From: Variovorax sp. N23
GTDB taxonomy: Bacteria; Pseudomonadota; Gammaproteobacteria; Burkholderiales; Burkholderiaceae_C
Length of the DNA: 64,000 nucleotides
Reading direction: 5' to 3'
NCBI RefSeq assembly: GCF_025486315.1
Contig: NZ_JAOOPY010000003.1
Span: forward strand, 62,001 to 126,000
Made by a program: the position numbers and the translations under genes. Every line of letters begins with the position of its first letter. The stretch's first letter is position 1. Of the stretch, positions 1 through 64,000 are shown piece by piece. The notes below the pieces were generated by a model. The model was given only the letters and a program-made list of their open reading frames with translations. It did no database searches and was not told where the DNA came from.

Positions 1-203
1 TACACAAGCCGATGCCTCGCCACGCGCGACTGGCCATCGAACAAGGGCGAGGCGACGCGCACCCGGAAGTGGGTGCCGTAGCCCTCGACACCCGCGCCCG
101 CATGGCCCGCGTGGGCGGCACTTTCGTCGATCACTTCGAGCGCGCTGGGCTGCAGCTTCGCGCGCAGCGTGGCCTCGAGGTCGGCGGCGGTGTAGAGCGT
201 CAT
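1..203 (-). CDS. bolA: BolA family protein (partial, cut by window edge)
   Basis: The first 67 codons read on the minus strand, starting [19 protein letters not shown] and continuing with an H-A-G[12 protein letters not shown] pattern typical of the BolA fold, where the conserved His and the basic stretch near the end (SRVARHRLV) are family marks. BolA proteins work with monothiol glutaredoxins in Fe-S handling and stress response in the cytoplasm. The ATG at 203 overlaps the stop of yciB by an ATGA junction, so the two are probably translationally coupled. The C-terminus lies outside the window. Confidence 0.85.
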
Positions 204-742
204 GCCGCGGGGGTGTCTTCGGACTTCAGGTGCGGCGAGATGTACAGCCCCTGCGCGATCAGGAAGACGATCGGGAAGGCGTAGCCCCACAGCTTGAAGT
301 TCACCCATGCTTCGGTGCTGAAGTACAGCGCCACATAGGCGTTGATGACGGACATGAACACGCAGTAGAAGATCCATGCGACGTTCAGATGCGTCCAGAT
401 GCGCTGGGGCAACTGCAACTGCGCGCCCAGCATCACCTGCAGGAAGTTCCTGCGGAAGCCCCACAGCGCTACGGCCAGCGCGATCGCCATGGCGCCGTAC
501 AGCACGGTCGGCTTCCACTTGATGAAGCGGTCGTCGTGCAGCACCAGGGTGAGCGTGCCGAACAGCAGGATCAGCACCAGCGTGGCCTTCTGCATGGTCG
601 GCAGCTTGCGGTCGATGGCGTAGATGATCACCGACTGCAGGACGGTGGCACCCATCAGTACCGCGGTCGCCACGTAGATGTCGGCGAGCTTGTACGCGCC
701 GAAGAACAGCAGGATGGGGAAGAAGTCGAGGATCAGTTTCAT
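200..742 (-). CDS. yciB: YciB/IspZ-family inner membrane protein (septation protein A)
   Basis: A 180-residue very hydrophobic protein with about five membrane segments, starting [20 protein letters not shown], the typical YciB/IspZ opening, and with the internal motif F-I-K-W-K-P-T-V. The family acts in the inner membrane and is linked to cell envelope synthesis and normal septation. The length matches the family. It lies 27 bp downstream of msrB and overlaps bolA by four bases, so it belongs to the selO-msrB-yciB-bolA transcription unit. Confidence 0.93.
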
Positions 743-769
743 GCGGGGGCGGGATGCGCAACGGGGCGG

Positions 770-1189
770 TCAGTCCTTGCTGGGTTCGAAGCTCAGCGAG
801 GCCGAATTCATGCAGTAGCGTAACCCGGTCGGCGTCGGGCCGTCCGGGAACACGTGGCCCAGGTGCGCGCCGCAGTTCGTGCAGACGTTCTCGGTGCGCG
901 TCATGCCGTGCGAACGGTCGACGATGTTGGTGATGGCGCCGGGCACCGCTTCTTCCGAGAAGCTGGGCCAGCCGCAGCCGGCGTCGAACTTGGTGCCCGA
1001 CTCGAAGAGCTTGGCGCCGCAGCACACGCAGTGGTAGGTGCCGTCGGCCCAGTGGGCTTCGTACTTGCCGGTGAAGGGGCGCTCGGTGGCAGCATGGCGC
1101 GTGACCTGGAAGGCGGCCGATTCGGCGCCTTTCTCGGCCAGCACGGCCTTCCATTCCGCATCGGTCTTCTGGATCTTGGGGGTGGTCAT
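770..1189 (-). CDS. msrB: Peptide-methionine (R)-S-oxide reductase
   Basis: 139 residues with all MsrB signatures. The catalytic Cys is C126 in RYCMNSASL. Zinc is held by C54/C57 and C103/C106 (CVCCG and CTNCG). The GCGWPSF motif lies at 71-77 and GHVFPDGP at 111-118. It reduces methionine-R-sulfoxide in proteins with thioredoxin as donor. No signal peptide is present, so it is cytoplasmic. The ATG at 1189 overlaps the end of selO by four bases. Pairing of a repair reductase with SelO, a redox-linked AMPylator, suggests joint oxidative stress use. Confidence 0.97.
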
Positions 1190-2670
1190 GAGGAGCAGCT
1201 GATTTCGATGGTGGACGCCCAGTCGGGCGGGAAGCCGGCGTAGGCCTCGAAGCCGGCATGGTCGTCAAATGGGGACTCGAGCAGCATCAGCAAGGTGGCG
1301 ACGCCGGCGAAGTCCTTCTGCTGGGCCGCTTCGATCGCCTGCTGGCCCAGGTGGTTCCGCAGCACGTACTTGGGGTTGGCTGCGCGCATGGCGGTGGCGG
1401 CTTCGGCCGCGGGCGTCGAAGCGCGCTGCGCGGCGTACAGCGGCAGCCAGGCATCGATGCCGGCGCGGTCGATGAACAGGTCGCGCACCGGCGCGAAGTC
1501 GCCGCTGCCCACGGCATCGGACAGCCGCCGCCAGAAGATCGTCCAGTCGGTACGCTCGGCGGCCAGCAGGCGCAGCACGCCGTCGACCAGGCCGCGGTCG
1601 CGCGCGTCGCCGGACGGCAGACCGAGCTTGCGGGCCATGCGCTGGTCGAACGCGTGCGGGAACACCGTCTTGTACGACGCGAGCGCGGCGATGGCCAAGT
1701 CCTGCTCGCCGATCAGCGGCAGCAGCGCCTGCGCCAGGCAATGCAGGTTCCAGTAGGCCACGTTGGGCTGCTGGTTGAAGGCGTAGCGGCCGGCGGTATC
1801 GCTGTGGTTGCAGATGTGCGCCGGGTCGAAGCCGTCGAGGAACTGGAAGGGTCCGTAGTCGATCGTCAGGCCCAGGATGCTCATGTTGTCAGTGTTCATC
1901 ACGCCGTGGCAGAAGCCCACCGCCTGCCACTGCGCGAGCAGCGCCGCCGTGCGCTCGCTCACGGCCTCCAGGAAGGCTGCGTAGGCATTGCCGCCGAAGC
2001 GCTCCGTCGTCCGGCAAGCCGGGTAGTGGCGGTCGATGACGTAGTCGGCCAGTTGCCTGAGTTCATCGATGCGGTCGTTGGCGGCGAAGTGCTCGAAATG
2101 GCCGAAGCGGATGAAGCTCGGTGCCACGCGGGTCACGACGGCGGCGGTTTCGATGTCCTCGCGGCGCACGCGCTGGTCGGAGCCGGTCACGGCCAGTGCG
2201 CGTGTGGTCGGGATACCCAGGCCGTGCATCGCCTCGCTGCAGAGGAATTCGCGGATGCTCGAGCGCAGCACGGCGCGCCCGTCGCCCATGCGGGAGTAGG
2301 GCGTGCGGCCGGCGCCCTTCAGTTGCACTTCGAGTCCGAGGTCGGTTTCGCCGAGCAGGATGGCCCGGCCGTCGCCGAGCTGACCGGCCCACACGCCGAA
2401 CTGGTGCCCGCTGTAGACGCTCGCGAGCGGTGCCATGCCCGGCAGGAGCGCATTGCCCGTCAGGACGTCCAGCGCTTCGTCGGAGGCCAGCCAGTCGCCA
2501 TCGACGCCGAGTTGGCGCGCCGCGCCGGCGCTGCGGCCGACCCAGTAGGGCGCGGTCAGCGGCGTCGGCTGCAGCGGTGTGAAGAAGGCCGGCCCCAGGC
2601 TGCGAAATCCCTCGGTCCAGCGCAGCCCCGAGGCCGCGGCGGTGGTGCTGTCGTCCACGAGCAGGTTCAT
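1186..2670 (-). CDS. selO: Protein adenylyltransferase SelO (YdiU/UPF0061)
   Basis: 494 residues, a pseudokinase-fold enzyme that transfers AMP from ATP to Ser/Thr/Tyr of partner proteins. Family hallmarks seen: [20 protein letters not shown] near residue 85-104, [38 protein letters not shown], the catalytic loop [14 protein letters not shown] and the metal motif DYGPFQFLD. The protein ends in CSS, the bacterial counterpart of the selenocysteine tail of eukaryotic SelO. First gene of a minus-strand operon with msrB. The start at 2670 gives the usual family length. Confidence 0.96.
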
Positions 2671-2830
2671 GGCCCGATTGTCTCGCAGCGCCCGAAACCC
2701 CGTTCCCGGAAGGCCATGGGCGTTCCTGCCGCCGGCGCGACAGCGCTACGGGCATTCCCGCATCGGGCCCATGCTGCAGTGCGCAATACTCGCCCATCTT
2801 TTTGCGTATTGAGATGAAGGAGCCGTACCG

Positions 2831-4474
2831 ATGCTGGGTTTGATGCAAGACCAACCGCTGCTGATCTCGTCCCTGATCGAGTTCGCCGAGCGCCACCACG
2901 GTGACGGCGAGATCGTGTCGAGGCGGGTCGAAGGCGACATCCACCGCTACACCTGGGCCGACGTGGCGCGCCGCGCTCGCCAGGTCGCCAATGCGCTGGA
3001 AGGCGAAGACCTGCTGTTCAGCGACCGCGTCGCCACGCTGGCGTGGAACGGCTACCGCCACCTCGAGTTGTACTACGGCGTCTCGGGCTCCGGCCGCGTG
3101 CTGCACACCATCAACCCGCGCCTGCATCCGGACCAGATCGCGTGGATCGCCAACCACGCCGAAGACCAGATCCTGTGCTTCGACCTGAACTTCCTGCCGC
3201 TGGTGCAGGCGGTGCACGCCCGCTGCCCCACGGTCAAGCGCTGGATCGCGCTGTGCGACGCCGACAAGCTGCCGGCCGACAGCGGCATTCCCGGCCTGCT
3301 GAGCTACGAGGCCTGGATGGGTGACCGGTCCACCGACTACGCCTGGCCGCGCTTCGACGAGAACTCGGCGTCGAGCATGTGCTACACGAGTGGCACCACC
3401 GGCAACCCGAAGGCCGCGCTCTACAGCCACCGCTCGACGCTGCTGCACGCCTACGCCGCCGCGCTGCCCGACGTGATGGGCATCTCGGCGCGCGATTCGG
3501 TGTTGCCGGTCGTGCCCATGTTCCACGTCAATGCCTGGGGCATTCCGTACTCGGCCGCGCTGACCGGCTGCAAGCTCGTCTTCCCCGGGCCGGCGCTCGA
3601 CGGCAAGTCGGTGTACGAACTGATCGAGGCCGAAGGCGTGACCTTCGCCGCCGGCGTGCCGACCGTCTGGCAGATGCTGCTGACGCACATGAAGCCGGGT
3701 GGCCTGCGCTTCTCGACGCTCAAGCGCACGGTGATCGGCGGCTCGGCCTGCCCGCCGGCCATGATCCATGCCTTCCAGCAGGACTACGGGGTGGACGTGC
3801 TCCACGCCTGGGGCATGACCGAGATGAGCCCGCTCGGCACGCTGTGCACGCTCAAGAACAAGCACCTGACGATGCCGGCCGACGCGCAGGATGCGATCCG
3901 CCAGAAGCAGGGCCGCGCCATCTTCGGCGTCGACATGAAGATCATCGATGGCAATGGTGCCGAACTGCCCTGGGACGGCAAGGCCTCTGGCGACCTGCTG
4001 GTCAAGGGGCCGTGGATCGTCAAGGAGTACTTCAAGGGCGAGGGCGGCGACCCGCTGGTGCCCGACGCGCAGGGCCACGGCTGGTTCCCGACCGGCGACG
4101 TCGCCACCATCGATGCCGACGGCTTCCTGCAGATCACCGACCGCAGCAAGGACGTGATCAAGTCGGGCGGCGAATGGATCAGCTCCATCGACATCGAGAA
4201 CATCGCCGTCGCGCACCCGGCGGTGCTGATGGCGGCCTGCATCGGCGTGGCCCACCCGAAGTGGGACGAGCGCCCGGTGGTGGCGGTCGTCAAGCGGCCG
4301 GGCGCCGAGGTCACGCGCGAGGAGCTGCTGAAGTTCTACGAAGGCAAGACGGCCAAGTGGCAGATCCCCGACGACGTGCTCTTCGTCGAGGCCATTCCGC
4401 TCGGCGCCACCGGCAAGATCCTGAAGACCCGGCTGCGCGAGCAGTTCAAGGACTATCGGCTGCCTGGCCTTTGA
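2831..4474 (+). CDS. AMP-binding acyl-CoA ligase, DmdB/long-chain type
   Basis: 547 residues of the ANL superfamily, activating a carboxylic acid to its CoA thioester through an acyl-adenylate. Motifs: TSGTTG at 186-191 (P-loop), the [10 protein letters not shown] motif, GWFPTGD and [14 protein letters not shown] in the hinge, and the C-terminal catalytic lysine K529 in LGATGKILK. The N-terminus [16 protein letters not shown] is typical of the subgroup named 3-(methylthio)propionyl-CoA ligase (DmdB); many members use medium or long fatty acids, so the substrate is open. An inverted repeat CAATAC/GTATTG (2784-2789, 2806-2811) lies just upstream. It precedes a transporter set, perhaps activating the imported acid. 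Confidence 0.92.
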
Positions 4475-4480
4475 GCGTTC

Positions 4481-4494
4481 CTACCGCGCGGTAG
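4481..4494. promoter_or_regulatory. Perfect 14-bp palindrome, putative operator (copy 1)
   Basis: CTACCGCGCGGTAG is its own reverse complement. It lies 6 bp after the stop of the ligase gene and about 140 bp before the first substrate-binding protein. A second palindrome differing only in the two central bases sits at the matching place before the paralogous gene. Dyads of this size are typical for dimeric repressors, for example of the TetR family; no such regulator is encoded in the window. Confidence 0.55.
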
Positions 4495-4634
4495 ATCGGC
4501 GCTGCCGCGCAGGTGACAGAAAAGGGCGCAGGAGCGGCGGCGTCGCGTGAGTTCGCGGGCATTCCCTGAGGGTGGCGCGGCCGAAGACTTGTACGCTCGG
4601 TCGCGTTCGACACACCGATCCCAGGAGACATGAC

Positions 4635-5864
4635 ATGCGATTCCCCGTGAAGTTTCTCGTTGCCTCGCTCATTGCCGCCAGTGCGGCAGGCGCCTGGGCG
4701 CAAAAAGGCGAAACCGTGAAGATCGCCTGGCTCGATCCGTTGTCGGGCCTCATGGCCGCGGTGGGCACGAACCAGCTCAAGACCACGCAGTTCTTCGCCG
4801 AGGAGTTCAACCGCAAGAACCTCTCGGGCGTGAAGTTCGAGGTCATCGCCATCGACAACAAGCTGAGCCCGCAGGAAACGACCAGCGCGCTGCGCTCGGC
4901 GCAAGACCAGGGCGCCCGCTACGTCCTGCAGGGCAACGGCTCCGGCCCGGCGCTGGCCATCATCGACGCGATCGAGAAGAACAACGCGCGCAATCCGGGC
5001 AAGGAGATGCTGTACATGAACTATGCGGCGGTCGACCCGGACCTGACCAACAGCAAGTGCAGCTACTGGCATTTCCGGCTCGACGCCGACACTTCCATGA
5101 AGATGGAGGCGCTCACGACCTTCATGAAGGACCGGCCCGAGATCAAGAAGGTCTACATCCTCGGCCAGAACTATGCGCACGGCGTCCAGGTGTCGAAGTA
5201 CGCCAAGGAAGACCTCAAGGCCAAGCGCCCCGACATCCAGATCGTCGGCGACGACCTGCACCCGCTGGCCCAGGTCCGCGACTTTGCGCCCTACATCGCC
5301 AAGATCAAGCAGTCTGGCGCCGACACGGTGATCACCGGCAACTGGGGCTCGGACCTGTCGCTGCTGCTGAAGGCGGCCAACGACGCCGGGCTCGACGTGC
5401 GCTTCCTGACCTACTACGCCTACGGGGCGGGCGCACCCACCGCCATGGGCAGCGCGTCCGACGGCAAGGTGTATGCGATCGGCTACGGCCACTACAACAT
5501 GGGCGGCGAGATCCAGAAGAGCATCGACGGCTACAAGAAGAAGATGAACGACGACCTGACGCAGGCGTCGATCTATCACGCGTTCGCGCTGCTCGACAAC
5601 GCCTTCGCGCAGACGAAGTCCACCGATCCGGTGAAGGTGGCCGTGGCGCTCGAGGGCATGAAGATCAAGAGCTTCAACGGCGAAGTCGAGATGCGCAAGG
5701 CCGACCATCAGCTCCAGCAGGGGCTGTTCATCACGCGCTGGGAAAAGAAGAGTGCCAAGTACCCCTACGACGGCGAGAACACCGGCTACACGCTGGCGCC
5801 GGTGAAGTACTTCGAGCCCTACGTGGCCAGCACGCCGACGTCGTGCCAGATGAAGCGGCCCTGA
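4635..5864 (+). CDS. ABC transporter periplasmic substrate-binding protein, Liv/type 1 fold (copy 1)
   Basis: 409 residues. A signal peptide (MRFPVKFLVASLIAASAAGAWA) is cut at about residue 22. The mature part has the Peripla_BP_6 pattern (IAWLDPLSGLMAAVG, VGDDLHPLAQVRDFAPYIAKI, ITGNWGSDL). It would deliver a ligand to the LivHMGF complex encoded downstream. The family includes branched-chain amino acid, amide and aromatic acid binders, so the ligand is not fixed. I chose the ATG at 4635 because it follows a GGAGA ribosome site and begins the signal peptide; an earlier in-frame ATG at 4572 would bury the signal. Confidence 0.92.
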   Translation: MRFPVKFLVASLIAASAAGAWAQKGETVKIAWLDPLSGLMAAVGTNQLKTTQFFAEEFNRKNLSGVKFEVIAIDNKLSPQETTSALRSAQDQGARYVLQGNGSGPALAIIDAIEKNNARNPGKEMLYMNYAAVDPDLTNSKCSYWHFRLDADTSMKMEALTTFMKDRPEIKKVYILGQNYAHGVQVSKYAKEDLKAKRPDIQIVGDDLHPLAQVRDFAPYIAKIKQSGADTVITGNWGSDLSLLLKAANDAGLDVRFLTYYAYGAGAPTAMGSASDGKVYAIGYGHYNMGGEIQKSIDGYKKKMNDDLTQASIYHAFALLDNAFAQTKSTDPVKVAVALEGMKIKSFNGEVEMRKADHQLQQGLFITRWEKKSAKYPYDGENTGYTLAPVKYFEPYVASTPTSCQMKRP

Positions 5865-5892
5865 ACGCCATCCAGTGCCATCGAGCGGCGTG

Positions 5893-5906
5893 CTACCGAT
5901 CGGTAG
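5893..5906. promoter_or_regulatory. Perfect 14-bp palindrome, putative operator (copy 2)
   Basis: CTACCGATCGGTAG is a perfect palindrome and differs from the copy at 4481-4494 only in the central CG/AT pair. It stands 138 bp before the ATG of the second substrate-binding protein, almost the same distance as copy 1. Conservation of both arms with a changed but still symmetric centre suggests selection for dyad symmetry. Confidence 0.55.
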
Positions 5907-6044
5907 CTTTTTCGGAGGCTGCGTGTCGCGTGTGCGATAGAAAAAGCGCACCGGCGGCCCCCGTTGCGGGCAATCCCTGAGGGGTACGCTTGCAAAGGCT
6001 TGTAATCTCGATCGCGTTCGGACCACCGATCCAGGAGACACACC

Positions 6045-7274
6045 ATGCGATTCCCAGTGAAGTTTCTCGTTGCCTCGGTCCTCGCTGCCAATGCGGCCAG
6101 CGCCTGGGCGCAAAAGGGCGAAACCGTGAAGATCGCCTGGCTCGATCCGCTGTCGGGCCTCATGGCCGCGGTGGGCACGAACCAGCTCAAGACCTTCCAG
6201 TTCCTGGCGGAGGAGTTCAACAAGAAGAACGCCGCCGGCGTGAAGTTCGAGATCATCGGCATCGACAACAAGCTGAGCCCGCAGGAAACCACCAGCGCGC
6301 TGCGTTCGGCCATGGACCAGGGCGCACGCTACGTGGTGCAGGGCAACGGCTCCGGCCCGGCGCTGGCCATCATCGATGCGCTCGAGAAGCACAACGCCCG
6401 CAACCCGGGTAAGGAGGTGCTCTACATCAACTACGCGGCGGTCGACCCCGACCTGACCAACAGCAAGTGCAGCTACTGGCACTTCCGGCTCGACGCCGAC
6501 ACCTCGATGAAGATGGAAGCGCTCACCACCTTCATGAAGGAGCAGCCGGACATCAAGAAGGTGTACCTGATCAACCAGAACTACTCGCACGGCCAGCAGG
6601 TCTCGAAGTTCGCCAAGGAAAACCTCAAGATCAAGCGGCCCGACGTGGAGATCGTCGGTGACGATCTCCACCCGCTGGCCCAGGTGCGCGACTTCGCGCC
6701 CTACATCGCGAAGATCAAGCAGTCGGGCGCCGACACGGTGATCACCGGCAACTGGGGTTCCGACCTGGCGCTGCTCATCAAGGCGTCGAACGACTCGGGC
6801 CTGAACGTCAAGTTCTACACCTACTACGCGGTGACCACCGGTACGCCGACGGCCATGGGCGCCGCGTCGGACGGCAAGGTCTACCAGGTGGGCTACAGCC
6901 ACTACAACGCACCGGGCGTCATGGTGCCGCTGATGACCGAGTACAAGAAGCGCTTCAACGACGACATGTACACGACCGACATCTACACCGTCTATGCGAT
7001 GCTCAGCGAAGCCTTCGTGCGCACCAAGTCGACCGAACCGCTGAAGGTCGCGGCGGCGATGGAAGGCATGAAGTTCAAGAGCTTCAACGGCGACGTGGAG
7101 ATGCGCAAGGCCGACCACCAGCTGCAGCAGGGGCTCTACATCACGCGCTGGCAGAAGACCGACGCGAAGAACCCCTACAGTCCGGAGAACACCGGCTACA
7201 CGCTGGCGCCGGTCAAGTACTACGAGGCCTACGTGGCGAGCACGCCGACCACCTGCCAGATGAAGCGGCCCTGA
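6045..7274 (+). CDS. ABC transporter periplasmic substrate-binding protein, Liv/type 1 fold (copy 2)
   Basis: 409 residues, a close paralogue of the preceding protein with the same signal peptide (MRFPVKFLVASVLAANAASAWA) and the same ends (TCQMKRP). The long identical stretches are near residues 23-50 and 210-235. Differences gather around residues 265-310, where copy 1 has YAYGAGAPTAMG and copy 2 YAVTTGTPTAMG, and in the following helix; these segments can line the ligand cleft in this fold, so the two may bind different ligands. It ends just before a strong terminator that separates it from livH. Confidence 0.92.
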   Translation: MRFPVKFLVASVLAANAASAWAQKGETVKIAWLDPLSGLMAAVGTNQLKTFQFLAEEFNKKNAAGVKFEIIGIDNKLSPQETTSALRSAMDQGARYVVQGNGSGPALAIIDALEKHNARNPGKEVLYINYAAVDPDLTNSKCSYWHFRLDADTSMKMEALTTFMKEQPDIKKVYLINQNYSHGQQVSKFAKENLKIKRPDVEIVGDDLHPLAQVRDFAPYIAKIKQSGADTVITGNWGSDLALLIKASNDSGLNVKFYTYYAVTTGTPTAMGAASDGKVYQVGYSHYNAPGVMVPLMTEYKKRFNDDMYTTDIYTVYAMLSEAFVRTKSTEPLKVAAAMEGMKFKSFNGDVEMRKADHQLQQGLYITRWQKTDAKNPYSPENTGYTLAPVKYYEAYVASTPTTCQMKRP

Positions 7275-7296
7275 CACGCGCGAGCGCACGAGCGCG

Positions 7297-7329
7297 AAGG
7301 CCCGACGTCGCGACGCGGGCCTTTTTTTT
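7297..7329 (+). terminator. Rho-independent terminator between binding protein and permease
   Basis: Arms AAGGCCCG (7297-7304) and CGGGCCTT (7316-7323) form a perfect 8-bp stem with an 11-nt loop, followed by eight T (7322-7329). It sits 22 bp after the stop of the second binding-protein gene and 36 bp before livH. In Liv-type operons such a partial terminator lets binding protein be made in excess over the membrane complex. Confidence 0.88.
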
Positions 7330-7364
7330 GTTTTCACCCCCGCACAGGGAACGATCGAACGTCG

Positions 7365-8318
7365 ATGAACGTGGAATTCTTTGCCATCTCGCTGCTCAAC
7401 GGCGTCAGCTACGGGCTGCTGCTGTTCATGCTCAGCTCGGGCCTCACGCTGATCTTCAGCATGATGGGCGTCCTGAACTTCGCGCACACCAGCTTCTACA
7501 TGCTGGGGGCGTACCTGGCGTACACCATCTCGGGACTGGTGGGCTTCTGGCCGGCGCTGGTGCTCGCGCCGCTGGCGGTCTTCGTGCTGGGGGCGGCCTT
7601 CGAGCGCTATAGCCTGCGGCGGGTGCACAAGTTCGGCCATGTGCCGGAATTGCTCGTCACCTTCGGGCTTTCCTACCTGATCCTGGAAGTCGTGCAATTG
7701 CTGTGGGGCCGTTCCACCGTTCCTTATGGCCTGCCGACGCAGCTGCAGGGGCCGCTCTTCACGCTGTACGGCACGCAGTTTCCCAAGTCGCGCTCCTTCA
7801 TCATGGCGGTGGCCTTGCTGATGCTGCTGGCGGTGTGGCTGCTGCTGACGCGCACGCGCATCGGGCTGGTGATCCAGGCGGCGCTCAAGCATCCCGAGAT
7901 GGTCGAAGCGCTGGGCCACAACGTGCCGCGCGTCTTCATGCTGGTGTTTGGTGGTGGCGCCGCGCTGGCGGGGCTGGCCGGCGTGATCGGCGGCAACACT
8001 TACATCACGGAGCCGGCCATGGCGGCATCGGTCGGCTCGATCATCTTCGTGGTGGTGGTGGTGGGCGGCATGGGCTCGCTGGCCGGCGCGTTCCTGGCGT
8101 CGCTGCTCATCGGCATCATCCAGACCTTCGCGGTGGCGATGGACTATTCACTGGCGACGGCGCTGCAGGGCCTGGGCGTGGCCGTCACCGACCAGACCTT
8201 CGGCTACGAGCTGATGAAGCTCACGGTCTCGCAGGTGGCCCCCATCCTGCCGTACCTGTTCCTGGTGCTGATCCTGATCTTCCGCCCCAAGGGCCTGTTG
8301 GGAACACGGGAAGATTGA
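7365..8318 (+). CDS. livH: Branched-chain amino acid-type ABC transporter permease
   Basis: 317 residues with about eight membrane helices. The pattern NGVSYGLLLFMLSSGLTLIFSMMGVLNFAHTSFYMLGAY is the LivH N-terminal signature, and the segment around 190-250 (VFGGGAALAGLAGVIGG and VVVVVGGMGSLAGAFLA) is the cytoplasmic coupling region followed by the conserved GGMGSL. It pairs with LivM to form the translocation pore. One base separates it from livM, so the genes are coupled. Confidence 0.95.
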   Translation: MNVEFFAISLLNGVSYGLLLFMLSSGLTLIFSMMGVLNFAHTSFYMLGAYLAYTISGLVGFWPALVLAPLAVFVLGAAFERYSLRRVHKFGHVPELLVTFGLSYLILEVVQLLWGRSTVPYGLPTQLQGPLFTLYGTQFPKSRSFIMAVALLMLLAVWLLLTRTRIGLVIQAALKHPEMVEALGHNVPRVFMLVFGGGAALAGLAGVIGGNTYITEPAMAASVGSIIFVVVVVGGMGSLAGAFLASLLIGIIQTFAVAMDYSLATALQGLGVAVTDQTFGYELMKLTVSQVAPILPYLFLVLILIFRPKGLLGTRED

Positions 8319-8319
8319 C

Positions 8320-9642
8320 ATGAATGCCATTGCAACCCCTTCGAACCCGCCGCGCTACTACCGCTTCCAACCCTGGAACATCGGCCGCTGGCTGATCTGG
8401 TCGTTGTTCGCCATCGCACTCATCGTGGCGCCGATGCTGTTCCGCAGCAGCCTGGCGCTGACCATGCTTTCGCAGATCGGCTACCTCATCATCATCTGCC
8501 TGAGCTACAACATGCTGTTGGGGCAGGGCGGCATGCTCAGTTTCGGGCATGCGGTCTACACGGGGCTCGGCTCCTTCATCGCCATCCACACGATGAACCT
8601 CGCCGCCAAGGGCAGCCTGCCGGTGCCGCTGGTGCTGATCCCGCTGGCCGGCGGGCTGGGCGGCATGTTCTTCGCCGTCCTGTTCGGCTACGTGACCACC
8701 AAGAAGGCGGGCACGACCTTCGCGATGATCACGCTGGGCATCGGCGAGCTGGTGGCGTCGATGGCGCTGATGTTCCCGACCTTCTTCGGCGGCGAGGGCG
8801 GCATCACCACCAACCGGGTGTACGGCACGCCGTTCCTCGGCCTGACCTTCGGCCCGCAGATCCAGGTGTACTACCTGATCGCCGCATACTGCTTCGTGTG
8901 CACCGCGCTGATGTATGCCTTCACCGGCACGCCGCTCGGCCGCATCCTGAACGCGGTGCGCGACAACCCGGAGCGTGTGGAATTCATCGGCTACAACACG
9001 CAGCGCGTGCGCTACACGGCCTTCATCATCGCCGGCTTCTTCGCCGGCATCGGCGGTGGGCTGGCGTCGATCAACTTCGAGATCGTGAACGCGGCCGACA
9101 GCCTGAACGGCATCCGCTCGGGCGGCTACCTGCTCTTCACCTTCCTGGGTGGTGCGACCTTCTTCTTCGGGCCGATCATCGGCGCGGTGCTGCTGGTGTT
9201 CGCGTCGATCCTGCTGTCGGAACTCAGCAAGGCCTGGCTGCTGTACCTCGGCCTGGTCTTCCTCTTCATGGTGATGTTCGCGCCCGGCGGCGTGGCCAGC
9301 CTGATCATGATGAACCTGCGGGTTGCCAAGTTCGGCAGGTTCAAGCCCTTCTGGTCGCTGTACGCCGGCCTCATGGCCACCGGTGCCTTGCTGGTCGCGG
9401 GTGTGGCCGGTGTGGTCGAGATGATCTATCACATGCAGCTCAACGCCGCGCTCGGGCCGACGCTGGAGTTCTTCGGGCTGACGCTCGACACGTCCAGCCC
9501 GACGAGCTGGGGGATCGCCATCGGGCTGATGGTGGTGGGCGGCGGCCTGCTGGAGATCGTGCGCCGCCGCTTCGTACGCGCCTGGGGGCATGCACAGGAA
9601 GAGATCGAACGCGAGATCAAGCGCCGGGAGCTCACGGCATGA
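8320..9642 (+). CDS. livM: Branched-chain amino acid-type ABC transporter permease
   Basis: 440 residues, LivM family, with the signature LSYNMLLGQGGMLSFGHAVYTGLG and the coupling loop GRILNAVRDNPERVEFIGYNTQRVRYTAF. It is longer than many LivM proteins because of an extra C-terminal pair of membrane helices (about 345-425) and a charged tail EEIEREIKRREL. The stop overlaps the livG start by an ATGA junction. Confidence 0.95.
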   Translation: MNAIATPSNPPRYYRFQPWNIGRWLIWSLFAIALIVAPMLFRSSLALTMLSQIGYLIIICLSYNMLLGQGGMLSFGHAVYTGLGSFIAIHTMNLAAKGSLPVPLVLIPLAGGLGGMFFAVLFGYVTTKKAGTTFAMITLGIGELVASMALMFPTFFGGEGGITTNRVYGTPFLGLTFGPQIQVYYLIAAYCFVCTALMYAFTGTPLGRILNAVRDNPERVEFIGYNTQRVRYTAFIIAGFFAGIGGGLASINFEIVNAADSLNGIRSGGYLLFTFLGGATFFFGPIIGAVLLVFASILLSELSKAWLLYLGLVFLFMVMFAPGGVASLIMMNLRVAKFGRFKPFWSLYAGLMATGALLVAGVAGVVEMIYHMQLNAALGPTLEFFGLTLDTSSPTSWGIAIGLMVVGGGLLEIVRRRFVRAWGHAQEEIEREIKRRELTA

Positions 9643-10406
9643 CCTTCGCATTGGAACTGAAAGACCTGCGCAAGAACTTCGGCAAGACCGAGATCATCCG
9701 TGGCGCCAACCTGGCGGTGAATGCGGGCGAGCGCATCGCCATCATCGGGCCCAACGGCGCGGGCAAGTCGACGCTGTTCAACCTCATCAGCGGGCGGCTG
9801 GCACCGACCAGCGGCGAGGTGCTGCTCAACGGCCAATTGATCAATGGCCTGCGGCCGTACGAGATCAACCGGCTGGGGCTGTCGCGCAGCTTCCAGATCA
9901 CCAACATCTTCCCCAAGCTCAGCGTGTTCGAGAACCTGCGCTGCGGCGTGCTGTGGAGCCTGGGCTACCGCTACACCTTCCTGCGCTTCCTCTCGAAGCT
10001 GGACGACGCCAACGAGCGCACCGAGCAGCTCATCCGCCAGGTCGGCCTGGAGCGCAAGCGCGACGTACTGGCCGTGAACCTCACCTACGCCGAGCAGCGC
10101 GCGCTCGAGATCGGCGTGACCATCGCCGGTGGCGCCAACGTGATCCTGCTTGACGAACCGACCGCCGGCATGAGCAAGACCGAGACCGCGCACTTCATCG
10201 CGCTCATCAAGGAGGTGACGGTGGGCCGCACGCTGCTGACGGTGGAGCATGACATGGGCGTGGTGTTCGGCCTGGCCGACCGGATCGCGGTGGTGGTGTA
10301 CGGCGAGGTGATCGCTTTCGACACGCCGGCCGCGGTCCGCGCCAACCCACGGGTGCAGGAGGCTTATCTGGGCTCTGCCGTGGCCGACGCACAAGGAGCG
10401 CACTGA
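9639..10406 (+). CDS. livG: Liv-type ABC transporter ATP-binding protein, altered signature motif
   Basis: 255 residues. Walker A is canonical (GPNGAGKS, 37-44, with K43), Walker B is VILLDEP with D172 and E173, and the switch His is H204. The ABC signature reads LTYAEQ (148-153), while LivG proteins normally have a Gly where A151 stands. The R-L-A-P-T-S-G-E segment and the C-terminal NPRVQEAYLG tail are LivG marks. The start overlaps the livM stop. See the finding on the composite ATP site with LivF. Confidence 0.94.
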   Translation: MTFALELKDLRKNFGKTEIIRGANLAVNAGERIAIIGPNGAGKSTLFNLISGRLAPTSGEVLLNGQLINGLRPYEINRLGLSRSFQITNIFPKLSVFENLRCGVLWSLGYRYTFLRFLSKLDDANERTEQLIRQVGLERKRDVLAVNLTYAEQRALEIGVTIAGGANVILLDEPTAGMSKTETAHFIALIKEVTVGRTLLTVEHDMGVVFGLADRIAVVVYGEVIAFDTPAAVRANPRVQEAYLGSAVADAQGAH

Positions 10407-10407
10407 T

Positions 10408-10479
10408 GCCCCCACGCTCATCACTTCGTGTATTCGCTGCCCCCCGAGGGGGCGCGGTCTCCCTTGGGGCGGCCCGGCG
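10408..10479 (+). repeat. 72-bp GC-rich interspersed repeat (copy in liv operon)
   Basis: The segment holds three blocks also found at 20709-20780 in the same order and nearly the same spacing: GCCCCCACGCT (10408-10418), GCTGCCCCCCGAGGGGGCGC (10436-10455) and GGGGCGGCCCGGCG (10466-10479). The middle block has a CCCCC/GGGGG hairpin. The end of the repeat lies directly before the livF ribosome binding site. It fills almost the whole 84-bp gap between livG and livF. I also recall similar elements being common in Comamonadaceae genomes, but could not check this. Confidence 0.8.
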
Positions 10480-10490
10480 GGAGACCTGAC

Positions 10491-11192
10491 ATGCTCAAAC
10501 TTCAAGACCTGCACGCCTACTACGGCAAGAGCCATGTGCTGCACGGCGTGTCCTTCGAGGTGGGCGCGGGAGAGATCGTCGCGCTGCTGGGGCGCAACGG
10601 CTCGGGCCGCTCGACCACCGCCAAGGCCATCATGGGCCTGGTGCATGCCGAGGGCGCACTGCACTGGAATGGCCAGGACATCCTGCGCCGCAAGGCCTAC
10701 GAGATCGCGCATCTGGGCATCGGCTACGTGCCCGAGAACCGGGAGATCTTCCCGAAGCTCACGGTGCACCAGAACCTGATGCTCGGCCAGAAGGGCAAGG
10801 CCGCTGCCAAGAGAAGCCGCTGGTCCTTCGACGACATGTACGCGATGTTCCCGCGGCTCAAGGAACGTCAGCACACCGAGGCTGGTGTGTTGTCGGGCGG
10901 CGAGCAGCAGATGCTCACGCTGTGCCGCACGCTGATGGGCGACCCCGACCTGATCATCATCGACGAGCCGACCGAGGGCCTCGCGCCGAAGATCGTCGAG
11001 CTGGTCGGCCAATACCTGAAGCGGCTCAAGGACCGCGGCATTTCCGTGCTGCTGATCGAGCAGAAGCTCACCATCGCGATGGCGATCTCCGACCGCGCGC
11101 TGGTCATGGGCCACGGCAGCATCGTCTTCGACGGCACGCCCGACAGCCTGCGTGCCGACGCGACTACGCGCAAGGAGTGGCTGGAGGTCTAG
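10491..11192 (+). CDS. livF: Liv-type ABC transporter ATP-binding protein, Walker A Lys replaced by Arg
   Basis: 233 residues. Walker A reads GRNGSGRSTT with R40 in place of the invariant Lys. The signature LSGGEQQ (134-140) and Walker B LIIIDEP (D158, E159) are canonical. The H-loop position is Q191 (LLIEQK), which is usual in LivF. I chose ATG 10491 because homology begins at MLKLQDLHAYYGKSHVLHGV; an upstream in-frame ATG at 10428 would translate the repeat. It forms the ATPase dimer with LivG. Confidence 0.93.
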   Translation: MLKLQDLHAYYGKSHVLHGVSFEVGAGEIVALLGRNGSGRSTTAKAIMGLVHAEGALHWNGQDILRRKAYEIAHLGIGYVPENREIFPKLTVHQNLMLGQKGKAAAKRSRWSFDDMYAMFPRLKERQHTEAGVLSGGEQQMLTLCRTLMGDPDLIIIDEPTEGLAPKIVELVGQYLKRLKDRGISVLLIEQKLTIAMAISDRALVMGHGSIVFDGTPDSLRADATTRKEWLEV

Positions 11193-11196
11193 CCCG

Positions 11197-11970
11197 TCAG
11201 GCGATGGCGCGCCAGGCCGTGACGACCAGCGTCATGCCGGCCGCGGCCAGCAGCCCGGCGACCAGCCGCTTGAGCGTCGTGGGGCTCAGCCTGTTCGGCA
11301 GCCGGTGGTGCAGCCGCGTGACGCCATAGACCACCGGCACGGCGCAACCGGCCAGCCAGGCCGAGCGCCACGAGAACTGCCCGGTGGGCAGCACCACGGC
11401 GATGCGCACCAGGGCGTTGAAGGCGAACATCAGCAGCAAGCCTCGCCGCACGAGTTCGCGGTCGATCGGCTGGCGATACATGTGGAAGACGATCGGCGGC
11501 CCGGAGCTGGAGAACAGGCCGCCCAGCACGCCCGACAGCGCACCGATCAGCGCGAAGCTCGTGCCGCTCGACACCACCGGCCGCGGACGGCCCTGCAGCA
11601 CGAGCAGCAGTGCGCACAGCAGGATCGACACGCCCAGCAGGCCGCGCAGCCACGCGACCGCGCCGCCGCTGAGCCAGGCGAGCAGGATCAGCCCCGCGAG
11701 CACGCCGACGGTGCTGCCGTTTAGCGCGGGCTTCATCAGCTTCCACGGCACCGGACCCGGGCGGGCACGGAAATACGTCCATGCGTTGATCAGGGTCAGC
11801 ACCATGGCGGCGTTCGCGGTCTCGCTCACACTCGCGATGTGAAACAGCGACACGAGCCCGAGCAGGATCAGGCTGAAGGCGAAGCCGGTGAGGTTCTGCG
11901 CATAGGTGGCGAGCGCGACGCAGGCCATGAAGGCCAGCAGCTGGCCGGCATCGACGGGGAGGGTGGGCAT
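11197..11970 (-). CDS. TauE/SafE family membrane permease
   Basis: 257 residues with about eight membrane segments in two halves. The second half carries ALIGALSGVLGGLFSSSGPPIVFHMYRQP, the typical TauE/SafE motif with Gly-rich turn and PP. Members export or import organosulfonates, sulfite or related anions. It runs convergent to livF with a 4-bp gap, so no separate terminator space exists between them. The start ATG at 11970 is preceded by no other candidate with homology. Confidence 0.88.
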   Translation of the reverse strand: MPTLPVDAGQLLAFMACVALATYAQNLTGFAFSLILLGLVSLFHIASVSETANAAMVLTLINAWTYFRARPGPVPWKLMKPALNGSTVGVLAGLILLAWLSGGAVAWLRGLLGVSILLCALLLVLQGRPRPVVSSGTSFALIGALSGVLGGLFSSSGPPIVFHMYRQPIDRELVRRGLLLMFAFNALVRIAVVLPTGQFSWRSAWLAGCAVPVVYGVTRLHHRLPNRLSPTTLKRLVAGLLAAAGMTLVVTAWRAIA

Positions 11971-12087
11971 CTAGGGGCGGGCCGCGGGCGGGGTCGTCAT
12001 CAGGGGCATCGCGGTCGATTGTCGTGGCTGCGGCGACGGCGCTCGGCGCAGCCGGCGAGCGCTTGTCCCTCCAGCGACTGGGCGACG

Positions 12088-12115
12088 TTGTCCGGTCGCC
12101 GGAAATGCCTAGAAT
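12088..12115 (+). promoter_or_regulatory. Sigma70-like promoter of the acyl-CoA catabolic cluster
   Basis: TTGTCC (12088-12093) and TAGAAT (12110-12115) stand 16 bp apart and match sigma70 boxes in four or five positions each. Transcription would begin near 12122, just before the dyad at 12126-12145 and about 114 bp before the hydratase/dehydrogenase start. Confidence 0.5.
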
Positions 12116-12125
12116 TCTCGAAGAA

Positions 12126-12145
12126 AAAAGAACACTCGTTCTTTT
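12126..12145. promoter_or_regulatory. Inverted repeat AAAAGAAC-ACTC-GTTCTTTT, putative operator
   Basis: Two perfect 8-base arms are separated by four bases in the 265-bp gap before the catabolic cluster. It directly follows a sigma70-like promoter, the usual position for a repressor site. The GAAC-N4-GTTC core resembles dyads used by TetR-type regulators of fatty acid and acyl-CoA pathways such as PsrA/FadR-like proteins; this assignment is inference. No T-run follows a stop codon here, so a terminator is less likely. Confidence 0.55.
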
Positions 12146-12235
12146 CGGAGACAAGACAAACGACACCGGGTGTGTCGTGCGTGCTGTGCTCCGCCGTTCT
12201 TCCTCCTCCCAACTTCTCACTCGAAGGAACGCAGC

Positions 12236-14341
12236 ATGACGGCTGAATACAAGGTGCTCGGCGATATCGCCGTGATCACGCTGACCAACCCGCCGGTCAA
12301 CGGCCTGGGCTACGCGACGCGGCTGGGCATCACCGACGGGCTGGCCAAGGCGAATGCCGACGATGCCGTCAAGGCGATCATCATCACCGGCGCGGGCAAG
12401 GCCTTCTCGGGCGGCGCCGACATCAAGGAATTCGGCACGCCCAAGGCGTTGCAGGACCCGAACCTGCTCAGCGTCATCCTCGCGCTCGAAGCCTCGCCCA
12501 AGCCGATCGTCGCGGCCATCCACTCGGTCTGCATGGGCGGCGGGCTCGAGCTGGCGATGGGCTGCCACTACCGTGTGGCGGCGCCGGGGACCAGCGTCGC
12601 GCTGCCCGAGGTCAAGCTGGGCCTCTTGCCGGGCGCCGGCGGCACGCAGCGCCTGCCACGTCTGCTGGGTGTGGAAACCGCCCTCAACATGATCGTCAGC
12701 GGCGAAGCGGTCAAGAGCGAAGTGCTCGCCTCGCTGCCCGGCCAGAAGCTGTTCGACCACCTCGCCGCATCGGCCGAGTCGCTGTTCGACGAAGCGCTGA
12801 TCTACGCCAAGTCGGTCACGGGCAAGACCGGCGACGCGCTGCCGCTGGTGCGCAAGCTGCCGTGCCAGCACCCGCAGGGCGACGCCTACTTCCAGTTCGC
12901 GCGCAACATGGTGGGCGGCATGTCGAAGAACTACCCCGCGCCGCTGAAGTGCGTGGATGCCGTGGAGGCCGCCACCAAGCTGAAGTTCGATGAGGGCATG
13001 GCCGAAGAGCGCCGCCTCTTCGTCATGCTGATGTTCACGCCCGAGTCGATCGCGCTGCGTCATCTCTTCATGGCCGAGCGCGCGGCCAGCCGGATCCCCG
13101 ACGTACCGGAGGACACGCCCAGGCGCGAGATCAAGTCGGTCGCCGTGATCGGCGCCGGCACCATGGGCGGCGGCATCTCGATGAACTTCCTGAACGCCGG
13201 CATCCCGGTGAAGATCCTCGAGATGAAGCAGGAGGCGCTCGACCGCGGCATCGCCACCATCAAGAAGAACTACGAGGCGCAGGTCAAGAAGGGCAAGCTC
13301 AAGCAGGACACCTACGAGCAGCGCATGGCCCTGCTCACGACCACGCTGAGCTATGCCGACCTGAAGGACGCCGACCTGATCATCGAGGCTGTGTTCGAGG
13401 AACTGGGCGTGAAGGAACAGGTCTTCAAGCAGCTCGACGAAGTGGCCAAGCCCGGTGCCATCCTGGCATCGAACACCTCGACGCTCGACGTCGACAAGAT
13501 CGCCGCCTTCACCAAGCGCCCGCAGGACGTGGTCGGCATGCACTTCTTCAGCCCGGCCAACGTGATGAAGCTGCTGGAAGTGGTGCGCGGCGCCAAGACC
13601 GGCAAGGACGTGCTCGCCACCGTGATGAGCGTGGCCAAGAAGATCAAGAAGACGGCCGTGGTGTCGGGCGTGTGCGACGGCTTCATCGGCAACCGCATGA
13701 TCGAGCAGTACAGCCGCCAGGCGGGCTTCCTGCTGGACGAAGGCGCGACGCCGCAGCAGGTCGACAAGGCGATCGAGAAGTTCGGCTTCGCGATGGGCCC
13801 GTTCCGCATGGGCGACCTGGCCGGCAACGACATCGGCTGGGCCATTCGCAAGCGTCGCGCCACCGAGCGTGCCGAGATGAAGTACAGCAAGACGGCCGAC
13901 AAGCTGTGCGAACTGGGCCGCTTCGGCCAGAAGACCGGCGCCGGCTGGTACGACTACCAGGCCGGCAAGCGCGACGCGATCCCGAGCCAGGTCGTGCTCG
14001 ACCTGATCGAGCAGCACCGCAGGGACGAAGGCATCGTGCCGCGCAAGATCAGCGACGAGGAAATCGTGCAGCGCCTGGTCTATGCGCTGGTGAACGAAGG
14101 CGCGCACATCCTGGAAGACGGCATCGCCAGCAAGTCCGGCGACATCGACATGGTCTACCTCACGGGCTACGGCTTTCCGATCTGGCGCGGCGGACCGATG
14201 CACTACGCCAGCCAGGTCGGCCTGTACAACGTGGCCGAAGCCATGAAGCGATTCGCGAAGAACCCGCGCGACGACGGCAAGTTCTGGGAGCCCGCGCCGC
14301 TGATCCAGAAGCTGGTCGCCGAAGGCAAGCAGTTCAGCTGA
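12236..14341 (+). CDS. Bifunctional enoyl-CoA hydratase / 3-hydroxyacyl-CoA dehydrogenase
   Basis: 701 residues, FadB/FadJ-type. The hydratase domain (about 1-190) has SGGADIKEF for the oxyanion hole and [20 protein letters not shown] with the catalytic Glu. The dehydrogenase domain (about 297-570) has the NAD motif [12 protein letters not shown], the catalytic His in [17 protein letters not shown] and [10 protein letters not shown] second 3HCDH segment closes the protein ([30 protein letters not shown]). It carries out two steps of beta-oxidation. The ATG at 12236 follows a GAAGGAA ribosome site. First gene of the cluster; the thiolase follows after 40 bp. Confidence 0.95.
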
Positions 14342-14381
14342 GCCCGGCCGCATCGTCACCCCCATTCAGGACACCACCACC

Positions 14382-15557
14382 ATGACTTCTGCCGTCATCG
14401 TCTCCACCGCCCGCACGCCGCTCGCCAAGAGCTGGAAGGGTGCCTTCAACATGACCCACGGCGCCACCCTCGGCGGCCACGCGGTGCAGCACGCCGTGCA
14501 GCGTGCTGGCATCGACGGCGCCGAAGTCGACGACGTGATCATGGGCTGCGCCACGCCCGAAGGTGCGACCGGGGCGAACATCGCGCGCCAGATCGCGCTG
14601 CGCGCCGGGCTGCCCGTCACCACCTCGGGCATGACCATCAACCGCTTCTGCTCGTCGGGCCTGCAGACCATTGCGACCGCCGCCCAACGCATCATCGCGG
14701 GCGAGGGCGAGGTCTACGTGGCCGGCGGCGTCGAGAGCATCTCGTGCGTGCAGAACGAGGCCAACCGCCACATGATCCACGACCCGTGGCTGGTCAAGCA
14801 CAAGCCCGAGATCTACTGGAACATGCTGCAGACGGCCGAGCAGGTGGCCAAGCGCTACCACATCGGTCGCGACGCGATGGACGAGTACGGCGCCGCCAGC
14901 CAGCAGAGGGCCACGGCCGCGCTGGAAGCCGGCCGCTTCAAGGAGGAGATCGCACCGATCACCGTGCTGGCCGGCGTGGCCGACCCGGTGATGGGCCTGC
15001 GCACCAAGGAAGTGACGGTCGAGAACGACGAGGGCATCCGCGCCGGCACCACCAAGGAAGGCATCAGCGGCATCCGCCCGGCGATTCCGGGTGGCGTGAT
15101 CTCGGCCGGCAACGCCAGCCAGTTCTCCGACGGCGGCGGCGCCTGCGTGGTGGTCGACGAGCGCTACGCCGAGCGCAAGGGCCTGAAGCCGCTGGGCCGT
15201 TTCCTCGGCTTCGCGGTGGCGGGCTGCGAGCCCGACGAGATGGGCATCGGCCCGGTCTTCGCGATCCCGAAGGTGCTGAAGAAGCTGGGCCTGACGGTCA
15301 ATGACATCGATCTGTGGGAGCTGAACGAAGCCTTCGCGGTGCAGGTCATCTACTGCCGCGACAAGCTGGGCATTCCGGGCGACCGGCTGAACGTCGACGG
15401 CGGCGCCATCGCGGTGGGCCACCCCTACGGCGTGAGCGGCCAGCGCCTCACCGGCCACGCGCTCATCGAAGGCAAGCGCCGTGGCGCGAAGAAGGTCGTC
15501 GTCACGATGTGCATCGGCGGCGGCATGGGGGCTGCGGGCGTCTTCGAAGTCATTTGA
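14382..15557 (+). CDS. Acetyl-CoA C-acyltransferase (thiolase)
   Basis: 391 residues. The nucleophile is C90 in [11 protein letters not shown], the His motif is [16 protein letters not shown] and the second active Cys is in [13 protein letters not shown] near the C-terminus. It cleaves 3-ketoacyl-CoA to acetyl-CoA and a shortened acyl-CoA, the last step of the spiral begun by the preceding bifunctional enzyme. The pair could act as the alpha and beta subunits of a trifunctional-type complex. A double-hairpin repeat follows the gene. Confidence 0.95.
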
Positions 15558-15579
15558 CGCTTCCCCGAAGGCGAAGGCG

Positions 15580-15651
15580 CACTGCGTGTCGCCTCCGCCC
15601 ACCCCCTTCCGGGGGCAACGCCAGCGGCCCGGCAAAGCCGGTTCCGCGGCG
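15580..15651 (+). repeat. Double-hairpin GC-rich element between thiolase and acyl-CoA dehydrogenase
   Basis: The element contains CCCCC-TTCC-GGGGG (15602-15615) and CCGGC-AAA-GCCGG (15629-15641). It shares with the 72-bp repeat at 10408-10479 the CACT-CGTGT start (15580-15589), a C-run/G-run hairpin and a CGGCCCGG block, but differs in detail, so it is a relative rather than a copy. No T-run follows; it may stabilise the 3' end of the upstream transcript or attenuate. Confidence 0.5.
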
Positions 15652-15701
15652 TTTCACGAATTTGCCAGTGAGATAACTGGCCTTTACGTCTCGATAGCGT
15701 C

Positions 15702-17534
<1,833 letters not shown>

Positions 17535-17535
17535 A

Positions 17536-17778
17536 ATGCACAGCGGAAGCTACATGCCAAAACTTCGTTCGACCGAACCATCCAGGCCGCACGCGCGGCT
17601 GGAGACATGGATCTGGATCCTGATCTACGGCGGCCTGTTCGCCTTCATCCTCGGCTTCGCCACGGCGCGCACCGATGCGGCGCTCGGCTGGAGCATCGCC
17701 ACGCCCGGCGCCATCGCGGCGGCGGTCGGCGTGGTGCTCCTCTATGTGCGTTCGCGCTTCAAGGACGACCGGAAATGA
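17536..17778 (+). CDS. Small inner membrane protein of unknown function
   Basis: 80 residues. A charged N-terminus (about 1-28) is followed by two hydrophobic segments, WIWILIYGGLFAFILGFA and SIATPGAIAAAVGVVLLYV, and a basic tail RSRFKDDRK. It begins one base after the acyl-CoA dehydrogenase stop and ends in an ATGA overlap with the next gene, which argues that it is translated. M7 (17554) is another possible start. I do not recognise a named family. A membrane role for the cluster, such as anchoring an enzyme, is speculation. Confidence 0.65.
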   Translation: MHSGSYMPKLRSTEPSRPHARLETWIWILIYGGLFAFILGFATARTDAALGWSIATPGAIAAAVGVVLLYVRSRFKDDRK

Positions 17779-18053
17779 TCAAGCACATCGTGATGTGGAA
17801 GCTGGTGGACGCGGCCGAGGCGCCGCGCTTCAAGGAAATCCTCGACACCTGCAAGGGCATCGTGCCCGGCATGCGCGAGTTCGAGGTGGCGGTGCGCGCC
17901 GACGGCCTGGAGGCCAACCACGACGTGGCGCTGTACGCAGTGTTCGACGATGCGGCCTCGCTGCAGGCCTACATCGTCCACCCGAGCCACCAGGACGTGG
18001 TTGCAAAACTCCCCGCGCGCGCATCGCGCAGCGTTTTCGACTATGCCGTCTGA
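17775..18053 (+). CDS. Dabb (stress-responsive A/B barrel) domain protein
   Basis: 92 residues beginning MIKHIVMWKL, the classic Dabb opening, with the motif EVAVRADGLEANHDVALYAVFDD and the end HPSHQDVVAKLPA. Dabb proteins are small dimeric ferredoxin-like barrels; some are enzymes that handle reactive carbonyl or aromatic products, many are uncharacterised. The ATG overlaps the stop of the preceding membrane protein. It sits inside an acyl-CoA catabolic cluster, so a role with an intermediate is plausible. Confidence 0.85.
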   Translation: MIKHIVMWKLVDAAEAPRFKEILDTCKGIVPGMREFEVAVRADGLEANHDVALYAVFDDAASLQAYIVHPSHQDVVAKLPARASRSVFDYAV

Positions 18054-18069
18054 CCGAGGAACCGAGTCC

Positions 18070-18861
18070 ATGAGCCCACGTACCGTCCAGCAACTTTTCG
18101 ACCTCAAGGGCAAGACCGCGCTCGTCACCGGCGGCTCGCGTGGCCTGGGCCTGCAGATGGCCCACGCGCTCGGCGAAGCCGGCGCCCGCATCATGCTGAG
18201 TTCGCGCAAGGCCGACGACCTGGAGCAGGCCACGGCCGACCTGCAGGCCGCCGGCATCGACGCGCGCTGGATCGCCGCCGACTGCTCCAAGGAAGAAGAC
18301 ACGCGCCGCCTGGCCGACCAGACGCTCGAACGCATGGGCGCCATCGACATCCTGGTGAACAACGCCGGTGCCAGCTGGGGCGCCCCGGCCGAGTCGCACC
18401 CGGTCGAGGCCTGGGACAAGGTGATGAACCTCAACGTGCGTGGCTACTTCATCCTGTCGCAGCAGGTGGCCAACAAGTACATGATCCCGAAGAAGACGGG
18501 GCGCATCATCAACATCGCGTCGATCGCCGGCCTGAACGGCAACCCGCCCGACATCCAGACCCTGGCCTACAACACCTCCAAAACCGCGGTGATCGGCTTC
18601 ACCAAGACGCTGGCCGCGGAATGGGGCAAGTACAACATCAACGTCAACGCGATCTGCCCGGGCTTCTTCATGACGAAGATGGCGACCAAGCTGATCCAGA
18701 ACATCGGCGAAGAGAAGATGACGTCGACCGTGCCGCTCGGCCGCCTGGGCGACGACGAAGACCTGAAGGGCCTGACCGTGCTCTATGCCAGCGACGCCGG
18801 CAAGCACATCACCGGCCAGTGGATGGCGGTGGACGGCGGCGTGAGCGTGGTGCTCGCGTGA
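18070..18861 (+). CDS. Short-chain dehydrogenase/reductase
   Basis: 263 residues, classical SDR. NAD(P) binding by TGGSRGLG, NNAGA, the active Ser in IASIAG and the Tyr-Lys pair in YNTSK are all present. The end GKHITGQWMAVDGGVSV is the usual C-terminal motif. Similar proteins act as 3-oxoacyl or gluconate-type reductases; the substrate cannot be told. The stop overlaps a GTG start of the thioesterase. Confidence 0.93.
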   Translation: MSPRTVQQLFDLKGKTALVTGGSRGLGLQMAHALGEAGARIMLSSRKADDLEQATADLQAAGIDARWIAADCSKEEDTRRLADQTLERMGAIDILVNNAGASWGAPAESHPVEAWDKVMNLNVRGYFILSQQVANKYMIPKKTGRIINIASIAGLNGNPPDIQTLAYNTSKTAVIGFTKTLAAEWGKYNINVNAICPGFFMTKMATKLIQNIGEEKMTSTVPLGRLGDDEDLKGLTVLYASDAGKHITGQWMAVDGGVSVVLA

Positions 18862-19328
18862 CGGAGGCGCGCGTGGCTACGTCCGACGTCAACGTCCGCT
18901 CGTACACCAGCCAGATCCCGTTCGCGCAGCACCTGGGTTTCGAGCTGACGAAGTTCGAGGGCGGCGAGTCGGAGATCCTCTACACGGCCAAGCCCGAGCA
19001 CCTGAACACCTTCGACGTGACGCACGGCGGCGCCTGCATGACGCTGCTCGACATTGCGATGGCGTCGGCAGCGCGCAGCGTGTCGCCCGAGTCCGGCGTC
19101 GTCACCATCGAGATGAAGACCAGCTTCATGCGGCCTTCGGTCGGGCCGCTGCACGCGCGCGGCCGGCTGATGCACCGCACCGCCACCATGGCCTTCGTCG
19201 AGGCGACGATCTACGACGAGAAGGAGCAGGCCTGCGCGCATTCGACCGGCACCTTCAAGTACGTGACACGCCGTCTTCCCACCGGCCCGGCCAGCGCCAA
19301 CGCGCAGCGCCCACCCTCGACAGATTGA
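18858..19328 (+). CDS. PaaI-type hotdog thioesterase
   Basis: 156 residues with a hotdog fold. The motif HLNTFDVTHGGACMTLLDIAMASAA carries the HGG turn and the catalytic Asp of PaaI/YbgC-like acyl-CoA thioesterases. The GTG at 18858 overlaps the SDR stop; a second GTG at 18873 would remove five residues. Its likely task is hydrolysis of acyl-CoA to free CoA when an intermediate builds up. Confidence 0.85.
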   Translation: MTEARVATSDVNVRSYTSQIPFAQHLGFELTKFEGGESEILYTAKPEHLNTFDVTHGGACMTLLDIAMASAARSVSPESGVVTIEMKTSFMRPSVGPLHARGRLMHRTATMAFVEATIYDEKEQACAHSTGTFKYVTRRLPTGPASANAQRPPSTD

Positions 19329-19344
19329 ACCCGGAGACAACCCC

Positions 19345-20361
19345 ATGCCCACCAACCGCCAGCAGCACCTCGACAACCGCCCCGAGGGCGAAGCCGTCGC
19401 CAGCAACTTCAAGCTGGTGACCACCGAGACCCCGCCGCTGCAGGACAACCAGGTCCTCGTGCGCCACCACTACCTGAGCCTCGACCCGTACATGCGCGGC
19501 CGCATGAACGATGCCAAGAGCTACGCGCAGCCGCAGCCGCTGGGCGAAGTGATGCAGGGCGGTACCGTCGGCGAGGTGGTCGAGAGCAAGCACCCGAAAT
19601 ACGCCGTGGGCGACAAGGTGGTCGGATTCGGCGGCTGGCAGGAATACAGCGTGGTCGACGGCAATCAGGTCGGCGCGCTGCGCAAGGTCGACACCACGCA
19701 CGTTCCGCTGTCGCACTACCTGGGCGCCGTCGGCATGCCGGGCGTGACCGCCTGGTACGGCCTGGTGAAGATCATCGCGCCGAAGGCCGGCGACACGGTG
19801 GTGGTCACGGCCGCCAGCGGTGCGGTCGGCAGCGCCTTCGGCGCGCTGGCCAAGGCGCGCGGCTGCCGCGTCGTCGGCATCGCGGGCGGGCCGGACAAGT
19901 GCCGCTACGTGACGGAAGAACTCGGCTTCGACGCCTGCATCGACTACCGCCAGCATCCCGACATCAAGACGATGAGCAAGGCGCTCAAGGAAGCGTGCCC
20001 GGACGGCATCGACGGCTACTTCGAGAATGTCGGCGGCTACATCTTCGACGCGGTGCTGCTGCGCACCAACGCCTTCGCGCGGGTCGCGCTGTGCGGAATG
20101 ATCGCCGGCTACGACGGCGCGCCGATGCCGCTGACCAACCCCGCGCTGATCCTCGTCAACCGCCTCAAGGTCGAAGGCTTCATCGTCAGTGAGCACATGG
20201 ACGTGTGGCCAGAGGCATTGAAGGAGCTCGGTGGCCTGGTCGCCAGCGGCAAGCTGCGCCCGCGCGAGTCGATGGCCCAGGGCATCGAGTCGGCACCCGA
20301 GGCCTTCCTCGGGCTGCTCAAGGGCAAGAACTTCGGCAAGCAACTGGTGAAGCTGGTCTAA
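19345..20361 (+). CDS. NADP-dependent medium-chain oxidoreductase, CurA/leukotriene B4 dehydrogenase-like
   Basis: 338 residues of the zinc-free MDR branch. Marks: HHYLSLDPYMRGRM near residue 45, GGWQEY, the Rossmann loop VTAASGAVGSAFGALAKARGCRVVG and DGYFENVGGYIFD. The family reduces alpha,beta-unsaturated ketones with NADPH (CurA, PTGR1). In this cluster it could remove a conjugated double bond. It is 16 bp from the thioesterase and 23 bp from the next gene. Confidence 0.93.
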   Translation: MPTNRQQHLDNRPEGEAVASNFKLVTTETPPLQDNQVLVRHHYLSLDPYMRGRMNDAKSYAQPQPLGEVMQGGTVGEVVESKHPKYAVGDKVVGFGGWQEYSVVDGNQVGALRKVDTTHVPLSHYLGAVGMPGVTAWYGLVKIIAPKAGDTVVVTAASGAVGSAFGALAKARGCRVVGIAGGPDKCRYVTEELGFDACIDYRQHPDIKTMSKALKEACPDGIDGYFENVGGYIFDAVLLRTNAFARVALCGMIAGYDGAPMPLTNPALILVNRLKVEGFIVSEHMDVWPEALKELGGLVASGKLRPRESMAQGIESAPEAFLGLLKGKNFGKQLVKLV

Positions 20362-20384
20362 GCGACGACGACCGGAGGTCTGCC

Positions 20385-22106
20385 ATGGACGCGACGCACG
20401 AGGTCTTCAACCAGCCTGCGCCGCTCGCGGGCTACAACCTGTTCGAAACGAACCGCGCGCTGCGCGATGCGTTGGCTTTCAACGCGCCGCAGCTCGACCT
20501 GACCTCACTGGATACGCTGGGTGCCGCCATCGGTACCGTCGACATGCAGGCACACGCGCGGCTCGCGAACACGAACGCGCCGGTGCTGCACACGCACGAT
20601 CGCTTCGGGCGGCGCATCGACGAGGTGGAGTTCCATCCGAGCTATCACGCGCTGATGACTGCTGCGGTCGGCGCGGGTCTGCACGGCGCGCCGTGGGCCG
20701 TGAATGTGGCCCCCACGCTGGCCGCTGCGCGTGCTGCGCTGCCCCCCGAGGGGGCGCTCGCGGCTCGGGGCGGCCCGGCGCCACTCGATGCGTCGCCGCA
20801 TGTCCAGCGCGCGGCCGGCTTCATGCTCTTCACCGAGCTCGAGCCGTCCATCCTGTGCCCGATCTCGATGACCTACGCCGCCACGCCGGCGCTGCGTGGC
20901 AATGCGGCGGTTTTCGCCGACTGGGGACCGAAGCTCACCAGCCACGCCTACGACCCGGCGCTGGTGCCCTGGCGCGACAAGCCCGGCGTGACCATGGGCA
21001 TGGGCATGACCGAGAAGCAGGGCGGCTCCGACGTGCGCGCCAACACCACGCAGGCGGTGCGCGACGGCAGCGACGCCTGGGGCGAGCGCTATCGGCTGAC
21101 CGGTCACAAGTGGTTCTTCTCGGCGCCCATGTGCGATGCCTTCCTGGTGCTGGCGCAGGCGCCGGCCGGGCTCAGCTGCTTCTTCCTGCCGCGCGTGTTG
21201 CCCGATGGGGCGCGCAACGCAATCCGCATCCAGCGCCTGAAGGACAAGCTGGGCAACAAGGCCAACGCGAGTTCCGAGGTCGAGTTCCACGCCGCCACCG
21301 CCTGGCTGGTCGGCGAGGAGGGCCGCGGCGTGCCGCAGATCCTCGAGATGGGCACGATGACGCGGCTCGACTGCGCGCTCGGCACCACCGGGCTGATGCG
21401 CCAGGCGCTGGCGCTCGCGCTGAACCACACGGCACAGCGCAACGCCTTCGGCAAGCCGCTGATCGCACAGCCGCTGATGAAGAACGTGCTGGCCGACCTG
21501 GCGCTCGAAAGCGAAGCCGCTACCGCGCTCGCCGTCCGCCTGGCCCGTGCCTTCGACCACCCCGACGACGCGCACGAGCGCCTCATGGCGCGGCTGCTCA
21601 CGCCGGTCGCCAAGTTCTGGATCTGCAAACGCGGCAGCCACTTCGCCCAGGAGGCGATGGAATGCCTGGGTGGCAACGGCTACGTGGAGGAGGGCGGCGA
21701 AGGCGTGATGGCCCGCATCTACCGCGAGATGCCGCTCAACTCGATCTGGGAGGGCGCCGGCAACATCATGGCGCTCGACCTGCTGCGGGCCACGCGCAAG
21801 GGCGACGTGGTCGCCGCGCTCGCCCATGAACTCTCGCCCGCGCGCGGCGCGCATGCCGCGCTCGACCGCCTCGCCGCTGCGCTGCCGTCGCGCATCGAGG
21901 CGATGGCCACCGAGCCCGAGGCGCGCCGGCTCGCGCAGGACGTGGCGCTGGCGGTGCAGGCCGCACTGCTGGCGCAGACCGCGCCGCCCGCCGTGGTCGA
22001 CGCCTTCTGCGCTTCACGCCTCGGTGGCGACTGGGGCCATGCCTTCGGCACGCTCGGCACCGGTGCCGACGTCGATTCGATCATCGCCCGCGCGATGCCA
22101 CGCTGA
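20385..22106 (+). CDS. aidB: AidB-like acyl-CoA dehydrogenase with a repeat-encoded insertion
   Basis: 573 residues. The N-terminus (HEVFNQPAPLAGYNLF) and the motifs MGMTEKQGGSDVRANT, GHKWFFSAPMCDAFLVLAQ, RLKDKLGNKANASSEVEF and MPLNSIWEGAGNIMALDLLR are those of AidB, an FAD protein induced in the E. coli adaptive response, here within a catabolic cluster. Residues 109-132 are encoded by the 72-bp repeat at 20709-20780 and are absent from E. coli AidB as I recall it, where a short stretch joins the Trp before and the R-A-A-x-F-M-L after. The ATG at 20385 follows CCGGAGG. Confidence 0.9.
   Translation: MDATHEVFNQPAPLAGYNLFETNRALRDALAFNAPQLDLTSLDTLGAAIGTVDMQAHARLANTNAPVLHTHDRFGRRIDEVEFHPSYHALMTAAVGAGLHGAPWAVNVAPTLAAARAALPPEGALAARGGPAPLDASPHVQRAAGFMLFTELEPSILCPISMTYAATPALRGNAAVFADWGPKLTSHAYDPALVPWRDKPGVTMGMGMTEKQGGSDVRANTTQAVRDGSDAWGERYRLTGHKWFFSAPMCDAFLVLAQAPAGLSCFFLPRVLPDGARNAIRIQRLKDKLGNKANASSEVEFHAATAWLVGEEGRGVPQILEMGTMTRLDCALGTTGLMRQALALALNHTAQRNAFGKPLIAQPLMKNVLADLALESEAATALAVRLARAFDHPDDAHERLMARLLTPVAKFWICKRGSHFAQEAMECLGGNGYVEEGGEGVMARIYREMPLNSIWEGAGNIMALDLLRATRKGDVVAALAHELSPARGAHAALDRLAAALPSRIEAMATEPEARRLAQDVALAVQAALLAQTAPPAVVDAFCASRLGGDWGHAFGTLGTGADVDSIIARAMPR
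20709..20780 (+). repeat. 72-bp GC-rich interspersed repeat inside the aidB-like gene
   Basis: The same three blocks as at 10408-10479 are present: GCCCCCACGCT (20709-20719), GCTGCCCCCCGAGGGGGCGC (20738-20757) and GGGGCGGCCCGGCG (20767-20780). The copy is exactly 72 bp, that is 24 codons, and starts at the first base of codon 109, so the reading frame stays open through it. It encodes an Ala/Pro/Gly/Arg-rich stretch beginning APTLAAARAALPPEG. Confidence 0.82.
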
Positions 22107-22134
22107 ACCTCACGCCATCCCCGGAGAGCCCACG

Positions 22135-23079
22135 ATGTCCGACCTGATCCTGCACCACTACGCCGCCTCGCCCTTCTCGGAAAAGATCCGGCTGGTGCTG
22201 GGCTACAAGAAGCTCGCCTGGCGCTCGGTCATCGTGCCGCAGATCATGCCCAAGCCCGACGTGCAGGCGCTCACCGGCGGCTACCGCAAGACGCCCTTCC
22301 TGCAGGTCGGCGCCGACATCTACTGCGACAGCGCGCTCATCTGCGACGTGCTCGAGCACCTGCAGCCCGAGCCTTACCTCTACCCCGAGCCGAGCAAGGG
22401 CCTGGCCCGCACCCTGGCGCAGTGGGCCGACAGCACCCTGTTCTCGGTGGCGATGGCGTACAGCTTCAGCCCCCAGGGCGCCGCCGACCTGTTCGCCAAG
22501 GCGCCGCCCGAAGCGGCCAAGGCCTTCTCGGAAGACCGCCGCGCCATGAGCGCGAACATGGTCCGCCCGCGCCCGGCCGATGCCGCATGCGCCTACAAGT
22601 CCTACCTGCGGCGGCTGTCGGACATGCTCGACGACACCCCCTACCTGATGGGTGACGTGCCGACCATCGCCGACTTCGCCTGCTACCACCCGCTGTGGTT
22701 CACGCGCAAGCGCACGCCGTCGATGAGCGGTGTGCTGCAACTGACGCCCGCGGTGCTCGACTGGATGGACCGCATGGCGGCCATCGGCCACGGCACCATG
22801 GAAGCCACCGACGCCGCCACGGCCATCGCGCACGCCGCCGCATCGGTGCCGCACACGCTGCTGACCGACAGCACCTTCCAGGACGAGCATGGCATTGCGC
22901 TGGGCAGCCGCGTCACCATCGGCGCCGAGAGCTTCGGCCCCGAGACGACCGAAGGCGAACTGGTGGCCGCCACCCGCACCCACTACACGCTGCGCCGCAA
23001 CGACGCACGTGCCGGCACGTTGCATGTGCATTTCCCGCGCATCGGCTACATCCTCAAAACAGCAGAGACAACGACATGA
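22135..23079 (+). CDS. Glutathione S-transferase family protein
   Basis: 314 residues. The thioredoxin-like N-terminal domain reads LILHHYAASPFSEKIRLVLGYK with the SPFSEK active-site turn, followed by GGYRKTPFLQVGADIYCDSALICDVLE. A helical C-terminal domain has DVPTIADFACYHPLWF. About 100 extra residues follow (about 215-314) with a small beta-rich part ending HFPRIGYILK, which is longer than ordinary GSTs. It may conjugate an electrophilic intermediate. ATGA overlap with the next gene. Confidence 0.88.
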   Translation: MSDLILHHYAASPFSEKIRLVLGYKKLAWRSVIVPQIMPKPDVQALTGGYRKTPFLQVGADIYCDSALICDVLEHLQPEPYLYPEPSKGLARTLAQWADSTLFSVAMAYSFSPQGAADLFAKAPPEAAKAFSEDRRAMSANMVRPRPADAACAYKSYLRRLSDMLDDTPYLMGDVPTIADFACYHPLWFTRKRTPSMSGVLQLTPAVLDWMDRMAAIGHGTMEATDAATAIAHAAASVPHTLLTDSTFQDEHGIALGSRVTIGAESFGPETTEGELVAATRTHYTLRRNDARAGTLHVHFPRIGYILKTAETTT

Positions 23080-23978
23080 TTCAGGATTTCCAAGGCAAGA
23101 CGGCGGTACTCACCGGGGCCGGCTCCGGCTTCGGCCTCGAATGCGCGCGCATCGGCGCCGCGCGCGGCATGAACCTGGTGCTGGTCGACGTGCAGCAGGA
23201 CGCGCTCGACCGCGCCCAGGCCGAGATGGAGGCCGCCGGCGTGCAGGTGCTGGCGCGTCGGGTCGACGTGTCGAAGGCCGACCAGATGGAGGCGCTGGCC
23301 GAAGCGGTGCAGCAGCGCTTCGGCGCCCCGCACTTCGTTTTCAACAACGCAGGCGTCGGCGCCGGGGGCCTGGTGTGGGAGAACACCGTGGCCGACTGGG
23401 AATGGGTGCTCGGCGTCAACGTGTGGGGCGTGGTGCACGGCGTGCGCCTGTTCACGCCCATGATGCTGGCCGCGGCCGCGCAGGACCCGGCCTACCGCGG
23501 CCACATCGTCAACACCGCCAGCATGGCCGGCCTGCTCACGCCGCCGAACATGGGCGTCTACAACGTGAGCAAGCACGCCGTCGTGAGCCTGACCGAGACG
23601 CTGTACCAGGACCTGGCACTCGTCACCGACCAGATCGGCGCCAGCCTGCTGTGTCCCTACTTCGTGGCGACCGGCATCCACAGCAGCGAACGCAATCGCC
23701 CCGGCACGCTGCCGGCGGGCGAACTCACCAAGAGCCAGCTGATCGGCCAGGCCATGACGGCCAAGGCGGTGAACAGCGGCAAGGTCAGTGCAGCGGACGT
23801 GGCGGCCAAGGTGTTCGATGCCATCGCCGCCAACCAGTTCTACATCTTCAGCCACCCCAAGGCGCTGGGCAACGTGAAGAGCCGGATGGACAGCATCGTG
23901 TCGATGACCAATCCCACCGATCCTTTTCTGGAGCGGCCCGACATCGGCCAGCAGCTGCGCGCACAACTGCGGTCCTGA
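23076..23978 (+). CDS. Short-chain dehydrogenase/reductase
   Basis: 300 residues. TGAGSGFG cofactor motif, FNNAGVGAGG, Ser in TASMAGLL and the YNVSK catalytic pair are present. The C-terminal 50 residues (IAANQFYIFSHPKALGNVKSRM) are typical of SDRs that accompany GSTs and acyl-CoA dehydrogenases in proteobacteria. Last gene of the cluster; its start overlaps the GST stop. Confidence 0.92.
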   Translation: MIQDFQGKTAVLTGAGSGFGLECARIGAARGMNLVLVDVQQDALDRAQAEMEAAGVQVLARRVDVSKADQMEALAEAVQQRFGAPHFVFNNAGVGAGGLVWENTVADWEWVLGVNVWGVVHGVRLFTPMMLAAAAQDPAYRGHIVNTASMAGLLTPPNMGVYNVSKHAVVSLTETLYQDLALVTDQIGASLLCPYFVATGIHSSERNRPGTLPAGELTKSQLIGQAMTAKAVNSGKVSAADVAAKVFDAIAANQFYIFSHPKALGNVKSRMDSIVSMTNPTDPFLERPDIGQQLRAQLRS

Positions 23979-24020
23979 ACTACAGGCCGGGCGGCGCCGG
24001 CGTGATAACTTGACGGCACC

Positions 24021-24905
24021 ATGCCGCTTTTTCACGCCACCTTCCGCCGTCTTCCTCTTCTTCTGCTCACGCCGCTCATGGCATGGGCGCTGGCCGCACC
24101 TGCTGCTGCACAGGACGGTAACGCCCTGCAGGCGAAGTACACGGCGCTCGCATCCAGGCTGGCCGACAACCCGTTCCAGCGCCCGCTGGTGCTCGATTCC
24201 ACCGAGAAGCCCGACCGCTTGAGCGGCGACATCTACGCGGTGGTCGACCATCCCTTCGCCGACATCGGCGCGCTCGCCAGGCCGGCGAACTGGTGCGAGG
24301 TGCTCATGCTGCACCTCAACACCAAACACTGCGTGGTCAAGGGCGAGGGCGACGGCGCGCTGCTGGATGTGGCGGTCGGGCGCAAGTTCGATCAACCGCT
24401 GGACCAGGCGCAGCGCGTGCAGTTCGCATGGAAGCCGATAGCCAGCAGCGCCGACTATCTGGCCGTGCAGCTGTCCGCCGCCGAAGGGCCGCTGTCGACG
24501 CGTGACTACCGCATCGTCTTCGAGGCCGCGCCGATCGCGTCGGGCAAGAGCTTCGTGCATCTGTCCTATTCCTACGCCTACGGCACCGCCGCGCGGCTCG
24601 CCATGAAGGCCTACCTCGGCACGCTCGGCAACGGCAAGGTCGGCTTCACCGTGACCGGCCGCGACGCGCAGGGCGCCCCCGAGCAGATCGGCGGCGTGCG
24701 CGGCGTGGTCGAGCGCAACACCATGCGCTACCACCTCGCCATCGATGCCTTCCTCGATGCGCCGAAGCCGGAGCAACTCGACCGCCGGCTGGCGGCATGG
24801 TTCGACGCCACCGAGCGGTACGCGCGGCAGTTGCATGAAGTCGAGCGTGCCGATTACCTCGCGATGAAACGGAGCGAATACAAGCGCATCAAGAGCGGCG
24901 GCTAG
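24021..24905 (+). CDS. Exported protein of unknown function
   Basis: 294 residues. A signal peptide with the core LPLLLLTPLMAWALAA is cut near AAA|QDG (about residue 30). The mature protein has two Cys (WCEVLMLHLNTKHCVV) that could form a disulfide, a segment with FVHLSYSYAYGTAARLAMKAYL and a charged C-terminus. The pattern looks like a periplasmic or outer-membrane associated beta-rich protein, but I do not recognise a named domain. It follows the cluster after 42 bp and might be cotranscribed. Confidence 0.75.
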   Translation: MPLFHATFRRLPLLLLTPLMAWALAAPAAAQDGNALQAKYTALASRLADNPFQRPLVLDSTEKPDRLSGDIYAVVDHPFADIGALARPANWCEVLMLHLNTKHCVVKGEGDGALLDVAVGRKFDQPLDQAQRVQFAWKPIASSADYLAVQLSAAEGPLSTRDYRIVFEAAPIASGKSFVHLSYSYAYGTAARLAMKAYLGTLGNGKVGFTVTGRDAQGAPEQIGGVRGVVERNTMRYHLAIDAFLDAPKPEQLDRRLAAWFDATERYARQLHEVERADYLAMKRSEYKRIKSGG

Positions 24906-24950
24906 AGGGGGAACTCGCCCCGTCGGGCTTGCCCCGGTAGAATCCGCCCT

Positions 24951-25130
24951 CTGCAGGAGAGTGCCGGGCTCCGTCCCGGCCACCGAAGGCGCAAACTCCC
25001 ATGAACGCTCAGGTCCCGTACTGCACACCATCATCGCCGTCTGGAGAGCCGTCACGACCGTGACGCACCGAAGGAGCAAGGCCCGGCCGAAAGCCGCGGT
25101 TGAATCTCTCAGGTACCAAGGACAGGGGGA
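24951..25130 (+). ncRNA. Tandem glycine riboswitch
   Basis: Two aptamers stand in series. Aptamer 1 (about 24955-25020) has GGAGAG, CACCGAAGGCGCAA (24981-24994) and a GCTCAGG closing segment. Aptamer 2 (about 25042-25129) has GGAGAGCC, CACCGAAGGAGCAAG (25066-25080) and CTCTCAGGTACCAAGGACAG with a G-run. The CACCGAAGG core and the CTCAGG-AAGGACAGGGGG end are the glycine riboswitch consensus. It lies in the leader of the FAD dehydrogenase gene, so glycine probably raises its expression. Confidence 0.93.
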
Positions 25131-25132
25131 GC

Positions 25133-25163
25133 GGCACCACGCATGACACGCGTCATGCGTGCC
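25133..25163 (+). promoter_or_regulatory. Hairpin of the riboswitch expression platform
   Basis: GCATGAC (25141-25147) and GTCATGC (25152-25158) pair around an ACGC loop, and GGCAC (25133-25137) pairs with GTGCC (25159-25163) around a CAC bulge. It follows aptamer 2 by three bases and ends 10 bases before the GGAG ribosome site (25174-25177). There is no T-run, so control by access to the ribosome site is more likely than by termination. Confidence 0.6.
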
Positions 25164-25183
25164 ATCGTCCTCTGGAGCTCCCC

Positions 25184-26482
25184 ATGAAAGTGGTTGTCCT
25201 CGGCGCCGGCCTGCTCGGCGTCACCTCTGCGTATTTCCTTCGTCAACTGGGTCACGACGTGACCGTGATCGACCGGCAGGCCTCGCCAGCCGCCGAGACG
25301 AGCTTCGCCAACGGCGGGCAGATCTCGGTCAGCCACGCCGAACCGTGGGCCAATCCGAGCGCACCGCTGAAGGTGCTCAAGTGGCTGGGCAAGGAAGATG
25401 CGCCACTGCTCTTCCGCATGCGCGCCGACATGCGCCAGTGGCTCTGGGGCCTGCAGTTCCTGCGCGAATGCACGCCCGCCCGCACGCAGCACAACATCGA
25501 GCAGATCGTGCGGCTGGGCACCTACAGCCGCGACACGCTGCAGGCGCTGCGGCGCGACATCGGCATCGAGTACGACGAGCGCACGCAGGGCATCCTGCAC
25601 TTCTACACGAGCCAGAAGGAATTCGACGGTGCCGAAGGGCCGGCCGCGCAGATGCGTGAACTGGGCTGCGACCGGCGCGTGATCTCGGCGGACGAGGCGG
25701 TGCGCATCGAGCCCGCCTTGCGGCACATCCGCCCGCAGCTCGCCGGCGCCACCTACACCGCCGAGGACGAGTCGGGCGACGCGAACCGCTTCGCGCGCGA
25801 ACTGGTCGCGCGCTGCCGCACCGACGGCGTGGAATTCCTGATGAGCCACACCGTGACCGCGCTGCGGGAGGCCGGTGGGCAGATCGACCACGTCGAGGCC
25901 ACCGATGCCGACGGCCGCTTCCAGCGTGTGCGCGGCGATGCCTACGTGCTGGCGATGGGCAGCCTGAGCCCGCTCTACGCCGCGCCGCTGGGCATCCACC
26001 TGCCGATCTACCCCGCGAAGGGCTACTCGGTGACGCTGCCCGTGAAGGACGCGTCGATGGCGCACCAGGTGTCGCTCACGGATGACGAATACAAGCTCGT
26101 TTTCTCGCGGCTGGGCGACCGGCTGCGCATCGCCGGCACGGCGGAGCTCAACGGCTACGACCGCGACCTCAACCGCGTGCGCTGCGAGGCGATCGTGCGC
26201 CGCACCGAAGAACTCTTCCCCGGTGCCGGCGACCTCGAGCAGGCGCAGTTCTGGACGGGGCTTCGCCCTGCGACGCCATCGAACGTGCCGATCATCGGCC
26301 GCTCGAAACTGCCGAACCTGTTCCTGAACACGGGCCACGGCACGCTGGGGTGGACGCATTCCTGCGGCTCCGGCAAGAGCATCGCGCAGATCGTGAGCGG
26401 GCTCGCGCCGGAGGTGGATTTTGCGTTCACCGGTCTACCGGAACGGACCGGCCGGCGTGCCGTGAAGAGCGCCGTCGCGTAG
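25184..26482 (+). CDS. dadA: D-amino acid dehydrogenase (DadA type), candidate glycine-linked oxidase
   Basis: 432 residues. FAD-binding VVVLGAGLLGVTSAYFLRQ opens the protein, followed by SFANGGQISVSHAEPWANP, a DadA signature, and the end GHGTLGWTHSCGSGKSIAQIVSG. DadA oxidises D-amino acids to 2-oxo acids and ammonium at the membrane, passing electrons to quinone. The glycine riboswitch upstream suggests that glycine or a compound made with it is a physiological substrate or signal. I chose the ATG at 25184, 6 bases after GGAG; an upstream in-frame ATG at 25100 lies inside the second aptamer. Confidence 0.94.
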   Translation: MKVVVLGAGLLGVTSAYFLRQLGHDVTVIDRQASPAAETSFANGGQISVSHAEPWANPSAPLKVLKWLGKEDAPLLFRMRADMRQWLWGLQFLRECTPARTQHNIEQIVRLGTYSRDTLQALRRDIGIEYDERTQGILHFYTSQKEFDGAEGPAAQMRELGCDRRVISADEAVRIEPALRHIRPQLAGATYTAEDESGDANRFARELVARCRTDGVEFLMSHTVTALREAGGQIDHVEATDADGRFQRVRGDAYVLAMGSLSPLYAAPLGIHLPIYPAKGYSVTLPVKDASMAHQVSLTDDEYKLVFSRLGDRLRIAGTAELNGYDRDLNRVRCEAIVRRTEELFPGAGDLEQAQFWTGLRPATPSNVPIIGRSKLPNLFLNTGHGTLGWTHSCGSGKSIAQIVSGLAPEVDFAFTGLPERTGRRAVKSAVA

Positions 26483-26500
26483 GCTGGGCCAGCGGCTGCC

Positions 26501-27532
<1,032 letters not shown>

Positions 27533-27563
27533 GGTGTTGTTTCTCGTGTTGGAATGAGGAGGG

Positions 27564-28748
27564 TCAGGCCTTGGCCGGCATGCCGTCCGGCGTGGCCGGT
27601 TCGCGGCCATCCAGCGAGCGGCTCCACAGCGCGATGCCCAGGCCGACGAGCGTGATCGCCGCCGCCACCCAGCCGAGCGATGCCAGCCCGGGTCCGCGCT
27701 CGATCGTCACGCCGCCGACCCACGCGCCGATGGCGTTGCCGAGGTTGAAGGCCGCGATGTTCAGGCTCGACGCCAGGTTCTGGCCGGCGCCCGAGGCCTT
27801 CTCGAGCACACGCATCTGCAGCGGCGCCACGGTGGCGAAGGACGCCACGCCGAGCACCGCGAAGAAGACGATGGCCGGCACCGCCGAGCCGATGGCGAAC
27901 TGCATGGTCGCGAGCACCAGCGCAAGCACGCTCAGCGTCCACAGCACCGCACGCATCACGCCGCGGTCGGCCAGCCGGCCGCCCAGCAGGTTGCCGATGG
28001 CCATGCCGCCCCCGAAGAGCAGCAGCACCGCCGACACCGCACCGTCGGAGAACCCGGTCAGGCGGTTGAGCAGCGGCTGCACGTAGGTGAACACGGCGAA
28101 CACGCCGGCGTAGCCGACCACCGTCATCGCCAGGCCGAGCAGCACCTGCGGCCGGGCCAGCACGGCGAGTTCGTCGCGCAGCGGCGGCAGGACGCCTTCG
28201 CGCCGGCTGCGCGGCACGAAGACGGCGAGCACCGCGAAGGCCAGCACACCGATCGCCGTGACGGCCCAGAACGACGCGCGCCAGCCATGGTGCAGCCCGA
28301 GCCACGCACCGGCCGGCACGCCGAGGATGGTGGCGGCCGTGAGGCCGGTGAACATGATCGCGATGGCCGAGGCGCGACGCTCCGGCGCGACCAGGCCGGT
28401 CGCCACGACCGCGCCCACGCCGAAGAAGGTGCCATGCGCCAGCGCCGTGACGACGCGCGCCGCCATCAGCCAGCCGTAGCTCGGGGCCAGCGCGCAGGCG
28501 AGGTTGCCGAGCGTGAAGATCGCCATCAGCGCGAGCAGCACCGTCTTGCGCGGCAGCCGGCGCGAGGCGAGCGTGAGCACCGGCGCGCCGATGGCGACGC
28601 CGACCGCATAGCCGGAGATCAGCAGCCCGACGGCGGCGATGGAGACATGGAGGTCGTCCGCGACCTGCTGGAGCAGGCCCATGAGGACGAATTCGGTGGT
28701 GCCGATGCCGAAGGCGCCGACAGTGAGGGCAAGGAGTGCGATGGGCAT
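27564..28748 (-). CDS. MFS exporter, AraJ/YdhP-like (DHA1)
   Basis: 394 residues with 12 membrane helices. The N-terminus LALTVGAFGIGTTEFVLMGLLQQVADDL and the motif A-like loop LASRRLPRK are marks of the DHA1 arabinose-efflux/chloramphenicol-resistance group. It would export small organic compounds with protons. It is transcribed divergently from a LysR regulator 78 bp away and heads a two-gene unit with the aldo/keto reductase. Confidence 0.93.
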   Translation of the reverse strand: MPIALLALTVGAFGIGTTEFVLMGLLQQVADDLHVSIAAVGLLISGYAVGVAIGAPVLTLASRRLPRKTVLLALMAIFTLGNLACALAPSYGWLMAARVVTALAHGTFFGVGAVVATGLVAPERRASAIAIMFTGLTAATILGVPAGAWLGLHHGWRASFWAVTAIGVLAFAVLAVFVPRSRREGVLPPLRDELAVLARPQVLLGLAMTVVGYAGVFAVFTYVQPLLNRLTGFSDGAVSAVLLLFGGGMAIGNLLGGRLADRGVMRAVLWTLSVLALVLATMQFAIGSAVPAIVFFAVLGVASFATVAPLQMRVLEKASGAGQNLASSLNIAAFNLGNAIGAWVGGVTIERGPGLASLGWVAAAITLVGLGIALWSRSLDGREPATPDGMPAKA

Positions 28749-28808
28749 GATGCGTCGAATGTGCCGTCGTCCATGCCCTGTGACTAGAATGCCCGCCGGA
28801 CCGACTGC

Positions 28809-28825
28809 TGTGAGTTGAAATCACA
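28809..28825. promoter_or_regulatory. TGTGA-N7-TCACA dyad in the LysR/MFS intergenic region
   Basis: Arms TGTGA (28809-28813) and TCACA (28821-28825) lie directly before the ATG of the LysR gene, within the 78-bp divergent region. The position fits an autoregulatory site of the LysR protein. The spacer is one base longer than a CRP site. The dyad is short, so chance cannot be ruled out. Confidence 0.35.
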
Positions 28826-28826
28826 T

Positions 28827-29753
28827 ATGCCCCGCATCGACGTGAACCGTTCCGGCGAGATGGAAGCCTTCGTGCAGGTGGTCGAGCGTGGCGGCTTCTC
28901 GGCCGCGGCACGCGCACTCGGCATGACGCCCTCGGCCGTCAGCAAGCTGGTCGCCCGGCTCGAATCGCGCCTCGCGGTGCAGCTGGTGCACCGGTCCACG
29001 CGCAAGCTCACGCTGACGCCCGAGGGTCAGCAGTTCCACGAACGCAGCGTGCGGGTGCTGGCCGACATGGACGAGGCCGAGCGCTGCGCCGCATCGGGCG
29101 CCGCGCCGCGCGGGCGGGTCAGCATCAACGCCAGCGTGCCCTTCGGCCACCATGTGCTGTTGCCGCTGATGCCGCGCTTTCTCGAACTGCACCCGCAGGT
29201 GACGGTCGACGTCTCGCTGACCGACCGTGTGGTCGACCTGATGGACGAGCGCACCGACATCGCGGTGCGCTGGGGGCAGTTGCCGTCGTCGGACCTCGTC
29301 GCGCGCCGGCTCGGTGAAACGGGGCAGGCCATCGTCGCCGCGCCCGCCTACCTCGCCCGCTACGGCACGCCGCGCACGCCGCAGGAGCTGGAAGCGCACA
29401 ACCGCCTGGGCACCAGCTACCGCCGTGCGGTGCCGGACTGGCCGCTGTCGGTCGACGGCCGGCGGCTCGAGATGCCGATCGTCGGCAACATGCGCGTGGG
29501 CGATGGTTCGGCACTTCGGCGGCTGGTGCTCGACGGCGTCGGCCTGGGGCGGCTGTCGCTCTACCACGTGCAGGCCGACATCGACGCCGGCCGGCTGGTG
29601 AAGGTGATGGAGGAATTCAACCCGCACGAGATGGAGCCGATGCACGCGGTCTATCTGGGCAAGGCAGGCCGTCTGCCGGCGCGGGTGCGCGCGATGCTCG
29701 ACTTCCTCATGGCGCACGTGAAGCTCGATGGCGACCAGGAGCGTGTCGCATGA
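28827..29753 (+). CDS. LysR-type transcriptional regulator
   Basis: 308 residues. The winged helix is MEAFVQVVERGGFSAAARALGMTPSAVSKLVARLE, followed by a type 2 periplasmic-binding-like effector domain (RVSINASVPFGHHVLLPLMP). It stands opposite the MFS exporter and probably regulates that unit. I take the ATG at 28827; a TTG four codons earlier lies inside the dyad. The stop overlaps the ogt start by ATGA. Confidence 0.94.
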   Translation: MPRIDVNRSGEMEAFVQVVERGGFSAAARALGMTPSAVSKLVARLESRLAVQLVHRSTRKLTLTPEGQQFHERSVRVLADMDEAERCAASGAAPRGRVSINASVPFGHHVLLPLMPRFLELHPQVTVDVSLTDRVVDLMDERTDIAVRWGQLPSSDLVARRLGETGQAIVAAPAYLARYGTPRTPQELEAHNRLGTSYRRAVPDWPLSVDGRRLEMPIVGNMRVGDGSALRRLVLDGVGLGRLSLYHVQADIDAGRLVKVMEEFNPHEMEPMHAVYLGKAGRLPARVRAMLDFLMAHVKLDGDQERVA

Positions 29754-30310
29754 CGGCGACCGGTGGCTTCGCCATCTTCCCGACGGCCATCGGCACCTGC
29801 GGCGTCGCATGGGGTCCGCGGGGCATCGTCGGCGCGCAGTTGCCTGAGGCGGAGAACGAAGAGGCTGCGACGTTGGCGCGCATGGCCGCTCGCTTTCCTG
29901 CGCTGACGGAAGCCGAGCCGCCGCCGTCGACGCAGGCGGCCATCGAGGCGCTGCGTGCGGTGTTGGCGGGCACATCGAAGGATCTGTTGCTGGACGTGGT
30001 GCTCGACGAATCCGACGTACCGGAATTCCACCGACGCGTGTACGCGTTCGCGCGCGCTATTCCGCCCGGCGAGACGCGCACCTATGGCGAGGTGGCCGAG
30101 GCGGTGGGTGGCAAGGGCCTGGCCCGTGCGGTGGGTCAGGCGCTCGGGCGCAACCCCTTCGCGCCCATGGTGCCGTGCCATCGTGTGCTGGCGGCCGACG
30201 GTCGGCCCGGCGGCTTCTCGGCGCCGGGCGGCGCGCTGGCCAAGCTGCGCATGCTGGCGAAAGAAGGGGCGCGGCCCCTTGGCACCGCGCCCCTGTTCGA
30301 CGATCTGTGA
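29750..30310 (+). CDS. ogt: Methylated-DNA-protein-cysteine S-methyltransferase
   Basis: 186 residues. The acceptor Cys is C143 in MVPCHRVLAADG, with RTYGEVAEAVG and the Asn hinge in ALGRNPFAP, as in Ogt/MGMT. It removes O6-alkyl groups from guanine in a suicide reaction. The last residues (173-185) are encoded by a 37-nt sequence that recurs, inverted, as a terminator at 45220-45256, so the C-terminus may have been replaced or extended by that element. Translation overlaps the LysR gene. Confidence 0.95.
   Translation: MTATGGFAIFPTAIGTCGVAWGPRGIVGAQLPEAENEEAATLARMAARFPALTEAEPPPSTQAAIEALRAVLAGTSKDLLLDVVLDESDVPEFHRRVYAFARAIPPGETRTYGEVAEAVGGKGLARAVGQALGRNPFAPMVPCHRVLAADGRPGGFSAPGGALAKLRMLAKEGARPLGTAPLFDDL
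30259..30292 (-). terminator. Terminator-like hairpin within the ogt 3' end, acting on the minus strand
   Basis: GGGCGCGG (30267-30274) and CCGCGCCC (30285-30292) form an 8-bp stem. Read on the minus strand it is followed by a pyrimidine run C-TTCTTTC. It lies 50 bp beyond the stop of the minus-strand gene at 30342-30692 and would end its transcript while being part of the ogt coding sequence. Confidence 0.55.
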
Positions 30311-30341
30311 ACTCGCGCCGGGAGATCCCGGCGCTTCGCAC

Positions 30342-30692
30342 TCAGTACGCTGCCTGACGCGTGAACGACACGCTGGCCTTCTTGTATTCGGCCGGGATCT
30401 GGTCGCGGTAGTACGACTTCGCGTTCAGGCTCTGCAGCGGGTCATGGGCCGCGGCCACGGCCTGGCTGCGCACGGCGCTGCGGTCGGCCGTCGTGTTCAC
30501 GGTCTGCACGCCGGCGGCGTAGCCTTCGCCGAAGACGTCACCGGCACGGGCGGCAGCCACGCCCTGGCCTTGCACCGCAGCGCGGCTCACGGACGGGGTG
30601 ATGGTCAGCACGCCGTCGTAGGTTTCGGCGTGTGCGCCGGCTGCGGCCAGGAGGGACAGCGCGGCGGCGGCGAGGATGTTGCGGGTGTTCAT
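30342..30692 (-). CDS. Small exported protein of unknown function
   Basis: 116 residues. A signal peptide MNTRNILAAAALSLLAAAGA is cut at HA|ETYDG (about 22). The mature part is Ala-rich with repeated R-A/S-V-x-x-Q-x-V-A-A-A units (SRAAVQGQGVAAA, DRSAVRSQAVAAA), a short internal duplication, and ends with FTRQAAY. Similar short periplasmic proteins with this ending are common in Burkholderiales, to my knowledge without a known role. A 313-bp gap follows to the next gene. Confidence 0.82.
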   Translation of the reverse strand: MNTRNILAAAALSLLAAAGAHAETYDGVLTITPSVSRAAVQGQGVAAARAGDVFGEGYAAGVQTVNTTADRSAVRSQAVAAAHDPLQSLNAKSYYRDQIPAEYKKASVSFTRQAAY

Positions 30693-31005
30693 GTCAATGT
30701 TCCTTCAATGATTTGGATGATGTCGAACCGGTCTTGGGTGGGTGTTCCGCGTCGTTGTCGAGGCGGCCCGCTCGCTCGGTGGCCTGTTCACCCAGATCAA
30801 CGTGTGCTGTTGGTCTGTGGGATCAAGTGTGCGACGGCAAAGGGCTTCGCAACGTCTCTCGAAGGAATCACGGCGTTCGGGCATTGGAAACAATCGGCGC
30901 TGCGTCCCCGGGTGCAGCGGCGTACCCGTCACAAGGGTCAGGCCCTGACACAAGTCCGCGAACGCCGCTCGCCGCGGTCTTTGCGGCCTTGGCGACAATC
31001 GGCCC
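30693..31005. other. Divergent intergenic region, 313 bp
   Basis: No gene is visible. It should hold promoters for the small exported protein (minus) and the Bcr/CflA transporter (plus). The only structured site I see is the 13-bp dyad GTCAGG-C-CCTGAC (30937-30949), 56 bp before the transporter start, a possible operator. Confidence 0.5.
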
Positions 31006-32223
31006 ATGACTTCTTCTCGTTTCTTCCGGATCGCACTCGTGCTCGGGCTGCTGTCTGCCATCGGCCCGTTCGCCATCGACATGTACCTGCCGGCGTTGCC
31101 GGCCATCGGCGCCAGCCTGCGCGCCGACATCGGCTCGGTGCAGATGAGCCTCACCGTCTTCTTCCTGGCGCTGGCGGCCGGCCAGCCCTTCTACGGCCCG
31201 GTGTCGGACATGGTCGGCCGCAAGCCGCCGCTGTACTTCGGGCTGGTGCTCTTCGCCATCGCCAGCATCGGCTGCGCGCTGGCCGACAACATCCAGACGC
31301 TGATCGTGCTGCGCTTCCTGCAGGGCTTGGGTGCGGCCGCGGGCATGGCGATCCCGCGGGCGGTGGTGCGCGACCTGCACACCGGCAACGACGCGGCGCG
31401 GCTGATGTCGCTGCTCATGCTGGTCTTCAGCATCTCGCCGATCCTGGCGCCGCTGGTGGGCAGCGGCGTGATCGCGGTGGCGGGCTGGCGCGGCGTGTTC
31501 TGGGCCGTCACGCTGGCGGCCATCGCGGGGCTGGTGCTGATCGCCACCTCGCTGACCGAGACGCGCAGGGCCGACCAGCGCGTGGAGAGCAGCCTGCGCA
31601 GCGCACTGAGTGCCTACGGCGTGCTGCTGCGCGACGGGCACTACCTGGGGCTCGTGTTCATCGGCAGCTTCGCGATGGCCGGCTTCTTCACCTACCTGGC
31701 CAACTCGTCCTTCGTGCTGATCGACCACTACGGGCTGTCTCCCGTGGTCTACAGCGTGGCCTTCGGCGTGAATGCCGCCGCGTTCTTCGTCGCAGCGCAG
31801 TTCAACGGGCGGCTGGGCGAGCGCTTCGGGCTGGTGCGTGTCGTCAAGGGCGCGGTCGGCGCCTGCGGCGTGGTGATGGTGGCGATGTTCCTGTACTTCC
31901 TGCTGGGCGGCGATTCGATGTGGGTGCTGCTGGTGCTGTACTTCATCGCCAGCGGCCTGATGGGGCTGGTGATCCCGACCACCTCGGTGCTCGCGCTCGA
32001 GACCCACGGCACCATCGCCGGCACGGCGTCGGCGCTGCTCGGCACGCTGCAGATGCTGACCGGTGCGGTGGTCATGGCCGTCGTCGGCCTGTTCACCGAC
32101 GGGCGGCCGCTGCCGATGGTGGCCGGCATGGCCGGCGGCGCGCTGGTGGCCATGCTGCTGACCTGGCTGACGCTCGGCGGTGCCGCATCCGGAAGCCATG
32201 CAGTCGCGGGCCGGAGCGCATGA
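31006..32223 (+). CDS. Bcr/CflA family drug exporter (MFS)
   Basis: 405 residues with 12 membrane helices. The N-terminus GLLSAIGPFAIDMYLPALPAI and the loop GPVSDMVGRKPPLYFGL are diagnostic for the Bcr/CflA subfamily that exports bicyclomycin, chloramphenicol or sulfonamides with protons. One base separates its stop from the next MFS gene, so both are probably expressed together. Confidence 0.95.
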   Translation: MTSSRFFRIALVLGLLSAIGPFAIDMYLPALPAIGASLRADIGSVQMSLTVFFLALAAGQPFYGPVSDMVGRKPPLYFGLVLFAIASIGCALADNIQTLIVLRFLQGLGAAAGMAIPRAVVRDLHTGNDAARLMSLLMLVFSISPILAPLVGSGVIAVAGWRGVFWAVTLAAIAGLVLIATSLTETRRADQRVESSLRSALSAYGVLLRDGHYLGLVFIGSFAMAGFFTYLANSSFVLIDHYGLSPVVYSVAFGVNAAAFFVAAQFNGRLGERFGLVRVVKGAVGACGVVMVAMFLYFLLGGDSMWVLLVLYFIASGLMGLVIPTTSVLALETHGTIAGTASALLGTLQMLTGAVVMAVVGLFTDGRPLPMVAGMAGGALVAMLLTWLTLGGAASGSHAVAGRSA

Positions 32224-32224
32224 G

Positions 32225-33667
32225 ATGAGTGCCGTCACGCCGGTCGCGGCGACATCGATGGCCGAAGCCGCCGTGCCAGACGGCCTGCCGACGCCGCAGC
32301 GCGGGCATGCGATGGCCGTCATCATCCTCGGCATCGCGGTCGCGGTGCTCGACGGCACGATCATGAACCTGGCGCTGCCGAGCATCGCGCGCGAGCTGAA
32401 CGCCAGCGCCTCGCATTCGATCTGGGTGGTCAACGCCTACCAGATCGCCACACTGGTCATGCTGCTGCCGCTCGCGTCGCTGGGTGACCTGTTCGGCTAC
32501 CGGCGCATCTACCTGCTCGGCATGGGCCTCTTCACCGTGTCCTCGCTGGCCGCCGTGCTGTCCGATTCGATGGGGACGCTGATCGCCGCGCGCACGCTGC
32601 AGGGACTGGGCGCCGCCGGCATCATGAGCGTGAACGCCGCGCTGGTGCGGCTGATCTATCCCTCCTCGCAGCTCGGGCGCGGCATGGCGATCAACTCGAT
32701 GGTGGTCGCCACCGCATCGGTCGCCGGTCCGTCGGTGGCGGCATCGATCCTGTCGGTGGCCTCGTGGCCCTGGCTCTTCGCCTTCAACGTGCCGCTGGGG
32801 CTGGTCGTTCTGGCGATTGGCATGCGTTCGCTGCCCCACAACCAGCGCGCCGCCGCGGTGCCGGGCACGCGCTTCTCGGTCGTCGACGTGCTGCTCAACA
32901 TCGGGATGTTCGCGCTCGTCTTCCTGGGCGTCGACCGGCTGGGCGTGCGCGAAGGCGGGGCCAGCGGCACATCGCCGATGGCCTGGGGACTGCTGGGGGC
33001 CGGTCTGGCCGTCGGCTTCGTCTACCTGCGCCGCCAGCGCACGATGGCGCTGCCGCTGTTCCCGGTCGATCTGCTGCGCATCCCGGTCTTCGCGCTGTCG
33101 ATGGGCACCTCGGTGGCCGCGTTTACGGCGCAGATGCTGTCGTACATCGCGCTGCCGTTCCTGCTGCTCGACGTCTACGGCCGCACCCCTCTCGAGGCGG
33201 GCCTGCTTATCACGGCCTGGCCGCTGGCCATCGTCGCGATGGCGCCGATCGTCGGGCGGCTGATCGGCCGCTACCCCGACGGCCTGCTCGGCGGCATCGG
33301 CCTGGGCCTGCTCGCTTGCGGGCTCGCGCTGCTCGCGGCCTTGCCGGCGCAGCCGGGCGACCTGGACATCGCCTGGCGCATGGCCCTGTGCGGCATCGGG
33401 TTCGGGCTGTTCCAGTCGCCCAACAACCACACCATCGTCACCTCGGCCCCACGGCATCGCAGCGGGGCGGCCAGCGGCATGCTGGGGACGGCCCGACTGA
33501 CGGGGCAGACGCTCGGCGCGGTCGTCGTGGCGGCCGTCTTCAGCATCTGGACGCCCCACGAAGGCCACGGACCGGTCATCGCGCTGGTGCTGGCGGCGGC
33601 CTGCGCGGCGCTGGCTGGCATCTTCAGCAGCCTTCGTCTGAGGGTGCAGTCGCCGACGAGCCATTAA
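32225..33667 (+). CDS. MFS exporter, DHA2 family
   Basis: 480 residues, with about 14 membrane helices as in the EmrB/QacA group. IAVAVLDGTIMNLALPSIARELN is the first helix with the D-x-T motif C-like pattern, and PLASLGDLFGYRRIYLLG is motif A. The ATG at 32225 follows the preceding stop by one base; an upstream in-frame ATG at 32180 would overlap the Bcr gene. The first pqiA gene follows after 10 bp. Confidence 0.93.
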   Translation: MSAVTPVAATSMAEAAVPDGLPTPQRGHAMAVIILGIAVAVLDGTIMNLALPSIARELNASASHSIWVVNAYQIATLVMLLPLASLGDLFGYRRIYLLGMGLFTVSSLAAVLSDSMGTLIAARTLQGLGAAGIMSVNAALVRLIYPSSQLGRGMAINSMVVATASVAGPSVAASILSVASWPWLFAFNVPLGLVVLAIGMRSLPHNQRAAAVPGTRFSVVDVLLNIGMFALVFLGVDRLGVREGGASGTSPMAWGLLGAGLAVGFVYLRRQRTMALPLFPVDLLRIPVFALSMGTSVAAFTAQMLSYIALPFLLLDVYGRTPLEAGLLITAWPLAIVAMAPIVGRLIGRYPDGLLGGIGLGLLACGLALLAALPAQPGDLDIAWRMALCGIGFGLFQSPNNHTIVTSAPRHRSGAASGMLGTARLTGQTLGAVVVAAVFSIWTPHEGHGPVIALVLAAACAALAGIFSSLRLRVQSPTSH

Positions 33668-33677
33668 GCTCGCACCG

Positions 33678-34331
33678 ATGAAGGAAATTCCCGAGGCGAT
33701 CGTCTGCGAGGGCTGCGACGCGGTCTATGGCCGCGCGGCGCTGCGCGAACGCGAGGTCGCCCGCTGCCCGGTCTGCGGGACCGAACTCGAGCGCCACCTC
33801 GGCGGCCAGCAGGCGCGGATCCTGCCGCTGGCGGTGGCCGGGCTCATCATGTTCTGCGTGGCCAACCTGTTCCCCATCGTCGAGATCGAGCTGCGCGGCC
33901 TGCGCAGCCAGACCACCCTGGCGGGCGCCGTGGTGGCGCTGGCGGGCGAGGGCATGTCGCTGGTGGCGCTGCTGGTGCTGGCCACCACCATCCTCTTTCC
34001 GCTGCTTCAGCTGCTGATCCTGCTCTGGCTGCTGGTGCCGCTGCGCCGGCACGAGCGCATCGTGGCCGGCTTCGCCTGGCTGGTGCGCACGATGCAGTCG
34101 CTGCGGCCCTGGGGAATGATCGAGGTCTTCCTGCTCGGCGTGCTGGTGGCGCTGGTCAAGCTCTCGAGCATGGCCACGGTGCTGCCCGGCCCGGCGCTGT
34201 ATGCCTTCATGGCGCTGACCGTGCTGCTGACGGCGGTGCTGGCCTTCGACCCGCGCGGCTTCTGGGAGATGGCCGAGGGGGCGATGGGCCAGGCCGAGGC
34301 GGAAGCCGCCGGCCGCGAGGAAGCCGCGTGA
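33678..34331 (+). CDS. pqiA: PqiA domain protein, N-terminal half homologue
   Basis: 217 residues. A zinc-ribbon pair C-x2-C (CEGCDAVY and CPVCG) opens the protein and four membrane helices follow, with VANLFPIVEIELRG as PqiA mark. E. coli PqiA joins two such units in 417 residues; here each unit is a separate gene. It forms the inner membrane part of the Pqi intermembrane lipid transport system. The next gene begins with a GTG overlapping its stop. Confidence 0.93.
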   Translation: MKEIPEAIVCEGCDAVYGRAALREREVARCPVCGTELERHLGGQQARILPLAVAGLIMFCVANLFPIVEIELRGLRSQTTLAGAVVALAGEGMSLVALLVLATTILFPLLQLLILLWLLVPLRRHERIVAGFAWLVRTMQSLRPWGMIEVFLLGVLVALVKLSSMATVLPGPALYAFMALTVLLTAVLAFDPRGFWEMAEGAMGQAEAEAAGREEAA

Positions 34332-34993
34332 CGGTAGCGGCGACCGCCCCTGCACGCAAAGCCCGCGCCATCGACAGCGGCCTGATCGGCTGTCGCCATT
34401 GCGGCACCGTGTGGCAGGGCGCGGAGGAGGGCGCGCACTGCGGCCGCTGCGGCACGCCGCTGCACCTTCGCAAGGCCGACAGCCTCAACCGCACCTGGGC
34501 CCTCCTGATCGCCGCCTGCCTGATGTACCTGCCGGCCAACCTGCTGCCGGTGATGATCACGCGCACGCTGTTCGGCACGAGCAGCGACACCATCATGAGC
34601 GGCGTGATCTATTTCTGGGTGACCGGTGCCTACGGACTCGCCGCCATCGTCTTCGTCGCCAGCTTCCTGGTGCCGCTGTTCAAGCTGGCGGCACTGTTCG
34701 TGCTGGTGGTGAGCGCGCAGCGGCGCAGCACCTGGCGGCGCGCCGAACGGGCCCGGCTCTATCACGTCATCGAGATCATCGGCCGCTGGTCGATGCTCGA
34801 CGTCTTCGTGGTGGCGCTGCTGGCCGGGCTGGTGCGCATCCAGGGCTTCGCCGAGATCACGGCAGGGGTGGGCATCGCCGCCTTCGGTGCGGTCGTGGTG
34901 CTGACGATGCTCGCATCGCTGAGCTTCGACCCCAAGCTGACCTGGGACGGCCCGGCCGACGATGACGGGAAACACAAGGGAAGAACGCAATGA
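34328..34993 (+). CDS. pqiA: PqiA domain protein, C-terminal half homologue
   Basis: 221 residues. Zinc-ribbon Cys pairs CRHCG and CGRCG are followed by four membrane helices with MYLPANLLPVMITRTLFG and RWSMLDVFVVALLAGLVRI, the typical second PqiA unit. GTG start overlapping the stop of the first unit; stop overlapping pqiB (ATGA). Together with the first unit it replaces the fused PqiA of enterobacteria. Confidence 0.93.
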   Translation: MTVAATAPARKARAIDSGLIGCRHCGTVWQGAEEGAHCGRCGTPLHLRKADSLNRTWALLIAACLMYLPANLLPVMITRTLFGTSSDTIMSGVIYFWVTGAYGLAAIVFVASFLVPLFKLAALFVLVVSAQRRSTWRRAERARLYHVIEIIGRWSMLDVFVVALLAGLVRIQGFAEITAGVGIAAFGAVVVLTMLASLSFDPKLTWDGPADDDGKHKGRTQ

Positions 34994-36627
34994 GTGACAA
35001 CGATCCACGCCCCGCGGGCCCCGGCGAACTGCCGACGCCGCGGGTGGTGCGGCGGCGCGATTGGATGCCCTCACTGATCTGGCTGATTCCGGTGGTGGCC
35101 GCGCTGGTCGGCATCTTTCTGGTGGTGCGCATCCTGATCGACCGCGGCCCCGAGATCGTGCTGACCTTCAAGACGGCCGAGGGCCTGGAGGCCGGCAAGA
35201 CCGCCGTGAAATACAAGGACGTGCAGATCGGCGTGGTGCAGAGCCTGCGCCTGGCGCATGACCGTTCGCATGTGCGCGTCACGCTGCAACTCAACAAGGA
35301 TGCGAGTGCCTTCACCGCCGAGGACACCCGCTACTGGGTGGTGCGGCCGCGGCTGGACACCTCGGGCATTTCCGGCTTGAGCACGCTGCTCTCGGGCGCG
35401 TACATCGGTGCCGACGCCGGCACCTCGGAAGAGAGCGCCAAGGAATTCACCGGGCTCGAAGTGCCTCCCATCGTCACGCGCGACGCCTCGGGCAAGCAGT
35501 TCCTGCTGCGCGCCGCGGACATCGGCTCGCTCGACGTCGGCTCGCCGGTGTATTTCCGCCGCATCAAGGTCGGCCAGGTGGCGGCCTACGAGCTGAACGA
35601 GGATGGACGCGGCGTGACGCTGCGGGTGTTCGTCAATGCGCCCTACGACAAGTTCGTCGGCGGCAACTCGCGCTTCTGGCAGGCCAGCGGCCTCGACATG
35701 CGGCTCAATGCCAGCGGCATCACGCTGCGCACCCAGTCGCTCGCCACCATCCTGCTCGGCGGCATCGCCTTCGGTGCGCCGGACGACGACAACGGGCCGG
35801 TCGCCGGCGAGAACACCGCCTTCGCCCTGGCCGAGGACGAGGGCGCGGCGATGAAGCCGCCGGACGGTCCGGCGCAGACCATGCTGCTGTACTTCAACCA
35901 GTCGCTGCGCGGCCTGTCGCCCGGCGCGCCGCTCGACTTCCGCGGCGTGGTGATCGGCGAGGTCAAGTCGATCGGCATCCGCTTCGATCGCACCGAGCGC
36001 GAATTCCGCATGCCCGTGCTGGTGACGGTCTACCCGGACCGGCTGCACACGCGCACCACCGGCGAGCCCGAGGAGCCGCGTTTCTCCCAGGAGCGGCGGC
36101 TGCGTTTTCTCATCGGCAAGGGGTTGCGCGCGCAGATGCGCACCGGCAACCTGTTGACGGGCCAGAACTACATCGCGATCGATTTCTTCCCCAAGGCGCC
36201 CAAGGTCGACCTCGACCTCGCGAAAAACCCCCTCGAGATGCCGACCGTGCCCAACAGCCTCGACGAGCTGCAATCGCAGGTGCAGGAGATCGCGACCAAG
36301 CTCAACAAGGTGCCTTTCGAGCAGATCGGCACCGACGTGCGCACGGCGCTCGCCACGCTGAACAAGACGCTGGTGAGCGCCGAGCAGCTCACGCGCACGC
36401 TCAACAACGACGTGTCGCCGGAAATCACCGCGGCCATGAAGGACGCGCGCAAGACCATCAACTCGGCCGAGCGCACGCTGGCACAGGACTCGCCGCTGCA
36501 ACAGGACATGCGCCAGACGCTGCAGGAACTGACACGCGCCGCGGGCTCCGTGCGCGTGCTCACCGACTACCTCGAACGCCATCCCGAGTCGCTCCTGCGC
36601 GGCAAACCGGAGGACACGAAGAAATGA
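34990..36627 (+). CDS. pqiB: PqiB, MCE-domain protein spanning the periplasm
   Basis: 545 residues. One N-terminal membrane helix (about 25-45, LIWLIPVVAALVGIFLVVRIL) is followed by three MCE domains (about 50-140, 165-225, 285-400) and a helical C-terminal part (about 420-530) rich in heptads, which in PqiB forms a long channel towards the outer membrane. It moves lipids between membranes. Overlaps pqiA before and pqiC behind. Confidence 0.95.
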   Translation: MSDNDPRPAGPGELPTPRVVRRRDWMPSLIWLIPVVAALVGIFLVVRILIDRGPEIVLTFKTAEGLEAGKTAVKYKDVQIGVVQSLRLAHDRSHVRVTLQLNKDASAFTAEDTRYWVVRPRLDTSGISGLSTLLSGAYIGADAGTSEESAKEFTGLEVPPIVTRDASGKQFLLRAADIGSLDVGSPVYFRRIKVGQVAAYELNEDGRGVTLRVFVNAPYDKFVGGNSRFWQASGLDMRLNASGITLRTQSLATILLGGIAFGAPDDDNGPVAGENTAFALAEDEGAAMKPPDGPAQTMLLYFNQSLRGLSPGAPLDFRGVVIGEVKSIGIRFDRTEREFRMPVLVTVYPDRLHTRTTGEPEEPRFSQERRLRFLIGKGLRAQMRTGNLLTGQNYIAIDFFPKAPKVDLDLAKNPLEMPTVPNSLDELQSQVQEIATKLNKVPFEQIGTDVRTALATLNKTLVSAEQLTRTLNNDVSPEITAAMKDARKTINSAERTLAQDSPLQQDMRQTLQELTRAAGSVRVLTDYLERHPESLLRGKPEDTKK

Positions 36628-37250
36628 CGCGATATCCGATTTCTCTTGCTGTTGCTTGCCTCGCGGCCGCCGTGCTCGTCGCGGGCTGCGCCAGTGCGCC
36701 GGACCGCTACTACACCCTGGCAGCGCCCGACGGTCCGTCGAGCGCGGCGCCCGCGTCCGGCGCACCGGTCTTCATCGAACTGGCGCCGGTCGCCGTGTCC
36801 GAACGCCTCGCGCGGCCGCAGATGGTGGTGCACCAGGCCGGCGGCCGGAGTGCCGAAGTGGCGCTGCTGGAGCAGCATCGCTGGTCGTCGTCCTTCGAGA
36901 ACGAGTTGCGCGATGCGCTGTCGAGCGGCATCGCGGCGCGGCTGGGCGCCATCGACGTGACGAAGGGCGGCCGCCAGCCGAGCACGCCGGCATGGCGCAT
37001 CGCGGTGCAGGTGCGGCAGTTCGATGCGGTGGAGAACACGCGCGTCGACGCGGCCCTGAGCTGGACCGTGCGCCGCTCCGACGCCGACCTCGGTGCGACC
37101 TGCCAGTGGCGCACCAGCGAACCCGTGGGCCACGGCATCGATGCACTGGCGCAAGGCGCGCAGCGCGTGGCGTCGAACGCGTCGGACGCCATCGCCCGGC
37201 ACGTCGCGCAACTGCAGCAGAACCCCGGCGCGACCTGCACGACGCCGTAG
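36624..37250 (+). CDS. pqiC: PqiC, outer membrane lipoprotein of the Pqi system
   Basis: 208 residues with a lipobox VAGC and lipidated C22, then the DYYTLAAP-like motif (DRYYTLAAP) of ABC-type transport auxiliary lipoproteins (DUF330). It docks the PqiB channel at the outer membrane. ATGA overlap with pqiB; last gene of the run of coupled genes that starts at 31006. Confidence 0.93.
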   Translation: MTRYPISLAVACLAAAVLVAGCASAPDRYYTLAAPDGPSSAAPASGAPVFIELAPVAVSERLARPQMVVHQAGGRSAEVALLEQHRWSSSFENELRDALSSGIAARLGAIDVTKGGRQPSTPAWRIAVQVRQFDAVENTRVDAALSWTVRRSDADLGATCQWRTSEPVGHGIDALAQGAQRVASNASDAIARHVAQLQQNPGATCTTP

Positions 37251-37275
37251 CGTCGGGTGCCGGCGTTCTTCCGGC

Positions 37276-37353
37276 TCAGAACAGTCGGGACAGCAGGATG
37301 GCGGCGCCGGACAACGAGACCGCGCTGCCGGCCAAGAGACGAAGTACTTTCAT
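37276..37353 (-). CDS. Candidate 25-residue single-span membrane protein
   Basis: A short reading frame MKVLRLLAGSAVSLSGAAIL followed by LSRLF, with a basic N-terminus, one hydrophobic segment and a basic end, the pattern of small membrane proteins. AAGGGG stands 7 bases before its ATG on the minus strand. It lies between pqiC (convergent) and the MATE gene, on the MATE strand. No homology is known to me; coding status is inferred from ribosome site and composition only. Confidence 0.42.
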   Translation of the reverse strand: MKVLRLLAGSAVSLSGAAILLSRLF

Positions 37354-37458
37354 GGCATTTCCCCTTGCCGCCATGTTCGCCCAATCCGCGCGGGCGCGGG
37401 TTTGTCGATCTTCATCCGGGCGATAAGCCCAGGCTATGCGCCCCCCGGGCGCCTGGCG

Positions 37459-38853
37459 TCACACCAGCCGCCGGATCGCCTTCTTGCGCCACACCAGGCG
37501 GTAGTAGGCCGTCTGCAGCGCCAGCATCGCGATGAAGGCGGCCGGGTAGGCGATCCACACGCCGTTGAGCCCGATGCGATGGCTCATCACGTAGGCCACC
37601 GGCACCTCGACCCCTGCGATGCAGGCGATGGAGATGGCGGTAGGCACCAGCACCGAGCCGCTGGCCCGCATGATCCCCGACAGCACCGACGCCATGCCGA
37701 AGATCACGGTGCCCCACAGCATGATGTGCAGCAGTGTCTGGGCGATGTCGATGACCGGCGCGCTGGTGATGAAGAAGCCCATCAGCCGGCGTGAGAACAG
37801 GTAGCCCAACACGACCAGCGACCCGGTGAGCACCAGGTTCATCATGAGCCCGGTGCGCGCGATGGCGCCCAGCTGTGCGGTGCGGCCCGCGCCGATGGCC
37901 TGGGCGCCGAGGATCGATGCCGTGATGGCGATGGAGATGGCCGGGAACTGCACGTACGCCACCACCTGGTTGACCGCGCCGTAGGCAGCCGTCGCCTCCG
38001 AGCCGTAGCTGTTGACCAGCGAGAGCAGGGCGATCTCGGCCAGCGCGATCACGATCATCTGCACGCCGGTGGGCACGCCGACGCGCAGCACGGTCTTGAG
38101 GATCGCGGGGTCGATGCGCATGCTGCGGGCGAAGTCGCGGTCCGGCGCCAGCGGACTCTTCATGCGGCGCAGCTGGAAGCCCAGCCAGACCGTGGCGATC
38201 ACGAAGGACACCACCGTCGCCGCGGCCCCGCTGGCCACCCCCAGCATCGGCAGCCCGCCCCAGCCGCGGATGAGCGCCGGCGTCAGCACCAGGCCGATCA
38301 GCGTGGAGATGCCCAGCGTGAGCAGCGGCGTCACCGTGTCGCTCACGCCGCGCAGCATGGCGGTGGAGAGCAGGAAGACGAACAGCCCCGGCATCGCGAT
38401 CAGGATGATGCGGGCATAACTCGTCGCGTCCGCCAGGATGTCGGGCGGCGTGTGCAGCGCCTTCAGCATCGGCGCGGTGAAGGCGCCGCCGAACACCGCG
38501 ACCACCAGCCCGAAGACGATGCCGACCGTGAGCGTGGTGCCGGCGACGGCCTTGACCTTGGCGATGTCGCGCGCCCCCCAGGCCTGGCCGATGAGTACCG
38601 ACGCGCCGGCGCCCAGGCCGATGGTGAAGGCGATGAAGAAGAACATCACCGGGAAGAAGCTCGACACCGCGGCCAGCGCGCGGACGCCGATCATCTGGCC
38701 CACGTACACGTTGTTGAGCGTGCCCGAGAGCGACTGCAGGATGTTGCTCAGCAGCATGGGGGCGAGGAAGAACGCGAAGGTCTTCCACAGCGGGCGGCCC
38801 TCGACGGGGCCGCGGGAGGGCTGCGAAGCGGTCACTTCCGGCGCGGCGCTCAT
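37459..38853 (-). CDS. MATE family efflux transporter
   Basis: 464 residues, 12 membrane helices in two homologous bundles. Motifs LGAGASVLIGQAWGARDIAKVKA and ILGAQAIGAGRTAQLGAI in the two halves are MATE signatures. It exports organic cations in exchange for sodium or protons. The ATG at 38853 overlaps the stop of the DUF2239 gene (ATGA), which favours it over the ATG four codons upstream at 38865. Confidence 0.93.
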   Translation of the reverse strand: MSAAPEVTASQPSRGPVEGRPLWKTFAFFLAPMLLSNILQSLSGTLNNVYVGQMIGVRALAAVSSFFPVMFFFIAFTIGLGAGASVLIGQAWGARDIAKVKAVAGTTLTVGIVFGLVVAVFGGAFTAPMLKALHTPPDILADATSYARIILIAMPGLFVFLLSTAMLRGVSDTVTPLLTLGISTLIGLVLTPALIRGWGGLPMLGVASGAAATVVSFVIATVWLGFQLRRMKSPLAPDRDFARSMRIDPAILKTVLRVGVPTGVQMIVIALAEIALLSLVNSYGSEATAAYGAVNQVVAYVQFPAISIAITASILGAQAIGAGRTAQLGAIARTGLMMNLVLTGSLVVLGYLFSRRLMGFFITSAPVIDIAQTLLHIMLWGTVIFGMASVLSGIMRASGSVLVPTAISIACIAGVEVPVAYVMSHRIGLNGVWIAYPAAFIAMLALQTAYYRLVWRKKAIRRLV

Positions 38854-39413
38854 GCCACGCTCCATGCCGCATCGGCCAGCTTGTGGAGATGCGTTCGCAC
38901 GTCGTCCGGCCAGCTCGCCACGAGCGACTCGAAGCGCTCCTGTTCGCCGGCGAAGAGGGCGCGCGAGGCTTCCTCGAATCCGGGCGAATGGCCTGCGATG
39001 GCGCTCATGAAACGGTAGGCGGCTTCGCGTGAGGCTCGGACCGTGTCGCGCTCGGCGTTCACGCGGCGCGCGTCTTCGACCAGCTTGCGCAACGCGACCG
39101 ACGCGCCACCCGGCTGGCGATTGAGCCAGTCCCAGTGGCGCGGGAGCAGCGTGACTTCCCGTGCGACGACGCCGAGTTTGGGGCGGCCGACGGCGCGGGC
39201 CGCTGGCTCTTCCGTGACGGGTTTTCCGACCGCCGTTGCGCTGTCGCGCAAATCGAGATCGAGCGGTTCGCCGGTCACGTCGTCGAACACGAAGACGGGC
39301 GACGCGTCGCTGCGTCGACGCAGCTGGGCGATCACCTCGTCGCGTGTGCCGGTGGCGATGCGGCGCGAATCGGCGAAGGCGGTGAGTGACGAAGGAGAGG
39401 TGTCGGTTGGCAT
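38850..39413 (-). CDS. DUF2239 family protein
   Basis: 187 residues, starting MPTDTSPSSLTAFADSRRIA, with VFDDVTGEPLDLDLRD and the conserved core GRPKLGVVAREVTLLPRHWDWLNRQPGGASVALRKLVEDAR of this uncharacterised family, then a helical domain with YRFMSAIAGHSPGFEEASRALFAG. No signal peptide; cytoplasmic. The core looks like a short nucleic-acid-binding style helix pair, but the function is unknown. Coupled to the MATE gene behind it. Confidence 0.88.
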   Translation of the reverse strand: MPTDTSPSSLTAFADSRRIATGTRDEVIAQLRRRSDASPVFVFDDVTGEPLDLDLRDSATAVGKPVTEEPAARAVGRPKLGVVAREVTLLPRHWDWLNRQPGGASVALRKLVEDARRVNAERDTVRASREAAYRFMSAIAGHSPGFEEASRALFAGEQERFESLVASWPDDVRTHLHKLADAAWSVA

Positions 39414-39451
39414 GGCCGTGAATTCTACCCGGGCAAAATAGAGGGTTGGTA

Positions 39452-39970
39452 TCAGGCGTTGCGAACGCGCCGCCACCAGCGCCGCGCGCCCTGTTTCATG
39501 GCCCGTATGCTGCGCCAGAGGGCACTTTCGCGCACGGTGTAGAGCACCGAGTTCTTCCAGGCTTTCCAGCGCGGATACCAGCGCGCGAAAAGCGGGATGC
39601 GCATCAACGTGGTTTCGACCAATTGGAAGATGCGCGCCACGATGGCGGTGCCGACCAGCTTGGCAACGATCAGCACCGTGACGCCGCTGGTCGCGTGGCC
39701 TTCGCTGAAAAGAAACAACGCCAGGACCTTGACCGGCAGCAGCAACAGAACCGGCAGGACGAAGGCCAACAGCGCGCCCCACGGCGGCAGGTTGCGCACC
39801 CAGCTTTCTGCGCGAGCCCACCACGGCAGTCGGGCGAGGCGGGCCGTCAGCGCGGCCAATGGTGCCCAGCCCCATTCCTCGAAGAGCAACACCGGCACCA
39901 GCAACAGCGCCGCGATGCCGTGCAGCAGCCGGGCCCGTCTGCTGCGGAAGGTGGGGGTGTCGGGCGGCAT
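39452..39970 (-). CDS. Conserved membrane protein of unknown function
   Basis: 172 residues. Two or three hydrophobic segments (GIAALLLVPVLLFEEW, WGALLAFVLPVLLLLPVKVLALFLF, GVTVLIVAKLVGTAIVARIF) are followed by an amphipathic basic tail with many Trp and Arg (WYPRWKAWKNSVLYTVRES, RRWWRRVRNA). Such proteins are conserved in betaproteobacteria without a known role. It lies 38 bp upstream of the DUF2239 gene on the same strand. Confidence 0.8.
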   Translation of the reverse strand: MPPDTPTFRSRRARLLHGIAALLLVPVLLFEEWGWAPLAALTARLARLPWWARAESWVRNLPPWGALLAFVLPVLLLLPVKVLALFLFSEGHATSGVTVLIVAKLVGTAIVARIFQLVETTLMRIPLFARWYPRWKAWKNSVLYTVRESALWRSIRAMKQGARRWWRRVRNA

Positions 39971-40054
39971 CGCCGGAGCTTAAGCGCAGTGCGCTGACCC
40001 TTTGGACGGCGATCCACTTAACTGCGACGGCCGGGCGGGGAAGCATGCCTGCGT

Positions 40055-40082
40055 CAGTTGTGCCAACTAGTCGGCACAACTG
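40055..40082. promoter_or_regulatory. 28-bp inverted repeat upstream of the autotransporter
   Basis: CAGTTGTGCC (40055-40064) and GGCACAACTG (40073-40082) are perfect 10-base arms around AACTAGTC, whose centre ACTAGT is itself a palindrome. The site lies 147 bp before the autotransporter start in a 259-bp gap with no other gene. The size suits a dimeric regulator; a transcript hairpin without T-run is the other reading. Confidence 0.5.
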
Positions 40083-40229
40083 GTTAACAAAGTCAACGCA
40101 ATCTCGCGAAACCTCGCACCCGTCACTGTGCCCACAGCGCGCTCGACACCATCCGGCCCCACCAGGGAGCGATGGTCAGAGCAGTCCGCAGTCTGCCCGA
40201 TCGCATTTGCAACATACGAGGGTGAACAC

Positions 40230-43200
40230 ATGAACAGCGCATATCGGTCAATCTGGAACGAGTCGCTCGGCGCCTGGGTGGCGACCAGCGAGCTTTGCGC
40301 CGCGCGCGGCAAGAAATCTTCGAGCAGCGTGCTTGCTGCGGGCCTGGTGGCTGCAGTGATCTGCGGCAGCGCATCGTCCGCCTGGGCGGCCAACGAGTGC
40401 GGTGTCGTCGCTTCGGGCGGCACGGTGACGTGCCAGGGCGATGGAACGCCAGTGGGGGACGCCAACCCGAACACCACCGGCATTGCGTACAACACCGACA
40501 ACATCAAAGTCATCGTGGACGGCACTGCTGCACCGTTCACCATCGCGACGACAACCGCCAATGCTGTGTATTCGACCGGTAGCGGCGCAGGCAATCAACA
40601 GATTGAAGTCAATGGCCCCGTCACGATCAATTTGACCGCTCCTCCGGGCAATACGGGGGCCAATCCTTTGTGGGCTGTGCTGGCCGAAACGAGAGGCGGT
40701 AACGGTGATGCGAGCGTCGTCATCAATGGTGCGCAGATCACCAGCGTCGGCGAATATGCTGCTGGCGCTACCTCAGCCGCCCACGGCGACGGCAATGCAA
40801 CCTCGGTTCTCAACAGCGGTTCCATCTCCACCACCGGCCAGCAAGGTTCCGCTGTCGGTCTGTATGCCGTGACGTACGGCAGCGGCACGGCGACGGTCAC
40901 GGTGAACGGCGGTTCGATCAATACAGGCACCAGCACTGCGAACGGGTCGCACGCCGCTTACGCGTTGGCGTACGGCAACGGCGACGCTGTGGCCACCATG
41001 ACGGGTGGGGCTGCCACCACACAGGCCTTGAATAACTCGGCTGTTGTGGCCCAGACAATGGGCTCTGGCGATGCGTACGCCACCATTTCTGGCGGCACTG
41101 CGACGACCAACGGCGCCAGCTCGACCGTCGTCGCGGTCGGTTCCGGGTCCGGCGATGCGATCGCCAGCCAGACGGGCGGGACGGTGATCGCCAACGGAAC
41201 GGGCGGCGTCGGGTTGGCCGCGTTGGCCGTTGGCACAGGCGCCGCGACCGCGTCGATGACGGGTGGCAGCATCGCGACGCAGGGCAGCAACGGCTACGGA
41301 ATCTGGGCCACTGTCCTGAACTCGGCCAGCACGGCCGCGGCAACGGCGACCATGGATGCCGCAGCTTCGACAATCACCACGCAGCAGACCGCCGGCTACG
41401 GCATCTACGCAAGTAACGCCGGCAGTGGCACGGCCACTGCCACGCTGCTGAACGGCAGCATCAGCACTGCGGGCACCTACGGTTACGGCGTGTATGCCGA
41501 AACGCTCGGCATGGGCGATGCGGTTGCCAGTTCTTCGGCGGGCACATCCATCCAGACCGGCGGTCTCGACGGTGCCAAGGGGGTGTTCGCTTACGCCGGG
41601 GGGACCGGCAACGCAACGGCGACGAACAACGGGACGGTCGTGACGACCGGTGCTTCGGGCCTCGACGGCAACTTCGGCGTCTATGCCGCTGCAGCGAGCG
41701 GCAACGCGACAGCGGCCAACACCGGCACCGTGACGACCGGCGGGACGTTCGGCTACGGCGTCTATGCAGTCGCAAACGGCAATGGCGTCGCGACGGCCAG
41801 CTCGAGCGGCGCCGTCACGACCAACGGTCCGTATTCCACCGGGATCGGTGCGCACATCGACAATTTCGATTCGACCAAGCATGGCACGGCGATTGCCACG
41901 CTCCAGAGCGGCGGGACCGTCACGACCACCGGGTCGCCCTACGGCATCGGGATCTTTGCTGACGTCATGGGCTATGGAGATGCGGTCGCCACCAACGCCG
42001 GGACCGTCTCCACGCAGGGCCAGTTCGCACATGGCACGGCCGCCCGAGTGCTCTACGGCGCGGGCCACGCCAGCGCTGTGAATCAAGGGGCAATTTCCAC
42101 CACTGGCATTGCGGCGAATGGCGTGTATGCGGCCGTGGGGCAGGGCGCGACGGGTAGCGCCGACGCGCTGAATACGGGGACGGTGACGACGACGGGGGAC
42201 AGCTCGGCGGGCGTCGTGGCATCGGTCGAGACCGTCGGAAGCGCGTCGACCGCCACGGCGACCATGAGCGGCGGCACGGTCAGCACGTCGGGCGCGTCGG
42301 CGACGGGCGTGCGAGCCCAAAACAACGGCGTGGGCTTGGCTTCGGTTCAGATGAGCGCCGGTACCGTGGCGGCGACGGGCGCGGATTCGGACGGTCTGCT
42401 CGCGAACTCGACTGGCGGCACCTACACCGTCGCGATGACCGGTGGCAGCGTCACCAGCGGCAGCGGCGCAGGCGCGGCCATCCATACGCTCGCAGCAGCA
42501 GGCGGAACCATCGACATCGGCGCGGCTACCACCGTCAACGGTGCGGCATCCGGCATCGCGATCCGCGACGGCGATGCCGCGGGCAGCGGCACCGACACGC
42601 TGGGCGGCAACGCGGTGGTCACCACCGCCGGCACCGTGACCGGCGATGCCATCCTGGGCCTCGGCAACGACAGCCTGACGCTCACCGGCGGCACCTTCAG
42701 CGGCAACATCTACGGCGACGACAAAGTCGCCAGCGCCAACAACGGCAACGACACCTTCCGCTGGACCGGCGGCACGCTGAACGGCGGCTTCTATGGCCAG
42801 AACGGCTCCGACACCGCTTTTGTCTCCGTGCCCGCCTACAACGGCAGCCAGATCCTCGACGGTGGGGACGATGTGTCCGTGGCCGACGGCTGGGTCGACC
42901 GGCTGACGCTGCAGGGCGTCACCGCCACGGCCGGCGGTGCGCAGTTGCTGAACTGGGAGTCCATCACGCTGGACAACACGCGCCTCACCCTGGCCGGCGA
43001 CCCGCTCACGGTCGGCTCCGGGCTCGACGCCAGCGGCACGCAGCTCGGCCTCCTGATCAACTCCACCAGCACCGTGGCGATGGGCAGCAGTGCCTTCACC
43101 ATCACCGGCGATGTGCAGAACGCCGGCACGATCGACCTGAGCAGTTCTTCGGGCGGGGCGGGAAACGTGCTCACCGTGCGTGGCAACTATGCCGGCAACA

Positions 43201-44549
43201 ACGGCCTGGTGAAAATCAACACTGTTCTGGGCGGTGACGCGAGCGCCACCGACAAGCTGGTCGTCAATGGCGACACCAGCGGTACGACGCGAGTGCAGGT
43301 GACCAACGCCGGCGGCACCGGCGGCGTGACGGTCAACGGCATTCAGGTCGTGCAGGTGACGGGCAGTTCGAGCGATGGCAACTTCGCCCTGGCCTCGCCG
43401 GTGCAGGCCGGTGCCTACGAATACGGCCTGCACCGCGGCGGCCGCACTGATGGCGATGCCAACAGCTTCTACCTGAGCAGCGTCTACGTCCCGACGCCGA
43501 ACCCCGTCGAACCCACGCCCAGCCCGGCACCTGCCCCTGCGCCGGAAGTGCTTCGCCCGGCGGTCCCCGGCTACGTGCTCGGTCAGGTCGCCAGCAACGA
43601 ACTCGGCCAGGGCCTGCTCGGCACATTGCACGAGCGCGTCGGCGAGCAGCAGACCTTCAAGTGGGACTACTGCGGCTGCAACGACAAGGCGCCCGCCGAT
43701 CAGGTCTGGGCTCGCCTGCACGCACAGCGCCTGGACATCGACGGCAAACGCCAGTTCGGGTCCGAGCAGGACCTGCAGTTCGTGCAGTTCGGCAAGGACC
43801 TCTCGATCGCCTACAGCGGTGACCCGGGCGACAAGTCACGCACGCACACGGGCCTGAGCATGGGCTATGGGCGTACCACCACCGACTTCGGCGACCGGCG
43901 CCGCGGCGACGCGGGCATGGGCTATGACACCGGCAAGATGAAAGGCCAGATGGCCACGCTGGGGGCGTATCACACGCGCTATGCCGACAATGGCAGCTAC
44001 CTCGACCTGGTCGGCCAATTGCATGCGGTGCACAACAAGTACACCGACAAGTACGGCGGCGAGGGCACGCAGAGGGGCGCCGGCTTCGGCCTGAGCGCCG
44101 AGGTCGGCCGGCCCTGGCAGATCGGCGAGAGCCAGTGGCTCATCGAGCCGCAGGCGCAGCTGAGCTACCAGGCCACGCGCTATCGGGGCTTCTCGGACAA
44201 CGTGTCTTCGGTAGACGGGTTCACCAGCCAGAGCCTGCGCGCGCGTCTGGGCGGCCGCCTGGCCTGGAACGACAAGGCCGATCGCGCCGACCAGCTCACG
44301 CGCACCAATACCTTCTATGTAACGGCCAACCTGCTGCACGAGTTCATGGACCCGGAGGCGGTGAACGTCGGCGGCACCTCGGTGAGCGAGGACTGGGCCA
44401 AGAAGACCTGGGCCGAGTTCGGCGTAGGCGCGCAACTGCCGTTGAGCAAGTCGACCTACCTGTACGGCGGCCTGCAGTACCAGCGCTCACTGGGCAACAG
44501 CAGCCGTGAGGGCGTGTCGGGCCAGGTCGGCGTGCGGGTGGCGTGGTGA
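40230..44549 (+). CDS. Type V autotransporter with extended signal peptide and repetitive passenger
   Basis: 1439 residues. The extended signal peptide region (MNSAYRSIWNESLGAWVATS) is followed by a hydrophobic core and a cut near AWA|ANECG (about 53). The passenger (about 54-1080) is Gly/Ala/Thr/Ser-rich with many irregular repeats of the kind G-x-A-x-A-x-x-x-G-G-x-x-x-T-x-G, likely a beta-helix. A Pro-rich linker (about 1090-1115) and a CGC stretch lead to the barrel (about 1158-1439), which ends VGVRVAW with terminal Trp. It is probably an adhesin or surface structure. The ATG at 40230 begins the signal; the earlier in-frame ATG at 40128 does not. Confidence 0.93.
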   Translation: MNSAYRSIWNESLGAWVATSELCAARGKKSSSSVLAAGLVAAVICGSASSAWAANECGVVASGGTVTCQGDGTPVGDANPNTTGIAYNTDNIKVIVDGTAAPFTIATTTANAVYSTGSGAGNQQIEVNGPVTINLTAPPGNTGANPLWAVLAETRGGNGDASVVINGAQITSVGEYAAGATSAAHGDGNATSVLNSGSISTTGQQGSAVGLYAVTYGSGTATVTVNGGSINTGTSTANGSHAAYALAYGNGDAVATMTGGAATTQALNNSAVVAQTMGSGDAYATISGGTATTNGASSTVVAVGSGSGDAIASQTGGTVIANGTGGVGLAALAVGTGAATASMTGGSIATQGSNGYGIWATVLNSASTAAATATMDAAASTITTQQTAGYGIYASNAGSGTATATLLNGSISTAGTYGYGVYAETLGMGDAVASSSAGTSIQTGGLDGAKGVFAYAGGTGNATATNNGTVVTTGASGLDGNFGVYAAAASGNATAANTGTVTTGGTFGYGVYAVANGNGVATASSSGAVTTNGPYSTGIGAHIDNFDSTKHGTAIATLQSGGTVTTTGSPYGIGIFADVMGYGDAVATNAGTVSTQGQFAHGTAARVLYGAGHASAVNQGAISTTGIAANGVYAAVGQGATGSADALNTGTVTTTGDSSAGVVASVETVGSASTATATMSGGTVSTSGASATGVRAQNNGVGLASVQMSAGTVAATGADSDGLLANSTGGTYTVAMTGGSVTSGSGAGAAIHTLAAAGGTIDIGAATTVNGAASGIAIRDGDAAGSGTDTLGGNAVVTTAGTVTGDAILGLGNDSLTLTGGTFSGNIYGDDKVASANNGNDTFRWTGGTLNGGFYGQNGSDTAFVSVPAYNGSQILDGGDDVSVADGWVDRLTLQGVTATAGGAQLLNWESITLDNTRLTLAGDPLTVGSGLDASGTQLGLLINSTSTVAMGSSAFTITGDVQNAGTIDLSSSSGGAGNVLTVRGNYAGNNGLVKINTVLGGDASATDKLVVNGDTSGTTRVQVTNAGGTGGVTVNGIQVVQVTGSSSDGNFALASPVQAGAYEYGLHRGGRTDGDANSFYLSSVYVPTPNPVEPTPSPAPAPAPEVLRPAVPGYVLGQVASNELGQGLLGTLHERVGEQQTFKWDYCGCNDKAPADQVWARLHAQRLDIDGKRQFGSEQDLQFVQFGKDLSIAYSGDPGDKSRTHTGLSMGYGRTTTDFGDRRRGDAGMGYDTGKMKGQMATLGAYHTRYADNGSYLDLVGQLHAVHNKYTDKYGGEGTQRGAGFGLSAEVGRPWQIGESQWLIEPQAQLSYQATRYRGFSDNVSSVDGFTSQSLRARLGGRLAWNDKADRADQLTRTNTFYVTANLLHEFMDPEAVNVGGTSVSEDWAKKTWAEFGVGAQLPLSKSTYLYGGLQYQRSLGNSSREGVSGQVGVRVAW

Positions 44550-44601
44550 CCGCGTGGTGACCATCGGCGAAGCAGCACTGACCAAATCAAGGAACCATCC
44601 C

Positions 44602-45189
44602 ATGCCAACGAACCTCACTCCACGCCATCTGGTGCTCGCTGCGGCGGCACTCGCCGGTCTTGCCCTTGCTGGCTGCAGCAGCCTGCACGATGAACGCTAC
44701 AACTGGTGCCAGGGGCAGAACTGCGCCATCGCGCAGGTTGTCACACCCGCCCCCGACGCACCGGCTGCGGCGCGGCCTGCATCGGTGGCGACCACGCGCC
44801 GCGTCGACCTGAGTGCGGACGCGCTGTTCGCCTTCGACCGCTCCGGCGCGAGCGACATGCTGCCCAGGGGCAAGGCCGAGCTTGATGCACTGGCGCGCGC
44901 CCTGCGCGGCCAGGACATGCGGGTGCAAAGCCTGACCATCACCGGCCACACCGATCGCCTGGGCGGCGATGCCTACAACCAGGCGCTGTCGCAGCGCCGT
45001 GCCAGCACCGTCGCTGACTACCTGAAGGCGCAGGGTGTGGGCGCGCCCATGCAGGTCAAGGCCATGGGCGAGCACGAGCCCGTCACGACCGGCTGCAAGG
45101 GGGAGGCGCGTACTGCGGCGCTGATCGCTTGTCTGCAGCCCGATCGGCGTGTGTCGGTCGACATCCACGGCATGACGACGACGCCATAG
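44602..45189 (+). CDS. OmpA-like peptidoglycan-binding lipoprotein
   Basis: 195 residues. Lipobox LAGC with lipidated C25, then an OmpA C-terminal domain (about 75-190) with ITGHTDRLGGDAYNQALSQRRASTVADYL, which holds the Asp and Arg that grip diaminopimelate. It sits 52 bp behind the autotransporter and may stabilise the outer membrane or the transporter barrel. A strong terminator follows. Confidence 0.93.
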   Translation: MPTNLTPRHLVLAAAALAGLALAGCSSLHDERYNWCQGQNCAIAQVVTPAPDAPAAARPASVATTRRVDLSADALFAFDRSGASDMLPRGKAELDALARALRGQDMRVQSLTITGHTDRLGGDAYNQALSQRRASTVADYLKAQGVGAPMQVKAMGEHEPVTTGCKGEARTAALIACLQPDRRVSVDIHGMTTTP

Positions 45190-45230
45190 CAACAGGCCGG
45201 GCGCGCATCGCCCGGTCAGTCGTCGAACAG

Positions 45231-45262
45231 GGGCGCGGTGCCAAGGGGCCGCGCCCTTTTTT
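45231..45262 (+). terminator. Rho-independent terminator after the OmpA-like gene
   Basis: GGGCGCGG (45231-45238) and CCGCGCCC (45249-45256) form an 8-bp stem, followed by six T (45257-45262). The 37 bases 45220-45256 equal the reverse complement of 30267-30303 at the end of ogt. Confidence 0.88.
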
Positions 45263-45305
45263 GTCTGCATGTGCACAACCGCACGGTGCTGCAAGCGTTG
45301 AGTCG

Positions 45306-45355
45306 GTTCAATTTTGTGAACTTTTGTGTTCAATCTATAAACACCGCGTTCAATC
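45306..45355 (+). promoter_or_regulatory. Promoter with three GTTCAAT repeats before the oxidase gene
   Basis: An AT-rich stretch in a GC-rich genome. TTGTGA (45314-45319) and TATAAA (45336-45341) stand 16 bp apart as sigma70-like boxes. GTTCAAT occurs at 45306, 45328 and 45348, spaced 22 and 20 bp, about two helical turns, with one inverted TGAAC at 45317-45321. The arrangement suggests a site for cooperative binding of a regulator around the promoter. Confidence 0.5.
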
Positions 45356-45368
45356 AGGGAGGCGTCGA

Positions 45369-48161
45369 ATGAACGCATGGATCGACAGGAATGCGGCCGC
45401 CGTACGCGTGTGGGCACGCACCGGCGTTTTCGTCGCGGTGACGGCCATGCTGGCCAGTTGCGGCGGAGGTGGCGGGGACGGCGCGCAAGGGGGTTCTTCG
45501 GGCGCTGGCACCGCGGCGGCCGGGCCCGGCTCCGCCGGGATGACGCCGGAGGTCGCTGCCGTCGTGGCGGCCGAGCAAGACACGCCGGGCGCGCCGGTCG
45601 ACTCCGGCACGCCACCGTCGCCCCCGGTTTCGCCGCCCGTGAATCCACCCGACCAGCCACCCGAGTCGCCCCAGCCCGTACCGGCACTCACACAGGAGCT
45701 GCGCGAGGCAGGCGCGAAGGGCCTGTGGTCGGCACCGGAGACCTGGCCGATCAACGCCATCCATGCCGTGTTGACGCCCGACGGCAAGGTGATGAGCTAC
45801 GGCAGCAACCCGAGCGGGGAGCAGGGCGCGCAGCTCTACTACGACGTCTGGAACCCGGTGACGAAGGCCCATGCCCTGTTGCAACACACCACCGGCACCG
45901 ATCTCTTCTGCAATGCACAGTTGGTGCTGCCCGTGTCGGGCCAGGTGCTGCTCGCGGGCGGCGATGTACGAGGGCAGAACCTGCGCGACGCGGCGGGCAA
46001 CCTGCTGGTCAACACCGGCGTGGCCGACGTCAATCTCTTCGATCCGGTGGCGCAATCCATCAAGGCCTCCGGCACGCCGATGAATTATTCGCGCTGGTAC
46101 GACACGCTGACCACGTTGCCGGACGGCCGCGTGTTCGTGCTCGCCGGCATGGAAGCCAGCGGTGCGCGGGCCGAGTACCCGGAGGTCTACACCGCCGGCC
46201 AAGGCTGGCGCACGCTCACCGGCATCCGCTGGACGGGCGAGCTGTTCTATCCGCGCGCGATGCTCGCCCCGACCGGCCAATTGGTCGTGGCCAGCGGCAG
46301 CACGCTGTACGGCATCAACACCGACGGCAACGGCGCCATGGTCCAGGTCGGCGTGCTGCCCTCCGATGTCCGATGGCAGCTTCCGTGGGCCATGTTCGAC
46401 AAGGGCAAGGCGCTGTTCGTGCGAGCCGGCGGCAAGGTCTCGGTGGTGGACGTCAACACCCCCACGCCGGTCGTCACCGAAACCGAGAGCATCGGTGCCA
46501 ACCGCATCTGGGCATCCACCACCGTGCTGCCCGACGGGCAGGTGCTCGCCACTGGCGGCTCGGGCCGGGAAAATGCGGCGTTCGATGTGTCGCTCGAGGC
46601 GAGCATCTGGAACCCGAAGACCGGCCAATGGAGCGTCGGCGCCTCGGCGCAGAAGTACCGTCTCTACCATTCCACGGCGCTGCTGCTGCCCGACGCCACC
46701 GTGCTCACGGTCGGCGGCGGCTCGCCCGGGCCGGTGGTGCAGTTGAACGGCGAGGTCTATGCGCCGCCCTATCTGTTCGCCAAGGACGGCAGCGGCCGGC
46801 GCCTGCCGCGCCCGATGATCGTGGCGGGGCAGAGCGACCTGACACTGGGCAATGACTTCGGCATGTCGGTGATCTCGTCGCGTCCGATCCAGCGCGTGAC
46901 GCTGGTGCGTACCGGCTCGGTGACCCACTCCTACAACTTCGAGCAGCGCTTCCTCGAACTGCCCTTCACCCAGGACGGCACCCGCCTCAAGATCAAGCTG
47001 AACGAGAGCGCCAACGTGGTGCCGCCGGGGCACTACATGGTGTTCGCCTTCGACGATGCCGGCGTGCCATCGGTGGCGAAGATCGTGCGCATCGGCAGCA
47101 CGGCGGTGCCGGCGCAGTTCACGCTGGCGGCGCATCTGCCGTCCTTCCTCGGCACTGCCGATGTCGGCCGCAACGGCTCGGCGCACATCGACAGCGCCGG
47201 GGTACTGATGCTGACTGACGCCAAGGCCGGGCAGCTCGGCTCGGCCTTCTACCGGGCGCCGGTGGCGCTGAACGGGGACACCTCGTTCAGCACCCGGTTC
47301 CAGTTCAAGATGGGCGGTGATGTTGGTGGTAGCGGCGGCGAGGGCATGACCTTCGTGGTGCAGGGCAACGACTCGTCGACGCTGGGCGAGGGCGGCAGCG
47401 CCCTCGGCTACGGCGGCATCCGACGCAGCGTGGCCGTCAAGCTCGATACGCGCGCCACGCTGGGAGTGGACCCGAACGGCAACCACGTCGGCATCCTGCG
47501 CAACGGCAGCCTGCTGGCCGATGCCTATGTCGACGGCCCATTCACCCTGGCGGACGGCTTCGCGCACACGATGTGGGTGGACTACGACGCGCGCTCGCGC
47601 AAGCTGTCGGTGTTCCTCTCGCGCGACGCCACCGCCGTCAAGCCGGCTCAGCCGGTGCTGCAGCGCGATATCAATCTGGAGCGGGTGGTCGACAGTGCCA
47701 AGCTCTACGTCGGCTTCACGGCCGCCAATGGCCAGCAGGCCACCGCCCACCAGGTCGACAACTGGAGTTTCGTGGCCGGCACTGCGCCGACGGCGAAGGA
47801 CCGCCTGGTGGCCGGAGAGCAACTGATCCCGGGCCAGCGCCTGGCGTCGCCGGACGGCCGCTTCGGCCTGACCTTCGAGGAAAGCGGCAACCTCGTGCTG
47901 ACCGAGTACGCCAGCGGCACCGTGCGCTGGCAGTCGGGCACCGCGGGCAAGCCGGCGGCGCGTCTGGCCCTGGGCAGCGAGGGCCATCTGGTGCTGTATG
48001 GACTCGACCTGGTGCCGATCTGGAAAAGTGGCAACACCGGATCGGGAGGCACCTCGGCTGCGCTTGGAAACGATGGCGTCCTGGTGCTCTCCCGGGCGGA
48101 CGGCACGGCCGTCTGGCGGCCCGCGGGCGCACTGCCGGCGGGCCTCGCCGCGCAGCAGTGA
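45369..48161 (+). CDS. Galactose/glyoxal oxidase-like copper-radical lipoprotein fused to two lectin-like domains
   Basis: 930 residues. Lipobox LASC with lipidated C31, a Gly- and Pro-rich linker (32-110), then a kelch propeller (about 115-560). Ligands expected from galactose oxidase are all present: C181 (LFCNAQL) and Y244 (SRWYDTL) for the Tyr-Cys cofactor, Y433 and H434 (LYHSTALLLPD), H520 (VTHSYN). The DUF1929 part ends GVPSVAKIVRI. Residues about 580-800 look like an L-type (legume) lectin (GEGMTFVVQGND, HTMWVDYDARSRKLSVFLS), and about 820-920 like a bulb-type lectin with three G-x-L-V-L/V-W repeats. It probably oxidises sugar alcohols or aldehydes at the cell surface, making hydrogen peroxide. 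Confidence 0.88.
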   Translation: MNAWIDRNAAAVRVWARTGVFVAVTAMLASCGGGGGDGAQGGSSGAGTAAAGPGSAGMTPEVAAVVAAEQDTPGAPVDSGTPPSPPVSPPVNPPDQPPESPQPVPALTQELREAGAKGLWSAPETWPINAIHAVLTPDGKVMSYGSNPSGEQGAQLYYDVWNPVTKAHALLQHTTGTDLFCNAQLVLPVSGQVLLAGGDVRGQNLRDAAGNLLVNTGVADVNLFDPVAQSIKASGTPMNYSRWYDTLTTLPDGRVFVLAGMEASGARAEYPEVYTAGQGWRTLTGIRWTGELFYPRAMLAPTGQLVVASGSTLYGINTDGNGAMVQVGVLPSDVRWQLPWAMFDKGKALFVRAGGKVSVVDVNTPTPVVTETESIGANRIWASTTVLPDGQVLATGGSGRENAAFDVSLEASIWNPKTGQWSVGASAQKYRLYHSTALLLPDATVLTVGGGSPGPVVQLNGEVYAPPYLFAKDGSGRRLPRPMIVAGQSDLTLGNDFGMSVISSRPIQRVTLVRTGSVTHSYNFEQRFLELPFTQDGTRLKIKLNESANVVPPGHYMVFAFDDAGVPSVAKIVRIGSTAVPAQFTLAAHLPSFLGTADVGRNGSAHIDSAGVLMLTDAKAGQLGSAFYRAPVALNGDTSFSTRFQFKMGGDVGGSGGEGMTFVVQGNDSSTLGEGGSALGYGGIRRSVAVKLDTRATLGVDPNGNHVGILRNGSLLADAYVDGPFTLADGFAHTMWVDYDARSRKLSVFLSRDATAVKPAQPVLQRDINLERVVDSAKLYVGFTAANGQQATAHQVDNWSFVAGTAPTAKDRLVAGEQLIPGQRLASPDGRFGLTFEESGNLVLTEYASGTVRWQSGTAGKPAARLALGSEGHLVLYGLDLVPIWKSGNTGSGGTSAALGNDGVLVLSRADGTAVWRPAGALPAGLAAQQ

Positions 48162-48219
48162 GCGGGCAGGGGCTGCGGGCGCCGATGTCACTGCCGGCAG
48201 CGGTGGCATGCTCGAGGCC

Positions 48220-48645
48220 ATGACCGCGAAACTGTGTCGTGCCTTGGGTTGGCTGCTGGCGTTGGGTAGCCTGTCGGGTTGCGACCTTCAACTGTTCACG
48301 GCGACGCCTTCCGATCCCTTGATGAGCAAGGAGGCCATCGCCACGCGCGAAGCGCCTGCCGAACGCGTCTTTCAGGGCCGGCTGGCCGGTGAACCCACGT
48401 TCCTGGTGCTGCACGACTGCGAGGTGTACCGGGTCGAGCGCCGCGAAGAGGGCGGCGTCCGCTGGGTCAGCGTTCTGGCACCCGAGTTCTATCCGTTCTG
48501 GACCGTGTGCCAACGCCAGTCCCTGTCGTTCGATGCCGGCGTGCTGACCGTCACGCTCGGCCGCATGGCCATCGGCGCGGGCGGATGCTGCGCCACGGGC
48601 GGCACCTATCGCTCCGTGGACGGACGAACCTGGAAAAAGCGCTGA
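48220..48645 (+). CDS. Small lipoprotein of unknown function
   Basis: 141 residues. Lipobox LSGC with lipidated C21. The mature part has LVLHDCEVYRVERR, FYPFWTVCQRQ and AIGAGGCCATGGTYRSVDGRTW; four further Cys could form disulfides in the periplasm. No family recognised. The ATG at 48220 puts the lipobox in place; 48208 is a possible earlier start. The 3' end overlaps the convergent methyltransferase gene by 40 bp. Confidence 0.72.
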   Translation: MTAKLCRALGWLLALGSLSGCDLQLFTATPSDPLMSKEAIATREAPAERVFQGRLAGEPTFLVLHDCEVYRVERREEGGVRWVSVLAPEFYPFWTVCQRQSLSFDAGVLTVTLGRMAIGAGGCCATGGTYRSVDGRTWKKR

Positions 48646-49265
48646 GCTACCGCAGCGCCGCCGAACACGAGCAACAGGTTGTTCGCCGGCATCGGACGCC
48701 GTTCGCGCAGCGCGAGGCCCGCATGGGCCGCTTCGCGCACCACGTCGTCCAGCCTGCGGATGCCCCAGGCCGGGTCACGTGCCCGCAGGCTGCGATCGAA
48801 GGCCTCATTGCTCGGCGCGACCGGACCGTCCTCCAGGTAAGGGCCATAGGTGATCAGCACGCCGCCCGGCTGCAGATGGCGGGCCGCGCCCTGCATGAGC
48901 GCGGCGCACGTGGCGGGCGGGGCGATGTGCAGCATGTTGGCGCAGAAGATCGCGTCGAACCGCTCGGCGAAGGGTGCCTCCGCGGCGGGCCACGGCGTCG
49001 ACATGACGTCCAGTAGCGCCGGCGGTCGCAGGTTGGTCAGGCCGCTCTGCGCGATCCGGGTGGCGATCGCAGGCAACGCTCGGGCATCGGCATCGGTGGG
49101 TTGCCAGACCCAATCCTTCAGCGCCGCGGCGAACCACACCGCGTGCTGGCCCGTGCCGGAGGCGATCTCGAGGGCGGCGCCGCGCTCGCCCAGCAGGTCG
49201 CGCAGGGCGTCGAGGATGGGCTGCTTGTTGCGCTCGGCGGCGGTGCTGAAGGGCAGATCGGTCAT
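48606..49265 (-). CDS. DUF938 family SAM-dependent methyltransferase-like protein
   Basis: 219 residues. Start FSTAAERNKQPILDAL and the SAM motif ALEIASGTGQHAVWFA are DUF938 marks, with ANMLHIAP, GGVLITYGPY and GIRRLDDVV following. The class I methyltransferase fold is clear, the substrate is not known. Convergent overlap with the small lipoprotein gene. Confidence 0.92.
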   Translation of the reverse strand: MTDLPFSTAAERNKQPILDALRDLLGERGAALEIASGTGQHAVWFAAALKDWVWQPTDADARALPAIATRIAQSGLTNLRPPALLDVMSTPWPAAEAPFAERFDAIFCANMLHIAPPATCAALMQGAARHLQPGGVLITYGPYLEDGPVAPSNEAFDRSLRARDPAWGIRRLDDVVREAAHAGLALRERRPMPANNLLLVFGGAAVAQRFFQVRPSTER

Positions 49266-49347
49266 CGGCCGGATTTTGCGGCAGTATGTTCATACCCCAG
49301 CCATCGGCATTCGCTGATGAGCCCATTGACAAGCCACTGTTCTCCCC

Positions 49348-49566
49348 ATGAAAACCATCGACGAGATGCTGAACCTCGACTTGCTCACCCCTGAGCAGCA
49401 CCGCCAGATCGGCGACTGGATTGCGCGCGCGAACTCGCCCGAAGAAATTCTGAAGATGCCCGCGCCGCTCTGGCAGGCCGTCGAGCGCGCCAGCGAGGTC
49501 ATGGGCATCGACCAGGACCTGACGCGTCCGCCCTTGCTCGGGGCCGGCGACGCCGTCTTCCCCTAG
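49348..49566 (+). CDS. Small conserved protein of unknown function
   Basis: 72 residues, acidic, starting MKTIDEMLNLDLLTPEQHRQ with the helix IGDWIARANSPEEILKMPAPLWQAVERASEVM. No signal peptide or membrane segment. Small proteins with this start are found in related betaproteobacteria; the role is unknown. It lies in an 82-bp divergent arrangement with the methyltransferase and 93 bp before tex. Confidence 0.75.
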   Translation: MKTIDEMLNLDLLTPEQHRQIGDWIARANSPEEILKMPAPLWQAVERASEVMGIDQDLTRPPLLGAGDAVFP

Positions 49567-49659
49567 AGAGCCGGTAGACGCCTGCGATCACGACCTTGCG
49601 CGCCCGGAGGCCTATGGCAAACTTCCGCGCTTCATTGCGCGTCAGGGACTCTTTCGAAC

Positions 49660-52035
49660 ATGCAGAAAATCATTCGCCAGCTCGCCGCCGAGATCAAGGT
49701 CGGCGAGCACCAGGTGAAAGCGGCCATCGAGCTGCTCGACGGCGGCGCCACGGTGCCTTTCATCGCCCGCTACCGCAAGGAAGTGACCGATGGGCTCGAC
49801 GACATCCAGTTGCGCGAACTCGAAGCCCGCCTGTCGTACCTGCGCGAGCTCGATGACCGCCGCGGCGCGGTGCTGAAAAGCATCGATGAACAGGGCAAGC
49901 TGACCGATGCGCTGCGTGCCGCCATCGCCAACGTGGCGACCAAGCAGGAGCTGGAAGACCTCTACCTGCCCTTCAAGCAGAAGCGCCGTACCAAGGGCCA
50001 GATCGCGCGCGAGTTCGGCATCGAGCCCTTGGCCGACAAGCTCTTCGCCGACCCGACGCTCGACCCGGCCGTGGAGGCGCAGGCCTTCCTGAAGCCGCCC
50101 GAGACGCTGGACGACGGCAAGCCGGGCGCCGACTTCTCCACCGTGCCGGCCGTGCTCGACGGCGTGCGCGACATCCTCTCGGAGCGCTGGGCCGAAGACG
50201 CCGCACTGGTGCAGCGCCTGCGCGAATGGCTGTGGGCCGAGGGCCTGCTCAAGTCGACGCTGATGGCGGGCAAGGACGAGAACAACGCCGACGTCGCCAA
50301 GTTCCGCGACTACTTCGACTACGACGAGCCGATCGGCCGCGTGCCCTCGCACCGCGCGCTGGCCGTGTTCCGCGGCCGCGCGCTCGACATCCTGGACGCG
50401 AAGCTGGTGCTGCCGGTCGAACCCGAGCCGGGCAAGCCGTCGATCGCCGAGGGCAAGATCGCGCTGCATTTGGGCTGGAGCCATTCGGCCCGCAAGGCCG
50501 ATGACCTGATCCGCAAGTGCGTGGCCTGGACCTGGCGTGTCAAGCTCGCGCTCTCGACCGAGCGCGATCTGTTCACCCGCCTGCGCGAAGAGGCCGAGAA
50601 GGTGGCGATCAAGGTCTTCGCCGACAACCTGCGCGACCTGCTGCTGGCCGCGCCGGCCGGCCCGCGCGTGGTGCTGGGGCTGGACCCCGGCATCCGCACC
50701 GGCGTGAAGGTCGCGGTGGTCGATGCCACCGGCAAGCTGGTCGAGACCGCCACCGTGTTCCCGCACGAGCCGCGCCGCGACTGGGAAGGCTCGCTGCACA
50801 CGCTCGGCAAGCTGTGCGCCAAGCACGGCGTGAACCTCATCGCCATCGGCAACGGCACCGCCAGCCGCGAGACCGACAAGCTGGCCGGCGACCTGATCAA
50901 GCTGCTCGCGAAGATGGCCGAGCAGGCCGGCGCACCGCCGATGGCCATCGACAAGGTGGTGGTGAGCGAGGCCGGCGCCTCGGTCTATTCCGCCAGCGAA
51001 TTCGCCTCGCAGGAAATGCCCGATGTCGACGTGAGCCTGCGCGGCGCCGCCAGCATCGCGCGCCGCCTGCAGGACCCGCTGGCCGAACTGGTGAAGATCG
51101 ATCCGAAGTCGATCGGCGTCGGCCAGTACCAGCACGACGTGAACCAGAGCGAGCTCGCGCGCACGCTGGTCGCGGTGGTGGAAGACTGCGTGAACTCCGT
51201 GGGCGTCGACCTCAACACGGCCAGCGTGCCGCTGCTGTCGCGCGTGTCGGGCCTGTCGGCCAGCGTGGCCAAGGCGGTGGTTCGTTGGCGCGAGGCCAAC
51301 GGTGCCTTCGCGACGCGCAAGCAACTGCTCGAGGTGACCGGTTTCGGCCCCAAGGCCTTCGAGCAGAGCGCCGGCTTCCTGCGCGTGCGCGGCGGCAGCA
51401 ACCCGCTCGACGTGACCGGCGTGCACCCGGAAACCTACCCGGTGGTCGAACAGATCATGGAAAAGACCGGCAAGCCGATCGCCGAGCTGATGGGGCGTGC
51501 CGAAATGCTCAAGACGCTGCGGCCGGAGCTGTTCGCCAACGAGAAGTTCGGCGTCATCACGGTCAAGGACATCCTGGGCGAACTCGAGAAGCCCGGTCGC
51601 GACCCGCGCCCGGACTTCAAGGTGGCGCGCTTCAACGACGGCGTCGATGACATCGCCGACCTGAAGGAAGGGATGATCCTCGAAGGCACCGTGAGCAATG
51701 TGGCGCAGTTCGGCGCCTTCATCGACCTGGGCGTGCACCAGGACGGCCTGGTGCATGTGAGCCAGCTCGCCAACAAGTTCGTCGAGGACGCGCGCGAGAT
51801 CGTCAAGACCGGCGACATCGTGCGCGTCAAGGTGATGGAAGTCGACGTGGCGCGCAAGCGCATCGGGCTGTCGATGCGGCTGGACGCGGCCCCCGCACGT
51901 CGCGACGGCCCGCGCGAGAACCGCTTCGAGGGCGCAGGCCGCGGCCAGCAGCAGGGCGCGCGCCGCGACAACGCGCCGCAGCCCGCGGGGCAGATGGCGA
52001 GCGCCTTCGCCAAGCTGCAGGGGCTGCGCAAGTAG
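49660..52035 (+). CDS. tex: Tex family RNA-binding transcription accessory protein
   Basis: 791 residues. Tex N-terminal helical domain with GGATVPFIARYRKEVTDGLDD, a YqgF-like RNase H fold (VLGLDPGIRTGVKVAVVDATG), the helix-hairpin-helix pair (SVGVDLNTASVPLLSRVSGL, EVTGFGPKAFEQSAGFLR) and an S1 domain (about 667-735, EGTVSNVAQFGAFIDLGVHQDGLVHVSQL). The tail is Arg/Gln-rich. It binds nucleic acid and affects transcription and stress tolerance. Confidence 0.97.
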   Translation: MQKIIRQLAAEIKVGEHQVKAAIELLDGGATVPFIARYRKEVTDGLDDIQLRELEARLSYLRELDDRRGAVLKSIDEQGKLTDALRAAIANVATKQELEDLYLPFKQKRRTKGQIAREFGIEPLADKLFADPTLDPAVEAQAFLKPPETLDDGKPGADFSTVPAVLDGVRDILSERWAEDAALVQRLREWLWAEGLLKSTLMAGKDENNADVAKFRDYFDYDEPIGRVPSHRALAVFRGRALDILDAKLVLPVEPEPGKPSIAEGKIALHLGWSHSARKADDLIRKCVAWTWRVKLALSTERDLFTRLREEAEKVAIKVFADNLRDLLLAAPAGPRVVLGLDPGIRTGVKVAVVDATGKLVETATVFPHEPRRDWEGSLHTLGKLCAKHGVNLIAIGNGTASRETDKLAGDLIKLLAKMAEQAGAPPMAIDKVVVSEAGASVYSASEFASQEMPDVDVSLRGAASIARRLQDPLAELVKIDPKSIGVGQYQHDVNQSELARTLVAVVEDCVNSVGVDLNTASVPLLSRVSGLSASVAKAVVRWREANGAFATRKQLLEVTGFGPKAFEQSAGFLRVRGGSNPLDVTGVHPETYPVVEQIMEKTGKPIAELMGRAEMLKTLRPELFANEKFGVITVKDILGELEKPGRDPRPDFKVARFNDGVDDIADLKEGMILEGTVSNVAQFGAFIDLGVHQDGLVHVSQLANKFVEDAREIVKTGDIVRVKVMEVDVARKRIGLSMRLDAAPARRDGPRENRFEGAGRGQQQGARRDNAPQPAGQMASAFAKLQGLRK

Positions 52036-52044
52036 CCTTCGGCT

Positions 52045-52893
52045 TCAGCGGGCGTCCAGCAGCCGGTCGATGAACGCGTCGACCGACGCGGTGTACGCGC
52101 CCGGCCGGCCGAGTTCGCCGTTGACATCCGCATGGTCGAGCGCCTGCGGCAGCAGCTCGGAGCGCGCACCCACGGCGCGGGCACGGTCGACGAACACCTT
52201 CGCCTGGCCGCACGAATCGTCGCGGCGCAGCGTCGAGCACACCACCAGCGTCGGCACGGCGCGCGGCGTGAGCGCAGCGGTCGGCGAGACGCTGCGCCAG
52301 TACGCCGGATCGGCGCCGAACACGCGGTCGTACAAGCGCAGGTGCCGGCGCGACATCAGCGCGACCGTGTCGATCGCGGCCGAGTCCAGCACCACCGTGC
52401 CGCGCCACGGCCCCGCGCCCAGGGCCGCGGCCCGCGCCGGGTCGGCGCTCAGCAGCGCCACCAGGTGCGCGCCGGCCGAGTGGCCCATCAACACCAGGCG
52501 CGACGGGTCGCCGCCCCATTCGGCGGCGCGGGCCTGCACGGTCGCCAGGGCGGTGGCGACGTCGCGCGCCTGCGCCTGCACGTCGACCTCCGGCACCATG
52601 CGGTAGTTGATCGACACCACGATGGAGCCGCGCTCGCCGACCCAGTGCGCGACCTTGGCGTCGACCACGCGCGACATCGACTTGTCGCCGACCATCCACG
52701 CGCCGCCGTGGACCATCAGCAGGATCGGTGCCTCACGTGGGGCGGCGGGCAGGAAGACGTCCATGCGCTGGCGGGCGTCGGTGCCGTAGGGCAGGTCGTC
52801 GAGGCGGCGCACGTCGGCGGGCGGTGCGGCGAGGGCCGCCACGGCCACCAAGGCGAGCAGTGCAGCGGTCGCGCGATGCACCGTCTGCTTCAC
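52045..52893 (-). CDS. Exported alpha/beta hydrolase (esterase/lipase)
   Basis: 282 residues. Signal peptide VKQTVHRATAALLALVAVAA with a cut near LAA|PPAD. The oxyanion motif is HGGAW, the nucleophile is in GHSAGAH, and the acid and His are expected in VPTLVVCSTLRRDDS and LDHADVNG. It resembles kynurenine formamidase/esterase-type hydrolases. The GTG at 52893 overlaps the stop of the hydroxylase gene (GTGA), so both are coupled; it may act on lipid or ester substrates made or modified by that enzyme. Confidence 0.88.
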   Translation of the reverse strand: MKQTVHRATAALLALVAVAALAAPPADVRRLDDLPYGTDARQRMDVFLPAAPREAPILLMVHGGAWMVGDKSMSRVVDAKVAHWVGERGSIVVSINYRMVPEVDVQAQARDVATALATVQARAAEWGGDPSRLVLMGHSAGAHLVALLSADPARAAALGAGPWRGTVVLDSAAIDTVALMSRRHLRLYDRVFGADPAYWRSVSPTAALTPRAVPTLVVCSTLRRDDSCGQAKVFVDRARAVGARSELLPQALDHADVNGELGRPGAYTASVDAFIDRLLDAR

Positions 52894-53750
52894 GGCTTGG
52901 CTCCCGGTGGCCCGAACACGGTCCGCAGTCGCCCCCGCCAACTGCGCGCGGCCCACAGGTCGCGCCCGAGGTTCCCCCATTCGTGGAAGGCGATGCGCAG
53001 CGGGTTGTGCGTGCGCAATGGCGTGGTGAGCCCGTAGCGGATCGGCACGTCGGCCCGCTCGTCGACGAAGGTGCCGAAGAGCCGGTCGAACACGATCAGC
53101 ACGCCGCCGTAGTTGCAGTCGAGGTACTCGGTGTTCGAGGCGTGGTGCACCTTGTGGTGGGTCGGCGTGTTCAGCACCCATTCGAGCGGGCCGAGCCGTG
53201 GCATCCACGGCGCATGCAGCCAGAACTGGTAGAGCAGGTTGAGCGCCACGCTCGCGAGCACCGCATTCGGCGGAAAGCCCAGCCACACCAGCGGCGTGAA
53301 GAAGAGGGCGGTGCCGGTGAGCTGGCCGGTCCAGCCCAACCGCATCGCCGCGGCCAGCGTGAGCTCGTTGGGCGAATGGTGCACCGCGTGCGTCGCCCAG
53401 AACCAGCGCACCCGGTGCGCGCAGCGGTGGTAGCCGTAGTAGAAGAACTCCTGCCCGACGAACAGCAGCAGGAAGGCCAGCGGCGTCGAGAGTGGCAGCG
53501 TCTGCAGGCGGTGCGCGTAGGCCCACGCCAGGAGCGGCGCGGCCAGCGAAAGGCCGAGCGCATCGACGGCGCGGCGGCCCAGCGCGTCGGCGACCGATGC
53601 GGCGAAGGCGCGCCAGTCGTAGCCGCGTCGCAGCCAGAAGGTGCGCACCAGCCCTTCGAGCGTGGCGATGCCGATCACGACCAGTGGCAGCAGCGCCAGC
53701 CAGCGCATGGCGTCGGTGCCCAGCGATTCGCCGAGAGCGTTGAAGGACAT
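52890..53750 (-). CDS. Fatty acid hydroxylase / sterol desaturase family membrane enzyme
   Basis: 286 residues with four or five membrane helices. The di-iron His clusters are YGYHRCAHR, WATHAVHHSPNE and the pair around NTPTHHKVHHASN. It hydroxylates or desaturates lipids using oxygen in the inner membrane. Downstream esterase translationally coupled; the EF-hand gene lies 10 bp upstream on the same strand. Confidence 0.94.
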   Translation of the reverse strand: MSFNALGESLGTDAMRWLALLPLVVIGIATLEGLVRTFWLRRGYDWRAFAASVADALGRRAVDALGLSLAAPLLAWAYAHRLQTLPLSTPLAFLLLFVGQEFFYYGYHRCAHRVRWFWATHAVHHSPNELTLAAAMRLGWTGQLTGTALFFTPLVWLGFPPNAVLASVALNLLYQFWLHAPWMPRLGPLEWVLNTPTHHKVHHASNTEYLDCNYGGVLIVFDRLFGTFVDERADVPIRYGLTTPLRTHNPLRIAFHEWGNLGRDLWAARSWRGRLRTVFGPPGAKP

Positions 53751-53760
53751 GCGTCGCCTC

Positions 53761-54078
53761 TTACTTTCCGGCCCGGCGCGCGCCGCGCTGCGTCATCGCA
53801 TAGGCCTTGATCTCGGCCAGGGTCACGCTGCCCTTGCGGGTGGCGTCGATGGCGTCGAAGTTCTTCGACACCCATGGCATCCCGGCGTTGGCTTCGGCGC
53901 GGGTGAGCTGACCGTCGACGTTGGTGTCGGCGCTGCCGAAGCGCTTGCGCAGTTCGGTCTGCATGCGTTCAGCACGCTGGCCGCCGGGCGCCTGCGCGCA
54001 GGCGGCGATGCTGGTCAGCACCAGCACGAGAGCCCCTGCGCGGGGGGCGATGCGGTGGGCGGGACGGGTGAGCTTCAT
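53761..54078 (-). CDS. Exported EF-hand calcium-binding protein
   Basis: 105 residues. Signal peptide-like start with the core GALVLVLTSIAACAQ (cut or lipidation near residue 27, A-A-C). Two EF-hand loops: D51-E62 (DTNVDGQLTRAE, canonical) and D78-E89 (DATRKGSVTLAE, with Lys at a ligand place, weaker). I chose the second ATG (54078) because AAGGAG lies 8 bases before it; the ATG at 54093 is itself part of that ribosome site. Such proteins often accompany two-component systems in this order. Confidence 0.85.
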   Translation of the reverse strand: MKLTRPAHRIAPRAGALVLVLTSIAACAQAPGGQRAERMQTELRKRFGSADTNVDGQLTRAEANAGMPWVSKNFDAIDATRKGSVTLAEIKAYAMTQRGARRAGK

Positions 54079-54100
54079 GGTCTTCTCCTTCATCCGGCGA

Positions 54101-54461
54101 TCAGCGGCAGGCGATCACGGCGCCGCTGGCGTTGTAGCAGGTGGCGCTGCGGGTCAGCCCGGTGTCCTTGCTGTACGAACTGCTGCTCTGCACACTGTTG
54201 CCCGTCGCGGCATTGGTGGCGCTGGTGCTGCGGCTCTGCGTCACATTGCCGGATGCGTCGCGGCTGGCGCTGCCGCTGCTTTGAACGCTGCCCTGGCTGC
54301 CGCTGGCCGACAGGCTGCTCCGGTGGGTGGCCGAGCCATCGGCGTTGCGGGTGTTGGTGCCGGCGCGTGACGCGGCGGCTGGCCGCCTCGGCATCGGTGG
54401 CGGCGACACCGGCGGCCAGCAGCGCGGCGCCGACGGCGGAAATGGACAGTGCGTGGTTCAT
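54101..54461 (-). pseudogene. Ser-rich exported protein, disrupted by a frameshift
   Basis: From ATG 54461, after an AAGGAG ribosome site, the frame gives a clean signal peptide MNHALSISAVGAALLAAGVA ending ATDAEA, then turns into Arg/His-rich nonsense. The frame one base further along gives GTNTRNADGSATHRSSLSA and a Ser/Thr/Gly/Asn-rich mature protein with degenerate repeats and a C-terminal Cys pair (ATCYNASGAVIACR) up to the stop at 54101. The two halves are joined by one extra base between 54360 and 54394, for example in the CGCCGC run. This is either a real inactivation or a sequencing error. Confidence 0.7.
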
Positions 54462-54530
54462 GGAACGACTCCTTGGACGGTCGGCGCCACACCGTGCGGC
54501 GCCGTGGCCTTGACTGTCAGCGGGCGCCGT

Positions 54531-54609
54531 GTGGCATCGATGTCATGGCGGATCTGGTCGATGGCAAGTTATGACGGCCGGGACGGCCGTGTCATCGTTT
54601 GTCATGGTT
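54531..54609 (+). promoter_or_regulatory. Direct-repeat boxes of an OmpR-type regulator
   Basis: TGTCATCGTT (54590-54599) and TGTCATGGTT (54600-54609) are adjacent 10-bp direct repeats with nine matching bases. A related pair GTGGCATCGA/TGTCATGGCG lies at 54531-54550, and a dyad ACGGCC-GGGAC-GGCCGT in between (near 54573-54589). The region divides the Ser-rich gene from the response regulator gene, whose product would bind such tandem repeats. Confidence 0.5.
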
Positions 54610-54651
54610 TCGCGGCCGCGCAGGGCGCATGGGCGCGACTACGATCCCGTC

Positions 54652-55413
54652 ATGACCGCCACACCGGGCCGCATCCTCATCGCCGACGACGAAGCCGACC
54701 TGCGCGCGTTGCTGCAGCGCTACCTGGGCGACCAGGGCCTGGTGGTGCGTGCCGTCGACAGCGCCGAACCGGTGGAGCGGCTGCTGGCGCGCGAGCGCTT
54801 CGACGTGCTGGTGCTCGACGTGATGATGCCCGGCGAAGACGGGCTGGCGCTGTGCCGGCGCCTCCGCGCGCAGGGCGAGACCGTTCCGATCCTCATGCTC
54901 ACGGCGCGCGGCGATGCGGTCGACCGCATCGTGGGCCTCGAGATGGGCGCCGACGACTACCTGCCCAAGCCCTTCACGCCGCGCGAGCTGCTCGCGCGCA
55001 TCGAGGCGCTGATACGGCGCCAGCGCGTGCTGGGCGCGCATGCCGGGCCGGCCGCCGACGCCGGCACCGTGCGCTTCGGTGCGTACGCGCTGCACCTGTC
55101 GCAGCGCCGGCTTGAGCGCGACGGCGAGGACGTGCCCCTGAGCACGGTCGAATTCAAGTTGCTGCAGGCGCTGGCGCAGCACCCGAACCGTCCGCTCGGC
55201 CGCGACCGGCTCATGGTGCTGGCCCACGGGCATGACCACGCCGCGACGGACCGCAGCATCGACGTGCAGGTGATGCGCCTGCGCAAGCTGATCGAAACCG
55301 AGCCGGCGCAGCCGCGGCACATCCAGACGGTGTGGGGCCTGGGCTATGTCTTCGTGCCCGACGGCCGGCTGCACGGCCGTGTGGCGGCGCAACCTGCAGG
55401 CGACGACGCATGA
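54652..55413 (+). CDS. OmpR-type response regulator
   Basis: 253 residues. Receiver domain with acidic pair D12/D13, phosphoacceptor D56 (VLDVMMPG) and the Lys in DDYLPKPF; winged helix DNA-binding domain (about 135-235) ending [13 protein letters not shown]. The ATG at 54652 starts the receiver; the upstream in-frame ATG at 54529 lies in the control region. Coupled by ATGA to the kinase gene. Confidence 0.95.
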
Positions 55414-56753
55414 GGCTGTTGCCGCGCAGCCTGCTGGGCCGCAACGCGCTGCTCATCGTGGCCCTCATCGCGATCGGCCAAATCGGCGGCGCGCTGCTGG
55501 TGCGCCAGATGGTGATCCGCCCCCGCATCGAGCAGGCGGCCGACAGCGTGGCACGCACCGTCGATGCCTTGCGCGACGGCTTGCGCGCCTTGCCTGCCGA
55601 CGCGCGGGACGGCTTCGTCGAGCGCTTCAACCGGCGCGCGGCGCTGTCCGCGGACGGCGAGGGCGGGGGGGCCCGTGCCCGTGTGCTGCTCACGCCCATG
55701 GAGCGCAGCTTCGTGCGGGCGGTGTCGGCGCGCATCGCGGCCCAGGGCACCGAGGCCGTGTGGCGGCGCGAGGGCGGCAGCGGCCTCGCGGTGCGCATGA
55801 CCATCGATGGCAGCGACCATTGGATCGCGCTGCCCGGCGCCTTGCCCGCACGCGAGTTCACCGGCGCCTGGCTCGCCGTCACGGCGGGCAGCGCCTTGCT
55901 GGCGCTGATCGGTGCGCTGTGGTTCCAGCGCCGCCTCAACCGCCCGCTCGCGCGGGTGGTGCAGGCCGCCGGCACGCTCGCGGGCGGGCAGGTGCCGCCG
56001 CCCCTGCCCGAGGATGGGCCGACCGAGATCGCCACGGTGAGCCGCAGCTTCAACCACCTGGTCGGGAGCCTGCAGCAGACCGAGCGCGAGCGCGCGCTGA
56101 TGCTCGCCGGCGTGTCGCACGACCTGCGCACGCCGCTGGCGAAACTGCGCCTGGGCGTCGAGATCATGGCGAGCGCGAGCGAACCGGCGGTCAGAGCCAG
56201 CATGGTCCGCAGCATCGAGGAGATGGACGCCATCGTCGGCCAGTTCCTGGACTTCGCGCGCAGCGAGGCCGACGAGGTGCCGGTGCCCACCGCGCTCGAT
56301 GCGATGGCGCGCGACGTGGCCGCGAGCGCTGCCGACCACGGCCGCGAACTCGGGCTGGACCTGGGTGCGGTGCCGGTGCTGCCCCTGCGCGCTGCGGCGA
56401 TGCGCCGCGCGATGGTCAACCTGGTCGAGAACGCCTGGCGCCATGGCCGGCCGCCCGTGCGCATCGCCACCGGCAGCGGGCCGCAGGGCGTGTGGTTCGA
56501 GGTGTCGGACCACGGCGACGGCATCGACCCTGCCGATGCCGAGCGCCTGAAGCAGCCTTTCCGCCGCAGCACCGACGATGCACGCGGCGGGCCGGCGGGC
56601 GCCGGGCTCGGGCTGGCCATCGTCCAGCGCGTGGCGCAGGCGCATGGCGGCCGGCTCGACCTGCTGTCCGGCGAGGGCGGCGGGCTGCGGGCGCGGGTGA
56701 GTGTGCCGCCGGCCGAGCGCGGCGCGTCGTATCAGGCGGGGGACATTCAATAG
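55410..56753 (+). CDS. EnvZ-like sensor histidine kinase
   Basis: 447 residues. Membrane helices about 12-31 and 152-172 enclose a periplasmic sensor of about 120 residues; HAMP follows (173-225). The phosphorylated His is H237 in [14 protein letters not shown]. ATPase motifs are the N box [16 protein letters not shown], and [12 protein letters not shown]. It would phosphorylate the preceding regulator in response to an envelope signal. Confidence 0.95.
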
Positions 56754-56882
56754 GCACGTCAGCAGGCATCCCTGCCGGCCGCGGCGACGATCAACCCGCT
56801 GGCGTAGGAGAGGGCCGCGTGAATCGCAGCCCGGTGGTCGACGGGAATCCAAGCGCGGCCTCGCTGCGTATGAGCAGGTGTC

Positions 56883-56900
56883 GCCACGCATCTCCGTGGC
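56883..56900 (+). promoter_or_regulatory. Hairpin in the leader of the fasciclin gene
   Basis: GCCACG (56883-56888) and CGTGGC (56895-56900) form a 6-bp stem with a 6-nt loop, ending 23 bases before the fasciclin start and just before its AGGAG site. It could affect translation or mRNA stability. The rest of the 170-bp gap shows nothing clear. Confidence 0.35.
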
Positions 56901-56923
56901 GGCCTATCCAACAGGAGCCATCC

Positions 56924-57481
56924 ATGCCAGCCAAGTTCTCGCACCTCGCCTCTCTCACGCTCGCTGCCGCGCTGTCGGTCGGCACCGTCACGGCCTTCGC
57001 CCAGGTGATGGTCGGCGGCGCGCCGATGTACGCCAACAAGGACATCGTCGACAACGCCGTCAACTCGAAGGACCACACCACGCTGGTCGCCGCGATCAAG
57101 GCCGCGGGCCTGGTCGACACGCTCAAGGGGCCGGGGCCGTTCACCGTCTTCGCACCGACCAACGAAGCCTTCGCCGCCCTGCCGGCCGGTACCGTCGACA
57201 CGCTGCTCAAGCCGGAGAACAAGGCGACGCTCACGAGCATCCTCACCTACCACGTGGTGCCGGGCAAGATCGACGCCAAGATGCTCATGAAGATGATGGA
57301 AGACGGCAAGGGCACCACGTCGTTCAAGACCGTGGCCGGCGGCACGCTCGTCGCCAAGACCAGCGGCGGCAAGGTGATGATCACCGACGAGAAGGGCGGC
57401 ACCGCCACCGTGACGATCGCCGACGTGGTGCAGTCCAACGGCGTGATCCACGTCGTCGACAAGGTGCTGTTGCCGAAGTAA
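56924..57481 (+). CDS. Exported fasciclin domain protein
   Basis: 185 residues. Signal peptide [20 protein letters not shown] cut near AFA|Q (about 26). One fasciclin (FAS1) domain follows (about 44-184), with [31 protein letters not shown] and [13 protein letters not shown]. Such proteins mediate adhesion or matrix contact. It follows the two-component genes after 170 bp and may be a target of them. A stem CCGCGCTGCA/TGCAGCGCGG (57493-57525) after the gene may end the transcript. Confidence 0.95.
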
Positions 57482-57492
57482 GGCAGCTCGGG

Positions 57493-57525
57493 CCGCGCTG
57501 CAGTGCACAACGGTGTGCAGCGCGG
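57493..57525 (+). terminator. Stem-loop after the fasciclin gene
   Basis: CCGCGCTGCA and TGCAGCGCGG are perfect 10-base arms with a 13-nt loop, 12 bp after the stop. No T-run follows, so it is a weak or factor-dependent terminator, or a 3' end stabiliser. Confidence 0.5.
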
Positions 57526-57572
57526 TCACTACACTCGACGTTCGCCCTCAACAACGTCGTTCGCGCATCGCA

Positions 57573-58178
57573 ATGGAATTCTTCACCCTGGTGGTCTTCG
57601 TCGCCATCGGCCTCTACGTGCTCAAGGCCACGGATCAGGGCCGCCGCATCCGTCTCCTGGGCGGTCATCTCGGCCAGTACCAGATCGAGAAGCTGATGGA
57701 GACGCTGACCGAGGGCTATATGCGCTGCCTCGGCGAGAGCGATGCGGAACGACAGTCCCAGATCTGGTCGCTGCTCGCGCAGAGCGAGCAGACGCTGGCG
57801 TCGCAGTTCGAGCGCTTCGCCGGCGACTTCGCCAAGGTCGACGCGGCGCAGGCGCGCGTCAGCAGGCTGCCGATCGCCATCCCGATGATCGACCGCCTGC
57901 TGCCGGCGATGAGCTTCGACGCGCGCCAGGCCTTCGCGATCCATGCGCGCGGCATCGCCGACGCCGCGGCCAATGTGGCGGGGCAGACCCCGAAGGCCAA
58001 GGCCTTCACGATGTCGGCCGAGCTCTTTCTCATGCAGCACACCTGCCACTGGTTCTGCCGTTCGCGCGCGGTGGCCAATGCGCGCCTGCAATTGCGTCAC
58101 GGCACCTCGCACGCGATGGCGCTTGCTTCGGTGTCGCCGAAGACGCGCGACGCCTACCGCGCACTGACCGGCGTCTGA
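57573..58178 (+). CDS. Membrane-anchored protein of unknown function
   Basis: 201 residues. One N-terminal membrane helix (MEFFTLVVFVAIGLYVLK) is followed by a long cytoplasmic or periplasmic helical domain with conserved-looking GYMRCLGESDAERQSQIWSLL and LFLMQHTCHWFCRSRAVANARLQLRHG. The ATG at 57573 places the helix at the start. No family recognised. A second unknown gene follows after 32 bp. Confidence 0.75.
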   Translation: MEFFTLVVFVAIGLYVLKATDQGRRIRLLGGHLGQYQIEKLMETLTEGYMRCLGESDAERQSQIWSLLAQSEQTLASQFERFAGDFAKVDAAQARVSRLPIAIPMIDRLLPAMSFDARQAFAIHARGIADAAANVAGQTPKAKAFTMSAELFLMQHTCHWFCRSRAVANARLQLRHGTSHAMALASVSPKTRDAYRALTGV

Positions 58179-58210
58179 GCGCCGCACGCCACTCGAAGAA
58201 AGGCACCGCC

Positions 58211-58663
58211 ATGTCCCTCACCGACCAGCTCCAGATCCCCCGGCCCAACGCCGACGGCAGCTTCGCCGCGCCGGCGCCATCGGCCGCCGACAGCGCGGCC
58301 GATGCGCTGCGCGACGCCCAGGCGCAGCAGGCCGCGCTGGCCGAGCAGCTCGATGCGGTCAACGCGCTGCTGGCCAAGCCGCTCAACGAGATCCTGGCCG
58401 AGCGCGAGCGCTTCAAGGAAGCGGCCGCCGCATGGGACGCCTTCGGCGCCATGTGGGTGCTGTCGCAGCGCGCCATGAAGCGCGTGGCGCTCGACCTCGC
58501 CGCGCAGGTGGGCGTGAGCGAGGACGAGGTGGTGGCCCGCGCATTGGTACAGGCCAACGCGGTGCTCAACGGCGACGGCGTGGACCTGGGCGGCCTCGTC
58601 GCCGAGGCCCAGCTCGCGCACATCGATCGGCACAAGCCCTTTCTGCGCAAGCAGTTCCGATAG
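58211..58663 (+). CDS. Cytoplasmic helical protein of unknown function
   Basis: 150 residues. An Ala-rich coiled segment (about 28-75, DALRDAQAQQAALAEQLDAV) is followed by a helical domain with AMWVLSQRAMKRVALDLAAQVGVSEDEVVARALVQA that ends FLRKQFR. No signal or membrane segment. The sequence between 100 and 115 looks like a small helix-turn-helix, but this is weak. It lies 15 bp before the sirtuin gene and is probably cotranscribed. Confidence 0.72.
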   Translation: MSLTDQLQIPRPNADGSFAAPAPSAADSAADALRDAQAQQAALAEQLDAVNALLAKPLNEILAERERFKEAAAAWDAFGAMWVLSQRAMKRVALDLAAQVGVSEDEVVARALVQANAVLNGDGVDLGGLVAEAQLAHIDRHKPFLRKQFR

Positions 58664-58678
58664 AGCCTGCGGATCGCC

Positions 58679-59503
58679 ATGGATTCCTCCACCTCGCTCG
58701 CCGATTTCGCCGAGCGCCACCCGCGCCTCTTCGTGCTCACCGGCGCCGGTTGCAGCACCGACTCGGGCATCCCCGACTATCGCGACGTCAACGGCGACTG
58801 GAAGCGGCCGTCGCCGGTCACCTACCAGGCCTTCACCGGCGACGAGCTCACACGTCGCCGCTATTGGGCACGCAGCCTGGTCGGCTGGCCGACGATGGCG
58901 ACCGCACGGGCCGGTGCCGCGCACCGCGCGTTGGCCCGGCTCGAAGCGGCAGGCCGCGTCGGGCTGCTGCTCACGCAGAACGTCGACGGCCTGCACGACG
59001 CCGCCGGCAGCCGTCGGACCATCGACCTGCACGGGCGCATCGACACCGTGCGCTGCCTCGGCTGCGACACCCGCACGCCGCGCGCCGACCTGCAGCAGCA
59101 ACTGCGCGCGCGCAACCCGGCCTGGGCCGCGCTGGAGGCGAACGCCGCACCCGACGGCGATGCCGACCTGGACGGGCGCGACTTCGCCACCTTCGACGTG
59201 CCGGCCTGCCCGCTGTGCGGCGGCATGCTCAAGCCCGATGTGGTGTTCTTCGGCGAGAGCGTGCCGCGCGAGCGCGTGGCCGCCGCCCATGCGGCCTTGG
59301 CCGAGGCCGATGCCATGCTGGTCGCCGGCTCGTCGCTGATGGTCTATTCGGGCTTCCGCTTCGTGCAGGCGGCGGTGGCGGCGGGCAAGCCGGTGGCGGC
59401 CGTCAACCTGGGACGCACGCGGGCCGATGAACTGCTGACGCTGAAGGTGGCGCAGCCGGTGGGCGAGGCCCTCTCTGCGCTGGCGGCGCAGCTCGACGCA
59501 TGA
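58679..59503 (+). CDS. NAD-dependent protein deacylase (sirtuin)
   Basis: 274 residues. NAD motif GAGCSTDSGIPDYRD (22-36), TQNVDGLH (99-106), catalytic His H118 in DLHGRIDTVRC, zinc Cys C126/C129 and C177/C180, and GSSLMVYSGFRF. The set is complete, so the enzyme should be active; it removes acyl groups from lysine with NAD as co-substrate. The presence of the zinc finger separates it from Sir2 domains of defence systems. Confidence 0.96.
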   Translation: MDSSTSLADFAERHPRLFVLTGAGCSTDSGIPDYRDVNGDWKRPSPVTYQAFTGDELTRRRYWARSLVGWPTMATARAGAAHRALARLEAAGRVGLLLTQNVDGLHDAAGSRRTIDLHGRIDTVRCLGCDTRTPRADLQQQLRARNPAWAALEANAAPDGDADLDGRDFATFDVPACPLCGGMLKPDVVFFGESVPRERVAAAHAALAEADAMLVAGSSLMVYSGFRFVQAAVAAGKPVAAVNLGRTRADELLTLKVAQPVGEALSALAAQLDA

Positions 59504-59561
59504 GCGCCGCCCGGCCGCCGAAGGCGCTCAGCACCGCAGCCCGTAGGGCGGAGGTTATCCA

Positions 59562-59834
59562 ATGAGCGTCAAAGCCTTGCGATCGACCTTCGGTGACCGC
59601 TGCCATTGGTGCGGCCTGCCGATGGACTTCGCGCCGCCGCACGACCGGCCGGAGTCGGCCACCATCGAACACCTGCACGACGCCACGCTGGGCAGCGTGC
59701 GCAAGCCGAAATACCGGCGCCTGGCCCACGCTGTGTGCAATCACACGCGCAACGAATTCCGGATGCAGGCTGAGCGGGCCTTCGCGGCCTGGGTCGCGCA
59801 GCGGGTGGCGCAAGCCGGGTCCGATCAGGGCTGA
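59562..59834 (+). CDS. Small HNH-type nuclease-fold protein
   Basis: 90 residues. CHWCGLPM, TIEHLHD and HAVCNHTRNEF give the Cys pair, the first His and the His-Cys-Asn elements of an HNH zinc fold, so a metal-dependent nuclease or a nucleic-acid-binding derivative is likely. It stands alone between the sirtuin and a convergent amidohydrolase, whose 3' end it overlaps by 10 bp. No toxin-antitoxin partner is visible. Confidence 0.78.
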   Translation: MSVKALRSTFGDRCHWCGLPMDFAPPHDRPESATIEHLHDATLGSVRKPKYRRLAHAVCNHTRNEFRMQAERAFAAWVAQRVAQAGSDQG

Positions 59835-61123
59835 ATGGCGCCGCCCGGCCGGGCCGGCATGAAGGCGGTGCCGGCGGGCCGGCCCGCCAGATGCAGCGTC
59901 GCGCTCGCGGCGGGGGTTTCGGCCAGCAGCCGGCCGCGCCGGTACACCTTCAGCCGCGTGGCACGCAGGCGGATCGCCTCGACCGGGTCGCGCGCCTGCA
60001 GCAGCACGAAGCTGGCGTCGCAGCCTGCCTCGAGCCCGTAGGCCGGCAGGTGGAACACTTTCGCCGCGTTCGTCGTCACTGCGTCGAAGCAGCGGCGGAT
60101 GCCGGCCTGGCTGGTCATCTGCGCGACGTGCAGCCCCATGTGCGCGACTTCGAGCATGTCGCCCGAACCCATGCCGTACCACGGGTCCATCACGCAGTCG
60201 TGGCCGAAGGCGACGGTCACGCCGGCGGCCATCAGCTCGGGCACGCGCGTCATGCCGCGGCGCTTGGGGTAGCTGTCGTGGCGGCCCTGCAGCGTGATGT
60301 TGATGAGCGGGTTGGCGATCACGGCGACGCCGCTCTGGGCGATCAGCGGCAGCAGCTTGCTCACGTAGTAGTTGTCCATGCTGTGCATCGAGGTGCAGTG
60401 CGAGCCGGTCACGCGGCCCTGCAGGCCCAGGCGTTGCGCCTCGAAGGCCAGCGTCTCGATGTGTCGCGACAGCGGGTCGTCGGATTCGTCGCAGTGCATG
60501 TCGACCAGCAGCCCGCGCTCGGCCGCGATCTCGCACAGCAGCTTCACGCTGGCGGCGCCATCGGCCATGGTGCGTTCGAAGTGCGGAATGCCGCCGACCA
60601 CGTCGACGCCCTTGTCGAGCGCGCGCTGGAGGCTGTCGATACCGCTGGCGGTGCGCAGCACGCCGTCCTGCGGGAAGGCCACCAGCTGCAGGTCGAGGTA
60701 GGGCGCGACCAGCCGCCGGACCTCCAGCAGCGCGTCGACCGCCAGCAGGCTCGGGTCGCTGGTGTCGACGTGCGTGCGGATGGCCAGCAGCCCCTTGGCC
60801 ACGGCCCAGTCGCAGTAGGCCAGCGCGCGTTCGATCAGCGCCTCTTGCGTGAGCAGCGGCTTGAGCTCGCCCCACAGCGCGATGCCTTCGAGCAGCGTGC
60901 CGCTCTCGTTGACGCGCGGCAGGCCGTAGCTGAGCGTCGCGTCCATGTGGAAGTGCGGGTCGACGAAGTGCGGGGTGACCAGCAGGCCCTGCGCGTCGAG
61001 CGTCTCGTGCGCGGGGACATCGAGACCCGGCGTGACCTCGGCGATGCGACCGCCCTGCACGGCGATCGACATGCCGGTGCGGCCGTCGGGGAGGGTGGCG
61101 TTGCGCACGAGGAGGTCGAGCAT
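59825..61123 (-). CDS. Metal-dependent amidohydrolase, cytosine deaminase-like
   Basis: 432 residues. Metal ligands are seen in VDPHFHMD, the His of DMHCDESDD, HCTSMHSMD and FGHDCVMDPWYGMGSGDML, the CodA/N-acyl-D-amino acid deaminase pattern. It deaminates cytosine or a related heterocycle in the cytoplasm. The LysR gene lies 71 bp upstream on the same strand. A catabolic role with the AtuA pair is possible but not shown. Confidence 0.92.
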   Translation of the reverse strand: MLDLLVRNATLPDGRTGMSIAVQGGRIAEVTPGLDVPAHETLDAQGLLVTPHFVDPHFHMDATLSYGLPRVNESGTLLEGIALWGELKPLLTQEALIERALAYCDWAVAKGLLAIRTHVDTSDPSLLAVDALLEVRRLVAPYLDLQLVAFPQDGVLRTASGIDSLQRALDKGVDVVGGIPHFERTMADGAASVKLLCEIAAERGLLVDMHCDESDDPLSRHIETLAFEAQRLGLQGRVTGSHCTSMHSMDNYYVSKLLPLIAQSGVAVIANPLINITLQGRHDSYPKRRGMTRVPELMAAGVTVAFGHDCVMDPWYGMGSGDMLEVAHMGLHVAQMTSQAGIRRCFDAVTTNAAKVFHLPAYGLEAGCDASFVLLQARDPVEAIRLRATRLKVYRRGRLLAETPAASATLHLAGRPAGTAFMPARPGGAIQP

Positions 61124-61194
61124 GGGCGGGTGCCTTGTCGTGGGTTCGTTGAGAGGGGTGTTCGATTATCGGCGGCGGTGCATCACGGGCAGCG

Positions 61195-62109
61195 CTATGG
61201 AAGAACGAGCTTGCCCAGCCGCGCGACGATCAGGTCGTGCAAGGTCTGTGCCGCCACCGACAGGCTGCCCTCGCGCCGCTGCACCAGGTACACCGTGCGC
61301 GTCAGCCCTGGCACCGGCAGCGGCCGGGTCACCAGCGACTCGCGGCGGAAGTGGAAGAGCGTGAGGGCGGGCACCACGCTGATGCCCAGGCCCGCTTCGA
61401 CCAGCCCCATCACGGTGGCCAGGTGCTCGACCTCGAACACGGCGTTGAGCCGCAACGGGTGCAGGGCCCCGTCGAGCGACTGGCGCACGCTGCTGTGGCG
61501 CGCCATCTGGATGAAGGGGTAGGGCGCGATCTTGCGGGCGCTCAGGCGCGTCTCGGCGGCGAGCGGGTGGTCGGCGCGGCACACCAGGTGGAAGCGGTCG
61601 CTGCACAGCCTGCGGCTGCGCAGGTCGCTGGCGGCGGCGGTGCCCGTGCCGGACGAGGCCAGCGCGAAGTCGGCGTCGCCGCTGCGCACGCGCGCGATGC
61701 AGGCGTCGGACAGGGCATCGTCCAGGTCGATGCGGATGCCCGGCCAGGCGGCCATGAATTCGGCGAACACCGCGGGCAGCCAGCCGGCGGCGAGCGAGGG
61801 CAGGGCGGCCACGCGCACACGCCCCTTGCGGCGCTCGACGTGGTCGGCCAGGTCGGCGACCGCACCGCGCATGTCGTCGAGCAGCCGCTGCGCCGCGCCC
61901 TCGAACAGCCGCCCCTCGGGCGTGAGCTGCACGCTGCGCGTGTCGCGGTCGAACAGCCGCGTTCCCAGCGCACTCTCGAGCGTGCGGATGAGCGCGCTGA
62001 AGGCCGGCTGCGACAGGTGGCACAGCTGCGCCGCGCGGGTGAAGTTGCGTTGCTCGGCCAGCGCGGCGAAGGCCCGCAGCTGGCGTGCCGTGAGGTCGGG
62101 CGCTTTCAT
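61195..62109 (-). CDS. LysR-type transcriptional regulator
   Basis: 304 residues. Winged helix LTARQLRAFAALAEQRNFTRAAQLCHLSQPAFSALIRTLE, effector domain with VRVAALPSLAAGWLPAVFAEF. It is divergent to the AtuA gene over 105 bp and probably controls it. The ATG at 62109 is used; an upstream in-frame ATG at 62193 would run through the control region. An inverted pair ATCCGT/ACGGAT (62116-62121, 62155-62160) flanks the AT-rich middle of the gap. Confidence 0.94.
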   Translation of the reverse strand: MKAPDLTARQLRAFAALAEQRNFTRAAQLCHLSQPAFSALIRTLESALGTRLFDRDTRSVQLTPEGRLFEGAAQRLLDDMRGAVADLADHVERRKGRVRVAALPSLAAGWLPAVFAEFMAAWPGIRIDLDDALSDACIARVRSGDADFALASSGTGTAAASDLRSRRLCSDRFHLVCRADHPLAAETRLSARKIAPYPFIQMARHSSVRQSLDGALHPLRLNAVFEVEHLATVMGLVEAGLGISVVPALTLFHFRRESLVTRPLPVPGLTRTVYLVQRREGSLSVAAQTLHDLIVARLGKLVLP

Positions 62110-62214
62110 GGCGTGATCCGTTTTTTGAATGAATCGATCTGAACTTTCTATTTTACGGATGACCGTGCGCGGCCTACATTGGCGCCACGACACCCGAAGC
62201 GAGACATCGGAGAC

Positions 62215-63615
62215 ATGACATCACAAGCCCCTTCGGCATTGCCCACGCGCGCGCCCCTGCTGATCGGCTGCGCCGCCGGCTTCTCGGGCGACCGCACCGA
62301 CGTGGCCGGCCCGGTGGTCGACACGCTCATTGCGCGGCTGGCGTCCGGCCTGCCGGGCCAGCGCGCTTTCCTCATCTTCGAGACCCTGGCCGAGCGCACG
62401 CTCGCGCTGGCCCAGCTGCGTCGCCGCACCGACCCCGAGGCCGGCTACGAACCCCTGCTCGACGCCATGCTGCGCCCCGTGCTGGCGACGTGCCTGGCGC
62501 ACGGCATCCGCATCGTCAGCAACTTCGGCGCAGCCAACCCGCGCGCTGCGGCCCGGCACATTGCCCGCATGGCGCGCGAACTCGGCGGGCCGGTGCCACG
62601 CATCGCGGTGGTGGAGGGCGACGACCTGTCGGCGCCCGGCCACCAGGCGCTGTTGCACGAGACGCTGGGTGCCGCGATGGACGGCCTGCGCATCGTCAGC
62701 GCCAATGCCTACATCGGCGCCGAACCCATCGCCGCCGCGCTCGATGCCGGCGCGCAGATCGTGGTGTGCGGCCGCGTGGCCGACCCCTCGCTCACGGTCG
62801 GGCCGGCGATGTCGCACTTCGGCTGGGCACCCGACGACTGGGACGTGCTGGGTCGCGCGACCATGGCCGGCCATCTGCTGGAATGCGGTGCCCAGGTCTG
62901 CGGCGGCTACTTCGCCGACCCCGGCTACAAGGACGTGCCGGGGCTGGACAACGTCGGCTTCCCGATCGCCGAGATCGCGGCGGATGGCCATTGCACCATC
63001 GGCAAGTCGGAAGGCACCGGGGGCTTCGTGACCGAGGCGACGGTGAAGGAGCAGCTGCTCTACGAAGTGCACGACCCTGCCGCCTACCTGACGCCCGACG
63101 TGGTGGCCGACATCGGCGACGCCCAGGTGCAGGCCGTCGGCGACGACCGCGTGGCGCTCGGCGGCGTGCGCGGACATGCGCGGCCGACGCACTACAAGGT
63201 CAACGTCTGCCACGAGGGTGGCTGGCTGGCCGAGGGCGAGATCTCCTACGCCGGCCCGCGCGCCGAGGGTCGTGCGCGCATGGCCGCAGACGTTCTGCGA
63301 CAGCGGCTCGCCGGCCTCGACCTGCGTGTGGACCTGATCGGCGCGATCAGCATCCTGGCCGACGACGCCGGCCGCGCGCTCGCGGCCACGCCCGACGGCG
63401 GCGCGCGCGACGTGCGTCTGCGCGTGGCCGCCGCCCACGCCGACCGCGCCCAGGCCGAGCGCCTGGGCCGCGAGGTGATGGCGCTCTATACCTGCGGCCC
63501 GGCCGGCGGCGGCGGCGTGCGCACCGCGCTGACGCCACGGCTCAACACGCTCTCCTGCCTGCTGCCGCGCGAGCGCGTGCCGGTCGGCTTCGCCATGGTG
63601 GAGGCCGCGGCATGA
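62215..63615 (+). CDS. AtuA family protein (DUF1446)
   Basis: 466 residues. LLIGCAAGFSGDRTDVAGPVV, RIVSNFGAANPRAAARHIA and GRVADPSLTVGPAMSHFGW are the DUF1446 marks. The family includes AtuA of acyclic terpene (citronellol) use and other acid-degradation clusters; the exact reaction is unknown. The ATG at 62215 follows CGGAGACA. ATGA overlap with the AtuA_C gene. No acyl-CoA carboxylase AtuC/AtuF is seen within the window. Confidence 0.9.
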   Translation: MTSQAPSALPTRAPLLIGCAAGFSGDRTDVAGPVVDTLIARLASGLPGQRAFLIFETLAERTLALAQLRRRTDPEAGYEPLLDAMLRPVLATCLAHGIRIVSNFGAANPRAAARHIARMARELGGPVPRIAVVEGDDLSAPGHQALLHETLGAAMDGLRIVSANAYIGAEPIAAALDAGAQIVVCGRVADPSLTVGPAMSHFGWAPDDWDVLGRATMAGHLLECGAQVCGGYFADPGYKDVPGLDNVGFPIAEIAADGHCTIGKSEGTGGFVTEATVKEQLLYEVHDPAAYLTPDVVADIGDAQVQAVGDDRVALGGVRGHARPTHYKVNVCHEGGWLAEGEISYAGPRAEGRARMAADVLRQRLAGLDLRVDLIGAISILADDAGRALAATPDGGARDVRLRVAAAHADRAQAERLGREVMALYTCGPAGGGGVRTALTPRLNTLSCLLPRERVPVGFAMVEAAA

Positions 63616-63974
63616 CCACCGTCACCGTTCCCCTCTACCGCGCCGCGCACGGCCGCACCGGCGACAAGGGCGACCGCTCGAACATCAGCGTGATCGCCTG
63701 GCACCCGGCGCTGTGGCCCTTGCTGGTCGCACAGGTCACGCCCGAGGCCGTCGCCGCGCAGTTCCGCTACCGGGCGCCTGCGCGCGTCCAGCGCTTCCTG
63801 CTGCCGAAGCTGCACGCGATGAATTTCGTGCTCGACGCGGTGCTCGACGGCGGCGTGAACGACGCGCTGAACCTCGACACGCACGGCAAGTCGCTGTCCT
63901 TTCTGCTGCTCGACCTGCGCATCGACGTGCCGGCCGATCTGCAGCACCTGCTCGCCGGCCCCCCCGAAGGCTGA
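63612..63974 (+). CDS. AtuA C-terminal domain protein
   Basis: 120 residues, with ARTGDKGDRSNISVIAWHP-like core (HGRTGDKGDRSNISVIAWHP) and MNFVLDAVLDGGVNDALNLDTHGKSLSFLLLDL, the AtuA_C domain that in some proteins is fused to AtuA. Translational overlap suggests that both make one complex. After its stop the window ends in AGGAGACA, a ribosome site whose gene begins just outside. Confidence 0.92.
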   Translation: MTTVTVPLYRAAHGRTGDKGDRSNISVIAWHPALWPLLVAQVTPEAVAAQFRYRAPARVQRFLLPKLHAMNFVLDAVLDGGVNDALNLDTHGKSLSFLLLDLRIDVPADLQHLLAGPPEG

Positions 63975-64000
63975 CCCCTTTTCGCAACCACAGGAGACAA

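Follow-up and report, generated by a model that had tools for sequence, protein, structure and literature searches.

A probable BRE-like palindromic repeat carried in frame by the aidB gene of Variovorax sp. N23, in a loop that appears to have been hit repeatedly

Introduction

The best-known palindromes that code for protein are those of Rickettsia, together with intragenic REPs reported here and there. The aidB-like gene of Variovorax sp. N23 raises the question of whether a short interspersed repeat has become part of a conserved protein in this bacterium and, if so, how it came to be kept. The gene lies in the window, that is, the whole stretch of 64,000 nt that was analysed (contig NZ_JAOOPY010000003.1, positions 62,001 to 126,000). 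The original prediction, made from the letters of this stretch, was that a mobile or REP-like element, also present between two genes of the window, had been accepted by aidB as 24 in-frame codons. The features on which the argument turns are as follows.

20385..22106, plus strand: aidB-like gene, AidB / acyl-CoA dehydrogenase family, 573 codons, start ATG at 20385
20700..20789, plus strand: 90-nt segment, codons 106-135; the G240 genome has 9 nt at the same place (net +81 nt, 27 codons)
20707..20791, plus strand: full BRE-like repeat, model R1 positions 1-85, 75.8 bits
20709..20780, plus strand: 72 bp of the original prediction, codons 109-132, with the blocks matching 10408-10479
20741..20755, plus strand: core hairpin GCCCCCCGAGGGGGC, near-invariant among copies; consensus structure pairs 37-53 to 42-47
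20756..20789, plus strand: third hairpin, partly decayed, 5 of 9 arm positions paired
10406..10490, plus strand: second window copy, intergenic, from TGA 10404-10406 to ATG 10491-10493

Results

The aidB gene and its insert

Both its N-terminal domain and its fold place the product of the gene in AidB. It scores 573.9 bits against NF008594 (NCBIfam, cut-off 545) and contains the AidB_N domain PF18158 above the Pfam cut-off. Its top PDB sequence match is 3DJL, and Foldseek returned the same entry, E. coli AidB, as the top match of its model (TM 0.86 by query length).

The three blocks common to 10408-10479 and 20709-20780 are exact matches, both on the plus strand, and occur nowhere else in the window; a gapped pattern of two blocks matches the window twice, versus 0 matches in 100 shuffles. 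As predicted, codon 109 begins at position 20709 and the reading frame passes through the segment. The extent of the insertion had to be revised: the covariance model matches 20707-20791, and the net insertion relative to the nearest genome searched (G240) is 27 codons, not 24. The 24 codons first noticed are the best-conserved part of the repeat, distinct from the insertion itself. Nor does the claim stand that AidB aligns without a gap once the 72 bp are removed, as 32 residues of the Variovorax protein lie between two matched segments where 3DJL has 6.

In G240, whose aidB is 94% identical in DNA over positions 405-1715 and 86% over positions 1-316, the site is empty, without the repeat. 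The genus Variovorax is borne out by the same-genus genome G122, whose aidB loop equals that of the public Variovorax sp. Root473. Between the two genomes, dN/dS is 0.11 for aidB, 0.07 for thrC, 0.19 for moaE and 0.14 for cobQ, figures that span the entire period since the split, the time before insertion included. The 75.8 bits of the aidB copy come from a model that has this copy among its 67 sequences; against a hand-made consensus, its score was reached by 0 of 1000 shuffles. Judged by its sequence, the aidB segment is one copy of an interspersed repeat of about 85 nt with three hairpins. The predicted tryptic peptides of the insert are AALPPEGALAAR and GGPAPLDASPHVQR.

AlphaFold2, run on 44 AidB proteins, gave a mean pLDDT of 84.3. 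Residues 113-116 and 118-134 fall below 50, and 118-134 are without regular structure between helices 112-117 and 138-152. The insert is thus predicted to occupy a floppy, disordered loop, in line with the loop first proposed; low confidence at an insert is partly expected, since the alignment held only 44 sequences.

A repeat with covarying hairpins

Three hairpins make up the repeat unit of about 85 nt: the inner pairs of the first vary, the core GCCCCCCGAGGGGGC is nearly constant, and the arms of the third vary from copy to copy around the loop TTGGGGCGGCCCGG. We aligned 67 copies from the fetched loci (68 were found and one divergent copy was omitted), a non-random set because 40 of its loci had been picked by similarity to the aidB copy. 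RNAalifold gave 21 consensus pairs, and for 12 of them at least one copy is changed on both sides with the pair kept. A second set, not picked by similarity to aidB, comprises 61 copies scoring at least 50 bits, 45 from seven Variovorax genomes and the best 16 of G114; it leaves out G243, G204 and G159, the most copy-rich of the searched genomes. In this set the third-hairpin arms pair at 7.59 of 9 positions, versus 4.93 with shuffled partners (maximum 5.59, 500 shuffles). The mean is 7.4 of 9 for the 18 gene-internal copies, among which the aidB copy has 5. The covarying hairpins and the arm pairing argue for an element under selection as a fold, and we infer that the repeat is, or recently was, selected as folded RNA or single-stranded DNA.

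The GC content of eight matches scoring at least 50 bits is 71-84%. Four copy-bearing loci matched no Rfam family. The copies in thrC and moaE had prompted the idea that the 3′ arm of the third hairpin is target DNA, its complement being copied into the element; it was dropped, and the recurrence of similar arm sequences in unrelated hosts indicates that both arms are part of the repeat. Separately, three loci of the N23 genome (L041, L044, L186) have in common only a 3′ module, CTTGGGGCGGCCCGGCG (or CAGCG), which follows another kind of hairpin, of the GCACTGCGGTGC type, and are perhaps a second, mosaic repeat family.

Distribution and mobility

The proposed genome search for the core was carried out on the 5.29 Mb and 45 contigs of the N23 genome, where a 16-mer has 11 exact copies versus 0 for the reversed control. 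At E <= 0.01 the covariance model has 22 matches there, 16 of them strong. Copy number differs strongly within Variovorax, with at least 147, 55, 33, 26, 11, 6, 4, 2 and 1 model matches in nine other genomes of the genus (up to 150 candidates scored in each), and tandem arrays occur in G243, G204 and G200. When 274 genomes across the class were scanned with stricter filters, the best 16 candidates per genome being scored, at least four had a match at E <= 1e-5, three of which belong to the family of N23, its own genome included. Seven matching plasmid records come from Burkholderia, Paraburkholderia, Variovorax, Azoarcus and Acidovorax; in an incomplete gene table, no listed gene lies under the best match of any of them. 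The repeat had no match in phages, and neither its core sequence nor the peptide PHPNPLP was found in the open-licence literature.

No clear target-site duplication was seen for gene-internal copies: their mean shared flanking word is 5.0, versus 4.78 after shuffling, and 53 of 300 shuffles are as high. For junction copies the mean is 5.37 versus 4.83, with 0 of 300 shuffles as high, an excess that may reflect their common TGA/ATG context. As a candidate mover, the Y1/RAYT transposase (PF01797) was rejected for want of a link to the repeat. It has 10 matches in 9 of 10 genomes, one gene in most, and G182 has none, yet holds four repeat matches; in the 10 neighbourhoods around PF01797 matches, no repeat was found at E <= 0.01. 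The description as REP-like fits the behaviour of the element, a likeness short of membership in the GTAG/CGTC REPs.

Two other repetitions were noticed in the window. The stretches 30261-30303 and 45220-45262, separated by 15 kb and containing GGGGCGCGGCCCC, are 95% complementary over 43 nt in inverted orientation and may represent a further interspersed palindrome; when a 20-base piece was compared with the 415 fetched loci, none matched it exactly. Between 4621-5864 and 6031-7274, two pairs of stretches are 82-88% alike and 1410 bases apart, likely a tandem gene duplication.

Copies inside other genes

Of the 61 strong copies, which come from eight genomes, 18 (9 sense, 9 antisense) are gene-internal and keep the reading frame, free of stops. 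Gene phase was assigned independently of annotation, by the GC content at each codon position of the 240-nt flanks. Seventeen of the 18 were called automatically with in-frame status as a criterion, and moaE, misjudged on account of its short N-terminal part, was added by hand. Whether genes are broken had therefore to be judged from the other 43 copies; among the 61 as a whole, none clearly disrupts a gene. In L363 the upstream frame crosses the element and stops just past it, and in 7 of the 43 the flanks are assigned to different strands, some by weak margins. In an earlier, non-random set, 34 of 68 copies had been same-frame and stop-free; two copies counted as internal there were rejected, L004 as it turned out to be a junction copy and L311, read likewise, as it starts two codons past a stop.

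In the N23 genome, sense copies lie in thrC, aidB, cobQ and moaE, and antisense copies in a fatty-acid-hydroxylase-like gene and at the receiver-domain end of a hybrid sensor kinase; a weaker antisense match (37.1 bits) lies within an ABC ATPase gene. The thrC, moaE and cobQ products of G240 are likewise without the extra residues, so that for these three genes and aidB the repeat stands in a conserved gene, in frame and stop-free, opposite an empty orthologous site. The thrC of G240 (L249), without the repeat, has a loop at this site, TSGRVQATPE, slightly longer than in most of the relatives shown.

Several loops recur as landing sites across genomes when the 61 copies and the wider, non-random set are taken together: Mpl in four, CobQ in several, and MoaE, UvrA and HrpA in two each. 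All of these names except CobQ and MoaE were read from the sequences by eye. At the CobQ loop of N23, other Variovorax carry sequence like the unrelated, CCCTCACCC-type repeat that also occurs in AidB loops (see below) (L221/L256, L229, L235) or, in L222, a remnant of the first repeat. Elsewhere in this protein, near the N-terminus and away from that loop, the cobQ of G233 (L293, minus strand, about 683-860) has two tandem copies in frame.

By eye, the nine sense copies all use the frame LPPEGA and the nine antisense copies all use APSGGS. Stop codons do not close the other two sense frames in most of the 18 gene-internal copies: one is open in 14 and the other in 13. Six copies of the wider, non-random set use another antisense frame, which makes the rule a bias only. 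The unused sense frames would encode Arg-rich peptides, one of them containing Cys, so that a filter at the protein level would be the simplest reading of the bias.

Copies at gene junctions

The prediction could have failed if the core were absent between genes; it is not, as 43 of the 61 strong copies are intergenic. The upstream gene is on the same strand in 37 of these 43, and in 33 of the 37 its stop codon lies at -8 to +3 of the element start. The downstream gene is on the same strand in 38, with its start codon at -4 to +6 of the element end in 26. Both ends fall within a few bases of stop and start codons in 22 of the 43, the 10406-10490 copy of the window among them; some junction copies look orthologous by their flanks, and these counts are therefore not all independent. 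In 8 of the 26 copies that end at a start codon, the 3′ arm ahead of it contains a GGAG, GAGG or AGGA motif, which the hairpin would cover. The genes on either side of the 10406-10490 copy are both transporter ATPase-like by eye, and GGGAG at 10479-10483, in its 3′ arm, has a Shine-Dalgarno-like position inside the hairpin.

One AidB loop, apparently repeated hits

We inspected 110 AidB loci from two overlapping sources, 30 from genomes of the family (150 searched, 94 with a match) and 80, the best of 514, from a scan of public genomes. Of these, 99 distinct proteins whose start codon fell within the range expected were placed on a tree from which the loop had been excised beforehand, a quick LG+G4 tree with 36 of 96 inner branches weak. 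Loop classes were assigned by peptide pattern. The loop is short and without repeat in 74 of the 99, and longer and unassigned to a repeat in 10. In some orthologues (L077, L078, L123) the loop is moderately longer without repeat similarity.

The sense repeat occurs in five rows, namely N23, L072 (loop identical to that of Curvibacter delicatus), Variovorax sp. MHTC-1 and two Polaromonas, and accounts for five changes on the tree, each required by starred branches. In seven rows the loop is filled by an unrelated palindromic repeat, complete or in part (SPHPNPLPxGEG...), with seven changes, again all forced by starred branches. It is itself interspersed: the exact pattern is found 17 times in G243 (control 0), once in N23, once in G200, twice in G201 and never in G240. 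The first repeat is antisense in Polaromonas L177, which shares a starred clade with the sense L149 and the empty L179. L073 has a partly deleted copy, and L076 a decayed one with its frame intact and the core hairpin gone (15.2 bits, E 0.22; 0 of 1000 shuffles reach its alignment score). Among the 11 loci outside the tree, four have inserts: the loops of L163 and L167 equal those of L072 and L073, L169 (Polaromonas) matches the repeat with 53.9 bits, and L175 has the unrelated repeat.

Change counts alone do not distinguish gain from loss; separate gains in the AidB loop are the simplest reading of the tree. It had been stated beforehand that the same residues in distant genera would speak against an insertion. 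Curvibacter and Polaromonas AidB do carry the repeat, which formally goes against the idea, but a separate change for each of the five sense copies and the one antisense Polaromonas copy strengthen it despite these carriers. The same AidB loop thus appears to have been hit separately many times, by both orientations of the repeat and by a second, unrelated one, which suggests that pieces of parasitic DNA became protein-coding repeatedly.

Discussion

The empty site in G240, the AidB tree and the loop predicted to be disordered bear out the central proposal that aidB accepted an interspersed repeat as coding sequence. We consider it probable, at about 0.85, that a non-autonomous structured repeat inserted into aidB after the split from G240, stayed in frame and was tolerated. 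A three-hairpin repeat of about 85 nt would spread in Variovorax and related Burkholderiales without encoding its own mover, and one copy would have entered aidB once the lineage of N23 had parted from that of G240. Because the insertion is in frame, free of stop codons and in a loop between two helices, AidB would have remained workable and the copy would have been retained. It should then be translated as about 27 extra residues, presumably harmless or nearly neutral. Insertions that break a gene or its frame would be purged by selection, and copies at junctions or in frame in tolerant loops would persist; the same filter could account for the other internal copies and for the remaining ones at or near gene boundaries.

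Could the insert instead be useful, a Pro/Ala/Gly-rich segment that alters the interactions, stability or DNA or membrane contact of AidB, its recurrence being due to positive selection? The 12 changes in one loop, sense and unrelated repeat together, the single frame per orientation in the 18 gene-internal copies and the decayed L076, which keeps its frame though the core hairpin is gone, would all suit such a benefit. We nevertheless hold it to be improbable, since the loop is filled by different sequences in different orientations and is predicted disordered, 74 of 99 orthologues show a short loop free of any insert, and a partly deleted copy exists (L073/L167). A segment removed before it reaches the protein, by splicing of the message or by ribosomal bypassing, might be expected of so strongly structured an element with covarying hairpins; the frame and stop-freedom of the internal copies would then be needless, and no Rfam family is matched by the four copy-bearing loci, so that we regard it as very unlikely.

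Inheritance from an ancestor with loss in most lineages would explain the presence of the repeat in the same loop of Variovorax, Curvibacter and Polaromonas, and the tree counts alone are compatible with loss. Against it stand the starred branches, which force one change for each sense row, the opposite orientations in a single clade, the arms and first-hairpin variants that differ among copies, and the empty site of the nearest genome searched; we give it hardly any credence. The same slight weight falls to ordinary variation in loop length with a chance likeness to a GC-rich repeat: L077, L078 and L123 do have moderately longer loops without repeat similarity, but the model match of 75.8 bits (from a model that includes the aidB copy), the exact blocks common to aidB and the intergenic copy, and the consensus score reached by none of 1000 shuffles are hard to reconcile with chance. 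An insertion that was kept in frame and tolerated is thus the reading that we retain.

The repeat is probably the published Beta-proteobacterial Repeat Element (BRE), to which we liken it by description rather than by sequence. In the excerpted text of Hot et al. 2011 (PMC3110155), full-length BREs measure 75-91 bp in Bordetella and are GC-rich, their betaproteobacterial hosts include Polaromonas, Acidovorax, Delftia and Azoarcus, and copies are mostly intergenic, with tandem arrays and some copies wholly within coding sequences. The repeat described here agrees in size (85 model positions) and GC-richness, as well as in being betaproteobacterial, mostly intergenic, arrayed in tandem and sometimes within open reading frames. 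The frame analysis, empty sites, covariation and recurrent hits on one loop are not reported in that excerpt (PMC3110155), and we found no study of in-frame BRE insertions in the open-licence literature.

Two other systems offer a parallel, as far as the excerpts of the respective papers go. Rickettsia palindromic elements (RPEs) of obligate intracellular alphaproteobacteria are short palindromes, of about 150 bp (PMC10969869), that sit in housekeeping genes without shifting the frame and should be translated (PMC10969869, PMC3733652). Like them, the present repeat is palindromic and in frame inside genes; it differs in its length of about 85 nt, its GC-richness and its hosts, Variovorax and relatives. 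GTAG/CGTC REPs, 20-40 bp long with GTAG or CGTC tags, the GTAG type having a proposed RAYT transposase, lie in coding regions of several species, uvrA included, where they may be neutral if in loops or linkers, and their intergenic copies are near the 3′ end of the upstream gene with varying distances at the other end (PMC3733652). Our repeat shares the palindromes within coding regions and the proximity to the upstream 3′ end, whereas its far end coincides, to within a few bases, with the start codon of the downstream gene in 26 of 38 cases, and no link to a Y1 (PF01797) transposase was found. By analogy with RPEs and intragenic REPs, the best reading is that insertions into genes may survive only in frame and in tolerant loops. 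New here are the apparent repeated colonisation of a single loop by members of two repeat families, the frame bias and the stop-to-start placement.

A further, tentative possibility, which we think more doubtful than not, is that the repeat is fitted for carriage by genes: it would have, for the most part, one protein-friendly frame per orientation despite the openness of others, a small set of recurrent landing loops (AidB, CobQ, Mpl, MoaE, UvrA, HrpA) and a preference for stop-to-start sites that leaves both flanking genes intact, some junction copies supplying a Shine-Dalgarno-like arm. If this were true, parasitic DNA would continually feed both the convergent growth of loops in core enzymes and control at operon junctions.

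Altogether, the AidB loop amounts to a natural experiment among many sequenced relatives, with sites that lack an insert, copies in both orientations and two unrelated repeats. Questions that become testable are whether inserts of this kind have a use or are neutral, which of the loops in core enzymes can accommodate an insertion, and by what route a repeat lacking a known transposase moves while its hairpins stay paired.
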